Assembly (NCBI GenBank): GCA_903919615.1
Contig: CAIXIX010000434.1
Coordinates: forward strand, 1 to 56,140
Direction of reading: 5' to 3'
Origin: an uncultured Chthonomonas sp.
GTDB lineage: Bacteria > Armatimonadota > Chthonomonadetes > Chthonomonadales > Chthonomonadaceae
DNA length: 56,140 bases
In this document: positions 1 through 56,140 of the stretch, in pieces
Layout of the letters: each line of letters opens with the position of its first letter
Numbering within the stretch: position 1 is the first letter of the stretch
Made by a program: the position numbers and the translations under genes
Notes under the pieces: model-generated
The model's input: the letters and a program-made list of their open reading frames with translations, nothing else
Told to the model about the DNA's origin: nothing
Database searches by the model: none

Positions 1-290
1 ACGAGCCCCATTGCGACAAAGCTCTGCATCAGTATGTTGAGCACGTTTTTCGAGCGGACCATTCCGCCGTAGAAGAGGGCAAGGCCAGGCGTCATCAGCA
101 AAACGAGAGCTGTAGATAGGAGCATCCACGCAGTATCCCCGGTGTTTATTTCGGGGGCAGATGCAGGCAACGCAGCGCTTTGAGCATGAGCGCCAGAGCA
201 CGGAAACACGAGGCAAGCGATGATGAGCCAGCATGCGTAGGCAAAAGGCGTAGCCAGACGCATGCCAGCACGGGCAGAGAGTTTGCCCAT
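1..290 (-). CDS. amt: Ammonium transporter (Amt), N-terminal part only
   Basis: Partial gene running off the left edge; 96 codons are visible. It would encode an inner-membrane ammonia/ammonium channel. The visible part starts with a signal-like segment (about residues 1-37, ending GAHAQS), then the typical Amt first helix: [24 protein letters not shown] is broken here as [15 protein letters not shown] and [18 protein letters not shown], and the FYGG and RSKN motifs are diagnostic. A cleavable N-terminal extension before the first channel helix is common in Amt proteins. The start ATG (288-290) has a GAAGGAG Shine-Dalgarno about 9 nt upstream. It lies 84 nt downstream of the PfkB gene on the same strand and may be cotranscribed; no separate promoter is obvious. 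Confidence 0.9.
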
Positions 291-374
291 GTGGATTGTT
301 CTCCTTCATTGGAAATTTGCGCTGCAGGCCATTCGGCAGCGCGATTTGTAGGTGGACTTGCGGTTGGCTGGTGT

Positions 375-1409
375 TTAACCGGCCAAGAAGCGGTCCAGCA
401 TTTCCGCCGTTGGAAGCGCCGGGATTGCGCCCTTACGTGTGGTCGTAAGTGCGCCTACCGCATTTGCGCGGGTGAAGAGCTTTTCCAGCTGACTTTGTGT
501 GAGCTGATCAAGCTGTGCCGTGCAGAGGGGCTCATTCGCTGTGCTAAACAGGTTTAGCAAACCAACGAGCAGGCCCGCAACAAAGCCGTCTCCAGCGCCG
601 GTCGTATCAACAGCTTGAACGGGAAGACCGTTAAGTGAGCCGACGAGTCCGGTTCGGGTCCACCAGGCACATCCGTTTGGGCCTCGTGTTACCGAAAGGA
701 TAGCAATGTTCGGGAAATGTTTGAGAAGCTTGCGCGCATACTGGTCGGTAAGTTCCGGCGCAGGACAAGCATCTGGGAGCGTAGCAGTTTTGCTGCTGAG
801 GAATGCTAGCTCCTCTTCGCTCACTTTAACTATGTCGGCGAGAGGCATTCCGCGCAGCATTCCCTTCTGGGCAGCGGGAAGGGATGGCCACAGTGGGACA
901 CGAAGGTTTGGATCGTACGAGATAAGCTTGCCAGCCGTTCGCGCTCGGCGCGCAGCGGCAAGCGTTGCCTTCGATGCCACGGCATCAATCAGAGTTATCG
1001 AACCAAAATGAAATGCTTTGCACGAGTCGATGGCATTGAGATCGAGTTCAGATTCCGAGTACGTTCGGTCTGCGCTGGGGTTTCGAAAGAAGCAAAAATC
1101 TCTTTCACCCTGATCGGTGAGAGATACGAAGGCAAGCCCTGTTCTACGCGATGCATCGAACACAACACCAGAAACATCGACGCCCGATTCGGCAAACGTG
1201 TTAGCAAGGAATCTGCCAAATGGATCGTCGCCAACCTTGCCAAGAAAACTGCTCGTTCTTCCGAGCCGGGCAATGCCCACTGCAACGTTCGCCGGTGCAC
1301 CGCCAGGAGCCTTCAGGAAACCGGTTGCAACTCCAACATCCGAGCATGCCTCTAGAGCGACAAAATCGATCAGGGCTTCTCCAAGACAGACGACATCTGC
1401 CAAATTCAT
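375..1409 (-). CDS. PfkB-family sugar kinase, probable fructokinase
   Basis: A cytoplasmic carbohydrate kinase of the ribokinase/PfkB family, 344 residues, close to the usual length. The N-terminal motif LGEALIDF, the PGGAPANVAVGIARLG substrate/dimer signature and the C-terminal DTTGAGDGFVAG anion hole with catalytic Asp are all present. The GGAPANVA pattern and the lack of a ribokinase-type N-terminus favour fructokinase, but the sugar cannot be fixed from sequence. The start is ambiguous. ATG at 1409 abuts a GGGAG, while a TTG two codons later (1403) sits 6 nt from the same GGGAG and may be the true start; a longer open frame to 1499 adds residues with no family match. It lies downstream of the phosphofructokinase, so the pair suggests a fructose/glycolysis unit. 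Confidence 0.85.
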   Translation of the reverse strand: MNLADVVCLGEALIDFVALEACSDVGVATGFLKAPGGAPANVAVGIARLGRTSSFLGKVGDDPFGRFLANTFAESGVDVSGVVFDASRRTGLAFVSLTDQGERDFCFFRNPSADRTYSESELDLNAIDSCKAFHFGSITLIDAVASKATLAAARRARTAGKLISYDPNLRVPLWPSLPAAQKGMLRGMPLADIVKVSEEELAFLSSKTATLPDACPAPELTDQYARKLLKHFPNIAILSVTRGPNGCAWWTRTGLVGSLNGLPVQAVDTTGAGDGFVAGLLVGLLNLFSTANEPLCTAQLDQLTQSQLEKLFTRANAVGALTTTRKGAIPALPTAEMLDRFLAG

Positions 1410-1518
1410 CTCCCGGACAGCGATTATGGACAGCAGCCTCTTTGTTGCTGGCGCAATCGTGTCGGTTAAACGGGTTCGGTTATTGCGCAGACACCACACT
1501 AACCGTATTCAAGAATTA

Positions 1519-1567
1519 CGTCGGCCCCCGCATAGTGACGGCTCTGTTTATGCAATGGAGGCCGACG
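1519..1567 (-). other. Two-tier inverted repeat between pfkA and the PfkB gene
   Basis: Arms CGTCGGCC (1519-1526) and GGCCGACG (1560-1567) are perfect complements. They enclose a second pair, GCATA and TATGC, around a 14-nt loop. There is no T tract on the minus-strand side, so it is not a classical intrinsic terminator. It may be an RNA-stability or processing hairpin between the two genes. Confidence 0.4.
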
Positions 1568-1591
1568 CTTGGGATTAATCGTCGAAGGCGA

Positions 1592-2623
1592 TTATTTGTT
1601 GAACAGCGGAATGATCGACTCGTACAGCTCTTTTGGAACGGTGCGCAGGTTACCGACCGCCGCGTCGATGTCTACAGGAACAACGTCGGTGCCATGGATT
1701 GCCACCATTTTCCCGAAGTCCTTCTCGTAGACGCATTGCGCTGCGCGAAGACCCAGCCTGGAGGCGAGCACACGATCGAAAGCGCTTGGCGCACCACCGC
1801 GCTGAATATGACCGGTAACTGCAGACCGCGTTTCAAAGCCTGTTCGCTTCTCGATCTCTTTTGCCAGGAACTCGCCAACAGCTCGGTCACCGAGGATTAC
1901 ATGGCCGAACGCGTCCAGTTTTGCTTCCGACTCATCGACATGCGGAAGTTCGACGCCTTCCGACGCGACGACGATGCCGTAACCTTTGCGGGCGTATGCA
2001 ACTTTCAGGTGCGCGGTTAACGCATCCAGGTCCAGAGGAATTTCTGGCAGAAGAATGTAGTCAGCGCCAGCAGCAATTCCTGTATGGAGCGCAACCCAAC
2101 CAGCATGACGGCCCATCACTTCGAGTACGATCACGCGGCCATGAGACTTTGCGGTGTCGCGCAGACGGTCCGCTGCGTCCACGTTAACGGCGACCGAAGA
2201 ATCGAAACCGAAGGTGTAATCGGTCTGATCCAGGTCGTTATCCATCGTCTTAGGGATTCCGACGGTGGGGATGCCGTCTTTCCAAAGTTTGCTGGCGACA
2301 CCCAGGGTGTCTTCTCCGCCCAGGGCGACGATACAATCGAAGCCAAAAGCCTTAATGTTCTCTTTAACAGCCTGCAGCTGTGCAGGATCTTTGTAGGGGT
2401 TGGTTCGTGAGGAGCGAAGCATTGTTCCGCCCCAGGAGATGATCTCTTCTACTCTGCCAACGGTCAACGGGGTATCTTCAACGATCCCCTTAACGAGGCC
2501 TTTCCAGCCTTCTCGCACGCCATAAACCTCAAAACCATAGTCGAGAGCCTTCAATACGAAGCCTCGCATGGCTGGGTTGAGACCGGGGCAATCACCGCCG
2601 CCGGTCAACATACCGATCTTCAT
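1592..2623 (-). CDS. pfkA: 6-phosphofructokinase, predicted pyrophosphate-dependent/mixed-substrate type
   Basis: Phosphorylates fructose 6-phosphate to fructose 1,6-bisphosphate in glycolysis; 343 residues, full length. The N-terminal TGGGDCPGLNPAMRG loop, the catalytic PKTMDNDLDQTD segment, MGRHAGW and the GHIQRGGAPSAFDR sugar-phosphate motif are clear. At the phosphoryl-donor site it has GGEDT (Asp105) instead of the GGDGS of ATP enzymes, and PKTMDND (Lys125) instead of PGTIDND. In the family, this Asp plus Lys pair marks PPi-dependent or mixed-substrate group III enzymes, so the donor is probably PPi and the step reversible. ATG start with GGAG 7 nt upstream. The 5' flank (2624-3032) separates it from the divergent transglutaminase gene. 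Confidence 0.93.
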   Translation of the reverse strand: MKIGMLTGGGDCPGLNPAMRGFVLKALDYGFEVYGVREGWKGLVKGIVEDTPLTVGRVEEIISWGGTMLRSSRTNPYKDPAQLQAVKENIKAFGFDCIVALGGEDTLGVASKLWKDGIPTVGIPKTMDNDLDQTDYTFGFDSSVAVNVDAADRLRDTAKSHGRVIVLEVMGRHAGWVALHTGIAAGADYILLPEIPLDLDALTAHLKVAYARKGYGIVVASEGVELPHVDESEAKLDAFGHVILGDRAVGEFLAKEIEKRTGFETRSAVTGHIQRGGAPSAFDRVLASRLGLRAAQCVYEKDFGKMVAIHGTDVVPVDIDAAVGNLRTVPKELYESIIPLFNK

Positions 2624-2863
2624 TTTGTTCTCCGTCCTCGTCTCGTCGTTCCATCATCCGGGAACTGCCAGATTTGCTGCTTTAAGTGCTGCCAGCCGTT
2701 CTCCGATCAGGATTCTCGCGCTCTTAGATTCGTTAACAAACCTTAGCTAACCGCGCTTTTAGGAACTTCTAATCACCGATAAGTCTACCTCAAAATGGGC
2801 GAGAGGACATCCCCTCTCTTGTCTCGCCGGGCCGATTTGCGGCCATCTGGCGAAGCTACTACA

Positions 2864-2872
2864 TGGTATAAT
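2864..2872 (+). promoter_or_regulatory. Extended -10 promoter for the transglutaminase-like gene
   Basis: TGGTATAAT: a perfect TATAAT (2867-2872) preceded by the TGn extension. No good -35 lies 16-18 nt upstream, as expected for extended -10 promoters. Transcription would begin near 2879, leaving a leader of about 150 nt before the ATG at 3033. The rest of the 409-nt gap between pfkA and this gene shows no other element I can support. Confidence 0.6.
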
Positions 2873-3032
2873 TTAGCAACATTACGATAATAATTGAATT
2901 CGAATCGTTCTGGTGTTCGTCTGAATTATGGGATGCTGCGCTTTATAGTGAACGTAATTGTAAAGCGGCGTTGTTGCCCTTTAACTCTGGGTTCTCCAAT
3001 CGACATTATTGAATGTGGTAAAGGAACGCGAG

Positions 3033-4604
3033 ATGTCCGAGATTTTTCGCAAAGTTTCGCAATCGTTATTACGGTTCCTGGTGTCAACCAGGATGATTGT
3101 AGTTGGATTGTTTCTTGCTGCAAATTTTAGTGCGTTAGCTGCCATTTCGTTAGCTCCTCCTCACGATGAATGGTTGGGTATGTATATTAATGGCAAGAAG
3201 GTTGGCTATGCCCATACTGCCGTTACCCCTATCGTGCACGACGGAACCCCTGCCTATCAAGAGGTCTCATACAGCATCTTGAATCTGAGTATGTTTGGCC
3301 AGAACGTGCAGCAGGAGGCGAATTCGACGACGCTTTCAGATCCGAAGCACCAGCCACTGCACCAAGTGATCGACGTTAGCTCTAACGGCAGCAAACTGCA
3401 TGTGGTGGCCACGTACGACTACAAGGCACACAAAATTCAGTGCCAGTTGGGAGTTGGCGCTGGCGCTACTACAAAGTCGATCAACATACCTGACGGTGCG
3501 GACCTCGCTGGCGATCCCGAACTTGCAACGAATGGACACAAACTGCAGATTGGCCAGAATTTTGACGTTTACGTGCTGGACCCAACAACCATTGCGCTGG
3601 ATAAGATTCATGTCGAAATTACTGGCCGCCAGGAGGTTGTCAATGAGTCTGGCAAACGGGTTCCGTCGTTCGTGGTAAAGGAGGCAACACCTGTTGGAGA
3701 GTCGATAGAATGGGTCACCGAGACAGGTGAGACAATACGAGAAGAGCTGTCCCTTGGCCCGGTTAAACTCACAACGACTTCCGAGACACGCAAGCACGCT
3801 ACAGACAGTGCATTTGTATCCCCCAGCGTGAGCTCCGCTCCATCGCCGGCCTATGTGCCATCGGGTGATTTCGCTGTGGCAACGTCGGTGCGACCCGACA
3901 AGGCGATTGAGAGCCCGCGTACCACTAAAGCGCTTAAAGTCGTATTGAGTGGTGTTCCCAATAAAAAATTAGTCATTGACGACGATAGACAGCGCGTGTT
4001 GGTGCCGCCAACCGGCGACGCGGGTCCCTTCGCCGCGACGCTGCAGATTACTGCAGAAACAGTCGACCGCACGTCTGCTCCGAGTCTGCCAATAAAAGAC
4101 GCTGCACTATCCCGTTATATATCTAAAGCGCCGTATCTCGATACCGATTCTGCCGAATTGCGCAGTACAGCAGTTCGAATTTGCGGCAGCGAAAAAAACT
4201 CGTATTCAGCCGCGCTCCTAATACGTGACTGGGTGCATCAAAACATGACCCCAGATGCGTCAATAGGTGTGCCGCGGAGCGCAACCGACGTTTTTACGCG
4301 CAGGCGAGGGGTCTGCCGCGACTACGCGACACTTTTTGCAGCTCTGGCGCGCTGTGCAGGCATTCCTACCAGATTGTGCGCGGGGGTCGTATTTGGAGAA
4401 GTGAGTTCTACGCCGGCATTTTACTATCACGCGTGGGACGAGATATGGGTTGGTAAGTGGGTAGCGGTTGATCCGACACTTTATGATGCCTCGCTGGGTA
4501 TTGACTACGTTGATGCAACCCATATCAAGCTCGCTCAGGGCGATGTTACCGACATGTTCGATGCTGTTACCGTAATTGGTCGGCTAAAGATAAGCTTGCC
4601 CTGA
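3033..4604 (+). CDS. Secreted or membrane-anchored transglutaminase-like protein
   Basis: 523 residues. An N-terminal signal/anchor (about residues 12-38, hydrophobic run ending SALAA) exports it. The middle is a beta-rich region of unknown family with repeated short strands. The C-terminal third is a transglutaminase-like core: RRGVCRDYATLFAALAR carries the nucleophile (Cys428), FYYHAWDEIWV the His (466) and VAVDPTL the Asp (480), so the catalytic triad is intact. Such bacterial proteins act as cysteine proteases or amidases; the substrate is unknown. ATG at 3033 was chosen over an upstream in-frame ATG (3009) because AAAGGA lies 7 nt before it. It is probably monocistronic or leads the run to the PIN/TRAM gene 69 nt downstream. 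Confidence 0.8.
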   Translation: MSEIFRKVSQSLLRFLVSTRMIVVGLFLAANFSALAAISLAPPHDEWLGMYINGKKVGYAHTAVTPIVHDGTPAYQEVSYSILNLSMFGQNVQQEANSTTLSDPKHQPLHQVIDVSSNGSKLHVVATYDYKAHKIQCQLGVGAGATTKSINIPDGADLAGDPELATNGHKLQIGQNFDVYVLDPTTIALDKIHVEITGRQEVVNESGKRVPSFVVKEATPVGESIEWVTETGETIREELSLGPVKLTTTSETRKHATDSAFVSPSVSSAPSPAYVPSGDFAVATSVRPDKAIESPRTTKALKVVLSGVPNKKLVIDDDRQRVLVPPTGDAGPFAATLQITAETVDRTSAPSLPIKDAALSRYISKAPYLDTDSAELRSTAVRICGSEKNSYSAALLIRDWVHQNMTPDASIGVPRSATDVFTRRRGVCRDYATLFAALARCAGIPTRLCAGVVFGEVSSTPAFYYHAWDEIWVGKWVAVDPTLYDASLGIDYVDATHIKLAQGDVTDMFDAVTVIGRLKISLP

Positions 4605-4673
4605 TGGGGCGCAATCAGCTGCCTCGCTGACCGCGGGGCCCTAAGAAATAGATAGAAAGGAGGTGACTGTTTA

Positions 4674-5870
4674 ATGCGATGGTTCAGTTTTAGAGCGATA
4701 TTCTCGCTAATTCTGTGTCTATTGCTGGGTGGGTTGGGCACAACTGCGGCCCTTCAGTTACATACCCTTCCCAGCGTATTTAACATTCCCAGCGGCGCTG
4801 ACCTGGTTAAGATGCCAGGTTACCAAAACGAAGTAACCGTTATGCTAACGGTTCTTGGATTGTTGATCGGTTCGTGGATCGGGCCAAAGATCGGTGACCT
4901 GATCATCGAGGGAGGCAGAGCTCTCGAAAGAATGGCCGCTACAGACAAGATCGCCGTGGCAATTGGCGCAGGTCTCGGGATATTTGTTTCGCTGCCTTTC
5001 TACCAGCTATTATCCGCGACAGCACCTTTCTTCAAGATTGGAACCCTGGGGTTAATTACTGTTATTCTCGTCTACCTGGGCATCGTCGCAATGATGAGCA
5101 TGAAGAACGAACTGCTTTCGATCTTCTCCAGGCAGGCGCCCGCCTCGCTGCAAGTACCCGCAGACGAATCTAGCCCTACTGCCAACTGTAAGATCCTCGA
5201 TACTAACGTGATTATCGATGGCAGGATTGCAGATGTTTGCCGCGCAGGGTTTCTTGAAGGCACCCTTTATGTTCCAGGATTTGTGTTGGAAGAGCTCCAG
5301 CACATCGCAGATTCCGGTGACGGTCTCAAACGAGCTCGTGGCAGACGCGGTCTGGATATCCTCAATGGCATGCAGAAAGAGTTTCCGCTAGTCGTAAGGA
5401 GCTGGGATAAGCTACTGGACAAATCGGCCGCCGAGGACGAGGTAGATACTCGCCTTGTCAGGCTCGCCAAGGTGTTTAAGTGCCCGATCGTTACTAACGA
5501 CTTCAACCTTAACAAGGTAGCGGCCCTGCAGGGTGTACAAGTGCTCAACGTTAACGAACTCGCCAATGCGGTTAAGCCGGTCGTTCTGCCAGGCGAGGAG
5601 ATGACTGTCATGATAGTTAAGGATGGCAAAGAGCCCAATCAGGGAGTTGCCTATCTCGATGATGGCACGATGATCGTCGTAGAAGACGGCCGTCGGTACA
5701 TCAATTCGACTCTGAGTGTCATCGTCACGAGTGTGCTTCAGACCGTGGCAGGAAAAATGATCTTTGCGCGCGTTCGATTGGACGATGGGGATGGGGAGCC
5801 TAATGAGTATGGTGGCGGCACGGGTGGGGGTGGTAATTCCCGCCGCTGGCAGAGCAAGAAGATTCGGTAG
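4674..5870 (+). CDS. Membrane-anchored PIN/TRAM domain protein (YacL family)
   Basis: 398 residues. About four membrane helices lie in residues 1-145. They are followed by a PIN nuclease-fold domain from KILDTNVIIDGRIADV (first acidic residue) through DTRLVRLAK and IVTNDFNLNKVA (later acidic residues), then a TRAM domain (GEEMTVMIVKDGKEPNQGVAYL to KMIFARV). The C-terminus is a Gly-rich basic tail. The family is widespread in Firmicutes, Armatimonadota and related phyla next to ispD/ispF; PIN domains are usually RNases, but the target of this family is not established. An almost perfect Shine-Dalgarno (AAAGGAGGTGA) precedes the ATG. The tail overlaps the start of ispDF by 68 nt. Confidence 0.92.
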   Translation: MRWFSFRAIFSLILCLLLGGLGTTAALQLHTLPSVFNIPSGADLVKMPGYQNEVTVMLTVLGLLIGSWIGPKIGDLIIEGGRALERMAATDKIAVAIGAGLGIFVSLPFYQLLSATAPFFKIGTLGLITVILVYLGIVAMMSMKNELLSIFSRQAPASLQVPADESSPTANCKILDTNVIIDGRIADVCRAGFLEGTLYVPGFVLEELQHIADSGDGLKRARGRRGLDILNGMQKEFPLVVRSWDKLLDKSAAEDEVDTRLVRLAKVFKCPIVTNDFNLNKVAALQGVQVLNVNELANAVKPVVLPGEEMTVMIVKDGKEPNQGVAYLDDGTMIVVEDGRRYINSTLSVIVTSVLQTVAGKMIFARVRLDDGDGEPNEYGGGTGGGGNSRRWQSKKIR

Positions 5871-7023
5871 TGGAGAGAACAAGATTTGGGTTGAGTTAAA
5901 CGGCCAAACGGTGCTCTCGCGCACCGTCTCTGCCTTTAATCAGCATTCCATGATCGACACTATAATCGTTGTTGCTGGTGCCCATGAGCTTGAACGGGTT
6001 CAGCGTGAAACTGAAAAGTTTCAGCGCGTTGCTGCCGTTGTCGCAGGTGGAGATACACGTAGCGAATCTGTCCGACGCGGGATGGAAGCCTTACCTCCTG
6101 AAATCGAATATGTTCTGGTGCACGATGCTGCTCGCCCACTTGTCAGTTCCGAATTAATCGATCGTGTTATTGATGCAGCCGTGCTTCACGGTGCCGCCGT
6201 ACCCGGACTGCCCCTGTCAGATACGGTTAAGCGAATAGGCAGCGGAGGGAATGTCGTTGCAACGGTGCCACGCAATGCTGAGGTTGCCGGCGAAACAATA
6301 AACGGGCTAACTTCGGTACAAACTCCACAGGGATCGCGTCTGTCGCTATTGCGCGATGCTTATGATGCGTTCAAAGGTCCCGGCGAGCCAACTGATGAAG
6401 CGTCGCTGATAGAATGTTATGGCGCGACAGTCGCTGTCGCACGCGGAGACGCAGCCAATATAAAGATAACTAACCGAGAGGATGTGCTGCTTGCAGAGAG
6501 GTTGCTTGCTTTGAACGAGCGTGAAGAGGTTCGAACAGGCTTTGGTTATGACGTCCACGCGTTTGCATCGCCTGAAGCTAGCCGACCGCTTTTCCTTGGT
6601 GGTGTTGAGATATTACACGACAGGGGCCTGGATGGTCACAGTGATGCTGACGTGGTTCTGCATGCCATCTGCGATGCCCTTTTAGGAGCTGCATGTCTCG
6701 GTGATATTGGTATCCTATTCCCGAACACAGATTCAGCGTACAAGAATGTGAATAGCCTGAGACTTGTAGAAGCAGTTCATAATCGGCTGATACAGGATGG
6801 CTGGCATATCGTCAATATAGATGCTACCGTGCTGGCTGAAGCGCCGAAGCTGATGCCACATAGGGCAGCGATGTCGGCCGCGATCGGAAATTCGCTTCAA
6901 TTCGATCCCGCGAGGATCAGTATCAAGGCAACTACTTCGGAAGGCATGGGCTTTGTGGGAAGACGCGAAGGAATCGCTTGCTGGGCTGTTGCGACTCTTA
7001 AGCGGTCGGGCGACTTTAATTAA
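5803..7023 (+). CDS. ispDF: Bifunctional IspD/IspF, MEP isoprenoid pathway
   Basis: A fusion of 2-C-methyl-D-erythritol 4-phosphate cytidylyltransferase (about residues 5-235) and MECDP synthase (about 245-405), catalysing steps 3 and 5 of the MEP pathway to IPP/DMAPP. IspD motifs: IPAAGRARRFG nucleotide loop, catalytic Lys in GENKIW, VHDAARPLV, TPQGSRL. IspF motifs: GYDVHAF (metal Asp and His), GHSDADVVLHAICDALLGA (metal His), GDIGILFPNTD and TTSEGMGF. The usual AAGxGxR loop reads AAGRARR (Gly to Ala). The start was set at ATG 5803 because GGGGAG sits 4-5 nt upstream; it lies inside the PIN/TRAM gene. ATG 5809 is the alternative. Translational coupling to the upstream gene is likely. Confidence 0.92.
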   Translation: MSMVAARVGVVIPAAGRARRFGSGENKIWVELNGQTVLSRTVSAFNQHSMIDTIIVVAGAHELERVQRETEKFQRVAAVVAGGDTRSESVRRGMEALPPEIEYVLVHDAARPLVSSELIDRVIDAAVLHGAAVPGLPLSDTVKRIGSGGNVVATVPRNAEVAGETINGLTSVQTPQGSRLSLLRDAYDAFKGPGEPTDEASLIECYGATVAVARGDAANIKITNREDVLLAERLLALNEREEVRTGFGYDVHAFASPEASRPLFLGGVEILHDRGLDGHSDADVVLHAICDALLGAACLGDIGILFPNTDSAYKNVNSLRLVEAVHNRLIQDGWHIVNIDATVLAEAPKLMPHRAAMSAAIGNSLQFDPARISIKATTSEGMGFVGRREGIACWAVATLKRSGDFN

Positions 7024-7042
7024 CCATCGATCCCGTAAATTG

Positions 7043-7071
7043 TTGACTCCTATGAGGACGTGGGCTATAAT
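7043..7071 (+). promoter_or_regulatory. Strong sigma-70-type promoter for the yqfF-ybeY-dgkA-corC run
   Basis: TTGACT (7043-7048), 17-nt spacer, TATAAT (7066-7071). It lies just after the ispDF stop and gives a leader of about 140 nt that can fold (CCGCTC...GAGCGG near 7118-7138). This is the best-matching promoter in the window. Confidence 0.75.
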
Positions 7072-7222
7072 ACCCGCGGCTCGTCCGTCCCTACAGTTGG
7101 GAGATGCGTCTTCCCCGCTCCAGTTCCTAGAGCGGCCCGGTTTGGCGCAGCGCCTTTCTGGCGTGAACAGATAGACCACTCGGTCGGCCTGTTTCAGAAA
7201 GTCGGCCTTGTGGCGCGACAAG

Positions 7223-9904
7223 ATGAGAATGCCTCTAACGAAACCTAACCGGCTCAGCCGCGAAAGCGGCGGATCCGCCCGGCAAAACACAGAAATCGAT
7301 CCATCAGAGAGCGTCGTTGAATCACGACTCGCATGGCAGAAGCCTTTGTTGGTCGTCAGTACGATCCTGATTCTTTCGATCCTGATGTCTGTACATCTCC
7401 TGCCAGACAAAGTATCGCTGCATCTTGGCGATGTAAGCCCACGCGAGATCACCGCGCCTCGATCCGTTATTTACGTCAACAGTGTTGCCACGGCACAGGC
7501 TCAACAGGCTGCAAGGCTGGCGACACCGCCTGTGTTCGACTATGACGAACGTGCGGCGAATGCTGCCATTCGCATATCCTCAGAACTATTCGACCGTTTA
7601 GACCGCGCAAGAACCCGCCTGTCGGCCAGTGGAACCGGCAAGGCTCGGGATGCGCAGATGCCTGCCGTAAGCAAGAGCCTTCAGGGTGAGCTAGGAACTG
7701 GATTTACGTCGGGAGAGGTCGCAGAGCTACTGCTGCTTTCGCCGGGTGTTTTCCAAAAGCTCAAGACCGAAACCCTTCATATTGTCACAGACGCGATGGA
7801 GCGCGATATCAGAGATCAATCTGATGCGGGCATTACCTCTCCAGATTTGAGACACTCACGCCTTGACGCGCTTGATGCTGCAAGAGATACGCTTTCATCC
7901 CCGACAGAGGTTAAGCTTGCTGCTGCCGTAATCGACCGTGCTCTTCAGCCTAATCGCCTCTTAAATCGCCGCCGAACCGATGCAAGTCGTGATGGGGCGG
8001 TTCGCAGCGTATCACCAATTTTTGGCCGCGTTGTGCGGGGTGATGTTGTTATCGGGCAGGGTGAGCACGTAACTCAGGAACAGTTAGATAAGTTTCAAGG
8101 ACTTGGAATGCTGGACCCGAGGCTGGAGATCCAGACGGGCGCTGCCATCTGTATTCTCGCTGCCGCTATGGTTCTGCTTGTTGCTGCGTTTATTCGCAGG
8201 TCCCTTCCCGCTCTCTATGGCGATATCCGACGGCTTTCTCTGCTATCTTTCATCGTGTTGTTGAGTGTGCTTGGCCTTAAGGTTGGAGCTACAATGCTCG
8301 GCCTGCAGTTCACAGGCGGACAGTTTGGTTTTCTCGCAATGATGAGCGTAGCAGCTGCCGGAATGCTGGTGAGCGTGTTGCTCGATACCAACCTCGCGGT
8401 AATCGTTGCCGCCCTGCTCTCGGTGCTCTCCGGTCTGATCATGAATCACGAGATCCGGTTCACCGTTATGACACTCATGAGCAGCCTCGTCGGGATTGGC
8501 AGCTGCCGAACCGCTCGAACCAGAACGAACCTGCTGCACACAAGTATCGCGCTCAGCTGTGCGAACCTTGCCCTCGTATGGCTAATGGGAATGCTCCTTC
8601 GCGATTCTACTTCCGAGCTGCTGACGGGCTCTTACTGGGCGGTACTCATGGGGTTTGGCGCCACCTCGATCTGTTGGTTCGGCGTGCTGGCTGTTGAAAA
8701 ACCTTTTGGTATCCTCACGCATCAGACTTTGCTCGAAATGTCTTCGACTGATCGGCCTCTACTTCAGCAGCTTTGTGCGATCGCACCAGGAACGTATGCT
8801 CACAGCATCATGGTGGGCACGCTGGCTGAGGCAGGCGCCGCGGCAATCGGGGCAGATTCCCTTCTTTGTCGCGTTGGCGGTTATTACCACGATATTGGAA
8901 AGATGAAGCGCCCGGAGTTCTTCGTTGAAAATCAGCGAAATGGCAATGTTCATGGCCGATTGAGCCCGTCTCTGTCAGCTATCTTCATCACCGCACACGT
9001 CCGCGATGGGCTGGAGCTAGCTCGTGAAAAGCGATTGCCTCAGGAGATCTGCGACATTGTTTCATCACATCACGGCACAACCCTTATCGGCTACTTCTAT
9101 CATCAGGCATTGACGGATTGCGGTGGGAGCGACGAAGCCCCTCCTGGTCTTGAGGAGAGATTCCGATATCCGGGGCCAAAGCCGAGAACGCGAGAAGCGG
9201 CTGTAGTAATGCTAGCCGACTCGGTTGAGGCTGCGACCAGGTGCCTCGAACGGCCACAGAGAGAGAGGCTACAGGCGGAGATCGCTCGAATCGTGAGTGG
9301 CAAGATTGAGGACGGTCAATTTGATGATTGCCCGATTACCTTTAAGGACATCAAGAACATCACTGATGCCTTTGTTCACGTATTGGAAGCGATGATGCAC
9401 GGCCGCGTGGTCTATCCCACTTTTACACAATCTGCGGACAATACGATATCGGACGCTGCAGGCGCTTTGCCTCAATTGGCTGATCCAGGGATGAGCGCCG
9501 AATTGCCTGACCTTGAAGAGGCTGAACAGTTTCTCTCTACAGGCACAGGCGGAACGCGAACACGAAGCGACGTTTTATTTAGTAATAACCGGGAACAGCG
9601 TTCCAATCAGGCACAGGCCGTGATACGATTCGACGAGGAAGCGGATGAAGCTGCCTATGGTGCATGTACGTCGGCCCCAAGCCCGGCGGGATACCCATCG
9701 GTTGAGACCGGCGCAGTTAGTTTAATTGAGCGAGCTGTAGGCGGCCAGGCAGTTGAATATACCTCTGAGGAGTACCATGCCAGTAGAAGTGACCAACGAA
9801 CAAAGCAGACCGGTACAGACGAAGATGCTTCGAAGGGCGGGCAATCGCTTGCTGCGCTTCGAGCGGCTCTACGGCGCGGAAGTAAGCGTACTGCTGACGG
9901 ATGA
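7223..9904 (+). CDS. pgpH: 7TM-HD cyclic-di-AMP phosphodiesterase (PgpH/YqfF family)
   Basis: About 893 residues. After a first membrane helix (about 37-58) comes an extracytoplasmic 7TMR-HDED domain, then a seven-helix region (about 305-500) and a cytoplasmic HD domain: GTYAHSIMVGTLAEAGA, the metal-binding YYHDIGK, ITAHVRDGLELA, SSHHGTT and MLADSVEAA. Family members hydrolyse c-di-AMP. The neighbours ybeY and dgkA match the conserved yqfF-ybeY-dgkA block. Unusual is a tail of about 170 residues after the HD domain, low in complexity, whose last 128 nt overlap ybeY. The start is uncertain: ATG 7223, ATG 7229 and TTG 7208 are in frame and none has a convincing ribosome binding site. Confidence 0.9.
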   Translation: MRMPLTKPNRLSRESGGSARQNTEIDPSESVVESRLAWQKPLLVVSTILILSILMSVHLLPDKVSLHLGDVSPREITAPRSVIYVNSVATAQAQQAARLATPPVFDYDERAANAAIRISSELFDRLDRARTRLSASGTGKARDAQMPAVSKSLQGELGTGFTSGEVAELLLLSPGVFQKLKTETLHIVTDAMERDIRDQSDAGITSPDLRHSRLDALDAARDTLSSPTEVKLAAAVIDRALQPNRLLNRRRTDASRDGAVRSVSPIFGRVVRGDVVIGQGEHVTQEQLDKFQGLGMLDPRLEIQTGAAICILAAAMVLLVAAFIRRSLPALYGDIRRLSLLSFIVLLSVLGLKVGATMLGLQFTGGQFGFLAMMSVAAAGMLVSVLLDTNLAVIVAALLSVLSGLIMNHEIRFTVMTLMSSLVGIGSCRTARTRTNLLHTSIALSCANLALVWLMGMLLRDSTSELLTGSYWAVLMGFGATSICWFGVLAVEKPFGILTHQTLLEMSSTDRPLLQQLCAIAPGTYAHSIMVGTLAEAGAAAIGADSLLCRVGGYYHDIGKMKRPEFFVENQRNGNVHGRLSPSLSAIFITAHVRDGLELAREKRLPQEICDIVSSHHGTTLIGYFYHQALTDCGGSDEAPPGLEERFRYPGPKPRTREAAVVMLADSVEAATRCLERPQRERLQAEIARIVSGKIEDGQFDDCPITFKDIKNITDAFVHVLEAMMHGRVVYPTFTQSADNTISDAAGALPQLADPGMSAELPDLEEAEQFLSTGTGGTRTRSDVLFSNNREQRSNQAQAVIRFDEEADEAAYGACTSAPSPAGYPSVETGAVSLIERAVGGQAVEYTSEEYHASRSDQRTKQTGTDEDASKGGQSLAALRAALRRGSKRTADG

Positions 9905-10253
9905 CGCCGTTGTTCACGAGCTGAATTTCCAGTATAGAGGCTACGATAAACCTACTGATGTGTTGTCCTTTGCTCAATTAGAAACTGCTGAAGGCGCCCC
10001 TCAAGCACCAGAGATCTTCAAAATACCAGAGACACTCGGGGATGTGATCATTTCAGTTGATACAGCAGAGCGCCAGGCACATCGCCATGGCGTTACTCTT
10101 GACCAAGAATTGTCGCTGCTCACTGTTCACGGTATTTTGCACCTAATTGGATATGAGGATGAAACGGAGGCTGGCGCCGAAAAGATGCGGCAGCGTGAAA
10201 AAGAGATACTGCACCCATTTGAACCCAAGTATGATCTTAATGCGGTAGAGTAA
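9777..10253 (+). CDS. ybeY: Endoribonuclease YbeY (rRNA maturation factor)
   Basis: 158 residues, normal length. It is a metal-dependent RNase involved in 16S rRNA 3' processing and ribosome quality control. The N-terminal VEVTNEQS, YRGYDKPTDVLSF and LGDVIISVDTAERQA segments are canonical. The zinc motif reads VHGILHLIGYEDE. His118 and His122 are present, but the third ligand position, normally His in GYDH, is Asp128. The start was set at ATG 9777, with GAGGAG 5 nt upstream and the conserved family N-terminus directly after it. This places the first 128 nt inside the end of the preceding HD gene. Confidence 0.93.
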   Translation: MPVEVTNEQSRPVQTKMLRRAGNRLLRFERLYGAEVSVLLTDDAVVHELNFQYRGYDKPTDVLSFAQLETAEGAPQAPEIFKIPETLGDVIISVDTAERQAHRHGVTLDQELSLLTVHGILHLIGYEDETEAGAEKMRQREKEILHPFEPKYDLNAVE

Positions 10254-10293
10254 TGGACATAAGCATTTAATTCAAAAGGTTTCTGGAGGCGTT

Positions 10294-11139
10294 GTGGCTA
10301 CTGGTCGCCGGGGAAAAGGGCTTTCGGGTTTTAAATATGCCCAGGAAGGCGTGTTACACTGTTTTCGCACCCAGCCCCATATGCGGTTTCATTTCTACAT
10401 CCTTGTCTCTGTGATGCTTTCTGGATTGCTGCTTGATTTGCAGTCTCGCGACATGCTCGTACTCGTATTTGCTAGCACGCTAGTCATCGTTGCCGAGATG
10501 ATCAATACGGCTGTTGAGGCAGTCGTAAATATGATCACTGAGCAGTACAACCCGGCAGCCAAACTCGCAAAAGATGTTGCTGCCGGGGCAGTGCTGATTG
10601 CTGCAATGAATGCGGTTATTGCAGGGATACTCATTTTCTTTGGTCAGGATAGTCTCGACACGATTCAGAAGCGGCTTCAGCGAGACGCTGTTCACAATGT
10701 TGCGGAAGTTATCGTCATTGGGATCGTCGTGCTCGCATTGATCGTGATCATGTCTAAGGTACTGAGCAAGACGGGTTCGCCATGGCATGGTGGCATTATC
10801 AGCGGACACAGTGCAATCGGATTTCTGCTTGCCATGATTGTTTTCTTCACGGCACACAATCCAGTTGCGGCGTTCATCTCCATCCTTCTGGCGGTTCTGG
10901 TTGCCCAAAGCCGTGTTGAGGCCGGGGTACACTCGGTGCAGGAGGTGTTGTTAGGCGCCGTCCTTGCCATTCTACTTACGTCCACTGTTTACTGGGTTAT
11001 GCCGCGCCTGCGTTTAATCATTGGCAACCGGCACACCCATCGGGTTGGGTATGAGCGAGTACATCGCGGCGGTGATCTGGATGTCGTTCAGCTGCGGCTG
11101 AGATGCGGCATCACTCCGTCTATAATTCGGATTAGCTAA
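10294..11139 (+). CDS. dgkA: DgkA-type undecaprenol/diacylglycerol kinase fused to a PAP2 phosphatase-like domain
   Basis: 281 residues, GTG start with GGAGG 4 nt upstream. Residues 1-115 are a three-helix DgkA kinase: EMINTAVEAVVNMI and the AKDVAAGAVLI motif are typical of Gram-positive undecaprenol kinases. Residues 130-235 are a membrane PAP2 domain with ISGHSAIGF and SRVEAGVHSVQEVLLG; the first PAP2 motif (KxxxxxxRP) is absent and the last Asp is Glu, as in other DgkA-PAP2 fusions. A kinase and a phosphatase in one protein suggest lipid-carrier phosphate cycling at the membrane. The last 40 residues are basic and unlike the family. It sits between ybeY and the corC-like gene. Confidence 0.88.
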   Translation: MATGRRGKGLSGFKYAQEGVLHCFRTQPHMRFHFYILVSVMLSGLLLDLQSRDMLVLVFASTLVIVAEMINTAVEAVVNMITEQYNPAAKLAKDVAAGAVLIAAMNAVIAGILIFFGQDSLDTIQKRLQRDAVHNVAEVIVIGIVVLALIVIMSKVLSKTGSPWHGGIISGHSAIGFLLAMIVFFTAHNPVAAFISILLAVLVAQSRVEAGVHSVQEVLLGAVLAILLTSTVYWVMPRLRLIIGNRHTHRVGYERVHRGGDLDVVQLRLRCGITPSIIRIS

Positions 11140-11157
11140 AGGAGCGAAGAGAGACCT

Positions 11158-12567
11158 GTGGTGCAAATCGCCATCGTGTTTGCGCTGATACTTCTCAATG
11201 CCTTCTTTTCTCTGGCAGAGTATGCGCTGATCACCGTCAGAGGATCGCGAATCAGGCAGCTTGTTGAAGAGGGGAACAAGACAGCAGAGTATGTGGAGCA
11301 GCTCAAGGAGCACCCAACTCGACTGCAGGCAACCCTTCAAACCGGGCTAACACTCGTCACGACCTTCTCCTCTGCAATCGCGGCCAGCAGGCTAGTTGAA
11401 CCGGTTACTCAGTGGCTGGTAAGGCTGATCGCGCATGGCACTTTTGGTTTACCTTCCGTGCACTCTTTTCCAGACTTCGCTAACAGCGTTGCACTGATAC
11501 TTGTAACCGTCCCAGTAGCCATTCTTACCCTGGTAATAGGTGAGATTGCTCCCAAGAGTTTTGCGATGCACCACCCTGAGAAGGTGGCTCTCCTTGCCGT
11601 TCATCCAATACGGTGGCTCGAAACACTTCTTTCTCCGGTAGTCGTAGTCCTCACGTTTCTTTCTAATATTATTGTTCGGCCATTTGGAGGCGCAGCAACG
11701 TTTGCTCCGCGCGTTGTAGATGCGGACGAGTACAAGATTATTGTGGATGCTGGAAAGGAGTCTGGCGTACTCGATTCCGTGGAAACCAGCATGATTCATC
11801 AGGTCCTGGATTTTGGGGATACGGTCGTTCGGAAAGTGATGACGCCGCGAATTGACTTGACGGCAGCAAGCATTGATGCAAGCATTGCGGAGCTGATCTC
11901 ACTTATTAGCGAATCGGGTCACTCTCGAATTCCGATTTTTGACGGTGACCTCGACAACCTTGTTGGTATCGTGCATGCAAAGGACCTACTCGCGTTTCAA
12001 ACCAAATCGGATCTTGTGCGGGTTAAGATAAGAGATGTGATGCGCACACCTCTGGTGATTCCGGAGACGAAGCGCGTCGGTGAGCTTCTGGCAGAACTGC
12101 GAAAAGGAAAACAGCAGTTTGCGATTGTGCGGGATGAATATGGAGTGACCTCTGGAATTATAACCATCGAGGATTTGCTTGAGCAGATCGTCGGAGAGAT
12201 CCAGGATGAATACGATACCGAAGAGCCTATGGTGCAGGTTATTGATGCTCAGACGACGATACTCGATGGGCTGATGGGGGTTGCAGAGGTCAACGACCGG
12301 ATGGGGCTAGAGCTCCCCGAGGACGAGGCCGACACTATAGGCGGGTTTGTTTTCAGCCTTCTAGGTCACCAGGCCCTTGCAGGAGAATCGGTTGGCTACG
12401 AGAATTCGCAATTTATTGTGGAGGCGACCGATGGACGGCGCATAACCAAGGTGCGACTTAAGAGAAGCCCCGCTGACACGCTTCGTGATGAGGTCAGAAC
12501 GTCCTCGGACAGCGTGGAAAATGAGGATTCTGAATACAGTTCGCAGCGTTCTGGAAACGGAAATTAG
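11158..12567 (+). CDS. CNNM/CBS-domain hemolysin family (CorC/HlyC-type) membrane protein
   Basis: 469 residues. A DUF21/CNNM transmembrane domain (about 1-190; SLAEYALITV, GEIAPKSFAMHHPE) is followed by two CBS domains (about 210-335; MTPRIDLTA, HSRIPIFDGDLDNLVGIVHAKDLL, DEYGVTSGIITIEDLLEQIVGEI) and a C-terminal CorC/HlyC domain (about 350-430). The family is implicated in magnesium or divalent-cation transport, with nucleotide sensing by CBS. Two GTG codons in tandem (11158, 11161) are candidate starts; AGAGAG lies just upstream and AAAGGAG about 13 nt upstream. It follows the dgkA fusion by 18 nt and precedes the HEAT gene by 3 nt, so all are probably one transcript. Confidence 0.88.
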   Translation: MVQIAIVFALILLNAFFSLAEYALITVRGSRIRQLVEEGNKTAEYVEQLKEHPTRLQATLQTGLTLVTTFSSAIAASRLVEPVTQWLVRLIAHGTFGLPSVHSFPDFANSVALILVTVPVAILTLVIGEIAPKSFAMHHPEKVALLAVHPIRWLETLLSPVVVVLTFLSNIIVRPFGGAATFAPRVVDADEYKIIVDAGKESGVLDSVETSMIHQVLDFGDTVVRKVMTPRIDLTAASIDASIAELISLISESGHSRIPIFDGDLDNLVGIVHAKDLLAFQTKSDLVRVKIRDVMRTPLVIPETKRVGELLAELRKGKQQFAIVRDEYGVTSGIITIEDLLEQIVGEIQDEYDTEEPMVQVIDAQTTILDGLMGVAEVNDRMGLELPEDEADTIGGFVFSLLGHQALAGESVGYENSQFIVEATDGRRITKVRLKRSPADTLRDEVRTSSDSVENEDSEYSSQRSGNGN

Positions 12568-12570
12568 CGC

Positions 12571-13293
12571 ATGGAAGAGGGGCGTGATTGCCTGGGCGAT
12601 GGAGCGTACTACGATCTGAAATCGGCTGGGACAGGTCACGCCGGTCGCTCTCCCGATATGGTTCAAGTGGAGCGTGAGACACGTCGGAACCGGATTACTG
12701 GCGAAGAGTATTGCATTGCAGCTATTACCGAGGCGCTTAGCAACGGAGATTCCTACATTCGCCTCCGGGCAGTAAGTGAACTTGGCGCCACGGGGGATCT
12801 GCATGCAGTGCGTCCGCTAATTTCCGCGTTGCAGGATACGGCTCGGGACGTTCGAGACCGCGCGTACAAGATGCTGCTCTCATTCAGCAATGAGGACGAG
12901 CCGCTTCCAGTTCGTGTTCTTTTGAGCGAGGAGTTAGAGGAGCGCGAGCGAGCCGAGCTCATGCTTGCCATTACGACGGCACGATTAAGTAAACGGAGCG
13001 TTTTCGAGATAAATGATGCCCGAAAGTACTGCAAGAATGTGATCGATGAGTCGGATCCGGCACTAATTGCACGTGGGAATGCAGACGTATGGTCCCGTCT
13101 CAAACTCAATGCGGCATCTGTAATTCGAGAAATCGATGGCATTGAGGGCGCCAAAACGTTGTTGCGCGCGGGTGATTGGACGCAGAGCCCGGAGCACGAT
13201 CGGCTCCTACGGAGCGCAGCAGGGGCGCCAGTTGATGGGTCTGGCAAGGAACTCGTTCGGCCTTCAATGCAGCAGGACGATACGATCAGATAA
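12571..13293 (+). CDS. HEAT-repeat-containing hypothetical protein
   Basis: 240 residues, soluble, no signal peptide. About residues 48-105 form HEAT-like helical pairs (AITEALSNGDSYIRLRAVSELG, HAVRPLISALQDTARDVRDRAY broken by short loops), which suggest a protein-binding scaffold. The rest has no family I recognise. ATG starts 3 nt after the corC-like stop, so translation is probably coupled; a second ATG at 12658, just before the repeats, is an alternative. It is the last gene of the plus-strand run and converges with dapL 60 nt away. Confidence 0.65.
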   Translation: MEEGRDCLGDGAYYDLKSAGTGHAGRSPDMVQVERETRRNRITGEEYCIAAITEALSNGDSYIRLRAVSELGATGDLHAVRPLISALQDTARDVRDRAYKMLLSFSNEDEPLPVRVLLSEELEERERAELMLAITTARLSKRSVFEINDARKYCKNVIDESDPALIARGNADVWSRLKLNAASVIREIDGIEGAKTLLRAGDWTQSPEHDRLLRSAAGAPVDGSGKELVRPSMQQDDTIR

Positions 13294-13353
13294 ATCTCTT
13301 GATTAATTTGGAAGTGCCGATGGGGTCACCGGCACCGCGTCGACCGCAAGCTC

Positions 13354-14592
13354 TTAAGCACCGCTGTTTGGAAATACATCTTTCAGTGCGGCAATGCGGC
13401 GTACAGCCTCTTCCAGCCTCTCTCCATTCTTGTCACCCATCACTGTTAGTGACATTCGAACGAAGCCCTCGCCATACTCACCATAGCCAACGCCTGGGAT
13501 AACGAGTACTCCAGCTTCTTCGAGAAGCAGCTTGGAGAAGGACATTGCTGTGTAACCTTCTGGTACCTTAGCCCAGACATAAAGCGTCGCTTGGGGCTTG
13601 GTTACTGGCCAACCAAGCGCGTTAAGGCCGTCACAGAGGATGTCTCGGCGCCGCGTGTATAGCTCGAGAGTCGCGCTGTTGTCGCCCTGAGCCAGGGCAT
13701 GTGCAGCGGCCAGTGAAATAGCAGGGAACTGCTTGCTATCCAGGTTGGACTTGAGTTTGTTCAGTGTCGCAATGGCTTCGGCATTGCCAATTGCGAATCC
13801 GATTCTCCAGCCTGTCATATTGAAGGACTTCGACAAAGAATGGAGCTCGATTGCTACATCTTTTGCGCCCGGAACTTCTAGAATGGAGTTCGGTCGGTAG
13901 TCACCGTAGTAGACTTCTGAATAGGCAGCATCGTTAACGATTAGAATATTATGTTTTTTCGCAAAGGCGACCGCCTCCACATAAAAGCTCAACGGAGCGA
14001 CTGCGCCAGTCGGGTTGTTTGGGTAGTTGAGCCACAGCAGCTTTGCTTTATCAGCAACGGCCTCTGGAATACGAGATAGGTCTGGCACGAAACCACTGTC
14101 GGGCAGCAGCGGGATCGTATAGACGTCACCGCCAGCCATCAGTGTATTAACCTTGTATACCGTGTAGGCAGGATCTGGAACGATCGAGATATCCCCGGGA
14201 TCTATGTAAGCCCAGGCTAGATGCGATAGGCCTTCCTTGCTGCCGATAAGAAGCATTGCTTCCTTTTCTGCATCAATATCGACTCCAAAGCGCTTCTTGC
14301 AGAATCCTGAGACCGCGTCGAGAAACGGGGTCCATCCCGCATTTGTCTCATCGTATCTGTGCGTTTCCGGATTGGTTGCGGCTTTCGCTAGGGCATCAAT
14401 AATAGAGCCTGGTGTGGGCTGGTCTGGATCTCCGATACCGAGGTCAATAAGATCGCGGCCGTCGGCTATCGCTTTTCTCTTAAGGGCTGCGATTTCACCA
14501 AACAGGTAAGGGGGAATCTGGTCAAGTCTTTTGGCACGGGCAATCACCGGCACGGTCTCCTCTGATGTTTTTGCCAGGCTGATGCCGCACAT
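13354..14592 (-). CDS. dapL: LL-diaminopimelate aminotransferase (class I/II PLP enzyme)
   Basis: About 412 residues. Converts tetrahydrodipicolinate plus glutamate to LL-diaminopimelate, bypassing the DapD/C/E branch of lysine and peptidoglycan precursor synthesis. Motifs: RLDQIPPYLFGEI and LIDLGIGDPDQPTP at the N-terminus (typical of DapL), LNYPNNPTGA, NDAAYSEV, the PLP lysine in SLSKSFNMTGWRIGF, and VRMSLT near the end. The start is uncertain. ATG 14592 has GGGA 7 nt upstream. A GTG at 14547 is 9 nt after a better GAGGAG and would begin MIARAKRLDQ, closer to the usual family start. Other MocR/alanine-type aminotransferases are less likely given the N-terminal motif. Confidence 0.85.
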   Translation of the reverse strand: MCGISLAKTSEETVPVIARAKRLDQIPPYLFGEIAALKRKAIADGRDLIDLGIGDPDQPTPGSIIDALAKAATNPETHRYDETNAGWTPFLDAVSGFCKKRFGVDIDAEKEAMLLIGSKEGLSHLAWAYIDPGDISIVPDPAYTVYKVNTLMAGGDVYTIPLLPDSGFVPDLSRIPEAVADKAKLLWLNYPNNPTGAVAPLSFYVEAVAFAKKHNILIVNDAAYSEVYYGDYRPNSILEVPGAKDVAIELHSLSKSFNMTGWRIGFAIGNAEAIATLNKLKSNLDSKQFPAISLAAAHALAQGDNSATLELYTRRRDILCDGLNALGWPVTKPQATLYVWAKVPEGYTAMSFSKLLLEEAGVLVIPGVGYGEYGEGFVRMSLTVMGDKNGERLEEAVRRIAALKDVFPNSGA

Positions 14593-14681
14593 GCAGCATC
14601 CCGGACTCGTAATAATGCTTAATCGAAGAATAGTCTACCCTGAAAGGTGGCAGCGAAGGGGAGAAGAGAGAAGGTTGAGAT

Positions 14682-14710
14682 GCGCCTCCCTGAGGAATGG
14701 CGGGAGGCGC
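14682..14710 (-). other. GC-rich hairpin between the ASPIC/UnbV gene and dapL
   Basis: GCGCCTCCC (14682-14690) and GGGAGGCGC (14702-14710) are a perfect 9-bp stem around an 11-nt loop, just past the stop of the upstream minus-strand gene. The downstream side is pyrimidine-rich but lacks a run of U. It is probably the 3' end structure or a weak terminator. Confidence 0.5.
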
Positions 14711-14725
14711 AATCTGCGGAACTCG

Positions 14726-16579
14726 TCAGCGTTTTGTGATTCCGTGTCCGTACTGGCGCGTATCGGTTATCCCTTTGCCTTCCAGAACATGGTAGATCGA
14801 ACCGGCCTGGACGCTGTTAAGGACTGTGGGCGCTACGCCCTCCCTGGGCCAGACAATGGTGATGCTATCTATAACGGATGCCGGACCTATCCCAATTGTC
14901 ACTGGAAGCTCGCTCTGGGAGCAGTAGGAAGAGCCTGATTTCACTCGGTATGTCTGCGTGGAGGATCCTGCTTTAGCAGTTATGAAAGCTCCTATTGCAC
15001 TTCGATTGCTCTTAACGCCTTCTAGTTCGAGACGAACAGATTTGTTAGGGCCGCCGCTGTTTTTGTAGAGCCGCAGTTCGCTGTTATTTACGTTGATCGC
15101 AACATCCGGGTATCCGGTTAGGGACGTGTCCGCAAAGGCCGCTCCTCGAGCGACGATTTTGCGCTGGATATCACTCCCAAGGCTGCTGCTCACGTCCTGG
15201 AAGTTACCATTGCACTGGTTGCGGAAGATTAAAGGAGACTCGGCATAATGAACCTGCTTTTGAACCTCTTCAACGTCATCTTCCACGTGGCCATTTGCGA
15301 CAAACAGGTCTTGCCAGCCATCGTTATCCATATCGAAAAAGAAGAGGCCGAAAGAAAGAGATAACAGACTGGGTGGGCCTACCCCGTTTTGGGAAGCCAC
15401 GTCTCGGAACGTGAGGCCATTCTCGTTATGGTACATTGCTAGCTGCTGGTTTGAGAAGTTTCCGATTGCGAGGCTGTCTCGCCCTTTTCTGTCATAGTCG
15501 CATGCATCAATGCCCATTGCACCTCTGGCAGCGCCGTTATCCGGATAGGCAATTCCGAGAATAACACCGACCTCTTCGAATGTTCCATTCTTCAAGTTAT
15601 GGAACAGATAGTTTGGTTCGGTGTCGTTGGCAATCGCGATATCCGGCCAACCATCGTTATCATAGTCACATATTGCGACACCGAGCGATTTGCCTTGAAG
15701 CTCTCGGGTTTTGTCTGATGATGTTCTGAACCCGGCTTTTACCGAAACGTCTGTAAAGGTCCCGTTGCCATTGTTGTGATAGAGCGTTGGCGGCAGCCCC
15801 GTGTACTTTTGTGGCGTACCGTAGGTGCGATGCCCATTAATCATAAATGTAATATCGGTGGCCGGACTCCAGTTGACGTAGTGACAGACCACAAGATCGA
15901 GATTGCCATCTTTGTCGTAGTCTACAAAGGCTGCGCTTGAACCCCAGCCCTCCCCAACCACGCCGGCTTTCTGAGCGCATTCCGTAAACGTGCCGTCGCC
16001 ATTATTGTGGAACAGATAGTTTCGCGTCAGCCCTGTGACAAAAAGGTCGGGCCGACCATCGTTGTCAAAGTCTCCAACCGTCACTCCCATTCCATATATT
16101 GGGATATCCAGATGTGCTTTTTGGGTTACATCGGTAAATGTGCCATCGCCATTGTTGCGATAGAGCTTGCATGTGGAGACGGTGTTTGTGCCAGAAGCAG
16201 CGGATTGATGTCCGGCCGCTCTCTCTGCGGCGGTCCACTCTCGGCTATTGACGACGAAGAGATCCTGGAATCCATCGCCATCATAGTCGATCCACGCTAG
16301 TCCGCTTCCCATCGTCTCTGGAAGCCACTTCTGGCCAAACCCTCCGTTGATATGTTTGAAATTGAGGTGAGACGTCGAGGTGATATCTTTAAACGTGATA
16401 CCCGAATACTGGGCTGCTACCGCCGTCGGCGGTGCGATGATCGTGGTGCTCTTGCCACAACTGCATCCGCCGCCGATAGATCCAACTGTAACAAGGACTG
16501 CTGACGTCAAAAGCATTCTATGCTTACGGTTGTAACGCGCTGAACTGTGAAGCGACATATCGTTACTATTCTCTCTCAT
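14726..16579 (-). CDS. ASPIC/UnbV and FG-GAP repeat protein (CRTAC1-like), probable lipoprotein
   Basis: 617 residues. A short basic N-terminus and hydrophobic stretch (about 22-38) end at SIGGGC, a poor but possible lipobox, so it is likely surface-exposed. It is followed by repeated FG-GAP/VCBS units with DxDxDG-type calcium loops (YDGDGFQD, FDNDGRPD, YDKDGNLD, YDNDGWPD, MDNDGWQD) that form a beta-propeller. A C-terminal ASPIC/UnbV domain follows (NKSVRLELEGVKSNRSAIGA, VIDSITIVWPREG). One unit has lost its acidic loop (YDRKGRDS). The start was set at ATG 16579, 4 nt after the cytochrome stop; the longer frame from 16624 would overlap it. Coupling to the cytochrome gene suggests a joint function at the cell envelope. 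Confidence 0.85.
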   Translation of the reverse strand: MRENSNDMSLHSSARYNRKHRMLLTSAVLVTVGSIGGGCSCGKSTTIIAPPTAVAAQYSGITFKDITSTSHLNFKHINGGFGQKWLPETMGSGLAWIDYDGDGFQDLFVVNSREWTAAERAAGHQSAASGTNTVSTCKLYRNNGDGTFTDVTQKAHLDIPIYGMGVTVGDFDNDGRPDLFVTGLTRNYLFHNNGDGTFTECAQKAGVVGEGWGSSAAFVDYDKDGNLDLVVCHYVNWSPATDITFMINGHRTYGTPQKYTGLPPTLYHNNGNGTFTDVSVKAGFRTSSDKTRELQGKSLGVAICDYDNDGWPDIAIANDTEPNYLFHNLKNGTFEEVGVILGIAYPDNGAARGAMGIDACDYDRKGRDSLAIGNFSNQQLAMYHNENGLTFRDVASQNGVGPPSLLSLSFGLFFFDMDNDGWQDLFVANGHVEDDVEEVQKQVHYAESPLIFRNQCNGNFQDVSSSLGSDIQRKIVARGAAFADTSLTGYPDVAINVNNSELRLYKNSGGPNKSVRLELEGVKSNRSAIGAFITAKAGSSTQTYRVKSGSSYCSQSELPVTIGIGPASVIDSITIVWPREGVAPTVLNSVQAGSIYHVLEGKGITDTRQYGHGITKR

Positions 16580-16583
16580 CAAC

Positions 16584-19500
16584 CTATTGGTTATGTATTG
16601 CGCCACGCAGACCAGATGCAGCAATTGGATGTGCAGGCGACTTGTGAAGTTCAGTCATTGCCTGCTTCGATTGCATCGCCTCAAGTGTTATCAACCATTG
16701 AGGTTTCGGCAAGATTACGGCGTCTGCATGCTCGTGTATCGGCTGAGCAAGGTTGTTATCTAAGGGATGCGTACGAACGTACGGTCCAACCAGATGAGTT
16801 GTCGTTTCATCCGCTTTAAAGCGCTTATAAAGGCTGGCATGGACATCCGCTTGGGCCACATCCCCTTTGGCCCTGTAGCATTTCATCAGATTGTAATGCG
16901 CGATTACATCTTCTGGATCTATCGACAGAGTGTACTTCAACTGTTTAATAGAGTCGTCGTATTTTCCAACTCTGAAGAGAATTATTCCTGCAAGATTGCG
17001 CATATTGCGGTCGTCTGGGAACACCTCAATCGCCTGAAGAAGCACGGCTACTGCAGCGTCGATCTGCCCACAATCAAACAGAGATTGAGCATAAAAGTTT
17101 TGAGTTCTAGCTCGTTGGTATTTTGTCATGGGAGTAGGTTTTGCATCGTAAAGGGTAAAAGCCTTTTCAAATGCAGCCCGAGCGGCAGGCGTATCGCGCT
17201 CCACCTGGCGCACTCGGCCGATATTAACCCAGCCTTCCGGCCATGCAGGAGCGATTTTGGTTACCTGCTCGAAAGCGTTTGTTGCGTGCAGAAAGTCGCC
17301 CTGAAGCATGAGACCAATTCCATAGTCGTTCCACCGGACACGGTCCTTCTTCTTTGTGTCGTCGGTCGCCACAATCAATGGCAGTGGGCCAGGGGCATTG
17401 CCATCTATGACTGGCAGGATAACTGTGTCTTGCGCCAGAACGGTAATCGGAAGATCGGGTATCGCTTTAATGTCTCCCGACACTTTGGAGAGATCCGCGT
17501 CAAACCGGAACTTACGATCATCCCAGCCGTGCGACACAGGTCCAGTTGTCTTTACATGGCCTGCGCTATCGTAGCCTACGCCGACTTTTACCTTTGATGC
17601 GTCATCGGTTGCGCCAACCGTATCATCCGTTCTCCCAGCATATGCGAACGCATTGTTGTGCCAGGCGAACTTACGGAAGTTAAGCTTAGCAGTAAGAGTT
17701 ATCTGGTTTCCACAGTTATTGGGAACGGTCAGTCTGAAATGAACCGCATCCGCTGAGCCAGGACCAATGACTTTTGAATAGACCAGAGCTCGTGCCGCCC
17801 ATGCATTACGCTTGTCGATCATGTTGCCATGCTCGTCAATCTGCACAGCTCTATACTGTTCCGCTCCAGGCTCTTCCGGCCCGTTCGGCCATTGCAGCTT
17901 ACCGCTATGGTAAATCGTTGCTCCAGTGTTATCCTTCGCCTCGAGTTCCAGCCAGACGTCTGCGGAATCAATTGTGCCACCTGGGAAGGAATGTCCCACC
18001 TTAAGAGTGCGGACGACGACATCGACCAGCGGCGATTCACCGCGCCTTAGAACCGCGTCCGGGCCGCCACGGTTAATAGGAGCAATTAGCTTTTCGGCCT
18101 GGTTTGTTGTTTGTGCCGCAGCGATATGGGTTCCCGTGTCGTCCCCGACAATGCTAGCGGTTGCAGGTGTATCTTGAACCTGTTGAGTTCGCTGTCCAGA
18201 ACCGCTAGACTGATGTCGCAGCTTTACTGTTCCGAGGGGTCTGCGGAGGGCAAAGATATCGACAGACAGCGCTTTGTCTTGCAGGAACTTAGTTGTCGCA
18301 GCAAGCATGTCCTTGTCGTGGTACGCTGTTGGGAGCGCCGTGTTCGCAGCTGGGAATCGGTGATCATGAACCAGGCCATTTACTGCGCCCGCGTCGCCCG
18401 ATTTCACACCTTGCATATGACAATCGGTACATTTCTTGAATGCCGGATTGCCATTGTCATCACTCGGATAATAGAACGAGGCTGCGCCAAATCCCGATAC
18501 GCCGCTCTGCTGCCATGAATCATATTCACTGAAGCCTCGCAGCCAGCGGTAGTTGTTGACGGCAACGTCCAGGTGAACTTTGTGGCATGCCGCGCAAAAC
18601 TTCGCTGTTTGCTCCTGATGAAATGGCCGCAAGAATGTCTTCTTATGTGGCGTTGGAGCGACTCGCGTTAGGAAATCCTGAAGCTCACGAGCTACAGGAT
18701 TTGCAGTAATGATATATTTATGCATGGGCGGGTAGTCGAGAGTGTAGTCATTGACGCCCATGGTGCTCTTAACGTGAACGATGGAGTGACATGCAGCGCA
18801 GCCGATTCCGCTATGTGATTCCGGGTACTTATCAACCGGGAAATCATGCGCCATGATGGGGGAGTCGAACCTCGATTTTCCGGGATTATGCGGGTCTTCG
18901 GTAAGGAGTACTGCCATGTCGTGACATCCGCCGCACCATTTTGAGGGCTTCGTCCCGATAACTTCCTGCATGTATTCGATCGAGTTCCGGTACCACTGGT
19001 TGTTGAATGATCCGCGGCGGTGTGCAGACGATTCCCACTGCTTGTAGATGTCTGGGTGGCATCCCTTCTCGCCGCACGTTTTCGAATCCATGAAATATTT
19101 GGATGGGAAGAACTGTTGGTCGACAGATTGCACCGAGGCAGGGTAGAACTTTCCAGTAGCGCCATCGCCTTCATATGCGGCGTTGAGAGGTGGCAGGGCA
19201 GGATTGACAATAACTCGATCGGTATTTGGCGCGTATATCGTGTAAAGGATCAGAGCCGCAAACGGCACAGTTACAAGACCCGAGAGCTTCAACGCAAACC
19301 GCGCTCGGGCTCGGTCTGCCACAGCTTCCGGCAGCGAAGTTCTCGCCTTTAGAATGATGAATGCCAGCCCGGATACCAGGAAGCCGATAGTTGCCAGATC
19401 ATGAACCGTTCTTAGCGGCATGCGAATGCCCATTGGAAGCCACCGAAACCCAATGCCAAGGAAGCAAATGCCGGTTAGCATCACAAAACGGAGGCACAGC

Positions 19501-19814
19501 AGCGTAATTCTCGCCAGTGTTCTTGCGGATCCCGCCTGGCGGCGCACAGAGGCACCAAGTACGCGTTCCTCCGCAAGCAGATAGAGGATGCCTAATATAC
19601 CCAGACCGAGATGAAGCAGCAGGGAGCCCTCGAATATGAGCGCTGATATCGGAATGCGCGGTGGTCCAGAGGCGCGGTTTGAGATAGCCAGATACGCCGA
19701 ATCAATAATCATAACCGACAGCGTGCCAGCGATCGGCAACCGTGAAACAAATCTCTTGCCGCTATTGCTAGTGCCGGCCTTTGGCATTGGCCCTGGTTCA
19801 TCTGAAGAAGGCAT
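16584..19814 (-). CDS. Membrane multiheme c-type cytochrome (c554-like) with C-terminal TPRs
   Basis: 1076 residues. Residues 28-200 contain about five membrane helices. The extracytoplasmic part has heme sites CGGCH (294-298), CAACH (339-343), CAACH (407-411) and CTDCH (462-466), plus a CX4CH site (Cys247, Cys252, His253); additional His residues could be axial ligands. Spacing resembles the cytochrome c554/NapC-type multiheme group. A beta-rich domain (about 570-850) and TPR units (about 860-1000; AWPEGWVNIGRV, EDVIAHYNLMKCYRAKGD) follow. Likely role: electron transfer at the membrane in a respiratory or detoxifying system; the substrate is unknown. ATG with GGAG 8 nt upstream. Its stop is 4 nt from the ASPIC/UnbV gene. 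The 330-nt AT-rich gap to the divergent ABC gene (19815-20144) must hold both promoters, but I see no convincing pair of boxes. Confidence 0.88.
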   Translation of the reverse strand: MPSSDEPGPMPKAGTSNSGKRFVSRLPIAGTLSVMIIDSAYLAISNRASGPPRIPISALIFEGSLLLHLGLGILGILYLLAEERVLGASVRRQAGSARTLARITLLCLRFVMLTGICFLGIGFRWLPMGIRMPLRTVHDLATIGFLVSGLAFIILKARTSLPEAVADRARARFALKLSGLVTVPFAALILYTIYAPNTDRVIVNPALPPLNAAYEGDGATGKFYPASVQSVDQQFFPSKYFMDSKTCGEKGCHPDIYKQWESSAHRRGSFNNQWYRNSIEYMQEVIGTKPSKWCGGCHDMAVLLTEDPHNPGKSRFDSPIMAHDFPVDKYPESHSGIGCAACHSIVHVKSTMGVNDYTLDYPPMHKYIITANPVARELQDFLTRVAPTPHKKTFLRPFHQEQTAKFCAACHKVHLDVAVNNYRWLRGFSEYDSWQQSGVSGFGAASFYYPSDDNGNPAFKKCTDCHMQGVKSGDAGAVNGLVHDHRFPAANTALPTAYHDKDMLAATTKFLQDKALSVDIFALRRPLGTVKLRHQSSGSGQRTQQVQDTPATASIVGDDTGTHIAAAQTTNQAEKLIAPINRGGPDAVLRRGESPLVDVVVRTLKVGHSFPGGTIDSADVWLELEAKDNTGATIYHSGKLQWPNGPEEPGAEQYRAVQIDEHGNMIDKRNAWAARALVYSKVIGPGSADAVHFRLTVPNNCGNQITLTAKLNFRKFAWHNNAFAYAGRTDDTVGATDDASKVKVGVGYDSAGHVKTTGPVSHGWDDRKFRFDADLSKVSGDIKAIPDLPITVLAQDTVILPVIDGNAPGPLPLIVATDDTKKKDRVRWNDYGIGLMLQGDFLHATNAFEQVTKIAPAWPEGWVNIGRVRQVERDTPAARAAFEKAFTLYDAKPTPMTKYQRARTQNFYAQSLFDCGQIDAAVAVLLQAIEVFPDDRNMRNLAGIILFRVGKYDDSIKQLKYTLSIDPEDVIAHYNLMKCYRAKGDVAQADVHASLYKRFKADETTTHLVGPYVRTHPLDNNLAQPIHEHADAVILPKPQWLITLEAMQSKQAMTELHKSPAHPIAASGLRGAIHNQ

Positions 19815-20144
19815 GATCTTAGCTCCGAAGAATACAAAACCGGCTTAGAAGTACGGACATTAAACTGTTGCGCGTTTTCGGGTAGGCCGGAGGATCGATC
19901 GCCTCGTCAATCGAGGCCACCGAGTGACGTGAGAATACAGGTTGCACCTTAAAATTGGATTAATTCAACATTAAAAATGGTTAATGAGTGATGGAATAGA
20001 ATAGAAACGGGTTCGCATCTATTTATTCGATTTTTCAGGCATCAAAATCGATGCTGAGGTAAAATTATAAGTTAAGAACCGTTTTCACTTTGAGCGATGC
20101 TACTGCAGCGTTCATAATCTGGTGAGCTCCCGGGATCCCTGGTT

Positions 20145-21905
20145 ATGCAAAACTTTATTCGGTTCGTAGGAGAGCTGCGCAGATATGCTCGTATCATGGC
20201 GCTTATTGCTTTTCTAACCGTAGTAAATTCCGCCCTTACACTCCCACCTCCCATGATCGTGAAATACCTAACCGATCACGTGATGCAGCATCGTCCTGTA
20301 AATCTTCCCGGTATTTTTAGTATCGTTGTGGGTATCGCAATTTGCAGCGCCTTCATTGGCTTTTGGCTCACATATTGCATCACCTATCTTGGTCAGAGGT
20401 TCAAGTACGACATGCGGCGAAAGCTCTATGCACATATGCAGACACTTTCGCTCGGCTTTTTTGAAAAGAGCCAGACCGGCAAATTGATGTCCAACATCAC
20501 AAATGATGTTGCATCTCTGGATCAGCTAATTGGCGGCGGGTTCGTCAATGTCGTACAGGATACTGTGATGCTGTCTGCCGTCCTTGTGATCGTATTCTCC
20601 ATCAATTGGAGGCTGTCATTAGCCGCACTAGCAGTCTATCCGTTTTATATCTTAAACTACCTCACATTTATTGGACGGATTAAGAAGACAAGCTCCGATG
20701 TCCGCGACCAGCGTGAAGTTATATACGGCGATCTTCAGGAAAAGCTTACCGGTGTTCAGGTAGTTAAATCCTATGCAAAAGAGCGGTACGAAGTTCGGCA
20801 GTTCGTTGGTGAAACGCGCAACCTCCTTGGTCTAAACGTGCGTATGACCTCACTAAGCACGGGATTATGGACGATCGCAGAGTTCATTGGAAGCGGATGC
20901 GGCACGGGGCTGCTGCTGTGGTATGGTGGCCGGCTTGTAATGCATGGAGACTTGACTGCAGGTTCACTCATGGCGTTTTACGGCTATATGAGCGGCTACA
21001 TCTATGCTCCAACGGTACGACTTATTCAGCTTAACGATCAGATTGCTCGAACTAATACGGCGCTTGGCAGAATATTTTACACACTGGATACGAAACCCAT
21101 TGTTACGGATCGAACCGACGCTTTAGAGTTGCCGGATGTAAAGGGAGATGTAACGTACGAGAAAGTGTGGTTCGAGTATGAGGCTGGTCAGCCCGTAATC
21201 AAAGGGGTCGACCTCGACGTGAAGGCTGGCCAGATGATTGCATTCGTCGGACAATCGGGCTCTGGTAAAACCACAATGGTAAACCTGTTACAGCGGCATT
21301 ATGATGTGACGGGTGGGCGAATAACGATCGATGGTCACGACCTGCGTGATGTTAAGCTTAAATCTGTTAGAAGTCAGGTTGGAGTAGTCATTCAGGAGAC
21401 CGTGTTATTCAATACAACCATACGTGAAAATATTCGTTATGGCCGTCTCGACGCAACGCAAGAGGAGATTGAAGCGGCTGCCACGGCCGCTAACATAGCG
21501 CATGTTATTTCAGCTCTTCCTCGCGGTTACGATACGAGAATTGGTGAGCACGGTATTAAGCTTTCCGGCGGCGAGAAGCAGAGAATCGCGATCGCCCGCG
21601 CTATCCTGAGCGATCCCAGGATTCTAATTCTTGATGAAGCAACTTCGTCACTAGATTCCGAAACAGAGAGCCTGATACAAGAAGCGCTTGATAGGCTGCT
21701 TGTTGGCAGGACAAGCTTTATCGTAGCCCACCGGCTATCAACAATTATCAAGGCAGATAAGATTGTCGTGATGGAGAAGGGCCTTATCAAAGAATTTGGA
21801 AGCCATCAAGAGCTGCTGGCAAGCGATGGCATCTACGCGGGGCTCTATAACCAACAGTTTAAGGTTGCGCTTGAAGGTCTGGTAGAGGCGTCAACAGCTA
21901 TATGA
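20145..21905 (+). CDS. ABC exporter half-transporter, first partner
   Basis: 586 residues: a six-helix type-1 exporter membrane domain (about 1-310), then an ATPase domain. Walker A is GQSGSGKTT, the Q-loop VIQETVLF, the signature LSGGEKQRIAIARA, Walker B ILILDEATSSLDSE with the catalytic Glu, and the H-loop AHRLST. All catalytic parts are intact. It is MsbA/LmrA-like (lipid, drug or peptide export). The ATG has no strong ribosome binding site. The next gene encodes a second half exporter 49 nt downstream, so the two probably form a heterodimer. Confidence 0.92.
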   Translation: MQNFIRFVGELRRYARIMALIAFLTVVNSALTLPPPMIVKYLTDHVMQHRPVNLPGIFSIVVGIAICSAFIGFWLTYCITYLGQRFKYDMRRKLYAHMQTLSLGFFEKSQTGKLMSNITNDVASLDQLIGGGFVNVVQDTVMLSAVLVIVFSINWRLSLAALAVYPFYILNYLTFIGRIKKTSSDVRDQREVIYGDLQEKLTGVQVVKSYAKERYEVRQFVGETRNLLGLNVRMTSLSTGLWTIAEFIGSGCGTGLLLWYGGRLVMHGDLTAGSLMAFYGYMSGYIYAPTVRLIQLNDQIARTNTALGRIFYTLDTKPIVTDRTDALELPDVKGDVTYEKVWFEYEAGQPVIKGVDLDVKAGQMIAFVGQSGSGKTTMVNLLQRHYDVTGGRITIDGHDLRDVKLKSVRSQVGVVIQETVLFNTTIRENIRYGRLDATQEEIEAAATAANIAHVISALPRGYDTRIGEHGIKLSGGEKQRIAIARAILSDPRILILDEATSSLDSETESLIQEALDRLLVGRTSFIVAHRLSTIIKADKIVVMEKGLIKEFGSHQELLASDGIYAGLYNQQFKVALEGLVEASTAI

Positions 21906-21954
21906 CCGCAAATAAGCAAGTTGAAGTACCGGTTAATTTGCGGGAGCAAAACGG

Positions 21955-23709
21955 GTGAAGCAGTTCGCAAGGCTATTGGGTTATTTGAGACCCTACAGGA
22001 GGCAGGTTGTACTGGCAGTATTTCTACTGCTGTGTAACTCTCTAACGCCTATTGCAGTGCCGAAGATTGTCCAGTATGTCATTGATGACGTGCTTCCTCA
22101 CAAGAAGTGGTCAGCGCTAAATCTGGTTTTTGGCATGGTAGTCGGGTTGTATCTCGCCCGGGGAATCATGTCCTACTGTTTGAATTATCTTATTGGGTGG
22201 TTAGGACAGAGAATCGTTTTTGACCTTCGGTTTCAGTCCTACAGGCACCTGAACCGTCTTTCGCTCGCGTACTATGACACCCGGCAGACCGGAAAGATCA
22301 TGGCACGCTTGATGGGTGACATTGATTTTATTCAGCAGATGATTTCGGGTGGCTTTGTTCAGTTCATTGCCGATGTGTTCAGTGAGTTCGCAGTGCTTTT
22401 CGTGTTGTTTCGCATGCAGTGGAAGCTGAGCGTTATCGCGATCTGCGTGATTCCGTTCTACGTTATTAACTACAAGCTCTTTATCAAGCATATTCGCCCA
22501 CTGAGTGAGCAGCTTCGTGAGAAGTGGGATCTTATGCTTGGCGTACTGCAGGAAAAGCTCGCAGGTATCAGTGTCGTTAAGGCCTTTGTTCGCGAAGAGT
22601 ACGAGACAGAGAAGTTCATGGACACGGTCCAGGATAACTTCGCCCTCGGTATGACGCAGATGAAACTCAATCGCAAACTGAGCGCTTACGCACAGATTAT
22701 TCGTGCGTTAGGCACCGGGCTCGTTCTCTGGTACGGCGGCAACCTCGTGCTGCATCTGAATTTACACATTGGAGAACTCCTCGCATTTAATGCCCTTATC
22801 GCTCAGTTGTATGACCCGGCCGTTCGTGTGGTTGACTTCAATGTGACCCTGCAATGGACAGGCGCAGCGATGGAGCGCGTGTTCGAGACGCTTGACACAA
22901 GACCGGAGATTGTTGATGCAGATAATGCCGTCGTAATCCGCAACATGCAAGGGGCGGTAGAGTTGGAAGCGGTTCGTTTTGGCTACAGCCGCGATGAGAC
23001 AGTATTGCGGGATATTACGGTGAGGGTAAAGCCTGGAGAGATAATAGCAATCGTCGGGCCGAGCGGCGCTGGGAAGACGACCCTGGTAAACCTGATTGCG
23101 CGGTTCTACGATGTAACCGCGGGCCGGATCCTGATCGATGGCGTTGATCTGCGGCAGGTAAGATTAGAGTCGGTGCGGAGACAGATTGGGATTGTGAGCC
23201 AGGAGAGTCTATTGTTCTCCGTGTCACTAAAAGAAAACATCATGTACGGGTTCCATGATGCGACGGATGAACAGATAATTCAGGCCGCCAAGAATGCCGA
23301 TCTTCACAGCTTCATCCTGAACTTGCCCTACGGCTACGACACAAAAATCGGTGAAGACGGAATCAAACTGTCTGTAGGTCAAAAGCAGAGAATGAGTATC
23401 GCCCGTGCAACGCTTACAAACCCCAAGATATTGATTTTGGACGATGCGACATCAGCGCTGGACAGCAAAACTGAGGCTAACGTTCAGGCAGCGCTCGAAA
23501 GACTGATGCAAGGAAGAACCTGCTTCGTTATCGCTCACCGACTTTCGACAATTATGAATGCGGACAGGATCATCGTAATGGATGCTGGCCGTGTTGTTGA
23601 TGTAGGAACCCATGCTGAGCTTGTGGCGCGCGAGGGTGTATATCAAAACCTTTACAACGAACAGTACAAGTCGGCGCAGACACACACCATGGATGCACTT
23701 TTCGCATGA
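21955..23709 (+). CDS. ABC exporter half-transporter, second partner with altered ATP site
   Basis: 584 residues, GTG start with GGGAG 8 nt upstream. Six membrane helices, then an ATPase domain: Walker A GPSGAGKTT, Q-loop VSQESLLF, signature LSVGQKQRMSIARA, Walker B ILILDDATSALDSK. The catalytic Glu after Walker B is Asp and the third signature residue is Val. In known heterodimeric exporters such substitutions mark the member that contributes a degenerate ATP site, which supports pairing with the preceding gene. Its stop is 21 nt from the convergent DUF6941-like gene. Confidence 0.92.
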   Translation: MKQFARLLGYLRPYRRQVVLAVFLLLCNSLTPIAVPKIVQYVIDDVLPHKKWSALNLVFGMVVGLYLARGIMSYCLNYLIGWLGQRIVFDLRFQSYRHLNRLSLAYYDTRQTGKIMARLMGDIDFIQQMISGGFVQFIADVFSEFAVLFVLFRMQWKLSVIAICVIPFYVINYKLFIKHIRPLSEQLREKWDLMLGVLQEKLAGISVVKAFVREEYETEKFMDTVQDNFALGMTQMKLNRKLSAYAQIIRALGTGLVLWYGGNLVLHLNLHIGELLAFNALIAQLYDPAVRVVDFNVTLQWTGAAMERVFETLDTRPEIVDADNAVVIRNMQGAVELEAVRFGYSRDETVLRDITVRVKPGEIIAIVGPSGAGKTTLVNLIARFYDVTAGRILIDGVDLRQVRLESVRRQIGIVSQESLLFSVSLKENIMYGFHDATDEQIIQAAKNADLHSFILNLPYGYDTKIGEDGIKLSVGQKQRMSIARATLTNPKILILDDATSALDSKTEANVQAALERLMQGRTCFVIAHRLSTIMNADRIIVMDAGRVVDVGTHAELVAREGVYQNLYNEQYKSAQTHTMDALFA

Positions 23710-23730
23710 TGCGGTGTAGCAGTCGACCTT

Positions 23731-24150
23731 TTATCCGCGCTGGACTGCAAGTGGGTATGTGGAAAGCAGATTGCCATCGCAATATAACGCTGCAGTATAG
23801 ATTCCCGGCTGATCAAAGAGTATAGACCGGACGTTTACACCGATTTGTAATGCAGCGAAGCCTGAGCCTTCCATACTGTTCTTAACATTGTCCCAGTTGG
23901 CAGGCAATGGTGGAGAATCAAACAGGCGCTTGCCGTCAGGGCCAGTGAAGCTAAACGTAATATCGCGCTGTCGTGTAGACTGCAAGCGGATTCCAACTCC
24001 AACGGACAGGTTTGAGTACATGGGGAACTGCTGCGATACCAGGCCCGAGTAGATTCCTATGAGTGACTGTTTGCTGGTACCGGCTTCGGTTAGGACGTGG
24101 TCGCAGATGGCGAAGTAGATTACAACTACTTCATCGTTTTCAATTGTCAA
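23731..24150 (-). CDS. DUF6941-like hypothetical protein
   Basis: 139 residues, soluble. Segments VIYFAICDHVLTEAGTSKQS, LIGIYSGLVSQQFPM and FDQPGIYTAALYCDGNLL resemble a small beta-rich family annotated DUF6941; no function is known. The start is a TTG (24148-24150) with CGGGAG about 9 nt upstream; no better in-frame start exists. It is monocistronic and convergent with the ABC genes. The gap to the FHA gene (24151-24411) holds a short AT-rich inverted repeat (TTTTTGC/GCAAAAA, 24339-24358) and no clear promoter. Confidence 0.6.
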   Translation of the reverse strand: MTIENDEVVVIYFAICDHVLTEAGTSKQSLIGIYSGLVSQQFPMYSNLSVGVGIRLQSTRQRDITFSFTGPDGKRLFDSPPLPANWDNVKNSMEGSGFAALQIGVNVRSILFDQPGIYTAALYCDGNLLSTYPLAVQRG

Positions 24151-24338
24151 AGCGTAATTCTCCCGATATCGGAATCTGTGGCCAGGCTCCTGAAGCGTGC
24201 GCGACCTAATGATCTAATGCGCTTTCTCGGTATTCATTTCCTGCTCAAAGTCTTCGCATGCATCTGTTGAGCGGCTAAGTTTGATGCTTTTACTGCAACC
24301 GAAGCGACTGCTAACACGTCTCAAACTCGGGTGTTGTT

Positions 24339-24358
24339 TTTTTGCGGTACTGCAAAAA
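24339..24358. repeat. Short inverted repeat upstream of the FHA gene
   Basis: TTTTTGC (24339-24345) and GCAAAAA (24352-24358) are perfect complements with a 6-nt loop, about 55 nt before the FHA-protein ATG. It could be an operator or a hairpin in the leader. A copy of its right half (ATTTGCGGT) follows directly. Confidence 0.3.
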
Positions 24359-24411
24359 TTTGCGGTGCGCGAACAGCTGACCGTAAGGCAGATGTTTTCT
24401 AAGGAGCGGGA

Positions 24412-25668
24412 ATGGACTTGCTAGAGAAGATAAACCGTTCATTTGGCGCGTGGTACGAAGGGCTTTTTGGTGGTTCGGATGACGTCAGGCCGAGGGATAT
24501 ATTGCGCCGCATTCTCACCGCAATGGAGAGTGGTCGTAAGGAGGGATTTGATAACAATATCTATGTTCCAAACCAGTATATTTTAGAGATTAACGTTCAC
24601 GACGACGAGGAAAAGGAGTATTTACTCTCCTTCTTAAATAAGGATGAGCTCGAAGCGGCTATTCGTCGGTACTGCCAGCAGAACAACTACCATATTCGTG
24701 GAGTTCTGGATTTTACGATCAGGGAAGTTGAGCCAACCGAAGGGAGCCCAGATCGTAAGGGAGAGAAGGTTCGGGTAAAGTGCCGTTACGATAGCAAGAT
24801 TACGAGCCCGGCCGTTGATGCACCCTTGGACTCACCCGCAGCGACACGCGTGCATGTCGAAGATAGAACCGTTGTAAGCGTTCGTGCCGAGCGGGAACTT
24901 GAGGATGGTACTGTTCCAACGCCGTCTGCCGCTCTTGTCGTCTATGCACCAGACCGAAGCCCTTACCGCTTCGAGCTAGCAGGAGATTCAGTGAGCATCG
25001 GTCGCTCACCAGGTGCCGGAAACAATCTCGTCATTGACTCGGATGGTCAGATATCCAAGAGGCATGCACGAATTGAGCGAGAGGCCGACGGCCGGTTCAC
25101 GATATATGATCTTGGCAGCACAAACGGAACGAAAGTCAACGGAAAGCGGATTGATAATCGATCGATAAACGATGGTGATGAACTGGTTATCGGTACGACG
25201 AAGTTGACATTTCAGCAGTATCGCACCGATGCGGACAACGTTGAGGTTGAAGATAGATCTGCTCCCTCATCGTCTCGTGTGCAGTACCGGGGTGTTTATG
25301 GTGGCGCCGCCGCACGCGACTTCTCGGGCAATGGCAGTTCGTCACCACCGCAGCGATTGCTCCACACGCGTTCAGCCAGATTGGTACTTACAGATAGCCA
25401 ACGTGATGTCGATGACTTTTTGCTTGCTAGCGAAACATGGATTGGACGGGGAGTAACGAATGATATCGTGCTGCCAGACCGATCCGTCGCTACCCGACAC
25501 GCACGTATTTCCTATGACGGCGACACGTATAGGGTGGAGGCGCTAAGTGAGGGCTTTGCGACTGCAATCAATGATACTCCATTAGGTATCAGGAGCCCGG
25601 CTGCTGTTTCAGACGGCGATCGGATTGCCATCGGCGTTCTCATTCTCCGATTTGAAGCGGGTCGGTAG
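24412..25668 (+). CDS. fhaA: FhaA-like protein: DUF3662 plus two FHA domains
   Basis: 418 residues, cytoplasmic. The N-terminal domain (about 1-125; LLEKINRSFGAWYEGLF, NIYVPNQYILEI) is DUF3662, as in mycobacterial FhaA. A first FHA domain (about 195-265) has the phosphothreonine-binding set GRSPG, SKRHARI and GSTNGTKVNG. A second FHA domain (about 335-415) keeps GRGVTND and ATRHARI but has FATAIND in place of GSTNGT, so it may bind poorly. In actinobacteria FhaA recruits phosphorylated partners (kinase PknB, MviN) for cell-wall control. Here it heads a run with PP2C and a Ser/Thr kinase, implying the same phospho-dependent scaffold role. ATG start preceded by AAGGAG. Confidence 0.88.
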   Translation: MDLLEKINRSFGAWYEGLFGGSDDVRPRDILRRILTAMESGRKEGFDNNIYVPNQYILEINVHDDEEKEYLLSFLNKDELEAAIRRYCQQNNYHIRGVLDFTIREVEPTEGSPDRKGEKVRVKCRYDSKITSPAVDAPLDSPAATRVHVEDRTVVSVRAERELEDGTVPTPSAALVVYAPDRSPYRFELAGDSVSIGRSPGAGNNLVIDSDGQISKRHARIEREADGRFTIYDLGSTNGTKVNGKRIDNRSINDGDELVIGTTKLTFQQYRTDADNVEVEDRSAPSSSRVQYRGVYGGAAARDFSGNGSSSPPQRLLHTRSARLVLTDSQRDVDDFLLASETWIGRGVTNDIVLPDRSVATRHARISYDGDTYRVEALSEGFATAINDTPLGIRSPAAVSDGDRIAIGVLILRFEAGR

Positions 25669-25702
25669 GTGAGTAGGATACTCTAATGACGGGTTTAGAC
25701 AG

Positions 25703-25795
25703 ATGATATCGATGGCATTTCTCCGCTACGTACTGCTTGCGAGCTTTGTTGCGTTCGGCGTGACACTCATTCGGCTTGCAATCAAAGAGCGATGA
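25703..25795 (+). CDS. Possible 30-residue single-helix membrane micropeptide
   Basis: Short open frame (too short for routine prediction) encoding MISMAFLRYVLLASFVAFG then VTLIRLAIKER. One hydrophobic helix is flanked by Arg/Lys at both ends, a plausible inner-membrane segment. It sits exactly where FhaB lies in actinobacterial FhaA-FhaB-PstP clusters, and FhaB starts with a similar helix before its FHA domain; here the FHA part is absent. The ribosome binding site is weak, so expression is unproven. The alternative is that it is only noncoding spacer between fhaA and the phosphatase. Confidence 0.4.
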   Translation: MISMAFLRYVLLASFVAFGVTLIRLAIKER

Positions 25796-25811
25796 AGGCG
25801 CTGCATCCTGG

Positions 25812-27467
25812 ATGTTGCCAGGGATATTAAATGAGAGCTACGGAAACGAAATATTGACAACGACAACTCACAATCTGGTGATTAGTTTCAAGAGTGACAT
25901 TGGGAACTCGCGCGAAGTAAATGAGGACAGTTGTGCCGTGTTGAGCAGAAATCAACTCAATGGCAAGCTGGACGGTTTGATGATCGTGGCAGACGGCCTG
26001 GGCGGTCGGAGAGCCGGTGAAATTGCATCGAGCCTACTCGTTGAAACAGTCTCGTTTGGTGTGCTCGAAAGTACGTCGATGCGTCAATCACCATTTGATG
26101 TGCAAGATCTGACGCAACTGACACGGGATGTTATTGTACGGTCCAACGGCAAAATAATGACCCAGGGCAGGTTCCATAAGCGTTCCGATACTCACGGAAT
26201 GGCGACAACTTGCGTTACGGCCATCATTAACGAAGGACAGATTACCATTGGCAATGTTGGTGACAGCAGAGCATACCTATTGCGTAATGAGTCCCTACGC
26301 CTGCTAACGCGGGATCACTCGGAAGTTTTCGAAGAGCTAATGAAAGGCGCATTAACTGAAGAAGAGGCGCGATTACACCGTTTCAGAAACCAGATTACGC
26401 GGGCTGTTGGACTGAGCCCAGAAGTAATTCCCGATATCGATACGCACGATTTGTACGATGGGGACGTGCTGTTGATTTGCTCAGACGGCCTGACTACGGA
26501 GATGCCAGAGAAGGAGATCTTAGAGACGCTCCTTGGTTCTGCTACACCTGAAAAGGCATGTGATCGGCTCGTTGCCCATGCGTTGCGCAATGGCGGCAGA
26601 GACAATATAACTGTAGTTGTAATGCATTACGGTAATTTCTCGCCTGTGAGCGAATTCGACGTAGAGGTCGTCGCTAAGGCTGATGACGCAACAGACCCTG
26701 TGCAGGATTGGCGGTCGGCTTCTGCAAAGGATCCAGATTACGATGAAGAGTGGGATGATGCGCCTAAGCCGCCAAGGCCAAAGCCTTCAATGCCCATCCA
26801 GCGCGAGGATGAGTCTGACGTAGTACGAATGGTTCACCCAGGTACCGTTGAGGATAAAGTACTGCGATATGCACCGGTAGTGGCAGGGCTGCTGGTGCTC
26901 GTGATCCTCGTTGAAGCGGCAATTATGTGGAATTTGAAACATCGTGTCTTGCCGACCGGTGGAGCTAACCCATCGAATATCGCGGAAAACCTGCCAACTC
27001 CAGGCTCACTTACTTATGAAGCCGCAAAGACAGTCGCGGATGTTGCCGTGCAGGCAGATATGCTGCAGTTGACTCCCCAGGGCTATCCTATTGTTGCGAA
27101 GCTGGATGGAAAGATCGTGAAGGTGTTGCCATCCCGGGTTCTGTCGCCAATGGGTCCGCAGTTTCCCTCTACCCAGCCGCAAAAGCCTGCGAGCGGCGCT
27201 GCTGAAGCAAAGCCTCGCTGCGACATATTTTTCGATGCGGCCGGCAATATGTATTACATCAATGTTGAAACAAAATGCATCGAGACTTACAACCGTGATG
27301 GAACACGAACCAATGATGATTTGGGAAAAGGACAACTAACCGCCCCGAGCAAACTGATTGTGGACAATGAGGGAAATATCTATGTTCTTGACTCAAACAG
27401 GCTGAAGGTTCTGCGTGTGAAGACGTTGCCAAAGGGCCATGCTCACCCTCAAAATGCAGATTTCTAG
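25812..27467 (+). CDS. PP2C-family Ser/Thr phosphatase, membrane-anchored, with extracytoplasmic NHL-like end
   Basis: About 551 residues. The PP2C domain (about 20-265) has NSREVNEDS, VADGLGGRRAGE, VGDSRAYLL, LTRDHS, CSDGLT and GGRDNITVVV, including the metal Asp residues. An acidic/proline linker leads to one membrane helix (about 360-385) and an outside domain whose last 80 residues look like NHL-type units (DAAGNMYYINVETKCIETYN, DNEGNIYVLDSNRLKVLRV). It would remove phosphates added by the kinase encoded next. The start is uncertain: ATG 25812, TTG 25776 and TTG 25854 are all in frame; ATG was chosen because it clears the micropeptide stop (25795). Confidence 0.87.
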   Translation: MLPGILNESYGNEILTTTTHNLVISFKSDIGNSREVNEDSCAVLSRNQLNGKLDGLMIVADGLGGRRAGEIASSLLVETVSFGVLESTSMRQSPFDVQDLTQLTRDVIVRSNGKIMTQGRFHKRSDTHGMATTCVTAIINEGQITIGNVGDSRAYLLRNESLRLLTRDHSEVFEELMKGALTEEEARLHRFRNQITRAVGLSPEVIPDIDTHDLYDGDVLLICSDGLTTEMPEKEILETLLGSATPEKACDRLVAHALRNGGRDNITVVVMHYGNFSPVSEFDVEVVAKADDATDPVQDWRSASAKDPDYDEEWDDAPKPPRPKPSMPIQREDESDVVRMVHPGTVEDKVLRYAPVVAGLLVLVILVEAAIMWNLKHRVLPTGGANPSNIAENLPTPGSLTYEAAKTVADVAVQADMLQLTPQGYPIVAKLDGKIVKVLPSRVLSPMGPQFPSTQPQKPASGAAEAKPRCDIFFDAAGNMYYINVETKCIETYNRDGTRTNDDLGKGQLTAPSKLIVDNEGNIYVLDSNRLKVLRVKTLPKGHAHPQNADF

Positions 27468-27485
27468 TATGAGAGGCGGGGCACA

Positions 27486-29297
27486 ATGTCTTTAGGGATG
27501 CTCGGGAAATATGAACGCCTCGATGTGCTGGGCAGGGGAGTATCCGGGATTGTCTACCTTGCGAAGGATACACTCCTCAATCGCCAGGTTGCCCTGAAAG
27601 AGGTTGATGTTCAGGCAGGAGACCTTCGCAGGTTTCTTGAAGAAGCTCGAGTGATGGATAGGCTGCGCCATCACAATATTGTGAGAGTGAACGGTGTGGA
27701 TCGTATCGATGACAAGGTAGTAATCGATATGGAGTATGTGCGCGGAAAGAACCTCCAAGAGCTGCTGCGCAGCAGTGGACCCCTCGACATACCCTGCGCC
27801 GTGGATATTACTATTCAGATACTTGAAGGGCTCAACTATGCTCACAGCATGCAGACCGTGCACCGAGATATTAAGCCCGCCAATATTTTAATTAGTTCAG
27901 ATGGCGTTGTAAAGCTTGCAGACTTTGGCCTCGCTGAGATATTGACAACGAATGCTTATGCCGGTGGCGCCGGGACCTATGCCTATATGGCACCCGAGGA
28001 TTTTGCGGAAGAGAACCGGTCTGATAGTCAATCCGATATATGGGCAGTTGGCGTTACGCTTTTTGAGATGCTCACCGGCGAACGCCCATTTAATGTGACC
28101 AATCCCAAGTCTCCGTTTGCCTGGAAACGCTCCCTCGAAAATGAGATTGCTACACCACTCGATCAGCTAGTGCCATTCGCGCCATCGAGCTTGTGTCGCG
28201 TGGTAGCACGATCGCTGATGCGGGACAAGGAGCTACGGTACACAACGGCAGCAGATTTTCTTTCCGATCTGCGGGAAGTCCAGCAGCTGCTGCCGGCAGC
28301 GGATACGCGTTTCTATACTGAACAGTCTGCTACTTCTCCAATCGATGGCCTAGATGCGCGTTACCAAGATCTCGCTGTCGGTTCGGATACATCGCTGGTC
28401 GATCGAACAGTTGCCTCTCCTGTCATTGTTCAAGCGACCGCCGTCGATAGTTCACCTGTAACGGCCTCGACACAACCCGATATTGAAGCAGCTCCATCCC
28501 AATCGGGAGGAGTGAGATCCTTCTTTCGACGGCAAGCGACACTCTCGGCTTCCCATGGATCGGTCGATTTTGGAGCAGTTCGCAGCGGTGAGAACCGATC
28601 CACTAACATCACGGTCCGAACCTCCGGTTTGAGAGGCGCAGTTGGAGGCGCCGTGGAGGTTACGTACCCTGAAGCCTATACGGGACAGCGCTGGGTGCAG
28701 AGCAACCCCCTGAATTTTGACCAGAAGCGCCAAAAGATTACAATCACTGCGGACACGGACGGACTTGCCCCCGATGACACATACGAGGCACAAGTCAAAA
28801 TTGAAACGTTGGCAGGAGGCATAAATGTACCTGTTCAGCTAACGGTGATACGCCCTCGTCCGCATTTTAGAGAGATTGCGATTTGGTTTGTTCCCCTACT
28901 CGCAACTGTAGGCGCGCCAGCGATGATAACAGCGATCATGGGAAGCGCACACAGAAATCTGGCGCCTCCCGCCGCTGCGTCGTCACTAGGACTAGGGCTG
29001 ATCCTGCTCATTATTACTATCGCTTCCGATGTAGGTATTGCAGAGCGGTTCTGCTGTGCAGCGCTGATGGCGCTGATGTGCTGCGTACTTGGTTCTGACA
29101 CGGCGGCCGTGAACAGATTTGGGTATAATGGGCAATTGGATAGCGGTATGCGGGCAGCGGCAGAGATCGGGCTTGGTTTTGGTGCGCTCGTGGTTGCTCA
29201 GCTGTTTACTGCGCGTCGCTGGAAGGTCTGGTGCGTTATTCTGGCGGCAATCGGCCTCGTAATTGCGGGTATGTGTTACAACATATCGTCAAATTAG
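27486..29297 (+). CDS. Ser/Thr protein kinase (PknB-type catalytic domain) with beta-sandwich and C-terminal membrane helices
   Basis: 603 residues. The N-terminal kinase domain (about 9-275) has GRGVSG, Lys38 (VALK), Glu53, HRDIKPAN (Asp128), DFG (146-148) and an APE-like PED segment, so it should be active. After a disordered Ser/Thr-rich linker is an immunoglobulin-like beta domain (about 350-455; SVDFGAVRSGENRSTNITV), then four or five membrane helices to the C-terminus. With no helix before it, the beta domain should be on the cytoplasmic side. It lies 18 nt after the PP2C gene; GAGG precedes the ATG. It forms a signalling unit with the FHA and PP2C genes. Confidence 0.92.
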   Translation: MSLGMLGKYERLDVLGRGVSGIVYLAKDTLLNRQVALKEVDVQAGDLRRFLEEARVMDRLRHHNIVRVNGVDRIDDKVVIDMEYVRGKNLQELLRSSGPLDIPCAVDITIQILEGLNYAHSMQTVHRDIKPANILISSDGVVKLADFGLAEILTTNAYAGGAGTYAYMAPEDFAEENRSDSQSDIWAVGVTLFEMLTGERPFNVTNPKSPFAWKRSLENEIATPLDQLVPFAPSSLCRVVARSLMRDKELRYTTAADFLSDLREVQQLLPAADTRFYTEQSATSPIDGLDARYQDLAVGSDTSLVDRTVASPVIVQATAVDSSPVTASTQPDIEAAPSQSGGVRSFFRRQATLSASHGSVDFGAVRSGENRSTNITVRTSGLRGAVGGAVEVTYPEAYTGQRWVQSNPLNFDQKRQKITITADTDGLAPDDTYEAQVKIETLAGGINVPVQLTVIRPRPHFREIAIWFVPLLATVGAPAMITAIMGSAHRNLAPPAAASSLGLGLILLIITIASDVGIAERFCCAALMALMCCVLGSDTAAVNRFGYNGQLDSGMRAAAEIGLGFGALVVAQLFTARRWKVWCVILAAIGLVIAGMCYNISSN

Positions 29298-29350
29298 CCG
29301 GTGAACAACAAAGTCTGGCTTAGGTTTTGGCGATGATCGGAGAGTGCGTT

Positions 29351-30976
29351 ATGTTACGAAAGTACCTGAACTACATACTGTTCGGGCTGGTAGTGCTTGC
29401 AGTGGTTGGAGCAGCGCTGCGCCATAGCCAGTATGTGCATGGACTTGTCGTTGGCATGTCGAGTTCTGACTCAAAGGTGCGCAGCGCATCTGCCCTTGAA
29501 CTCGTAAAGACTGAGCAGTTTTCCGATTCAATTACGGGAGAGTCGATCGAAACTCGCTTGCACGCGGCGGAAGCGCTTGAGTCTCTGGGCAACGACAGTA
29601 CCGTCGTGCAGGACAAAACGGTAAAAGATTCTGTTGATTATCGCGCCGCGGCTGTAAAGCAGGCTCTTGGTTTGTTGAAGGACACCGACTCGCGCGTCCG
29701 TGACCGGACGATATTGACACTGCAGAGGATAGGCGACAGCACACCCGGAAACCTGAGCCAACTGGTAATCGGGATTGGTGACGGCGATAATGCAGTTCGC
29801 AAAGGCGTGCGCTTGGCATTTACTTCCGCAGGCGTTGGCATTGGCCCGAAGCCAAATGTTGTGGAAAACATAATTGCCAGAATGAAGGCCGATGATCCAA
29901 CACGCGGTCCTGGCGGCGATATTCTGGGCAGCCAGCTTTTCGTGACCAATGGCGCAAACTGTCGCAGTTTGCCGCTCCTCATCGGTTTTCTCACAGATAA
30001 GGATGCAAAAGGCTACAAGGCAGACGAGGCTCTGCGAAGTGGCGCAGCAGATGCACTCGGAAAGATAGGGGATCCGGGCGCTACCACTACCCTGATAAAC
30101 TCTATGCATTCTGATGGCGCTCACGTGCGTCGAATCGCGATTGGCGCCATCGCGCTTATCGCTGATGCGAGTGGTGAGGCTGCGCTCACAGAGGCCGTGA
30201 CGAATCCTGACGATGACAAACAGGCGCGCTCACAGGCGGCCTCGGGACTTGGCAAGATTGGCAGCTCCACTTCAATTTCGGTGCTCATAAACGCACTCGC
30301 CGACAAGGACCAGGATATACGAGGCGCAGCAATTGCGGCGCTAGCTAGGTCTGCCCGACAGGGATTAACCACACCACTTAAGGCCAACGTGATTCGCTCG
30401 GTGGTGAGCGCAGTTCAGAGCCCGATACCCAGTCAGCAGTCCGGTGCGATAGATGCACTGCGCGCGGCGCTTGCTCCGGGCGGCGCGTACGATGCGACTA
30501 CTTTTGTTGCGTGCGAGGCATTAATTAAGGTCCTTAGGAGCCCTGGTGGGACACCGCAGTTGCGTGCGAGCGCGGCAACTGCTCTGGGCTTCCCTGGCGA
30601 CAAGCTAGGTGTAACGCCTCTGATCGCACAGCTGCACGATTCGAGTGGAGACGTGAGCATTGCTTCACGGGACGCGCTTGCTGCAATTGGGCCCGATTCA
30701 ACGAGCGCTTTGGCGGAAGCAATAAATGGTGGCGGTGTAGTGGCATATTACGCTGCCCAGGCACTATCTCTGCAAGGCGTAAGCGCACTTAACACACTGC
30801 AGCGCTCGGCTGCCAACTCTGCGAATCCTGTCGGGCAGCGATGGGCCGCTGTTGCGCTAGGCGAGATTGGAGTAAGCCAGGCCAGGCAGACTTTAGTGAA
30901 GCTTTCGACAAATCCGAACCAGGAAGTTGCCTTGGTTGCTCGTGAGCAGTTGAATCGGCTAGGCAGCGCGGAGTGA
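29351..30976 (+). CDS. Membrane-anchored HEAT-repeat protein
   Basis: 541 residues. One N-terminal helix (about 6-24) is followed by a long series of HEAT/PBS-lyase-type repeats (for example DPGATTTLINSMHSDGAHVR, SGEAALTEAVTNP, GSSTSISVLINALADKDQDI), typically D/N-x-VR-xAA-x-ALG. These form an extended helical solenoid for binding partners; the topology predicts it lies outside the cytoplasm or under the membrane surface, which cannot be decided from sequence. ATG 29351 has GGAGAG 6 nt upstream, better than the longer frame from TTG 29327. It closes the kinase/phosphatase/FHA run, suggesting it is a substrate or scaffold. Confidence 0.75.
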   Translation: MLRKYLNYILFGLVVLAVVGAALRHSQYVHGLVVGMSSSDSKVRSASALELVKTEQFSDSITGESIETRLHAAEALESLGNDSTVVQDKTVKDSVDYRAAAVKQALGLLKDTDSRVRDRTILTLQRIGDSTPGNLSQLVIGIGDGDNAVRKGVRLAFTSAGVGIGPKPNVVENIIARMKADDPTRGPGGDILGSQLFVTNGANCRSLPLLIGFLTDKDAKGYKADEALRSGAADALGKIGDPGATTTLINSMHSDGAHVRRIAIGAIALIADASGEAALTEAVTNPDDDKQARSQAASGLGKIGSSTSISVLINALADKDQDIRGAAIAALARSARQGLTTPLKANVIRSVVSAVQSPIPSQQSGAIDALRAALAPGGAYDATTFVACEALIKVLRSPGGTPQLRASAATALGFPGDKLGVTPLIAQLHDSSGDVSIASRDALAAIGPDSTSALAEAINGGGVVAYYAAQALSLQGVSALNTLQRSAANSANPVGQRWAAVALGEIGVSQARQTLVKLSTNPNQEVALVAREQLNRLGSAE

Positions 30977-31085
30977 CGGCGGCTGCGCCGCGGGAACTAC
31001 CGCTTCGCGGAGGGAACTACGCGTCAGCGCGAGGGAAGTAGCTTTGCAGGGAAGAAGTTCAAGCGCGAGGGAATTGGTAGTTGCG
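30977..31085. repeat. Degenerate short GC-rich repeats after the HEAT gene
   Basis: Four imperfect copies of a unit around CGCGaGGGAAcTAc occur at 30987-31000, 31006-31020, 31028-31041 and 31063-31080, roughly 20-30 nt apart. No coding potential. The block lies between the HEAT gene stop and the SAM riboswitch. Confidence 0.45.
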
Positions 31086-31187
31086 CTGGTTGCTCCTCAC
31101 GCTGTAGAATCCGGCTACTAACCATCCGCTCTTGACTTGCTTTACTCAGTTATGCCATCATAAGCCGACAATTGAATAAGTACAGTT

Positions 31188-31307
31188 CTTATCAAGAGTG
31201 GTCGAGGGATCCGGCCCTGTGACGCCACAACAACCACCTTGTCATCGTATGATGATAAGGCAGGTGCTAATTCCGGGCAGTACCGACTGCCAACTGCAAG
31301 ATAAGAG
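31188..31307 (+). ncRNA. SAM-I (S-box) riboswitch upstream of metK
   Basis: The 5' P1/P2 part CTTATCAAGAGTGGTCGAGG, GGCCCTGTGACGCC, the CAACC turn, GGTGCTAATTCC and the closing GATAAG strand of P1 (31300-31305) match the S-box consensus in order. It senses S-adenosylmethionine and turns off metK, the SAM synthetase gene that starts 190 nt downstream. The P1 3' strand (GCAAGATAAGAG) can pair with the left arm of the hairpin at 31366, giving a switch between anti-terminator and terminator. A weak promoter (TTGCTT 31137, CATAAG 31159) lies upstream. Confidence 0.93.
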
Positions 31308-31365
31308 CGTAAGGCGCATCGAACGAGTTCCTCACGTCCAACTCCGACAATAGTACGCCATACGA

Positions 31366-31396
31366 CCTCTTCTGCATGCAGAAGAGGATTTATTTT
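31366..31396 (+). terminator. Riboswitch-controlled intrinsic terminator of metK leader
   Basis: A 22-nt perfect palindrome CCTCTTCTGCATGCAGAAGAGG (split as CCTCTTCTGC and GCAGAAGAGG around an AT centre) is followed by ATTTATTTT. Placed about 60 nt after the SAM-I aptamer and 104 nt before the metK ATG, it fits the expression platform of the riboswitch. Confidence 0.8.
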
Positions 31397-31499
31397 GCCT
31401 CTCTCCATCCCGGCGCTCATAGCTGATATCGGGACACGCGGTTCTATGCCATTCAGTGACCCACTGAGATAGAATCGCGAAACAAGAAAGGAATCCACA

Positions 31500-32657
31500 A
31501 TGTCTGATTTTGCCCTGTTTACGTCTGAAAGCGTTTCTGAAGGCCATCCTGACAAGCTTGCGGACCAGATTAGCGATGCAGTTCTAGATCAGTTGCTCAA
31601 GCAAGATCCAGGCTCACGCGTCGCGCTCGAAACCTTTTTGACTCGTGGGCTCTGCGTCGTAGGAGGCGAGCTGACCACCAACGCTTACGTTGAGATCGCT
31701 GATGTTGTTCGCAAGACGATCGTGAATGTAGGATACGATCGCACTGACTTTGGTTTTGACGGGCATACCTGCGGCGTTATGTTAGCTATTCAGCAGCAGT
31801 CTGCAGATATCGCAATGGGTGTTGATCGCACCGATCCGAATGAGCAGGGAGCTGGCGACCAGGGGCTGATGTTTGGTTACGCCGTAAACGAGACAAAGGA
31901 GCTAATGCCACTTGCGCTCACCATTTCGCATGACCTCACCCGAGTGCTTGCCGATGTGCGCAGGTCCAACCCAGAACTGGGTTTTCGGCCAGACGCCAAG
32001 TCTCAGGTAACGATCGCGTATGGTGCAGATGGCAAAGCAGATCACATCGATACTATCGTCATCTCAACTCAGCACGATCCAAATCACTCCCTCGAGCAGG
32101 TTCAGCTGGATGTGCGAAAGTACGTAATCGATCCAGTTCTTAAGAATTACGAAGGTTACATCAAAGGCAACATAAAGTATCACATTAACCCGACTGGCCG
32201 CTTTGTGATTGGCGGACCTCAGGGCGATACTGGAGTGACTGGAAGAAAGATCATTGTCGATACCTACGGTGGCGCTGCCCGACACGGCGGTGGTGCATTC
32301 TCCGGTAAGGATCCTTCAAAGGTCGACCGATCCGCAGCGTATACCGGTCGTTATATTGCCAAGAACATTGTGGCTGCCAGGCTGGCGGATAAGGCTGAGA
32401 TTCAGCTTGCCTACGCCATTGGCGTTGCTGAGCCAGTGAGCGTTCTAGTTGAGACCTTCGGCACGGGCAAGATATCTGGAACTGAAATCGTAAAGCGGGT
32501 TCGCAAGGCGATAGATCTCCGCCCGAGAGCGATGATCGAAAAACTTCAGCTTCTGAATCCTGATAGAATTCAGTATCTAAACACAGCGAAGAACGGGCAC
32601 TTTGGCAACCCCGATTTCCCATGGGAAGTTACGGACCTAGCTGAAGCACTGGCCTGA
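31500..32657 (+). CDS. metK: S-adenosylmethionine synthetase
   Basis: 385 residues, full length. Makes SAM from methionine and ATP in the cytoplasm. Family motifs: [32 protein letters not shown], the ATP loop [22 protein letters not shown] (broken here at [16 protein letters not shown]), and [10 protein letters not shown] at the end. ATG preceded by AAAGGA at 31487. It is regulated by the SAM-I riboswitch upstream and ends at the two-way terminator at 32761; it stands alone as a transcription unit. Confidence 0.97.
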
Positions 32658-32760
32658 CACAGCGCTAACGAGCGGAATTTACGGGTGTTAAGCTTCAGGC
32701 GTTAGGACAGACTGGTCGCCTGGCGGATGAAGGTTTCGTTCAGGTTGTCATTAAATAAAA

Positions 32761-32795
32761 GGCTCCCAGCGGTTATTAACGCTGGGAGCCTTTTT
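32761..32795. terminator. Bidirectional intrinsic terminator between metK and the DUF2092 gene
   Basis: GGCTCCCAGCG (32761-32771) and CGCTGGGAGCC (32780-32790) form an 11-bp stem, with TTTTT on the plus strand and AAATAAAA upstream (a T-rich tail for the minus strand). It serves convergent metK and the minus-strand gene ending at 32806. Confidence 0.9.
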
Positions 32796-32805
32796 AACGA
32801 GCCAG

Positions 32806-34305
32806 TTACTTGCCTGATTTTTTTATTAGCTTGGCATCTGCGGGGAGGGCATAGGTGAAGGCCGATTGCGGTACTGGTTTATCAATTGTAACGTCTTCGA
32901 ACGTTTCTGAAAGAATGAGATCCTGATCTGGCACTTTCGCAGCTGCGCGCACGACGAGGTGTGTGCGAGGGTCGAAGAAGAGTACAAAGATAAGCCCACC
33001 TTGCATCGGGAATTCAAGTGCATCCCACACTTTTGAATCAACGGTGATGCCGCGGTGTACCGTGCCTTTGTATAGTATGCCAAGTATCTTAGGATCTTTG
33101 AAAGCGCGATCCTGCAAAAGGACAGACACGAGATAGCTGCCAGCCACCGGGTCAAAATCGTCCTGATCCAGTTTGATGTCCGATATGTTTGCTGGAGCTG
33201 GACCTTTTGTATATTCACTCGCCCTGAAATCGATCAACGACGTACCGTCTGTAACAACCGCAACAGGCGATCTCGTAAGACTCTTGAAAGCATATTTGTT
33301 CGGCTTTGACATGGCAAGCGCGAATCGAGCTGAATTATCTACTTTTTTTCCGTCTACGGTGCCGGTGACTCGAAATGTTGCCGTATGGCTGTAGGTCTGC
33401 ATATTGCTGTATGCCTGTGAAGCCTGTTTCATCAGTGCGACGACATCCGTCTTTGTTCCTGGTACTTGTCCCGCTACGAACGCAGCAAGTTGCGGGCGAA
33501 GTGTGTTGAGCACTGCATCGCCAGGCCGCTGTGGCGCCATGAAATGATCCACTTTAATTGCGTTGACAGGAGGTGTATATAAGAAGACTGCCGGATCGAC
33601 GGGCTTATTGAGTTTAGCGTCGCCAATCTGTTCTTCTATATCTACCGAAGAGTCGGCCGATTTCAGTTTCAGACTTGTACGTACAATCTGGTGCTCATCG
33701 TTAAAGTAGACGTTGTACGGCTCTTGCGTTGCACCAAGCAGAATATGTAGCGGAGTTAGCTTTCTGCCATTTTCATTGACAACTGGATCGATGGTTGCGG
33801 TTGACAGCGCTTTGCGAATGTCGCGGTCTGCTTGAGCATCCCCTTGCAGCATAAGTGCAATCAGATATCCTCCGATTGGTTCGAACGTAATGTCATCGAC
33901 AATATTGATTCCCTTAAAGTCTGTAGGCGCCCTTTTTTCGATGTACTGATTTCGATTGCTGTCGTAGTTTAGGAATGTCTTGCCGTTCGACACAGCCGCC
34001 GTTCCGGTGGGATTTGTAATGTCGTGATAGCAGAACCTGGCGTTCGATCTGTCTAAAGCAAGAACAAATTTGGATGTCGAGGCCGCAGTGCCATTCTCAG
34101 CCGATCGAGTTGTCTTCTCCGTAATTTCGGAGTAGAAAGTCGAGACTCCCAGGTAAACAGCGGTGGCTTGCTTTATCAGCGTAGCCACCTCAGGACGCAT
34201 TGTTTGCTGTGTGTGATCGTCTGGATTTGCATATGCTGTTGCGGCGGTCATGAAGAATGCCATGGCTGCTATTGTTTTCCGCCAACTCTGTTGCTTCCCT
34301 AACAT
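32806..34305 (-). CDS. Periplasmic DUF2092-like protein with two tandem domains
   Basis: 499 residues. A signal peptide (about 1-27, ending TAYAN) exports it. Two similar halves (about 35-245 and 275-495) each begin with a PEVATLIKQA or DVVALMKQASQAYSNMQTY helix. Each continues with YSHTATF/FYSEITEK-type strands and a GGYLIALMLQGD or GSYLVSVLLQDR motif, and ends with a P..F.Y.PP element. This is the LolA/LolB-like beta barrel fold of DUF2092, predicted to bind a lipid or lipoprotein. The internal duplication is clear. ATG 34305 has AGGAG 8 nt upstream; the longer frame from 34332 has none. Confidence 0.75.
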   Translation of the reverse strand: MLGKQQSWRKTIAAMAFFMTAATAYANPDDHTQQTMRPEVATLIKQATAVYLGVSTFYSEITEKTTRSAENGTAASTSKFVLALDRSNARFCYHDITNPTGTAAVSNGKTFLNYDSNRNQYIEKRAPTDFKGINIVDDITFEPIGGYLIALMLQGDAQADRDIRKALSTATIDPVVNENGRKLTPLHILLGATQEPYNVYFNDEHQIVRTSLKLKSADSSVDIEEQIGDAKLNKPVDPAVFLYTPPVNAIKVDHFMAPQRPGDAVLNTLRPQLAAFVAGQVPGTKTDVVALMKQASQAYSNMQTYSHTATFRVTGTVDGKKVDNSARFALAMSKPNKYAFKSLTRSPVAVVTDGTSLIDFRASEYTKGPAPANISDIKLDQDDFDPVAGSYLVSVLLQDRAFKDPKILGILYKGTVHRGITVDSKVWDALEFPMQGGLIFVLFFDPRTHLVVRAAAKVPDQDLILSETFEDVTIDKPVPQSAFTYALPADAKLIKKSGK

Positions 34306-34395
34306 GCGCGGTCTCCTGCTACGCTCAGACATTTGATAACTTAAAGATTGACAATGCCGAGCGCAGCTAACGCTGCGCTCGGCATTGAGGAGGAT

Positions 34396-34617
34396 TCAGG
34401 TGTGATCGATATCCATTGCTGACACTCTGCGTTCGAACTTTGCCAGTTCCTCTGTCAGCAACCCATGCATTATCGAATCTGTATCGCGCGTTTCGGCAAG
34501 GGCGGTGTAGAGCAGCTCATATCCTTCGATCATGCAGCCTTCGAGTGCGAATTTGCGCGCGCGCGCTCCGATTTTAAACGCTCGCATCTCCTGAGTCGTC
34601 AGATTGGGTTGGGACAT
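34396..34617 (-). CDS. Small helical hypothetical protein
   Basis: 73 residues (MSQPNLTTQEMRAFKIGAR...), mostly amphipathic helix, no signal peptide, no family I recognise. Its ATG lies 44 nt inside the end of the large glycosidase-like gene, so it is probably translated by coupling. A second in-frame ATG lies two codons upstream (34623). It separates that gene from the DUF2092 gene. Confidence 0.5.
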   Translation of the reverse strand: MSQPNLTTQEMRAFKIGARARKFALEGCMIEGYELLYTALAETRDTDSIMHGLLTEELAKFERRVSAMDIDHT

Positions 34618-37600
34618 TTTCATTAGTAGTTTCCGAAGGATGGATCCACAGGTAACTATCGTTTTCGGTAGATCTATGTTCTAGAATATCCGAAACTGAC
34701 GACTTAATCTCTTCCACGATAGCGTGGTCGATAGGTTGTGTTTCTCCAGCATCTGCAGCTATTTCGGGTGATCCCGGTATTATTGCATCCGAAGCAGTTC
34801 GTCTGCCCCGCCCGCGACCGCCGCGTCTGCGTCTGCGTCTGCCGCCTGCAACGATTTCTCCGGTACCATCCGCATCGGCGTCTCTATAGTTATCGAAGAT
34901 AAATTCCACGGGCTCGGTTGGAAGTGCATCGAAGTCGACGTCTTGCAGCGACGAGATGTCCATGTTAAGGACGGCTTCTAGCGTTTCGAGATCCGAGTTT
35001 CGTGGAAGCTGCGGCTGCGGCTCCTTACGAATTTCCGGCACTCGGGCTGGAGGTGGCTCCGGGTTTGGCCTGCCAGGAGCTGGTGGCGCCACATTTGGAA
35101 GGCCGATCATGATAAATCGGTCTGCTGAACCGACGCAGAAACTTCTTGTTTCCCCACTGCGAAGGAAGAAGCGATGCTCTCTAATTTCATCCGCAATATG
35201 GCGGCTATCGTTTACATCGTAGAGGCCTGTGGCATCAGGAAGCCGAAGCAGGCGATGCCCCTCTTTTACTGCGTGAATGGTAACATAGCCGTTGCCAATA
35301 TCTATGATATCGTCGCCCTGCGGAGTCCATACATGTACGCCCGCATACCTGCAGATGCCTCTCAGCAAGTCGACGGACACGTAAGGATCGCCTACGAAAA
35401 CGGACTTCCAGTCCCCACAGTTCTTAACCGCGATTGAGGGCAACCCTGATCCCTGATACTCGGCAAGTGTTGTAGAATCCGGATCATCTACATAGAATGA
35501 CGGGTTCAGGCGTTCTCGAACTCCGACTTCTCTTCCCGATAGTCTGTCCGTTAGAACGTGATGGGTATCGACGATTCTGGATCCGATTTCAGAGTGCCAC
35601 TCTTGCTGTCGAAGCGCTATCCCGATGGTGCTCGTGGCGGTCTCTTCCATTGCTCCGCCAATCGATGGTCGTTCTTCGCAGCTGCCTGGGGCATAAATCC
35701 AGGCCAGGGTCTTGCCTGAGTTCTGCAGCTTCTCCTTAACGGCGGCTTGCAGTTCCGTATTCAAGCGATAAGGCGTCATAAATAGATACAGCTTCGCCTC
35801 GACGGGAAACGTATCGGACAGAATATCGCTTTGAAGGTAGACACCAAATGAGACGCCAGCTCGCTGCAGAGAGTCTCTAAGGCCCGATGTTAGTCGGCGC
35901 AGGAATTGCTCGTTCTTTTGCACGTGCAGGAGGCTTCGCTCATCGATTAGTGCGACGACATCCGGAATTCGCGAGTGCTTTCGTCTGTCGAGCTGCGCCT
36001 TATATCGAGATACAAAGACCGCGATCTGGCTCCAGATTGTTTCATCGTCGAGCCATCCTTCTCCCCAAAGGTCCATGAAACCAATGCCCGTAGCATGGGC
36101 GACCGTTCTACCTAGTGCACGCTGCTGAGCCTGCTCAGTATCTCGGCGGTCGAGGAGGCGAATGTTGAAGTCTTCCGGATCCTGTGCTTCTGGCGCAAGA
36201 AATGTCTTAGTATCGTCTTCCGACAGCCATAGTTTGCCATGGAGCAGAGGAGAATCGATAGGAGCTGGGATCGATGCTGCTCCGCCAGGCGTTCTATCAC
36301 GATACGATGGCGGACCACAAATAATGTCGATGGCCTTGGATTTCTCCAGGAGGCCAAGTGCCAGGTGTCCGCTAAAGGTATGCCCAAATTCAAACGTGTA
36401 ACCGTAGCAAACGGAGACCAGTGCGTTGTGTGACGCCGCAATTTTAACCGACGTGGCGAGGTCGATAAGCCTTTTGGCAGTTATCTCCGAGGTGTACTCG
36501 TGGAAGTCGATGATCGCACGTTCACGCCTGGGTTCATAAAAGGATCGGTTTTCATTTGTGCGAGGGGACTGAGCAGGTATTTCAACGGAGCCAAACTGAG
36601 CATCTCCATCGTACCATGCGGCTCGCAATAGAACAATATTGTTTCGGTATTTCGACTTCAGCCATTCTCGGAAGCCATCTCGGTTTGCAATGCAGCGATC
36701 GTAACCCAGAGACTGAGGATGGAACCATTCGCCGCGCTCAAGGTGGTAGCCTGCGATGCGACTGGTATAGGCGCCTTCGTTCGTTTGTGTAAGGAAGGCA
36801 ATCAGTTTTTCTACGGATCTCTGGGCTTCTGTCCAGAAGATTTCGCTGGCAACTGACGGATCACCGGATGAGCCATCGGCATAGGTAGCGACTTCGCTTG
36901 GGTTTGCACGTTTCCAACCTCGAGCCGGTACGAAGACGACACGAGGAATAACGTATCCGTCTGGATCGGAATTGAGGATCGCCGATATTCGCTCAGCGGC
37001 GACCTCAAAAGCAAGCGAGTTATCGGGGGCAGGGCAGGGAAGCTCAACGAGCGTTGAGTGGATGTGAACACCTGCCGCTGCTGCCGCCCGAATTTCCGCC
37101 AGGGGTTTGGCCCGATTCTCCGTATCATCCATATTTCCGAAGAAGAGGATTGGAGCAAATCCCGAGCCATGGATATGTATTTCGGGCATGCCGTTTCGGA
37201 GGACAATGTGTGCGCCAACGGTAAGGTCAAGGTCCAACGGAGGGTGATACTCCGTTTCGACCGGCAATAAATCCACTTCTGGGATCTCGACCTCTACCTG
37301 GCGGGCAGTAGATCTCTTACTTCTGCGCCGCCGGGCTCTACCTAGAGCAAGCTCACCCGTTTCAGGATCACGTCCATCCTCGTCAACGGAAATATCCTCG
37401 TCTGGCGCTGTCGTCTCATCAACGCCAGGGATGCCAATTGGCGCCACAGGCTGCACACCGGGGATTGGCGAAGATTCGCCGCGGCGACCTCGCGTTCCGC
37501 GTCGTCTGCGTCCCTGGCGTTCCACGAGTTCCGATGGGGCATCTGGAGCGATTGCCTTCGAGCTTTCGGTTTCTTCGCGTGTGATCTCCGCATCTGGTGC

Positions 37601-38251
37601 AGGAATTACAACTGGCAGAATTTGCCCGGACGCGGGACGCGGCCTTGAGCGGCGAGATCTTGACCCGCGCCCGACTGGCGTCGGCGCAGACGCTGGATCT
37701 AAAACAGTGGGCGACTCCTGATCTGGAGTAACAAGATCCTGTTCGGAAACAGCTTCAGTCTGAGGCGCTTCGGTTGGTTTCGACCGGACGGGGCGAGCGC
37801 GGCGGCGTGAGGCTACTGTGCGCAGTTCCTCGGCAGGAGGCGGAGTGGATTCGGGCTCTGCAGGTGGCGTCTCAGCTGGTTCGTCGGCCTTCTTCGCTCC
37901 GCGCAGCCTGCGAGATCGAGATGGCGCTGCGATCTTCTGTAATTCAGTCCCGAGAGGCTCTGGCGAGGCAATATGCTCACCTGTCGCGGGTTCCCGCGCG
38001 GAGTCTTCAGCCAAAGCAGGCGGCGCTTTAGGCTTTCTGCGCGAAACTGGGGGACGCACAGGCGTGACGGATTCTGCTGCGGGAGGTGTAGGCTCTGATG
38101 CAGCGGCTGTCCCCGTCTGCCGAGAGCGTTGTCGTCGCCTCGGCGCGACAGGCGGCGCATCTGTGCCAGACGTCGTCTGCGCTGCGCTCGATGCCGCGTC
38201 CCCTTGTTCCAGAGGGGGCGTCGAGCCTGGCGTCAGTTCGTCGAAGCTCAT
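34574..38251 (-). CDS. Glycoside-hydrolase-like (GH42/GH-A type) core with RNase-E-like disordered arms
   Basis: 1225 residues, no signal peptide. Residues 1-325 are disordered, rich in Pro/Glu/Ala with Arg clusters (APRRRQRSRQ, GRGSRSRRSRPRP, ERQGRRRRGTRGRRGE, RARRRRSKRS). From about 350 to 1000 is a TIM-barrel-like region resembling beta-galactosidase GH42-type proteins. It contains SGFAPILFFGNMD, a GYHLERGEWFH segment with candidate acid Glu (505 or 508), and KLWLSEDDTK with candidate nucleophile Glu678. The C-terminal arm has GGRRRRRRGGRGRGRR (about 1135-1150). Such arms normally bind RNA or membranes in RNase E. ATG 38251 has AGGAG 8 nt upstream; the frame to 38341 runs through the upstream hairpin and is unlikely. 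Catalysis and substrate are not proven. Confidence 0.6.
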   Translation of the reverse strand: MSFDELTPGSTPPLEQGDAASSAAQTTSGTDAPPVAPRRRQRSRQTGTAAASEPTPPAAESVTPVRPPVSRRKPKAPPALAEDSAREPATGEHIASPEPLGTELQKIAAPSRSRRLRGAKKADEPAETPPAEPESTPPPAEELRTVASRRRARPVRSKPTEAPQTEAVSEQDLVTPDQESPTVLDPASAPTPVGRGSRSRRSRPRPASGQILPVVIPAPDAEITREETESSKAIAPDAPSELVERQGRRRRGTRGRRGESSPIPGVQPVAPIGIPGVDETTAPDEDISVDEDGRDPETGELALGRARRRRSKRSTARQVEVEIPEVDLLPVETEYHPPLDLDLTVGAHIVLRNGMPEIHIHGSGFAPILFFGNMDDTENRAKPLAEIRAAAAAGVHIHSTLVELPCPAPDNSLAFEVAAERISAILNSDPDGYVIPRVVFVPARGWKRANPSEVATYADGSSGDPSVASEIFWTEAQRSVEKLIAFLTQTNEGAYTSRIAGYHLERGEWFHPQSLGYDRCIANRDGFREWLKSKYRNNIVLLRAAWYDGDAQFGSVEIPAQSPRTNENRSFYEPRRERAIIDFHEYTSEITAKRLIDLATSVKIAASHNALVSVCYGYTFEFGHTFSGHLALGLLEKSKAIDIICGPPSYRDRTPGGAASIPAPIDSPLLHGKLWLSEDDTKTFLAPEAQDPEDFNIRLLDRRDTEQAQQRALGRTVAHATGIGFMDLWGEGWLDDETIWSQIAVFVSRYKAQLDRRKHSRIPDVVALIDERSLLHVQKNEQFLRRLTSGLRDSLQRAGVSFGVYLQSDILSDTFPVEAKLYLFMTPYRLNTELQAAVKEKLQNSGKTLAWIYAPGSCEERPSIGGAMEETATSTIGIALRQQEWHSEIGSRIVDTHHVLTDRLSGREVGVRERLNPSFYVDDPDSTTLAEYQGSGLPSIAVKNCGDWKSVFVGDPYVSVDLLRGICRYAGVHVWTPQGDDIIDIGNGYVTIHAVKEGHRLLRLPDATGLYDVNDSRHIADEIREHRFFLRSGETRSFCVGSADRFIMIGLPNVAPPAPGRPNPEPPPARVPEIRKEPQPQLPRNSDLETLEAVLNMDISSLQDVDFDALPTEPVEFIFDNYRDADADGTGEIVAGGRRRRRRGGRGRGRRTASDAIIPGSPEIAADAGETQPIDHAIVEEIKSSVSDILEHRSTENDSYLWIHPSETTNENVPTQSDDSGDASV

Positions 38252-38295
38252 TCGATGGTCTCCTGGTTTTAAATCATCAAACTCTAAGTGTAAGA

Positions 38296-38351
38296 ATACT
38301 GAGATGTGTCTGTCGGAAACAGATACCGACAATTTAGCCACATCTCAGTAT
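38296..38351 (-). promoter_or_regulatory. Long two-tier hairpin in the leader of the glycosidase-like gene
   Basis: Perfect 13-bp arms ATACTGAGATGTG (38296-38308) and CACATCTCAGTAT (38339-38351) enclose a 6-bp pair TGTCGG (38311-38316)/CCGACA (38326-38331). It lies between fabF and the next gene and 45 nt before that gene's ATG. There is no U run, so it is not a classical terminator. It could be an operator pair or a structured leader. Confidence 0.55.
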
Positions 38352-38471
38352 ACTCTATTGGTGTTTTCATCAGGCTAGCAATAATCTGGCGGAGCCAGAG
38401 CCAACAGAAACTGCTCCTCAGTAACCAACCATTTGACTCTCTCGCATGCTCGGAGCTAATCTGTTGTTTTG

Positions 38472-39740
38472 TTAGAGGATCACTTTCTTTAAAACAAGCG
38501 TGGCGTTGTGGCCCCCGAAGCCGAACGAGTTCGACATTGCGATCTGCAAATCAACCTTACGCGCGTAGTTTGGCACGCAATCAAGATCACATTCAGGATC
38601 GGCATTCCTCATGTTAATCGTAGGGAGCGCAACACCTTCATGAAGCATCATTGCGGTTAGAATGCACTCGACTGAGCCTGCGGCGCCAATGAGATGGCCC
38701 GTCATCGATTTCGTGGAGCTAACCGGGATTTTGTAGGCATGTTCGCCAAAAACGGATTTGACCGCCTTGGTTTCGCACTTATCTCCCACTTCCGTAGAGG
38801 TTCCATGTGCGTTTACATAGTCTACATCTTCGGCATTTATACCGGCGCTTTTTAGTGCCGCTCGCATCGCCCGTGCAGCGCCTTGACCATTTGGCTCTGG
38901 CGACGTAATATGGTATGCATCGGCCGCCATACCGTAGCCGATAACTTCCGCGTAGATTTTGGCTCCACGTGCGGTTGCAGCCTCGAGAGTCTCGAGCACA
39001 ACGATACCGCTGCCCTCAGCCATAACAAACCCATCGCGGTCGATATCGTATGGCCGGCTCGCGCCTTCAGGGTCATCATTTCTCTGCGAAAGAGCCCTTG
39101 CCTGGGAGAAACCAGCGACAGCGAGCGGAGTGATGCTTGCTTCGGCGCCGCCTGCGATCATTGCATCGGCTGCACCTCGTCTGATTAGTTCGTAGGCATC
39201 CCCAATGCAGTTAGCCCCGGTTGCGCACGCCGTAACGATACAGGAGTTGGGACCGCGGGCTCCCAGCATAATTGACACAAGCCCAGCGCCCATGTCGCTG
39301 ATGATTCCAGGGATAAGAAACGGAGAAACGCGTCCCGGTCCCTTCTCCAGCATTACCTTATGCTGCTCTTCGATGGTGCTGAGGCCACCGATACCGGATC
39401 CAATGACGACTCCAACGCGATCCGTGTTGGAGTCGTCAATGACAAGGCCAGAGTCCTTGACTGCCATATAGGCAGAGGCAACCGCGTACTGAATATACTT
39501 ATCCATTCGCCTGGCCTCTTTTTTATCGAGGTAAGGCTCGGCGGTCCAGTCCTTGATTTCTCCGGCAATACGCGTCGTGTAGTTGGATGTGTCGAACTTC
39601 GTGATGTGCGACACACCTGAGCGGCCCGCCAGACATGCGTCCCAGAGCGAAGAGGCAGTGTTGCCAAGCGCCGATACAGCGCCGACTCCGGTTATGACGA
39701 CCCGCCGGGAGTCAGTTCCGTACGTGTTAGTTTCGCTCAT
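38472..39740 (-). CDS. fabF: 3-oxoacyl-ACP synthase II
   Basis: 422 residues; elongates acyl-ACP with malonyl-ACP in type II fatty acid synthesis. The Cys-His-His triad is in TACATGANCIGDAYE, NAHGTSTEVGD and MTGHLIGAAGSVE; GGAEASITPLAVAGFSQARA and the C-terminal SNSFGFGGHNA are canonical. ATG with GAGG about 10 nt upstream. It is the last fab gene of the block, 12 nt after acpP. Confidence 0.96.
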   Translation of the reverse strand: MSETNTYGTDSRRVVITGVGAVSALGNTASSLWDACLAGRSGVSHITKFDTSNYTTRIAGEIKDWTAEPYLDKKEARRMDKYIQYAVASAYMAVKDSGLVIDDSNTDRVGVVIGSGIGGLSTIEEQHKVMLEKGPGRVSPFLIPGIISDMGAGLVSIMLGARGPNSCIVTACATGANCIGDAYELIRRGAADAMIAGGAEASITPLAVAGFSQARALSQRNDDPEGASRPYDIDRDGFVMAEGSGIVVLETLEAATARGAKIYAEVIGYGMAADAYHITSPEPNGQGAARAMRAALKSAGINAEDVDYVNAHGTSTEVGDKCETKAVKSVFGEHAYKIPVSSTKSMTGHLIGAAGSVECILTAMMLHEGVALPTINMRNADPECDLDCVPNYARKVDLQIAMSNSFGFGGHNATLVLKKVIL

Positions 39741-39752
39741 TAGGGGTCGACC

Positions 39753-39989
39753 TCAGGCCTTTGCCTTCTCTTCAACGTATAAAATTATCTGCTTGACCGT
39801 GGTGATCTTCTCGGCATCTTCATCCGGGATTTCGACGTCAAACTCTTCTTCCAGGCCCATGATAATTTCGACAACGTCGAGTGAATCGGCGCCCAGGTCA
39901 TCTACGATCGATGCCGCTTCGGTAACTTCGTCCTCGCTAACGTCTAACTGCTCGACGAGTACTTTCTTTACACGCTCAAATGTGTTCAT
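39753..39989 (-). CDS. acpP: Acyl carrier protein
   Basis: 78 residues, acidic. Carries acyl chains on a phosphopantetheine attached to the Ser of the [13 protein letters not shown] motif. The start [15 protein letters not shown] was set at ATG 39989 (AGGAG about 10 nt upstream), matching family length; a longer frame adds 19 unrelated residues. It sits between fabG and fabF. Confidence 0.96.
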
Positions 39990-40080
39990 CAGAGGGTTGC
40001 TCCTTGTTGTTCTATCGGTTTCGATATTTTGCCTTTTGGGTGTCAATTCCCTTCGGACATTTCATAAAAGACCAGAATTA

Positions 40081-40824
40081 CTACATAAACAGTCCGCCAT
40101 CGACGGTGATTACCTCTCCCGATATGTAGCTGGCGGCGTTCGAGCAGAGGAATGCTACAACGGTTGCGATATCTTGCGGCGCGCCGAATCTCGCGAGCGG
40201 AATCTGTTTCCGGAGAACTTCGCGAGCATCATCCTTAAGTACGTCCGTCATATCGGTTTCTATGAATCCCGGGGCAACAGCATTAACCCGAATGTTACGA
40301 GATCCAAATTCCTTCGCTGCGGACTTAGTGAGACCAACCAGACCTGCCTTTGAGGCGCTGTAGTTCAGTTGCCCCGCCTGGCCAACCTTGCCAATAACCG
40401 AGCCAATGTTTATGATGACACCGGACCGCTTCTTTATCATCAGTGGCGCAATTGTTTTCAGGCAGATAAATGCGCCTTTCAGGTTTGTGTCCAATACCGC
40501 ATCCCAGTCGGCCAGTGTCATGCGGAGCATTAACTTGTCGCGGGTTATGCCAGCATTATTTACTAGGATATCAACTGTGCCGAACGATTCGATCGTGGCT
40601 GCGAGCATTGCCTCCACCTGAACAGGGTCGGCTACACTTGCTCGAAAGCTGATAGCTTTGCCGCCTGCAGCTAAAATGCTATCCACAACCTCTTGAGCCG
40701 CAGCCTGACTTGAGGAGTAGTTAACGACCACGGATGCGCCTTCTGCGGCAAGTTCACGCGAAATTGCTGCACCAATTCCACGACTTCCGCCAGTTACTAT
40801 AGCGACTTGACCATTAAGTTTCAA
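40081..40824 (-). CDS. fabG: 3-oxoacyl-ACP reductase
   Basis: 247 residues, short-chain dehydrogenase. NADPH-dependent reduction of 3-oxoacyl-ACP. TGGSRGIGAAI binds the cofactor; NNAG, Ser in INIGSVIGKVG, and YSASK form the catalytic Ser-Tyr-Lys set; PGFIETDMT and SGEVITVDGG are conserved. The start is a TTG (40822-40824) overlapping the fabD TGA stop in a TTGA overlap, so it is translationally coupled. Confidence 0.95.
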   Translation of the reverse strand: MKLNGQVAIVTGGSRGIGAAISRELAAEGASVVVNYSSSQAAAQEVVDSILAAGGKAISFRASVADPVQVEAMLAATIESFGTVDILVNNAGITRDKLMLRMTLADWDAVLDTNLKGAFICLKTIAPLMIKKRSGVIINIGSVIGKVGQAGQLNYSASKAGLVGLTKSAAKEFGSRNIRVNAVAPGFIETDMTDVLKDDAREVLRKQIPLARFGAPQDIATVVAFLCSNAASYISGEVITVDGGLFM

Positions 40825-41780
40825 TCTGTTTCATCCTTAAACAGCTCCAGCGCCGCTTGAAGCGTGGTTCCGTCTACTACTGGTGCTGTCGTAACGCTCT
40901 TGTCGATCCGTTTCATCAGGCCGCACAGTACATCACCGGAACCAAATTCGAGCATCACATTAATGCCATCCTGAACGAGAAGCTGCATCGACTCTTCCCA
41001 TCGTACTGCACCGCTAACCTGCATTGTGAGGCCCGCAGTTACATCTCCTGGCGTATGGATATAGCGTGCGTCGACGTTGGCAACCAATGGAAATGTCGGC
41101 TTTCGGAATGGAGTTGTTGAAAGCGACGCGAATAACGCATCTCCAGCGTTAACCATTAAAGGGGAATGAAATGCACCAGAAACAGCAAGAGGCATTACGC
41201 GTTTTGCGCCAGATTCTTTCGCGAGTTCTCCGGCTCTTTCAACGGCTGCGGGCTCGCCGGAAATTACGACCTGACCGCCGCCATTATAGTTGGCCACGGC
41301 TACCAATCCTTTGCCTTCGGCACGGGCTTCGACACATGCTGCCCGTGCCTTTTCCGCATCCAGTCCAAGGATTGCCGCCATAGTGCCCGGGGTTTGCAAG
41401 CCAGCATCGCGCATCAGCTCGCCTCTCTTGCGGACCAACTTCAGACCATCCTCGAATGCCAGAGAGCCTGCGGCAACGAGTGCAGCATATTCACCAACGC
41501 TGTGCCCGGCAACCGCAACGGGCGTAATGTCGGAAACGGATTGCCATGTCCTAAGAGCTGCGACTGAGGCAGTGAACAGCGCCACCTGAGCGTTTTCTGT
41601 AAGTTTTAATGTCTCCTCAGGTCCCTCAAAACAGAGGGCCGCGAGATCGAAACCTAGAATAGCATTGGCGCTAGCGAACGTTTCCATTGCAATATCAAAC
41701 TCTTCGCAAAGCAACCGCCCCATGCCGACTTTTTGCGAGCCCTGCCCAGGAAATAAAAATGCGGGTTTACGTACCATCAT
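40821..41780 (-). CDS. fabD: Malonyl-CoA:ACP transacylase
   Basis: 319 residues; loads malonyl groups on ACP. FLFPGQGSQKVGMG, the nucleophile Ser in GHSVGEYAALVAAG, and the His of GAFHSPLM are intact. ATG 41780 was chosen with AGGA 6 nt upstream; the longer frame from 41801 would overlap the fabH stop. Its end overlaps the fabG start. Confidence 0.95.
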   Translation of the reverse strand: MMVRKPAFLFPGQGSQKVGMGRLLCEEFDIAMETFASANAILGFDLAALCFEGPEETLKLTENAQVALFTASVAALRTWQSVSDITPVAVAGHSVGEYAALVAAGSLAFEDGLKLVRKRGELMRDAGLQTPGTMAAILGLDAEKARAACVEARAEGKGLVAVANYNGGGQVVISGEPAAVERAGELAKESGAKRVMPLAVSGAFHSPLMVNAGDALFASLSTTPFRKPTFPLVANVDARYIHTPGDVTAGLTMQVSGAVRWEESMQLLVQDGINVMLEFGSGDVLCGLMKRIDKSVTTAPVVDGTTLQAALELFKDETD

Positions 41781-41788
41781 TGGCCGTC

Positions 41789-42826
41789 CTAACAGCTCCA
41801 TCTTATTACGTTGGCTCCCCAGGTGAGTCCAGCGCCGAATCCGACAGTGGCGATGATATCGCCCTGCTTAAATCTACCCTGCCCAAACGCTTCGGTTAGC
41901 GCCAGAGGCACAGATGCGGCCGACGTGTTCCCATATCGATCGACGTTAACGAATACTTTGCTCTCCGGAATCTGTAATTTGTTTGCTACAGCGTTGATAA
42001 TTCTCATGTTTGCCTGATGCATTACCAGGTGATCAATATCATTCGTCGTTAGGCCAGCGCGCGCGAGGGTTGCCTCAATGATATCGGGAATTAACCGCAC
42101 CGCAAATTTGTAAACGTCAGCGCCCTTCATCTGGATGCAGTTGAGTTTATTGTCAATCGCTTCCTGAGTGAGCGGCATCTTGAGGCCGCCAGCTGGCATC
42201 CAAACTGATTCCAGGCCACTGCCATCCGCACCAAGAACGGAAGCTAGCACACCTTCGCCAGCGGTACAGGGAGTGATTACTGCAGCGCCAGCGGCATCGC
42301 CGAACAGAATGCACGTCGATCTATCTTCCCAGTTGACTTGTTTTGTAAGGGTATCGACACCAACAACCAGCACATTCTTCATTGCGCCAGTCTGGACAAA
42401 ACCTGCTGCCGTCGCCAGTCCATAGCAAAAGCCAGAGCATGCCGCGCTTAGATCAAAGGCTCCGGCTTTTCTTGCCCCGATCGCATTCTGAATGATACAT
42501 GCCGTTGATGGCCAGATATAATCGCCGGTAGCGGTGGCGCAAAGCACCAAGTCCACGTCTTCTGCCTTGATGGATGCATTACTCAGAGCGTTGATTGAGG
42601 CTTGAATTGCAAGATCGGATGAAAGTGTATTGGGGTCGCAAATTCTTCTTTCGCGAATGCCCGTTCGCGATACAATCCACTCATCGTTTGTATCGACGAT
42701 CTTTTCCAGATCAGCATTCGTGAGCACCCGATCTGGTACGCACATTCCAAGCCCTGTTATACGTGCGCCAAGGAGTGTTGTGAGATTGACCAGATTTGCG
42801 TCTCCGTTTTCCGTTTGAACGGCCAT
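41789..42826 (-). CDS. fabH: 3-oxoacyl-ACP synthase III
   Basis: 345 residues; condenses an acyl-CoA with malonyl-ACP to start fatty acid synthesis. The triad is Cys in LSAACSGF, His in MHQANMRI and Asn in YGNTSAASVPLA. An N-terminal extension of about 18 residues precedes the usual ITGLGMCVPDRVLTN start. ATG with AGGA 9 nt upstream. It lies between plsX and fabD. Confidence 0.96.
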   Translation of the reverse strand: MAVQTENGDANLVNLTTLLGARITGLGMCVPDRVLTNADLEKIVDTNDEWIVSRTGIRERRICDPNTLSSDLAIQASINALSNASIKAEDVDLVLCATATGDYIWPSTACIIQNAIGARKAGAFDLSAACSGFCYGLATAAGFVQTGAMKNVLVVGVDTLTKQVNWEDRSTCILFGDAAGAAVITPCTAGEGVLASVLGADGSGLESVWMPAGGLKMPLTQEAIDNKLNCIQMKGADVYKFAVRLIPDIIEATLARAGLTTNDIDHLVMHQANMRIINAVANKLQIPESKVFVNVDRYGNTSAASVPLALTEAFGQGRFKQGDIIATVGFGAGLTWGANVIRWSC

Positions 42827-42853
42827 TAGGTACGATCCTATTACGATCTAAAC

Positions 42854-43876
42854 TCACTCCGGAGGAGGAGTAGGCATTTCGCAGATCCGTCTGCGAATCG
42901 TTTCTGTGACACTTTGCTGGACAGCGCGTTCTGCGGCTTTGCAGGCGTTCGTGACAGCGTATGCATTGGATCTGCCATGACCAATGATACAGATACCATT
43001 AACGCCAAGTAGCGGCGCGCCACCCCTTTCTGCATAATCGATGCGTCGCCGCAGATTGCGCAGAGCAGGCATGATTGGAATCAGGAATGGTTTCATCCAT
43101 GTGTGGCGCCCAAGCTCTTCCTTTATCAGCTTGAGTACCATTTCCGCTACGCCTTCGCCCGTCTTAAGGACGACATTGCCAACAAAGCCATCGCAAACTA
43201 CGACGTCGGCACCACCTCGAAAAATATCCTTACCTTCAACATTACCGACGAACTGAAACGGTGAAGAGCTGTTGATTACCTGTTTGAAAAGCGCGTGCGT
43301 TCGCTTTACAAGCTGATTTCCCTTGCTCTCTTCTTCGCCGTTTGAAACGATGCCAATACGAGGACGTTTGACACCGAACAGACACTCGGCGTAGACGCTG
43401 CCCATCACCGCAAATTCATAGAGGTTGTTGGGGTCACAATCGGGAGTGGCGCCAGCATCGAGCAGAATTACTGTGCCGGCTAGCGAAGGTAATGGCGTCG
43501 CGATTGCCGGTCTATCGATGCCTTTAATTCTTCCCCAGGTAAGCAGGGATACGGCCATTGCTGCGCCTGTATTGCCAATAGTGACCAAGGCATCCGCCTT
43601 TTTCTCTTTGACCATTCGTGCCGCAACGACGACCGATGAATCCGGTTTCTTTTTGAAGGCTGCAACAGGTTCATCGCACATCTCGATGATCTGCGAAGCA
43701 GCAATGACTTCGACGTTACTGGGTCGCGGGCGAGCTTTTGAAAGCTCGGCTTCCAGAAGGGTTGCATCTCCCACGAGGAAGAAGTGAGCAGAGGAGCGTC
43801 GCGCGGCGTCTATAACGCCGCGCACCACCTCATGCGCGCCTTGATCGCCTCCCATTGCGTCTACCGCAATGCGCAT
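42854..43876 (-). CDS. plsX: Phosphate acyltransferase
   Basis: 340 residues; converts acyl-ACP to acyl-phosphate for phospholipid synthesis. MRIAVDAMGGDQGAHEVVRG opens the protein; TIGNTGAAMA, LLDAGATPDC, IGIVSNGEEESKGN and VVCDGFVGNVVLKTGEG are typical. The start was set at ATG 43876 by the conserved N-terminus; the frame from 43921 overlaps rpmF. It continues the rpmF-plsX-fab arrangement. Confidence 0.95.
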   Translation of the reverse strand: MRIAVDAMGGDQGAHEVVRGVIDAARRSSAHFFLVGDATLLEAELSKARPRPSNVEVIAASQIIEMCDEPVAAFKKKPDSSVVVAARMVKEKKADALVTIGNTGAAMAVSLLTWGRIKGIDRPAIATPLPSLAGTVILLDAGATPDCDPNNLYEFAVMGSVYAECLFGVKRPRIGIVSNGEEESKGNQLVKRTHALFKQVINSSSPFQFVGNVEGKDIFRGGADVVVCDGFVGNVVLKTGEGVAEMVLKLIKEELGRHTWMKPFLIPIMPALRNLRRRIDYAERGGAPLLGVNGICIIGHGRSNAYAVTNACKAAERAVQQSVTETIRRRICEMPTPPPE

Positions 43877-43917
43877 GCGAACCGCTTCCTCTATGGATGT
43901 GGGCGCTGAACCAGAAA

Positions 43918-44118
43918 TCAACCTTGAGCCTGATCGTCTGCCATATCAAACACTTGTCGGCCTTTGTATCTGCCGGTGCTCTGATCAACGTGGTGAAGCA
44001 GGTTGTACTCTCCTGGCTTTTCAAAGCTAGGAACCATGGCCGGGTTGTGTGTCAGCTTATAGTGTGTGCGCCGTTTACGTGTGCGCTGGTTAGAGTGTCG
44101 TCGCTTCGGGAGCGGCAT
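43918..44118 (-). CDS. rpmF: Ribosomal protein L32, zinc-free form
   Basis: 66 residues. A 50S subunit protein: MPLPKRRHSNQRTRKRRTHYKL is the conserved basic N-terminus. The C-terminal GEYNLLHHVDQSTGRYKGRQV lacks the two CxxC pairs of zinc-binding L32, so this is a Cys-minus paralogue. The tail after GRQV (FDMADDQAQG) is longer than usual. It precedes plsX, the usual order. Confidence 0.92.
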   Translation of the reverse strand: MPLPKRRHSNQRTRKRRTHYKLTHNPAMVPSFEKPGEYNLLHHVDQSTGRYKGRQVFDMADDQAQG

Positions 44119-44193
44119 CGTTTTATACCTTTCTGGATCATGATTGATCCGTGCATGGCTACGGGTACATATGGTACCCCTAACCGCGGCGAA

Positions 44194-44754
44194 TCATTCA
44201 GGTTTATTCTGTTTTAACAGGTCTCCAAGGCTGGAAAGTCCAGCATTGAGTATGGGTTCCGCCTCTTCTGGAAGCTGTAATCTTTCCAAAACCACTTCAG
44301 GCGACAGCTTACAGTGTGCACATCTGCCATCCTTGAGTAGGGGCGGCAGCGGCCGAGTTGGCTCATCGAGCACAATGTACTGTCTCAGCATCTCAGTAAG
44401 ATCAAATACATTGCCATCGAAAAGTTTGCCAGCAACAGGATTATCATCCTCTTCTACAATGGTAACTGTTGCAAGAGTTCTTGGACCAGCAGAAGTGTGC
44501 CGCAATTCGAACTGTTCGTCAACCTTTGCTTGCACTCCATGCTCGTAGTACAGACCGCATCTGCTGCATGGCAGGGCTACTGAAGTGGACATGGCTCCTT
44601 GAACAAGCAAAATGCCACCCGTATTGTTGAAGGTAACTCTGCCAGTTACAGGCGAAGTACATTCAACGTCCTCATCAACAAGCGGGGGCTCGTTGATGTC
44701 GTATGGTAGGTTTTTGCCCACCTCCCTGAGAACTTCTGATATATCCAGTCGCAT
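44194..44754 (-). CDS. DUF177/YceD family protein
   Basis: 186 residues. YceD/DUF177 proteins are linked to ribosome assembly and are almost always next to rpmF. The central PCSRCGLYYEHGVQ and later RCAHCKLSPE make two CxxC pairs that could bind zinc, while the neighbouring L32 has none. ATG 14 nt after the coiled-coil gene stop; weak ribosome binding site. The gap to rpmF (44119-44193) includes a short inverted repeat, GGGTAC/GTACCC (44163-44179). Confidence 0.88.
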   Translation of the reverse strand: MRLDISEVLREVGKNLPYDINEPPLVDEDVECTSPVTGRVTFNNTGGILLVQGAMSTSVALPCSRCGLYYEHGVQAKVDEQFELRHTSAGPRTLATVTIVEEDDNPVAGKLFDGNVFDLTEMLRQYIVLDEPTRPLPPLLKDGRCAHCKLSPEVVLERLQLPEEAEPILNAGLSSLGDLLKQNKPE

Positions 44755-44768
44755 TATTTGGTATCCGT

Positions 44769-45524
44769 CTATCCGCGCCGCTCAAGAATCTCGCGACCAC
44801 GATCGACTTCCGCTGCTGCCTTTTCGAGAGTTTGATGAAGCGACGAGAGTACCGATGCGGCGTAATCGTTCGCTCCTTTTTTGATTGCTACTGCTTCGGA
44901 CTCTGCTCGGTTTCGTATGTCTCTCGATGTCATTTCCGCAGCGCGAACGATCTCTGTATCGGATATGATGCGTTTTGCAGTTGATTCGGCTTCGCTAATC
45001 ACACTTTCAGCCGCTGCCGCACTCTCCTGTGACTGGAGCTGTATCTGACGCTGCAATGCTTCTTTTTCACGCTCGATATCCGCTTGAGCAGCTTGCTTCT
45101 GTCGAGCAATATCGGCCTGTGCGCGTTCAACTTCTGCGCGTGAGTTTTTGCGGGCATCTGCGAGCATGCTCTCCGCTCTCTCCTTGGCTTCGGCAGTCTC
45201 TTTCTCAATATCGCGCATGAGCCGTGCCGCACGCTTCATCTCTTCAGGCAGATTAGCCCGAATTTTCATTAGCGTCATATGGAAGCGATCTTCATCGAAT
45301 CGCAGCAAGGCGCCCATCATCCTCGGGGTATTTTCTACCTGCTCCTCGAGTTCCACTAGCAGCTTCAAAATATCGACGCCAGTATGCGTCGGTGCGACGA
45401 AGCGCATCGATTCAGGGGCATCGCCGTTTGGAGCGGGATTTGGCGCCGCTGCGTCTGGTGTTTGACCGCCGGGTTGTCGGTTACTCCCGTTCGGTGAGTT
45501 TCTTCCGTAGTCGTTCTTCGACAC
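44769..45524 (-). CDS. SepIVA-like DivIVA-type coiled-coil protein
   Basis: 251 residues. After a disordered Pro/Asn/Gly-rich start (about 1-40), residues 48-245 are a long Glu/Ala/Arg-rich coiled coil. The position between coaD and DUF177-rpmF matches SepIVA in mycobacteria, a cell-division/elongation factor, so this is the likely identity; ATP-synthase-b-like proteins also look similar. The GTG start at 45524 overlaps the end of coaD by 44 nt and has no clear ribosome binding site; ATG 45407 is the alternative. Confidence 0.65.
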   Translation of the reverse strand: MSKNDYGRNSPNGSNRQPGGQTPDAAAPNPAPNGDAPESMRFVAPTHTGVDILKLLVELEEQVENTPRMMGALLRFDEDRFHMTLMKIRANLPEEMKRAARLMRDIEKETAEAKERAESMLADARKNSRAEVERAQADIARQKQAAQADIEREKEALQRQIQLQSQESAAAAESVISEAESTAKRIISDTEIVRAAEMTSRDIRNRAESEAVAIKKGANDYAASVLSSLHQTLEKAAAEVDRGREILERRG

Positions 45525-45972
45525 TTTTTGGCACCAGCCCCTCTATCGCTCCGCCGAGGCGAGCGATCTCTTTTACGATGTTTGAGCTCAGATACGAGTA
45601 TTCGGCGCCCGTCATGAGGAACATCGTCTCAACGTGTTCGGCTAAGCGGCGATTCATCAGCGCCATTTGAAGCTCGTACTCGAAATCAGAGACTGCACGG
45701 AGCCCTTTTACGATTACTGTCGCAGCATTAACTTCCGCATATTGCACCAGCAACCCATCAAATGTGTGCACTGAAACGTTTCTGAACGGTTGGCAGACTT
45801 CCGTTAGCATATCCATTCTCTCGACCAGCGAAAAAAGCGGCTGTTTAGAAGAGTTCCTTGCAACCACTACCATCACTTCGTCGAATAGAGAAGCAGACCT
45901 CGCTATAATATCGAGGTGACCATTCGTAACCGGGTCGAAACTCCCGGGTACCAAAGCGCGTTTAACAGCCAT
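45481..45972 (-). CDS. coaD: Phosphopantetheine adenylyltransferase
   Basis: 163 residues; fourth step of CoA synthesis. ALVPGSFDPVTNGHLDII (nucleotidyl-transferase motif), VKGLRAVSDFEYELQM and YSYLSSNIVKEIARLGG are canonical. ATG 45972 gives the usual N-terminus; ATG 45996, 4 nt after the recG stop, is a better placed but longer alternative. Cotranscribed with recG. Confidence 0.94.
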   Translation of the reverse strand: MAVKRALVPGSFDPVTNGHLDIIARSASLFDEVMVVVARNSSKQPLFSLVERMDMLTEVCQPFRNVSVHTFDGLLVQYAEVNAATVIVKGLRAVSDFEYELQMALMNRRLAEHVETMFLMTGAEYSYLSSNIVKEIARLGGAIEGLVPKSVEERLRKKLTERE

Positions 45973-46000
45973 TGTTGTTTCATTTGCCACAGGCATGCGC

Positions 46001-48139
46001 CTAACTAACATGGGCCAGACTGCGCGCCGACTGCTGTCGCTCGATAGCCGATTTCAGCCTCAGGTGTTCTGGGAAATCGAGCTCAGGATCTCTATCAATC
46101 AGATTGAACGCTGCGACCCGACATGCGGCGAGCAGTTCACCGTCTCGAACAATGTCACCTATCGTAAACTCTGGAAGGCCGCTCTGTCGTATTCCGGCAT
46201 ACTCACCCGGCCCGCGCAGTCGCAGGTCTTCGTTGGCAACCACAAAACCGTCTCGTGTTTGAGTCATGATTTCGAGCCTAGCGCGCCCTACATCGGTTTT
46301 AGGTTCAGCAATAAGTATGCAATACGAAGCGTGCTGTCCCCTTCCAACGCGACCACGAAGCTGATGCAACTGCGCCAGCCCGAATCGGTCCGCATCTTCG
46401 ATAATAATAATGCTGGCGTTCGGCACATCTATACCGACTTCAATTACGGTAGTCGATACCAAGATGTCAACCGTGTGTTCTTTGAACTGCAACATCACAC
46501 GCTCTTTTTCGTCTGGCCTCATCTGTCCATGCAGCAGTCCAACTCTAAATTCGGGCAACAGTCCCCCTGCGATCTCCTCGGCCAGTTCCGTCGCACTCGC
46601 AACCTGCAGTTTCTCACTCTCTTCGATGAGCGGACAAACTACATACGCCTGACGGCCCGACGAAAGAAGTTGTCGTGCCGCATTATAGACATGATCGCGG
46701 CGATCTTTCCGTTTCCAGTGTGTAACTATTGGCTTTCGACCAGGCGGAAGCTCATCCAGTACGGAGACATCGAGATCGCCGTAAACGGTAAGCGTGAGAG
46801 TTCTAGGTATCGGTGTCGCCGTCATTACGAGAATGTGTGGCGAACTTCCCTTAAGCGCAAGCGCCTGTCGCTGCAATACTCCGAACCGATGCTGTTCATC
46901 AACGATAACGAGACCTAAATCCGAGAACTCTACGCCTTGCTGTATAAGCGCATGCGTGCCAACAACGATACAGGGTTCTTTCGCAGTAATCCACTGCTGT
47001 AATTCGTTACGCTGCTTACGAGTTTGACTGCCCGTGGAAAGCGCAACATGAATATTCTCGTTTGCGAGTAGTCGCTTAAGCACGAGGGCATGCTGCTGCG
47101 CAAGAATCTCTGTTGGCGCCATGAGTGCTGCTTGCCGACCATTATCTACAGCCATCAACATTGCTGCAAGTGCAATAACAGTTTTGCCGCTTCCGACGTC
47201 GCCTTGCAGCAGCCGATTCATAACATGCCCACTGCGAACATCCGTAGATATCTCGTCGATTGCCCTGACCTGTGCGCCTGTTAACGCAAATGGAGCGAGC
47301 CGGGCAAGGCGGGAAGCGATCTCGGCTGCTTCGACACGAAGGACCACGGAAGAGTTGTAGATGTTGCCGCGCCTGCGCTTAAGTGCGATGCCACACTGAA
47401 ATAAAAAGAATTCGTCAAAAATAAGTCTGCGGCGCGCATTTGTCAGCGCTTCGCTTGATGCAGGAAAGTGAATAGACCTGAGCGCAACGTCGAGTTCTAT
47501 AAGCTGCTGCTCGTTTCGAATTGCTGCTGGGAGCGAGTCTGCGACGGAACCGGTCAGCCTTTCCAACGCGATTGAAACATATTTTCTAATTCTTGTCTGA
47601 CGGATGCCGTGAGTAGTTCGATAGATCGGTACGAGGCGGCCCATTGATAGGCTATCTGAAGGATCGCCAGCCTCTTCCCACTCTGGCGACACAATTTCAG
47701 GCGACCAACCAGAGATTCTCACCTGTCCATATACAATTATTCTCGCCCGTTTGGCGACAAGGGGCTGGATCGCTTTTTCGACGTAAGGCTGATTGAACCA
47801 GATGAGTTTCACCACTCCGGTGTCGTCTCTGATTATCGCCTCCGTAATGCAAATCCGCTGGTTCGGTCTTCGGCTTGAAACGGATGAAATGGCGCCACAT
47901 AACGTAACATACTCGTCGGCAGCTAGCTGCCCAATGCTCCTAAAGCTTGATCTATCTTCCCAGCGTACAGGCAAATGGTAAAGGAGATCACCTGCCGTAA
48001 AGAGGTTCAGACGTGCGAGGCTTTTCGCTCCAATGGCGTCAATACCGCGGATATTGCCAAGTGGCAAATCGAGCTGCGATTGTCGTGGAGTGGTGTGGTC
48101 AGGCAACACAGACGCGTCTTTTGAAGGGCTCGAAGGCAT
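46001..48139 (-). CDS. recG: ATP-dependent DNA helicase RecG
   Basis: 712 residues. Branch-migration helicase for stalled forks. An N-terminal wedge/OB domain is followed by the two helicase lobes: Walker A GDVGSGKT, the DEQHRF box, TATPIPRT, and motif VI with HQLRGRVGRG. The usual helical start segment (NIRGIDAIGAKSLARLNLFTAGDLLYHLP) follows a 28-residue extension. ATG 48139 has no good ribosome binding site. It precedes coaD by only a few bases. Confidence 0.94.
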   Translation of the reverse strand: MPSSPSKDASVLPDHTTPRQSQLDLPLGNIRGIDAIGAKSLARLNLFTAGDLLYHLPVRWEDRSSFRSIGQLAADEYVTLCGAISSVSSRRPNQRICITEAIIRDDTGVVKLIWFNQPYVEKAIQPLVAKRARIIVYGQVRISGWSPEIVSPEWEEAGDPSDSLSMGRLVPIYRTTHGIRQTRIRKYVSIALERLTGSVADSLPAAIRNEQQLIELDVALRSIHFPASSEALTNARRRLIFDEFFLFQCGIALKRRRGNIYNSSVVLRVEAAEIASRLARLAPFALTGAQVRAIDEISTDVRSGHVMNRLLQGDVGSGKTVIALAAMLMAVDNGRQAALMAPTEILAQQHALVLKRLLANENIHVALSTGSQTRKQRNELQQWITAKEPCIVVGTHALIQQGVEFSDLGLVIVDEQHRFGVLQRQALALKGSSPHILVMTATPIPRTLTLTVYGDLDVSVLDELPPGRKPIVTHWKRKDRRDHVYNAARQLLSSGRQAYVVCPLIEESEKLQVASATELAEEIAGGLLPEFRVGLLHGQMRPDEKERVMLQFKEHTVDILVSTTVIEVGIDVPNASIIIIEDADRFGLAQLHQLRGRVGRGQHASYCILIAEPKTDVGRARLEIMTQTRDGFVVANEDLRLRGPGEYAGIRQSGLPEFTIGDIVRDGELLAACRVAAFNLIDRDPELDFPEHLRLKSAIERQQSARSLAHVS

Positions 48140-48246
48140 GGCTTACGCTATACTCTCCCTCAATCCGTTCGCCTTCTCGCCAAAACAGGGCGGGCAGAGG
48201 CGTTCGCTGGCAAATTGTTGTCAAAGATTGAAACTGCTACAGACGT

Positions 48247-48276
48247 AACAAAACAGACGGCTGGTATTCCGCCGTC
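48247..48276 (-). terminator. Probable terminator of alr, before recG
   Basis: On the minus strand GACGGC...GCCGTC (6-bp stem, positions 48271-48276 and 48256-48261) is followed by TGTTTTGTT (48255-48247). A TATACT box (48285-48290) just upstream could instead make it a leader hairpin of recG. The remaining 207-nt gap shows nothing else. Confidence 0.4.
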
Positions 48277-48345
48277 AGCTGCGACAGTATACCTCAGATT
48301 CGGTTCGCGTCGGGGTAGTATGGCGATCCTTCCCACGACTAACCG

Positions 48346-49548
48346 TTACGAATGTTCGAGGTCTAGGTAGATGCGGGGAATGCGAGTTGATAGGCAGGTA
48401 GTAATTACATGCTGTGTTTGGCCAATTAGCTCGGCAATCTCCGCAACACCTATGCGATTCGCTGGATCGAAGCTTGTATCACTGGTCGTGTCCTGATCAA
48501 AGCAGTCGGTACTCTCTCCAATGCAAACAGCTACGTCGTCGGGCTGAACTCCCGGGATGTCTGTAACATCAACCACAGTTTGATCCATACAGACGCGGCC
48601 GACAATCGGAGCTGCCAATCCATGGATCAACATCGAGCCAACGTTTGAGAGTGCTCTCGGATATCCGTCTCCGTATCCTACAGTTATGGTGGCCAGAGTA
48701 CTCGGCCTATCGAGGATGTGAGTGGCACCATAGCTTACGGCGTGTCCGGCTGGAAGCTTTCGCACAGTTGCAACACGCGCCTTTAGTTTGAGAGCAGGCG
48801 TCAGGGCAATTGGCAGTCGGAACGAATTATCTGCATTTTCCCTGGCAAAAGGGCAGATCCCGTAGACCAGTAATCCTGGACGCACCAGATTGCAAGGAGC
48901 ATTACGGTAACTTAGTGTTGAAGCGCTGTTATCGAGATGGATCCATTTGAACTTTGCCCCCGCCGAATTAAGTGATTCTCGCGCTGCAAGAAACTGCTGC
49001 TGCTGCAGTCGAGTGTGTGAAGGATCACAATTATCGGCATCCGAATAGTGGGTGGTAACGCCATCGAACTCGATCCCAAGATCCCGAGCGTAGTTCCAGA
49101 GGTTTGCAGCGTCGTATGGAAGCACGCCAGACCTCCCCATGCCACTCTCTATATCAAGGTGGGCCGATACAGCACGACCAAGCCTGTTGCTTGCTTCAGC
49201 TAAAGATGTTGCCAGGGTAAAGTCACCGACAAGAGCGGTGAGGCCATATGCTACGATCTCTTGTGCCTCACCAGGAGGAGTGGCGGCAAGAACCGCAATG
49301 GACGTATCGTTACCAATGCCTGCTTCCCGTAATAGAACACCCTCTTGAACCGCTGCAACACCGAGCCACCTGCAGCCAGCTTGAACTGCTGCAGTGGCAG
49401 TTGGAATTAACCCGTGGCCGTATGCATCGGCTTTGACGATTGCCATGATGCCAATTTCGTTGCCAACGTGGTTCGCCACGATACCTATATTTCGCCGGAT
49501 TGCAGCCAAATCAACTTCCGCCCAAGCGCGGGTATCTGCACGCACCAA
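48346..49548 (-). CDS. alr: Alanine racemase
   Basis: 400 residues; supplies D-alanine for peptidoglycan. The PLP lysine is in IVKADAYGHG and the catalytic Tyr in the GYGDGYPR segment; HLDIESGMGRSGV, VSYGATH and GRVCMDQTVVDVT are conserved. TTG (49548) or GTG (49545) start; GGAG lies 8 nt before the TTG. It is the most upstream gene of the minus-strand block that reaches the fab genes. The 198-nt gap to the next gene holds an orphan plus-strand terminator. Confidence 0.94.
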   Translation of the reverse strand: MVRADTRAWAEVDLAAIRRNIGIVANHVGNEIGIMAIVKADAYGHGLIPTATAAVQAGCRWLGVAAVQEGVLLREAGIGNDTSIAVLAATPPGEAQEIVAYGLTALVGDFTLATSLAEASNRLGRAVSAHLDIESGMGRSGVLPYDAANLWNYARDLGIEFDGVTTHYSDADNCDPSHTRLQQQQFLAARESLNSAGAKFKWIHLDNSASTLSYRNAPCNLVRPGLLVYGICPFARENADNSFRLPIALTPALKLKARVATVRKLPAGHAVSYGATHILDRPSTLATITVGYGDGYPRALSNVGSMLIHGLAAPIVGRVCMDQTVVDVTDIPGVQPDDVAVCIGESTDCFDQDTTSDTSFDPANRIGVAEIAELIGQTQHVITTCLSTRIPRIYLDLEHS

Positions 49549-49577
49549 CTTAACGACTCCAGATCAGTACGATATAG

Positions 49578-49596
49578 CGATTTTGGGCAAAAATCG
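49578..49596. repeat. Inverted repeat just upstream of alr
   Basis: CGATTTT (49578-49584) and AAAATCG (49590-49596) form a 7-bp pair, 30 nt before the alr start. It may be an operator of alr or a small hairpin in its leader. Confidence 0.35.
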
Positions 49597-49703
49597 AATC
49601 CAGTGAAACTATTTTGATGCCCGGTTGTCACATAAACCAGCAGCTCGATTATGGGTAATACCCATTTTAGACTTGTGGTTTCTGTAAAAGCAATCATGAG
49701 TTT

Positions 49704-49748
49704 GCCGCCGCTGGTTCAATACGTTTGAGCCAACGGCGGCGTTTTTTT
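49704..49748 (+). terminator. Orphan intrinsic terminator on the plus strand
   Basis: GCCGCCG (49704-49710) and CGGCGGC (49734-49740) with an inner TGGTTCA/TGAGCCA extension make a long stem, followed by TTTTTTT (49742-49748). The U run exists only for plus-strand transcripts, yet both flanking genes are on the minus strand. The U run overlaps the stop codon of the minus-strand gene. See findings. Confidence 0.75.
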
Positions 49749-50502
49749 ATTCACGCAGTGCACGTTTTAAAGCAAGTGCGATGGCGCTGTCAGGCGCGAT
49801 TTCGCCGGTATCACCCGCTTCTACACCTGTGGTTCCGGTTGAAGGCTTGTCTTCTGCAAGATACTGCCTCCATTCACGTGCTGCAGGGTCCTCAACCGAT
49901 CCTTCTCGAGATTCCGGCTCAGTCCAATCGACAGGAAGCTCCACTCCTATTTCCAATGCTGCCGCATTGACGTCATCAGGGGATACCCAAATAACGCCGA
50001 TCTCGGCGAATTCATCGTTAGCGGAAACCACCGGCAAATTATCGAGTACTTCGACTCGTCCAATGTCTATATACACGAGCCGCTTAAGTACATAAGACCA
50101 GCTCGAGTCTATGAAAAGCGTGTCTGCCGAAGCATTCAACTGGCGAATTCCTACGCCGGATCTCATGTTGTCGACATGGGTGAGTTTAAACTCGTAGAGA
50201 CAGAGCGACTCTGAATCGATTTGCCAAATGGCATCAATCTCACGGTACATTGTGCCATACCGGCCGTTGTGCAGCCGCTGCTCCCAGCATAGGATACGAT
50301 CAGGCTTAAGGTCGACGATCTTTGATAACCAGTGACGAACGCACTGTTCTACAAGTCCACCTAGAACCTCTCCTGCCGACCGTTGCGACTCGCCTAACTT
50401 AGGTGGGCGCTTGTCCGCCATTCTGCGCAAAAACGCAATATAATCGGAGTCATCCGGTGCAACCAGGCGGATGTTTCTGAAACTCTCTTTGTTATCAAAC
50501 AC
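49747..50502 (-). CDS. Uncharacterised PD-(D/E)XK nuclease-like protein
   Basis: 251 residues, soluble. Residues 46-110 have the pattern of a PD-(D/E)XK fold: Glu52 in a first helix, Asp90 in MYREIDAIWQ, and Glu104-Phe-Lys106 in the strand LCLYEFKLT, followed by a helix (IRQLNASADTLFID). This suggests a DNA-acting nuclease or a degenerate relative; no named family is recognised. The last 70 residues are acidic and disordered. GTG start with GGAG 7 nt upstream. It lies alone between the metallophosphatase and alr. Confidence 0.55.
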   Translation of the reverse strand: MFDNKESFRNIRLVAPDDSDYIAFLRRMADKRPPKLGESQRSAGEVLGGLVEQCVRHWLSKIVDLKPDRILCWEQRLHNGRYGTMYREIDAIWQIDSESLCLYEFKLTHVDNMRSGVGIRQLNASADTLFIDSSWSYVLKRLVYIDIGRVEVLDNLPVVSANDEFAEIGVIWVSPDDVNAAALEIGVELPVDWTEPESREGSVEDPAAREWRQYLAEDKPSTGTTGVEAGDTGEIAPDSAIALALKRALRE

Positions 50503-50556
50503 CGTGCTGCTCCATCTGTAATTAATTCAGAGTTATGTGTCCGTAGATATTATGGC

Positions 50557-50594
50557 AACGAAAGGCAGAAGAATTGATCCTTCCGCCTTTCGTT
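50557..50594 (-). terminator. Hairpin after the metallophosphoesterase gene
   Basis: AACGAAAGGC (50557-50566) and GCCTTTCGTT (50585-50594) are perfect arms, extended inside by GAAG/CTTC; loop AATTGATC. On the minus strand it follows the upstream gene's stop by 33 nt and could end that transcript, although a clean U run is lacking. Confidence 0.5.
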
Positions 50595-50626
50595 CAGCAA
50601 CCGGGGTCTGTCTGGAGACATTATAA

Positions 50627-51760
50627 TCAACGGGCAGCAGTAACTGAAACAACTGCGCTGCGATGAGCTGGTACTTTGACTTTTACGATTACGGAACCCG
50701 TGCGGCTCAGATCAGAATTAACAATGACGGCATCGATGCGCTTCGACTTTCCCTTGTAGGTTGACACTGCTTCCGCGGTAAGACCGGCCTTATTGCCAGA
50801 CACAGCGATCGCTAGTGAGACCTCAACATCGTTGTTGTTGTAGTTAGAGATCTGCGTAGCGCCTGTATTCGCATTGGAAGGGGCAGCAAAGAGTCGCCAG
50901 GGCTGCATGATCGTGGCCGAGAATTTGCTGCCGTCGACTTCTAGCAGCATATAGTGTTGATATCCACCATCCTCAGGTGACGCATCCGTCGGCGCTCCCG
51001 CTCCACCGGAGATGTAATATTCGACCCCATCATGATTACTATGGTAGTAGAGGTGCTCATGACCCGAAAAGACGGCACTCACTTTGTGTGAGACAAACAG
51101 TCTGTGAACGGCATCGCGCATCGTTGCATCTTGCCAGCCCTCCTTTTCGCCTGGTTTCGGAAACAGGGGGTGGTGCATGAATACAAAGATGTGCGCGGAC
51201 CTGGCATTCGTATCCAAGTCTTGCTGAAGCCAAGTGAACTGATCTTTACCGATGCCGCCACCGAGGTTCATCTCCTCGGTGTTTAGGGCTATAAAATGGG
51301 AATTCCCAAAATCAAATGAGCCATAAAGAGGTCCCATTCTTTGCTTGTAGAGCTGTTCGAGGTCAACTCTATCTGAAATCTCATGATTGCCAGGAGCATT
51401 GTAAATCGGACCTTGTGTTTTTGAAGCAGTTTTGAGGAACTCGTCGTACTCTGCATTCGCTTCAGCGACTGTATCGTCAGCCCCGTAGATTGCATCGCCG
51501 GTCCACAGAGTAAAGGCGGGCCTCAACAGGCCAATTTCGGTACAGATGCGATCGAGCGTAGGTGGCATAGGCAGGTTCTTGCCCGCAGCTCGATTGTCCC
51601 CAGTCACAACGAAAGTGAAATGATCCGGATTCTTCGGCTTCGATGTTACCTTCGAGTCGGTTGGCAATGGCAAGAGGCGCTTTGTCGTAGACCCGTAGGT
51701 TGGTATCAGGGAGAGCTGTAAGAGGCAAAGAGTTGCCAGAAAAAAGTAACGTATCCGCAT
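50627..51760 (-). CDS. Secreted calcineurin-like metallophosphoesterase
   Basis: 377 residues with a signal peptide (about 1-23). Metal-site motifs: VVTGDNR, WTGDAIYG, APGNHEISD, FMHHPLF and FSGHEHLYYHS, in the correct order; the first motif is GDN rather than the usual DxH, as in purple-acid-like phosphatases. The C-terminal 80 residues form an extra beta domain. ATG 51760 has AAAGGAG 4 nt upstream. Substrate unknown. It is upstream of the PD-(D/E)XK gene but separated from it by a hairpin. Confidence 0.87.
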   Translation of the reverse strand: MRIRYFFLATLCLLQLSLIPTYGSTTKRLLPLPTDSKVTSKPKNPDHFTFVVTGDNRAAGKNLPMPPTLDRICTEIGLLRPAFTLWTGDAIYGADDTVAEANAEYDEFLKTASKTQGPIYNAPGNHEISDRVDLEQLYKQRMGPLYGSFDFGNSHFIALNTEEMNLGGGIGKDQFTWLQQDLDTNARSAHIFVFMHHPLFPKPGEKEGWQDATMRDAVHRLFVSHKVSAVFSGHEHLYYHSNHDGVEYYISGGAGAPTDASPEDGGYQHYMLLEVDGSKFSATIMQPWRLFAAPSNANTGATQISNYNNNDVEVSLAIAVSGNKAGLTAEAVSTYKGKSKRIDAVIVNSDLSRTGSVIVKVKVPAHRSAVVSVTAAR

Positions 51761-52099
51761 AGGGCTCCTTTCGCGGCAGTGAGCGTTTGAATTTGCAGCT
51801 TCACTGCAAGAGCGCAAGTATGCACGCTTATTGTTAAGATAATGTTATGAGTGATCTGATAGAGCGATGAGCTGAGGTGACGCATTGCCGCGAAGGTATA
51901 CTGACGCTTAGCGGGGGCTTGAAGGCGTATCTTGATTTACACCAATCGCCAGTAGTTGGTCTGGTGAGTTTTTGAAGGAGATGAGCACGAACTGATCGCG
52001 GCGTGCTTACCCGGACCGTCACCCCACCTTTCCCTCATCCGCTCGCAAGCTTGCAATGGAGAGGGGTCATGCGCGAATACCTGTTGTCGACCAGGCTGC

Positions 52100-52978
52100 A
52101 TGGCGAACAGTGATACAAAATTATGCTTACAGGGGGCTGAATTGTCTGTACTTCCAGATATACATGAAACAGTGAAGCGTGCGCTTGCTGAGGACATCGG
52201 CACGGGAGATTATACGACGCAGTACACGATTCCTGAAGACGCCGTGGCAACTGCGAGAATGGTTAGCCGCTCCTCTGGTGTGGTGGCTGGAATTCAGGTG
52301 GCTGTCCAGGTATTTTTACAGGTCGACCCCTCACTGACGATTGACTCCAGTGTGGTCGATGGTGAGTACATCAGCGCCGAAGACATCCTGTTGACCGTTT
52401 CGGGGAGCGCACGAAGCATTTTAACTGCTGAGCGAGTCGCTTTGAACTTTGTACAGCGCTTATCCGGCATCGCGACCAAAACAGCGCGCCTGGTGCGGCT
52501 TGTAGAAGGTACGAAGGCGAGAATTGTTGACACACGCAAAACGACGCCAGGGCTTCGTGCGCTTGAAAAATATGCTGTGCGGGCCGGCGGCGGTTATAAT
52601 CATCGATTCGGCCTGTACGACGCAATTATGATTAAGGATAATCATATTGCGATTGCGGGGGGCATTGCTTCTGCGGTGCAGGCCGCGTATTCGCAGGCCC
52701 CGCATACGATGACTGTCACGGTGGAATGCGATACTCTCACTCAGGTAAGAGATGCTGTGGAGGCAGGGGCCGACATCGTGCTTCTTGATAATATGAGCGT
52801 ATCTGACTTAGAGTCTGCCGTCGACATTGTCGCGGGCCAGGCAGCTACCGAAGCTAGCGGAGGGGTTAACGAGGAGACCGTCGCTGCAATAGCTCAGACG
52901 GGCGTTGATGTGATCTCGGTTGGAGCGCTAACCCACTCGGCAGCGTCGCTTGATATCGCTCTTGATATCCGTGTTTGA
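52100..52978 (+). CDS. nadC: Nicotinate-nucleotide pyrophosphorylase (quinolinate phosphoribosyltransferase)
   Basis: About 292 residues; makes nicotinate mononucleotide from quinolinate and PRPP in NAD synthesis. ALAEDIGTGDYTT, RIVDTRKTTPGLRALEKYAV, GGGYNHRFGLYDAIMIKDNH and VECDTLTQ are canonical. The start is uncertain: ATG 52100, or TTG 52142, which has GGGGG 6 nt upstream and gives a more typical N-terminus. The 339-nt gap before it (51761-52099) holds a GCAAGCTTGC palindrome near 52045 and no clear promoter. Confidence 0.93.
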   Translation: MANSDTKLCLQGAELSVLPDIHETVKRALAEDIGTGDYTTQYTIPEDAVATARMVSRSSGVVAGIQVAVQVFLQVDPSLTIDSSVVDGEYISAEDILLTVSGSARSILTAERVALNFVQRLSGIATKTARLVRLVEGTKARIVDTRKTTPGLRALEKYAVRAGGGYNHRFGLYDAIMIKDNHIAIAGGIASAVQAAYSQAPHTMTVTVECDTLTQVRDAVEAGADIVLLDNMSVSDLESAVDIVAGQAATEASGGVNEETVAAIAQTGVDVISVGALTHSAASLDIALDIRV

Positions 52979-52999
52979 TCGACAGAATTGGAGGTCGCC

Positions 53000-53821
53000 A
53001 TGGGGTTACTAGTACTCGGTACGGTGACTTCGACCATGGATGTTGCGCGGGAAATGTTGGAACAAGGGCAGGTAAGCGTTTGCTCGACTGAATTTGCACC
53101 AGATTCTATACTTCCCCCCGGCATAGTGGCACTGGATCAAACTGCCGGACGAGGGCAGCGCGGTAGAAATTGGTATTCCCGCGCCGGCGACAGCCTTTGT
53201 GTAACCTACTACCTTCCCGTTACACTTGTCGACTCTGCGTTTATTTATGCTTTGCCACTAATTGTTGGTGTCGCTGTCACACGGAGCATAAATGAACTTA
53301 TGTCCAATCGAACCAAGCCGGGCTTTGTTGAACGGCGAGACGTGCAAGAGCCCGGATTGAAATGGCCCAATGACGTATTTCTAAACGGCAAAAAGCTTGG
53401 TGGCATTCTGGTTGAGCTCGTGAAATCGAGCCCAATCGGTTGTGTCGCGATGATTGGGGTTGGGGTCAATTTGCGAAATCGGCAGTTTCCGGCCGAGTTG
53501 AAAGCGAACTGCACATCTCTTTTGATCGAAGGCTATGAACCACCTGCCTCAAATCGTTTCGCTCAATTGATAATGACGGGTCTGTACGATGCTGTGGGCC
53601 AGTATCGCAATTACGGTCTTGAGCATATACTTAGTGAGTGGCGTCGATACGATCGAACCACGGGCAGGCGTTATCAGGTAAATACGGAGACGGGTTTGCG
53701 CTTTGGCGTAGCAGAACGTATTACATCAGAAGGCGAACTGGTACTTCGCCTGGAGGACGGAAGCGAGATGACCGTCATCTCGGCCTCCTCAGTTGTGGAG
53801 TCAGAAGTAAAAAGTGCGTGA
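53000..53821 (+). CDS. birA: Biotin--[acetyl-CoA-carboxylase] ligase (no DNA-binding domain)
   Basis: 273 residues. Attaches biotin to carboxylase carrier proteins. Motifs: TSTMDVAREM, QTAGRGQRGRNWYS, LKWPNDVFLNGKKLGGILVE and GVGVNLRN, then a C-terminal SH3-like domain (RYQVNTETGLRFGVAERI). There is no N-terminal HTH, so it is a monofunctional ligase. ATG 53000 has GGAGG 5 nt upstream. It lies 21 nt after nadC. Confidence 0.92.
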   Translation: MGLLVLGTVTSTMDVAREMLEQGQVSVCSTEFAPDSILPPGIVALDQTAGRGQRGRNWYSRAGDSLCVTYYLPVTLVDSAFIYALPLIVGVAVTRSINELMSNRTKPGFVERRDVQEPGLKWPNDVFLNGKKLGGILVELVKSSPIGCVAMIGVGVNLRNRQFPAELKANCTSLLIEGYEPPASNRFAQLIMTGLYDAVGQYRNYGLEHILSEWRRYDRTTGRRYQVNTETGLRFGVAERITSEGELVLRLEDGSEMTVISASSVVESEVKSA

Positions 53822-54161
53822 TCTATCGGATGAGTGCGGGTATGGACGTCAAATCAGAAAAAGTTGCTGTTTGCTACAATCGGGGGTAAAATAGCACGTA
53901 AGGGTGAAAGTCGCCTCAGCAACGGTCGCGTAGTAATCTATTTGAACGATAGTTCTATTTTGAGGTCCCGGCAAAGAAGGAATACCCATAAGAGCGGTAG
54001 AAACTCTCCACGCCGGATTGCAGCTCGATCTCTCCTGCAAGTTGTTTAGATTACTTAAAATATGATGTACGGCTGATAACTATAATATTAAGCTCGATCG
54101 TCTTTCAAAGTGGTCTGAATACCTGTGCATAATCCGAATGTAATCGAGTAGACCTCCCGTG

Positions 54162-54191
54162 TTGACCTGTGCATTTTCGGTTCAATTAAAT
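54162..54191 (+). promoter_or_regulatory. Promoter of the DUF2325 gene
   Basis: TTGACC (54162-54167), 18-nt spacer, TTAAAT (54186-54191), 30 nt before the ATG at 54221. The rest of the 399-nt gap after birA (53822-54161) shows no gene; an additional TATAAT-like box (54081-54086) has no -35. Confidence 0.55.
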
Positions 54192-54220
54192 CTGTAACTA
54201 TGAGAGAAAGGGGTCGCGTT

Positions 54221-56074
54221 ATGTCCAGTATGTATGGCGATAACGGCAGTGCAGAGCAGCCGGCACGTACCGCCTCGGCTGATGCTAGTTACTCTCCCCT
54301 AAGAAACGCCGAAACGTTTGAAGCATATTGCTCTGAGGTTCAGGAGAAACTCGCTTCTCATGCATTGAACCGAATGAGCTTTTTGCAAGCGGCGTATGAG
54401 AGGTTAAACAGTCTGTTACAAGCCGCTCGTGACGTAGAGGATGTCGCACTCACTGATGAACTAACTCAGCATCGGAATGCTTCCCGAGAGCTGCTCGATG
54501 CTGTTTGTAGTGCAACGGGGATAACCAGTTCTAGTGCCTCACAAGTCGCTCCAGCGCCATCAATGCCAATCAGGGTTATTGCACCTCCGCTAGCAGTAAC
54601 CTTAGCTCCTTCTCCTGCTGCAGTTCTACCTCAGTATAATCGTCCGACGCCTGTTCCCATCGTTCCGTCAGTATCTCAGCTCAGCCGCCGTGCCGATGCC
54701 GCTCCTGTTACAACTCCAGCTGTGCCAGTTACGGGGATTAGTGTTGAGGCTGCGCCTACGCCATCAGGTCCGAAAGTACCGAGACGGCCGATGCGTCCAC
54801 TAATCGATATCGAAGCCGACGCGCTTTCTCTGCGACAAGATTTGAAAGAGTGGGTTAAGCGATTTCCTCTCAACACCCCAGAGGGTGAGCTTAACATTCC
54901 GAATTGCCTTCGATTGCGGTCAATCGCTTGCCGACATCGCCGACTGGAAGAGGAGTGTGGAGACACCGAGGTTGCTGAGGTAACAGAGCTCTCCGAGGAC
55001 ATTATTGACCTGCTTGATAGCGCAAACGATCAAGAGTACACCGTGGCCCTTGATGATGAGCTGGACCCAAGGCCAACCGCATATCAGTGGGGTGAGTTAG
55101 CCGAGCGGTACCTTGAAATGGCAAGAGCGCAGGAAGGATTCGAGTGGTGGCAGAAAAACCGAAACCTTCTTGCAGTTTCAGATGTTCAACCTCTTGCTGA
55201 GGCCGTGGCCGCGGTTCAGCAGCGGTTTAACAGGCTATTGTTTAGAATTGGTGCAAGGGATCCGTTTCAGCAGCAGCTGTTCGACGACTTGAGAACCTGG
55301 GCTCGCGAAGATCAGTGTTATTTGTACAGCTTGCGGCCGAAGGTTCCAATGGCTGAACTTATGGAGAAAGCGGCAACTCTCGAGGATGCCTGGGAGCGCG
55401 CCAGGGTTCCCGTTGCAGACGAAGAGTTTCGTCAGCAGCTTATCGACAATGTGATTGCACTACTCTCTGAGCCTGATTTTGGCGAGCATGGCGAGCATGA
55501 CGAAGATGTGTTGCGGGAGAGCCTGTGGGAGTGTAAGAACCATCGCGTTCCTGCCTCCGACCGACGATTACGGAATGCTCTTGCACCCTGGTCCAGCTTC
55601 CTTGAAGGTGACGACAGATTCAAAGACCTGTTGCGAGAGATCACAACGGAATGGGAGCGCCGCCTGGAAGCCGGAGCCCTTGATGAGGGTGCGCGCGAGT
55701 TTGTGGGCGACCCGCCCGCTGCGGAGGTGGCAGCCATCCGTGAAGTGACGCGGGGTAAGAAACTGCTAGTTCTCGGCGGCGCAGTTACCGACACACTTCG
55801 TGACCGGTACAAGGAGACGCTAGAAGTTGAGGATCTCGTGTGGCCTGCAGCCAGCCCTTCTGAGCCACTGACCACGTTCGATACCGAACTGGCCAACGCA
55901 GATGTGGTGATCCTTGTGAGCCAGTACAGCCGGAGAGAATGGCGAAATGCGCATGATTTTTGCGTAAAGCAGGGCAAGAAGTATGCTCAAGTCGCTTCCA
56001 TGTCCGATGTACCGGTTCTGGTTCGCCATCTTATCAAACAGCTAGTTCCGCCTGTTGCAGCGAAGAAACGATAG
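54221..56074 (+). CDS. DUF2325-containing protein with helical/disordered N-terminal region
   Basis: 617 residues. The C-terminal 100 residues (KKLLVLGGAVTDTLRDRYKE, ADVVILVSQYSRREWRNAHDFCVKQGKKYAQV) match DUF2325, a Rossmann-like family of unknown function. Before it are a Pro/Ala-rich linker (about 110-195) and long predicted helices. ATG 54221 has AAAGGGG about 7 nt upstream and follows a good promoter; ATG 54200 is upstream but too close to the transcription start. It stands alone, ended by the terminator at 56086. Confidence 0.78.
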   Translation: MSSMYGDNGSAEQPARTASADASYSPLRNAETFEAYCSEVQEKLASHALNRMSFLQAAYERLNSLLQAARDVEDVALTDELTQHRNASRELLDAVCSATGITSSSASQVAPAPSMPIRVIAPPLAVTLAPSPAAVLPQYNRPTPVPIVPSVSQLSRRADAAPVTTPAVPVTGISVEAAPTPSGPKVPRRPMRPLIDIEADALSLRQDLKEWVKRFPLNTPEGELNIPNCLRLRSIACRHRRLEEECGDTEVAEVTELSEDIIDLLDSANDQEYTVALDDELDPRPTAYQWGELAERYLEMARAQEGFEWWQKNRNLLAVSDVQPLAEAVAAVQQRFNRLLFRIGARDPFQQQLFDDLRTWAREDQCYLYSLRPKVPMAELMEKAATLEDAWERARVPVADEEFRQQLIDNVIALLSEPDFGEHGEHDEDVLRESLWECKNHRVPASDRRLRNALAPWSSFLEGDDRFKDLLREITTEWERRLEAGALDEGAREFVGDPPAAEVAAIREVTRGKKLLVLGGAVTDTLRDRYKETLEVEDLVWPAASPSEPLTTFDTELANADVVILVSQYSRREWRNAHDFCVKQGKKYAQVASMSDVPVLVRHLIKQLVPPVAAKKR

Positions 56075-56085
56075 GGTACCAAAAG

Positions 56086-56118
56086 CAAAGGCCCTTCAGC
56101 AAAGCTGAAGGGCCTTTG
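56086..56118. terminator. Bidirectional terminator between the DUF2325 gene and a tRNA
   Basis: CAAAGGCCCTTCAGC (56086-56100) and GCTGAAGGGCCTTTG (56104-56118) are a 15-bp perfect stem with an AAA loop; the minus-strand side continues TTTGCTTTT. It can end both the plus-strand gene and the minus-strand tRNA. Confidence 0.85.
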
Positions 56119-56120
56119 TA

Positions 56121-56140
56121 TGGGCGATGAGGGATTCGAA
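56121..56140 (-). tRNA. tRNA 3' end, truncated at the window edge
   Basis: The minus strand reads TTCGAATCCCTCATCGCCCA: T-loop TTCGAAT, T-stem CCCTC, acceptor strand ATCGCCC and discriminator A. CCA is not encoded. The identity cannot be set without the anticodon; a GGGCGAT acceptor is common in tRNA-Val. Confidence 0.7.

Follow-up and report, generated by a model that had tools for sequence, protein, structure and literature searches.

A GH42-like protein of Armatimonadota with a predicted cytoplasmic location and long disordered arms bearing arginine clusters

The window, a contig of 56,140 nucleotides from an uncultured Chthonomonas sp., contains a gene for a protein in which a GH42-like core is flanked by two long arms predicted to be disordered and rich in arginine clusters. 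The chances are about even that this is a cytoplasmic GH42-like glycosidase, whose conserved arms tether it to, or condense it on, RNA or some other polyanion. Computed here were its fold, the disorder, the conservation of the arms and of two candidate catalytic glutamates, the grouping of the armed proteins in one clade, the lack of a recognisable export signal and a promoter-like box of its own. If the reading is true, a glycosidase-fold protein has been moved into the cytoplasm, given condensate-type arms and retained in several classes of a phylum that has received little study. Judging from the sequences sampled, the case is more general than a single genome and concerns a large part of the Armatimonadota. 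No description of such a protein was found in the open-access literature searched, a coverage outside which most subscription journals lie.

The open reading frame described in the earlier note, which gave no strand, is real and lies on the minus strand. The gene and its leader have the following features.

34574..38251, minus strand: coding sequence of 1225 amino acids with an ATG start, for the putative cytoplasmic GH42-like protein with a disordered arm at either end (from orthologues, ribosome-binding site and promoter position)
38260..38264, minus strand: Shine-Dalgarno-like AGGAG, 8 nt upstream of the ATG (from sequence)
38347..38353, minus strand: promoter-like -10 box GTATACT, conserved in loci of the Chthonomonadaceae, the window's family

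Translation probably begins at the ATG at 38251, because the MSFDEL N-terminus is common to the protein and its close orthologues, the AGGAG is suitably near, and the alternative GTG at 38341, judged unlikely, would be only about 6 nt downstream of the -10 box. A GTATA[AC]T box is present 87–191 nt (mostly 87–111) upstream of the start in 10 of the 14 loci of the window's family, where 0.025 are expected per 260 nt, and in several of these loci it is accompanied by a TTGACC-like -35 sequence. Co-transcription with fatty acid genes had been proposed in the earlier note; this operon found no support: a conserved promoter-like box separates fabF from the gene, and only some Chthonomonadaceae have fabF ahead of it at all. 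A 54-nt hairpin at 38297–38350, just upstream of the gene, overlaps the -10 box. It was discarded as a leader element: the leader is overall only modestly structured (z -1.9), the hairpin is unique in the genome, none resembling it was seen at the matching place in relatives, and 38297–38350 has no Rfam match. Downstream of the gene, 32806–34332 encodes an apparently secreted protein with two DUF2092/LolA-like halves.

The core and its candidate catalytic residues are located as follows.

35012..37258, minus strand: GH42-like core, residues 332–1080 (AlphaFold and Foldseek; GH42 structures match over nearly the whole length)
36728..36730, minus strand: E508, candidate acid/base after the strand taken as beta4, in GYHLERGEW (conservation; follows model strand 182–186)
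36218..36220, minus strand: E678, candidate nucleophile within the presumed strand beta7, in KLWLSEDD (conservation; model strand 355–360)

The predicted core can be called GH42-like with confidence, the assignment being weak by sequence and strong by fold, and this agrees with the GH42/GH-A-like core first noted. The AlphaFold model, built from 32 sequences, has a pLDDT of 87.5 and a pTM of 0.88. In a Foldseek search of the PDB the top 27 matches are all GH42 structures, the best being 3tts (E 1e-23, probability 1.00, TM about 0.6–0.7). The GH42 beta-galactosidases 3tts, 4oif and 5dfa share the fold over nearly the whole core, with 12–14% identity. Pfam PF02449 gives the window protein E 0.26 and 11 bits, below the cut-off of 21 bits, and is matched at E<=0.1 by 24 of 32 family members, the best at 7e-11; a profile search of PDB sequences returns GH42 enzymes at 2e-5. 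Searches of Pfam, NCBIfam and PDB sequences with the single protein returned marginal GH42 matches and nothing else.

E508 is present in 66 of 68 armed and 24 of 27 unarmed sequences, and E678 in 66 of 68 and 25 of 27 respectively. Armed proteins and their secreted relatives also have R437, W446, Y616, R653, D680 and W733 in common. Both candidates are plausibly placed in the model. They are separated by 170 residues, much as in Gan42B, whose acid/base is E159 and whose E323 is given in the title of entry 5dfa. E508 can be placed after beta4 only by allowing one inserted residue with respect to the NE motif of GH42, where the profile alignment is ambiguous, and the Asn that precedes the GH42 acid/base is absent, the sequence being GE instead of NE.

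To our knowledge, arms such as those on either side of this core are not known from GH42 enzymes. Their features are listed here.

37259..38251, minus strand: N-terminal arm, residues 1–331, predicted disordered, net charge about -1, a block polyampholyte (AlphaFold pLDDT and charge segregation)
38120..38140, minus strand: arginine cluster 1, RRRQRSR, residues 38–44 (cluster analysis)
38027..38041, minus strand: arginine cluster 2, RRKPK, residues 71–75 (cluster analysis)
37787..37807, minus strand: arginine cluster 3, RRRARPV, residues 149–155 (cluster analysis and sequence)
37637..37660, minus strand: arginine cluster 4, RSRRSRPR, residues 198–205 (cluster analysis)
37481..37519, minus strand: arginine cluster 5, RQGRRRRGTRGRR, residues 245–257 (cluster analysis)
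37313..37333, minus strand: arginine cluster 6, RRRRSKR, residues 307–313 (cluster analysis)
34577..35011, minus strand: C-terminal arm, residues 1081–1225, net charge -16 (mostly pLDDT <50 apart from short helices)
34967..34996, minus strand: short predicted helix in the C-terminal arm, residues 1086–1095, around DLETLEAVL (AlphaFold; sequence recognisable in close relatives)
34802..34840, minus strand: C-terminal Arg/Gly motif RRRRRRGGRGRGR, residues 1138–1150 (cluster analysis and sequence)

Residues 26–331 and 1105–1225 are predicted to be disordered. In the model of residues 26–1225, residues 26–331 have a pLDDT of about 27–38 with zero secondary structure, and the C-terminal arm has a pLDDT below 50 from residue 1105 on, after the short helices. 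The N-terminal arm (330 residues) contains 42 R, 8 K and 51 D/E. It has five runs of at least three R/K, with 17 residues in such runs compared with 2.9 expected from shuffles (p=0.0005), and the C-terminal arm contains GGRRRRRRGGRGRGRR (p=0.0025 against shuffles). The disordered arginine-cluster arms of the earlier note are thus borne out. Charge segregation in the N-terminal arm of the window protein is 2.1 times that of shuffles (p=0.0005), and among orthologues it exceeds shuffles in 65 of 66 N-terminal and 55 of 57 C-terminal arms. Because the N-terminal arms are net neutral and the C-terminal arms acidic (median net charges -2 and -10.5 across orthologues), the arms are, by their sequences, block polyampholytes with alternating charge blocks rather than histone-like tails.

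The window protein has no hydrophobic N-terminal segment, and hydropathy, used here in place of a dedicated predictor, reveals no signal peptide in armed orthologues with a well-defined start, as the earlier note had observed for the protein itself. The hydrophobic starts of a few armed open reading frames are an artefact of upstream-extended start choice. Evolution and structure prediction lend good support to a cytoplasmic armed enzyme.

Scanning GTDB contigs turned up 45 relatives; apart from one Verrucomicrobia MAG, each belongs to Armatimonadota or to a MAG with no named phylum. Among 121 sampled genomes of the phylum there is a strong single-copy group in families f1–f3, f6, f14, f15 and f24, alongside a broader set of weaker paralogues. 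Of 25 genomes of the window's class, 24 have exactly one copy at E<=1e-100; the remaining one is a fragmented assembly, and its congeners do have the gene. The 66 armed sequences in the tree form one clade with support of 100 that broadly tracks taxonomy, and every orthologue with an intact N-terminus has the Arg/Lys-rich arms, so that the arms are conserved in homologues. This indicates, on the present sampling, that inheritance of the armed protein has been largely vertical within several Armatimonadota classes. The earlier note had named homologues without arms or with a signal peptide, and the lack of a GH-like fold, as grounds for refutation. Neither applies: the predicted fold is GH42-like, and the homologues with signal peptides and no arms are paralogues outside the orthologous clade. 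Most paralogues have a hydrophobic segment at the start, and arms of this kind are absent from all of them. Secreted GH42-like paralogues such as L052, in the window's own genome, L106 and L107 share the core, and most keep both candidate glutamates, but they are armless, have mostly hydrophobic N-termini and fall on the other side of the tree. The same genome also encodes a degenerate paralogue (L054) and a bona fide GH42 protein (L263). L052:2946-4541 and L053, at contig ends C431 and C519, are possibly one secreted armless gene split by the contig ends. L054:3-2009 (G000:C515) has neither arms nor an obvious signal peptide, its GEW motif is replaced by GVQVLCGDAGAF, and its contig carries an RNase E/G gene about 15 kb away.

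The ancestor of the armed protein would have belonged to a mostly secreted enzyme family, and would have lost its export signal and gained the two long disordered arms, this being the probable direction of change. If the RNase E tail is a guide, the arms may then touch each other and a polyanion, most likely RNA, through numerous weak contacts. The enzyme would thereby be concentrated at a cellular site, possibly ribonucleoprotein-rich zones or a condensate, where it may act catalytically on an intracellular glycoside. The RNase E tail of Caulobacter has alternating charged patches and supports phase separation with RNA (PMC12510024), and the AR1 and AR2 segments of Escherichia coli RNase E are arginine-rich and probably RNA-binding (PMC3997798). 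Long disorder, alternating charge blocks and arginine-rich patches are shared with these C-terminal tails, so that the earlier description of the arms as RNase-E-like is apt as to kind. Homology is not claimed: the arms here are mainly N-terminal, and they are carried by a GH42-like core with no RNase E/G catalytic domain; the RNase E/G of the genome is a separate gene.

DNA, polyphosphate, acidic lipids and acidic proteins are further possible ligands of arginine patches. It is unlikely that DNA or polyphosphate is what the arms hold on to, anchoring the enzyme at the nucleoid or at granules in the manner of the AlgP and PhaF tails. Basic clusters in disordered tails are common to those bacterial cytoplasmic proteins and the one described here. 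Polyphosphate granules are positioned by the AlgP tail, peptides of which bind DNA, and the presumed role of PhaF is to anchor granules at the nucleoid (PMC9239181). However, AlgP and PhaF are strongly cationic proteins, with net charges of +55 and +35 and lysine-rich tails (PMC9239181), and these tails are KPAA repeats, whereas the arms here are arginine-based with acidic linkers and the N-terminal ones are close to neutral.

Rather unlikely, too, is a reading in which acidic membrane lipids, or a partner protein that is acidic, are bound by the arms, so that the enzyme sits at the envelope close to where lipids are made. Anionic lipids are among the general ligands of arginine patches, and the gene follows fabF in some Chthonomonadaceae, but the N-terminal arm has no predicted helix, the fab adjacency is lineage-specific and the promoter-like box is separate. 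At the very C-terminus a linear motif, FRKRD or a near variant, is conserved in family f14 (L086, L088, L089, L098 and L101), and AVQWRR is found near the C-terminus in a related clade (L033, L041 and L042). These motifs suggest a specific protein partner, as does the DLETLEAVL helix of close relatives. In f6 and the HR15/HR16-type clades a HAD phosphatase gene is directly upstream of the armed gene (L022-L025, L029, L033, L035-L037, L041, L042 and L044), and several of these overlap it as called. In many HR15/HR16-type (Fimbriimonadales-type) loci panD is further upstream and hisF downstream. Neighbours differ in the remaining families, and the neighbourhood yields no pathway.

A bolder reading, and quite an improbable one, is that Armatimonadota have in this protein their equivalent of the RNase E tail. 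The glycosidase fold would then be an oligomeric platform and the arms a scaffold for a ribonucleoprotein condensate, in hosts with an armless RNase E/G, and the non-catalytic role would be strong enough to outlive catalysis in one genus. Chthonomonadales RNase E/G proteins (L126-L139) have a long acidic insertion between segments of the N-terminal (S1-like) region. As a second bearer of arms the RNase E/G of this order was rejected, since it has acidic insertions and no arginine arms; the comparison covers RNase E/G only and rests on relatives in the order, the copy in the window's own genome being cut by a contig end. The armed protein hints that bacteria lacking RNase E tails may depend on unrelated proteins to organise polyanions.

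GH42 enzymes are commonly trimeric, and trimers would multiply the valency of the arms. It is very unlikely in general, however, that the protein is a catalytically dead scaffold in which the fold is merely an oligomeric platform, an option raised in the earlier note, since nearly all armed sequences keep each candidate glutamate along with the six further residues named above. Inactivation does seem to have occurred in one genus, g25 of family f14, which by its position beside named Fimbriimonadales in the tree would be Fimbriimonadia. One or both glutamates are replaced in three genome assemblies of this single lineage (E678L in G051, E508N with E678L in G012, and E508I in G078), with arms and fold retained. 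This suggests that fold and arms can persist when the catalytic pair is gone. Catalysis is apparently lost and the arms kept in g25, therefore catalysis is not always the conserved function. Secreted armless proteins, armed proteins with the catalytic pair and armed proteins with lost residues form a natural series for probing the function of charge-block arms.

In close orthologues 92% of the R/K in clusters are kept as R/K, while other arm residues are 54% identical, and for most close pairs dN/dS is about 0.2–0.5 in the arms and 0.03–0.1 in the core. The arms are therefore translated and under constraint, which by these comparisons falls on composition more than on sequence. Neutral low-complexity drift with no function is highly improbable: the arms do evolve several times faster than the core and align poorly between families, but their dN/dS values and preferentially kept clusters, the charge blocks of nearly all orthologues over several classes and the near-uniqueness of the arms in a sampled proteome speak against it. 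That proteome is of a relative (2.4 Mb and 1928 open reading frames, about 70% of the genome), where no protein but the orthologue has four such clusters within a stretch of disordered type, and the RRRRRRRGGRGRG motif is confined to it. In the window's own genome a pattern for the C-terminal Arg/Gly motif has three matches, of which the one in this protein alone reads RRRRGGR with no Ser. A common proteome module with the arm motif was thus not found in the own genome or in the sampled 70% of the relative's. A 143-residue basic open reading frame rich in Ala, Pro, Lys and Arg (G022:C1:2256292-2256720) resembles a histone H1-like tail.
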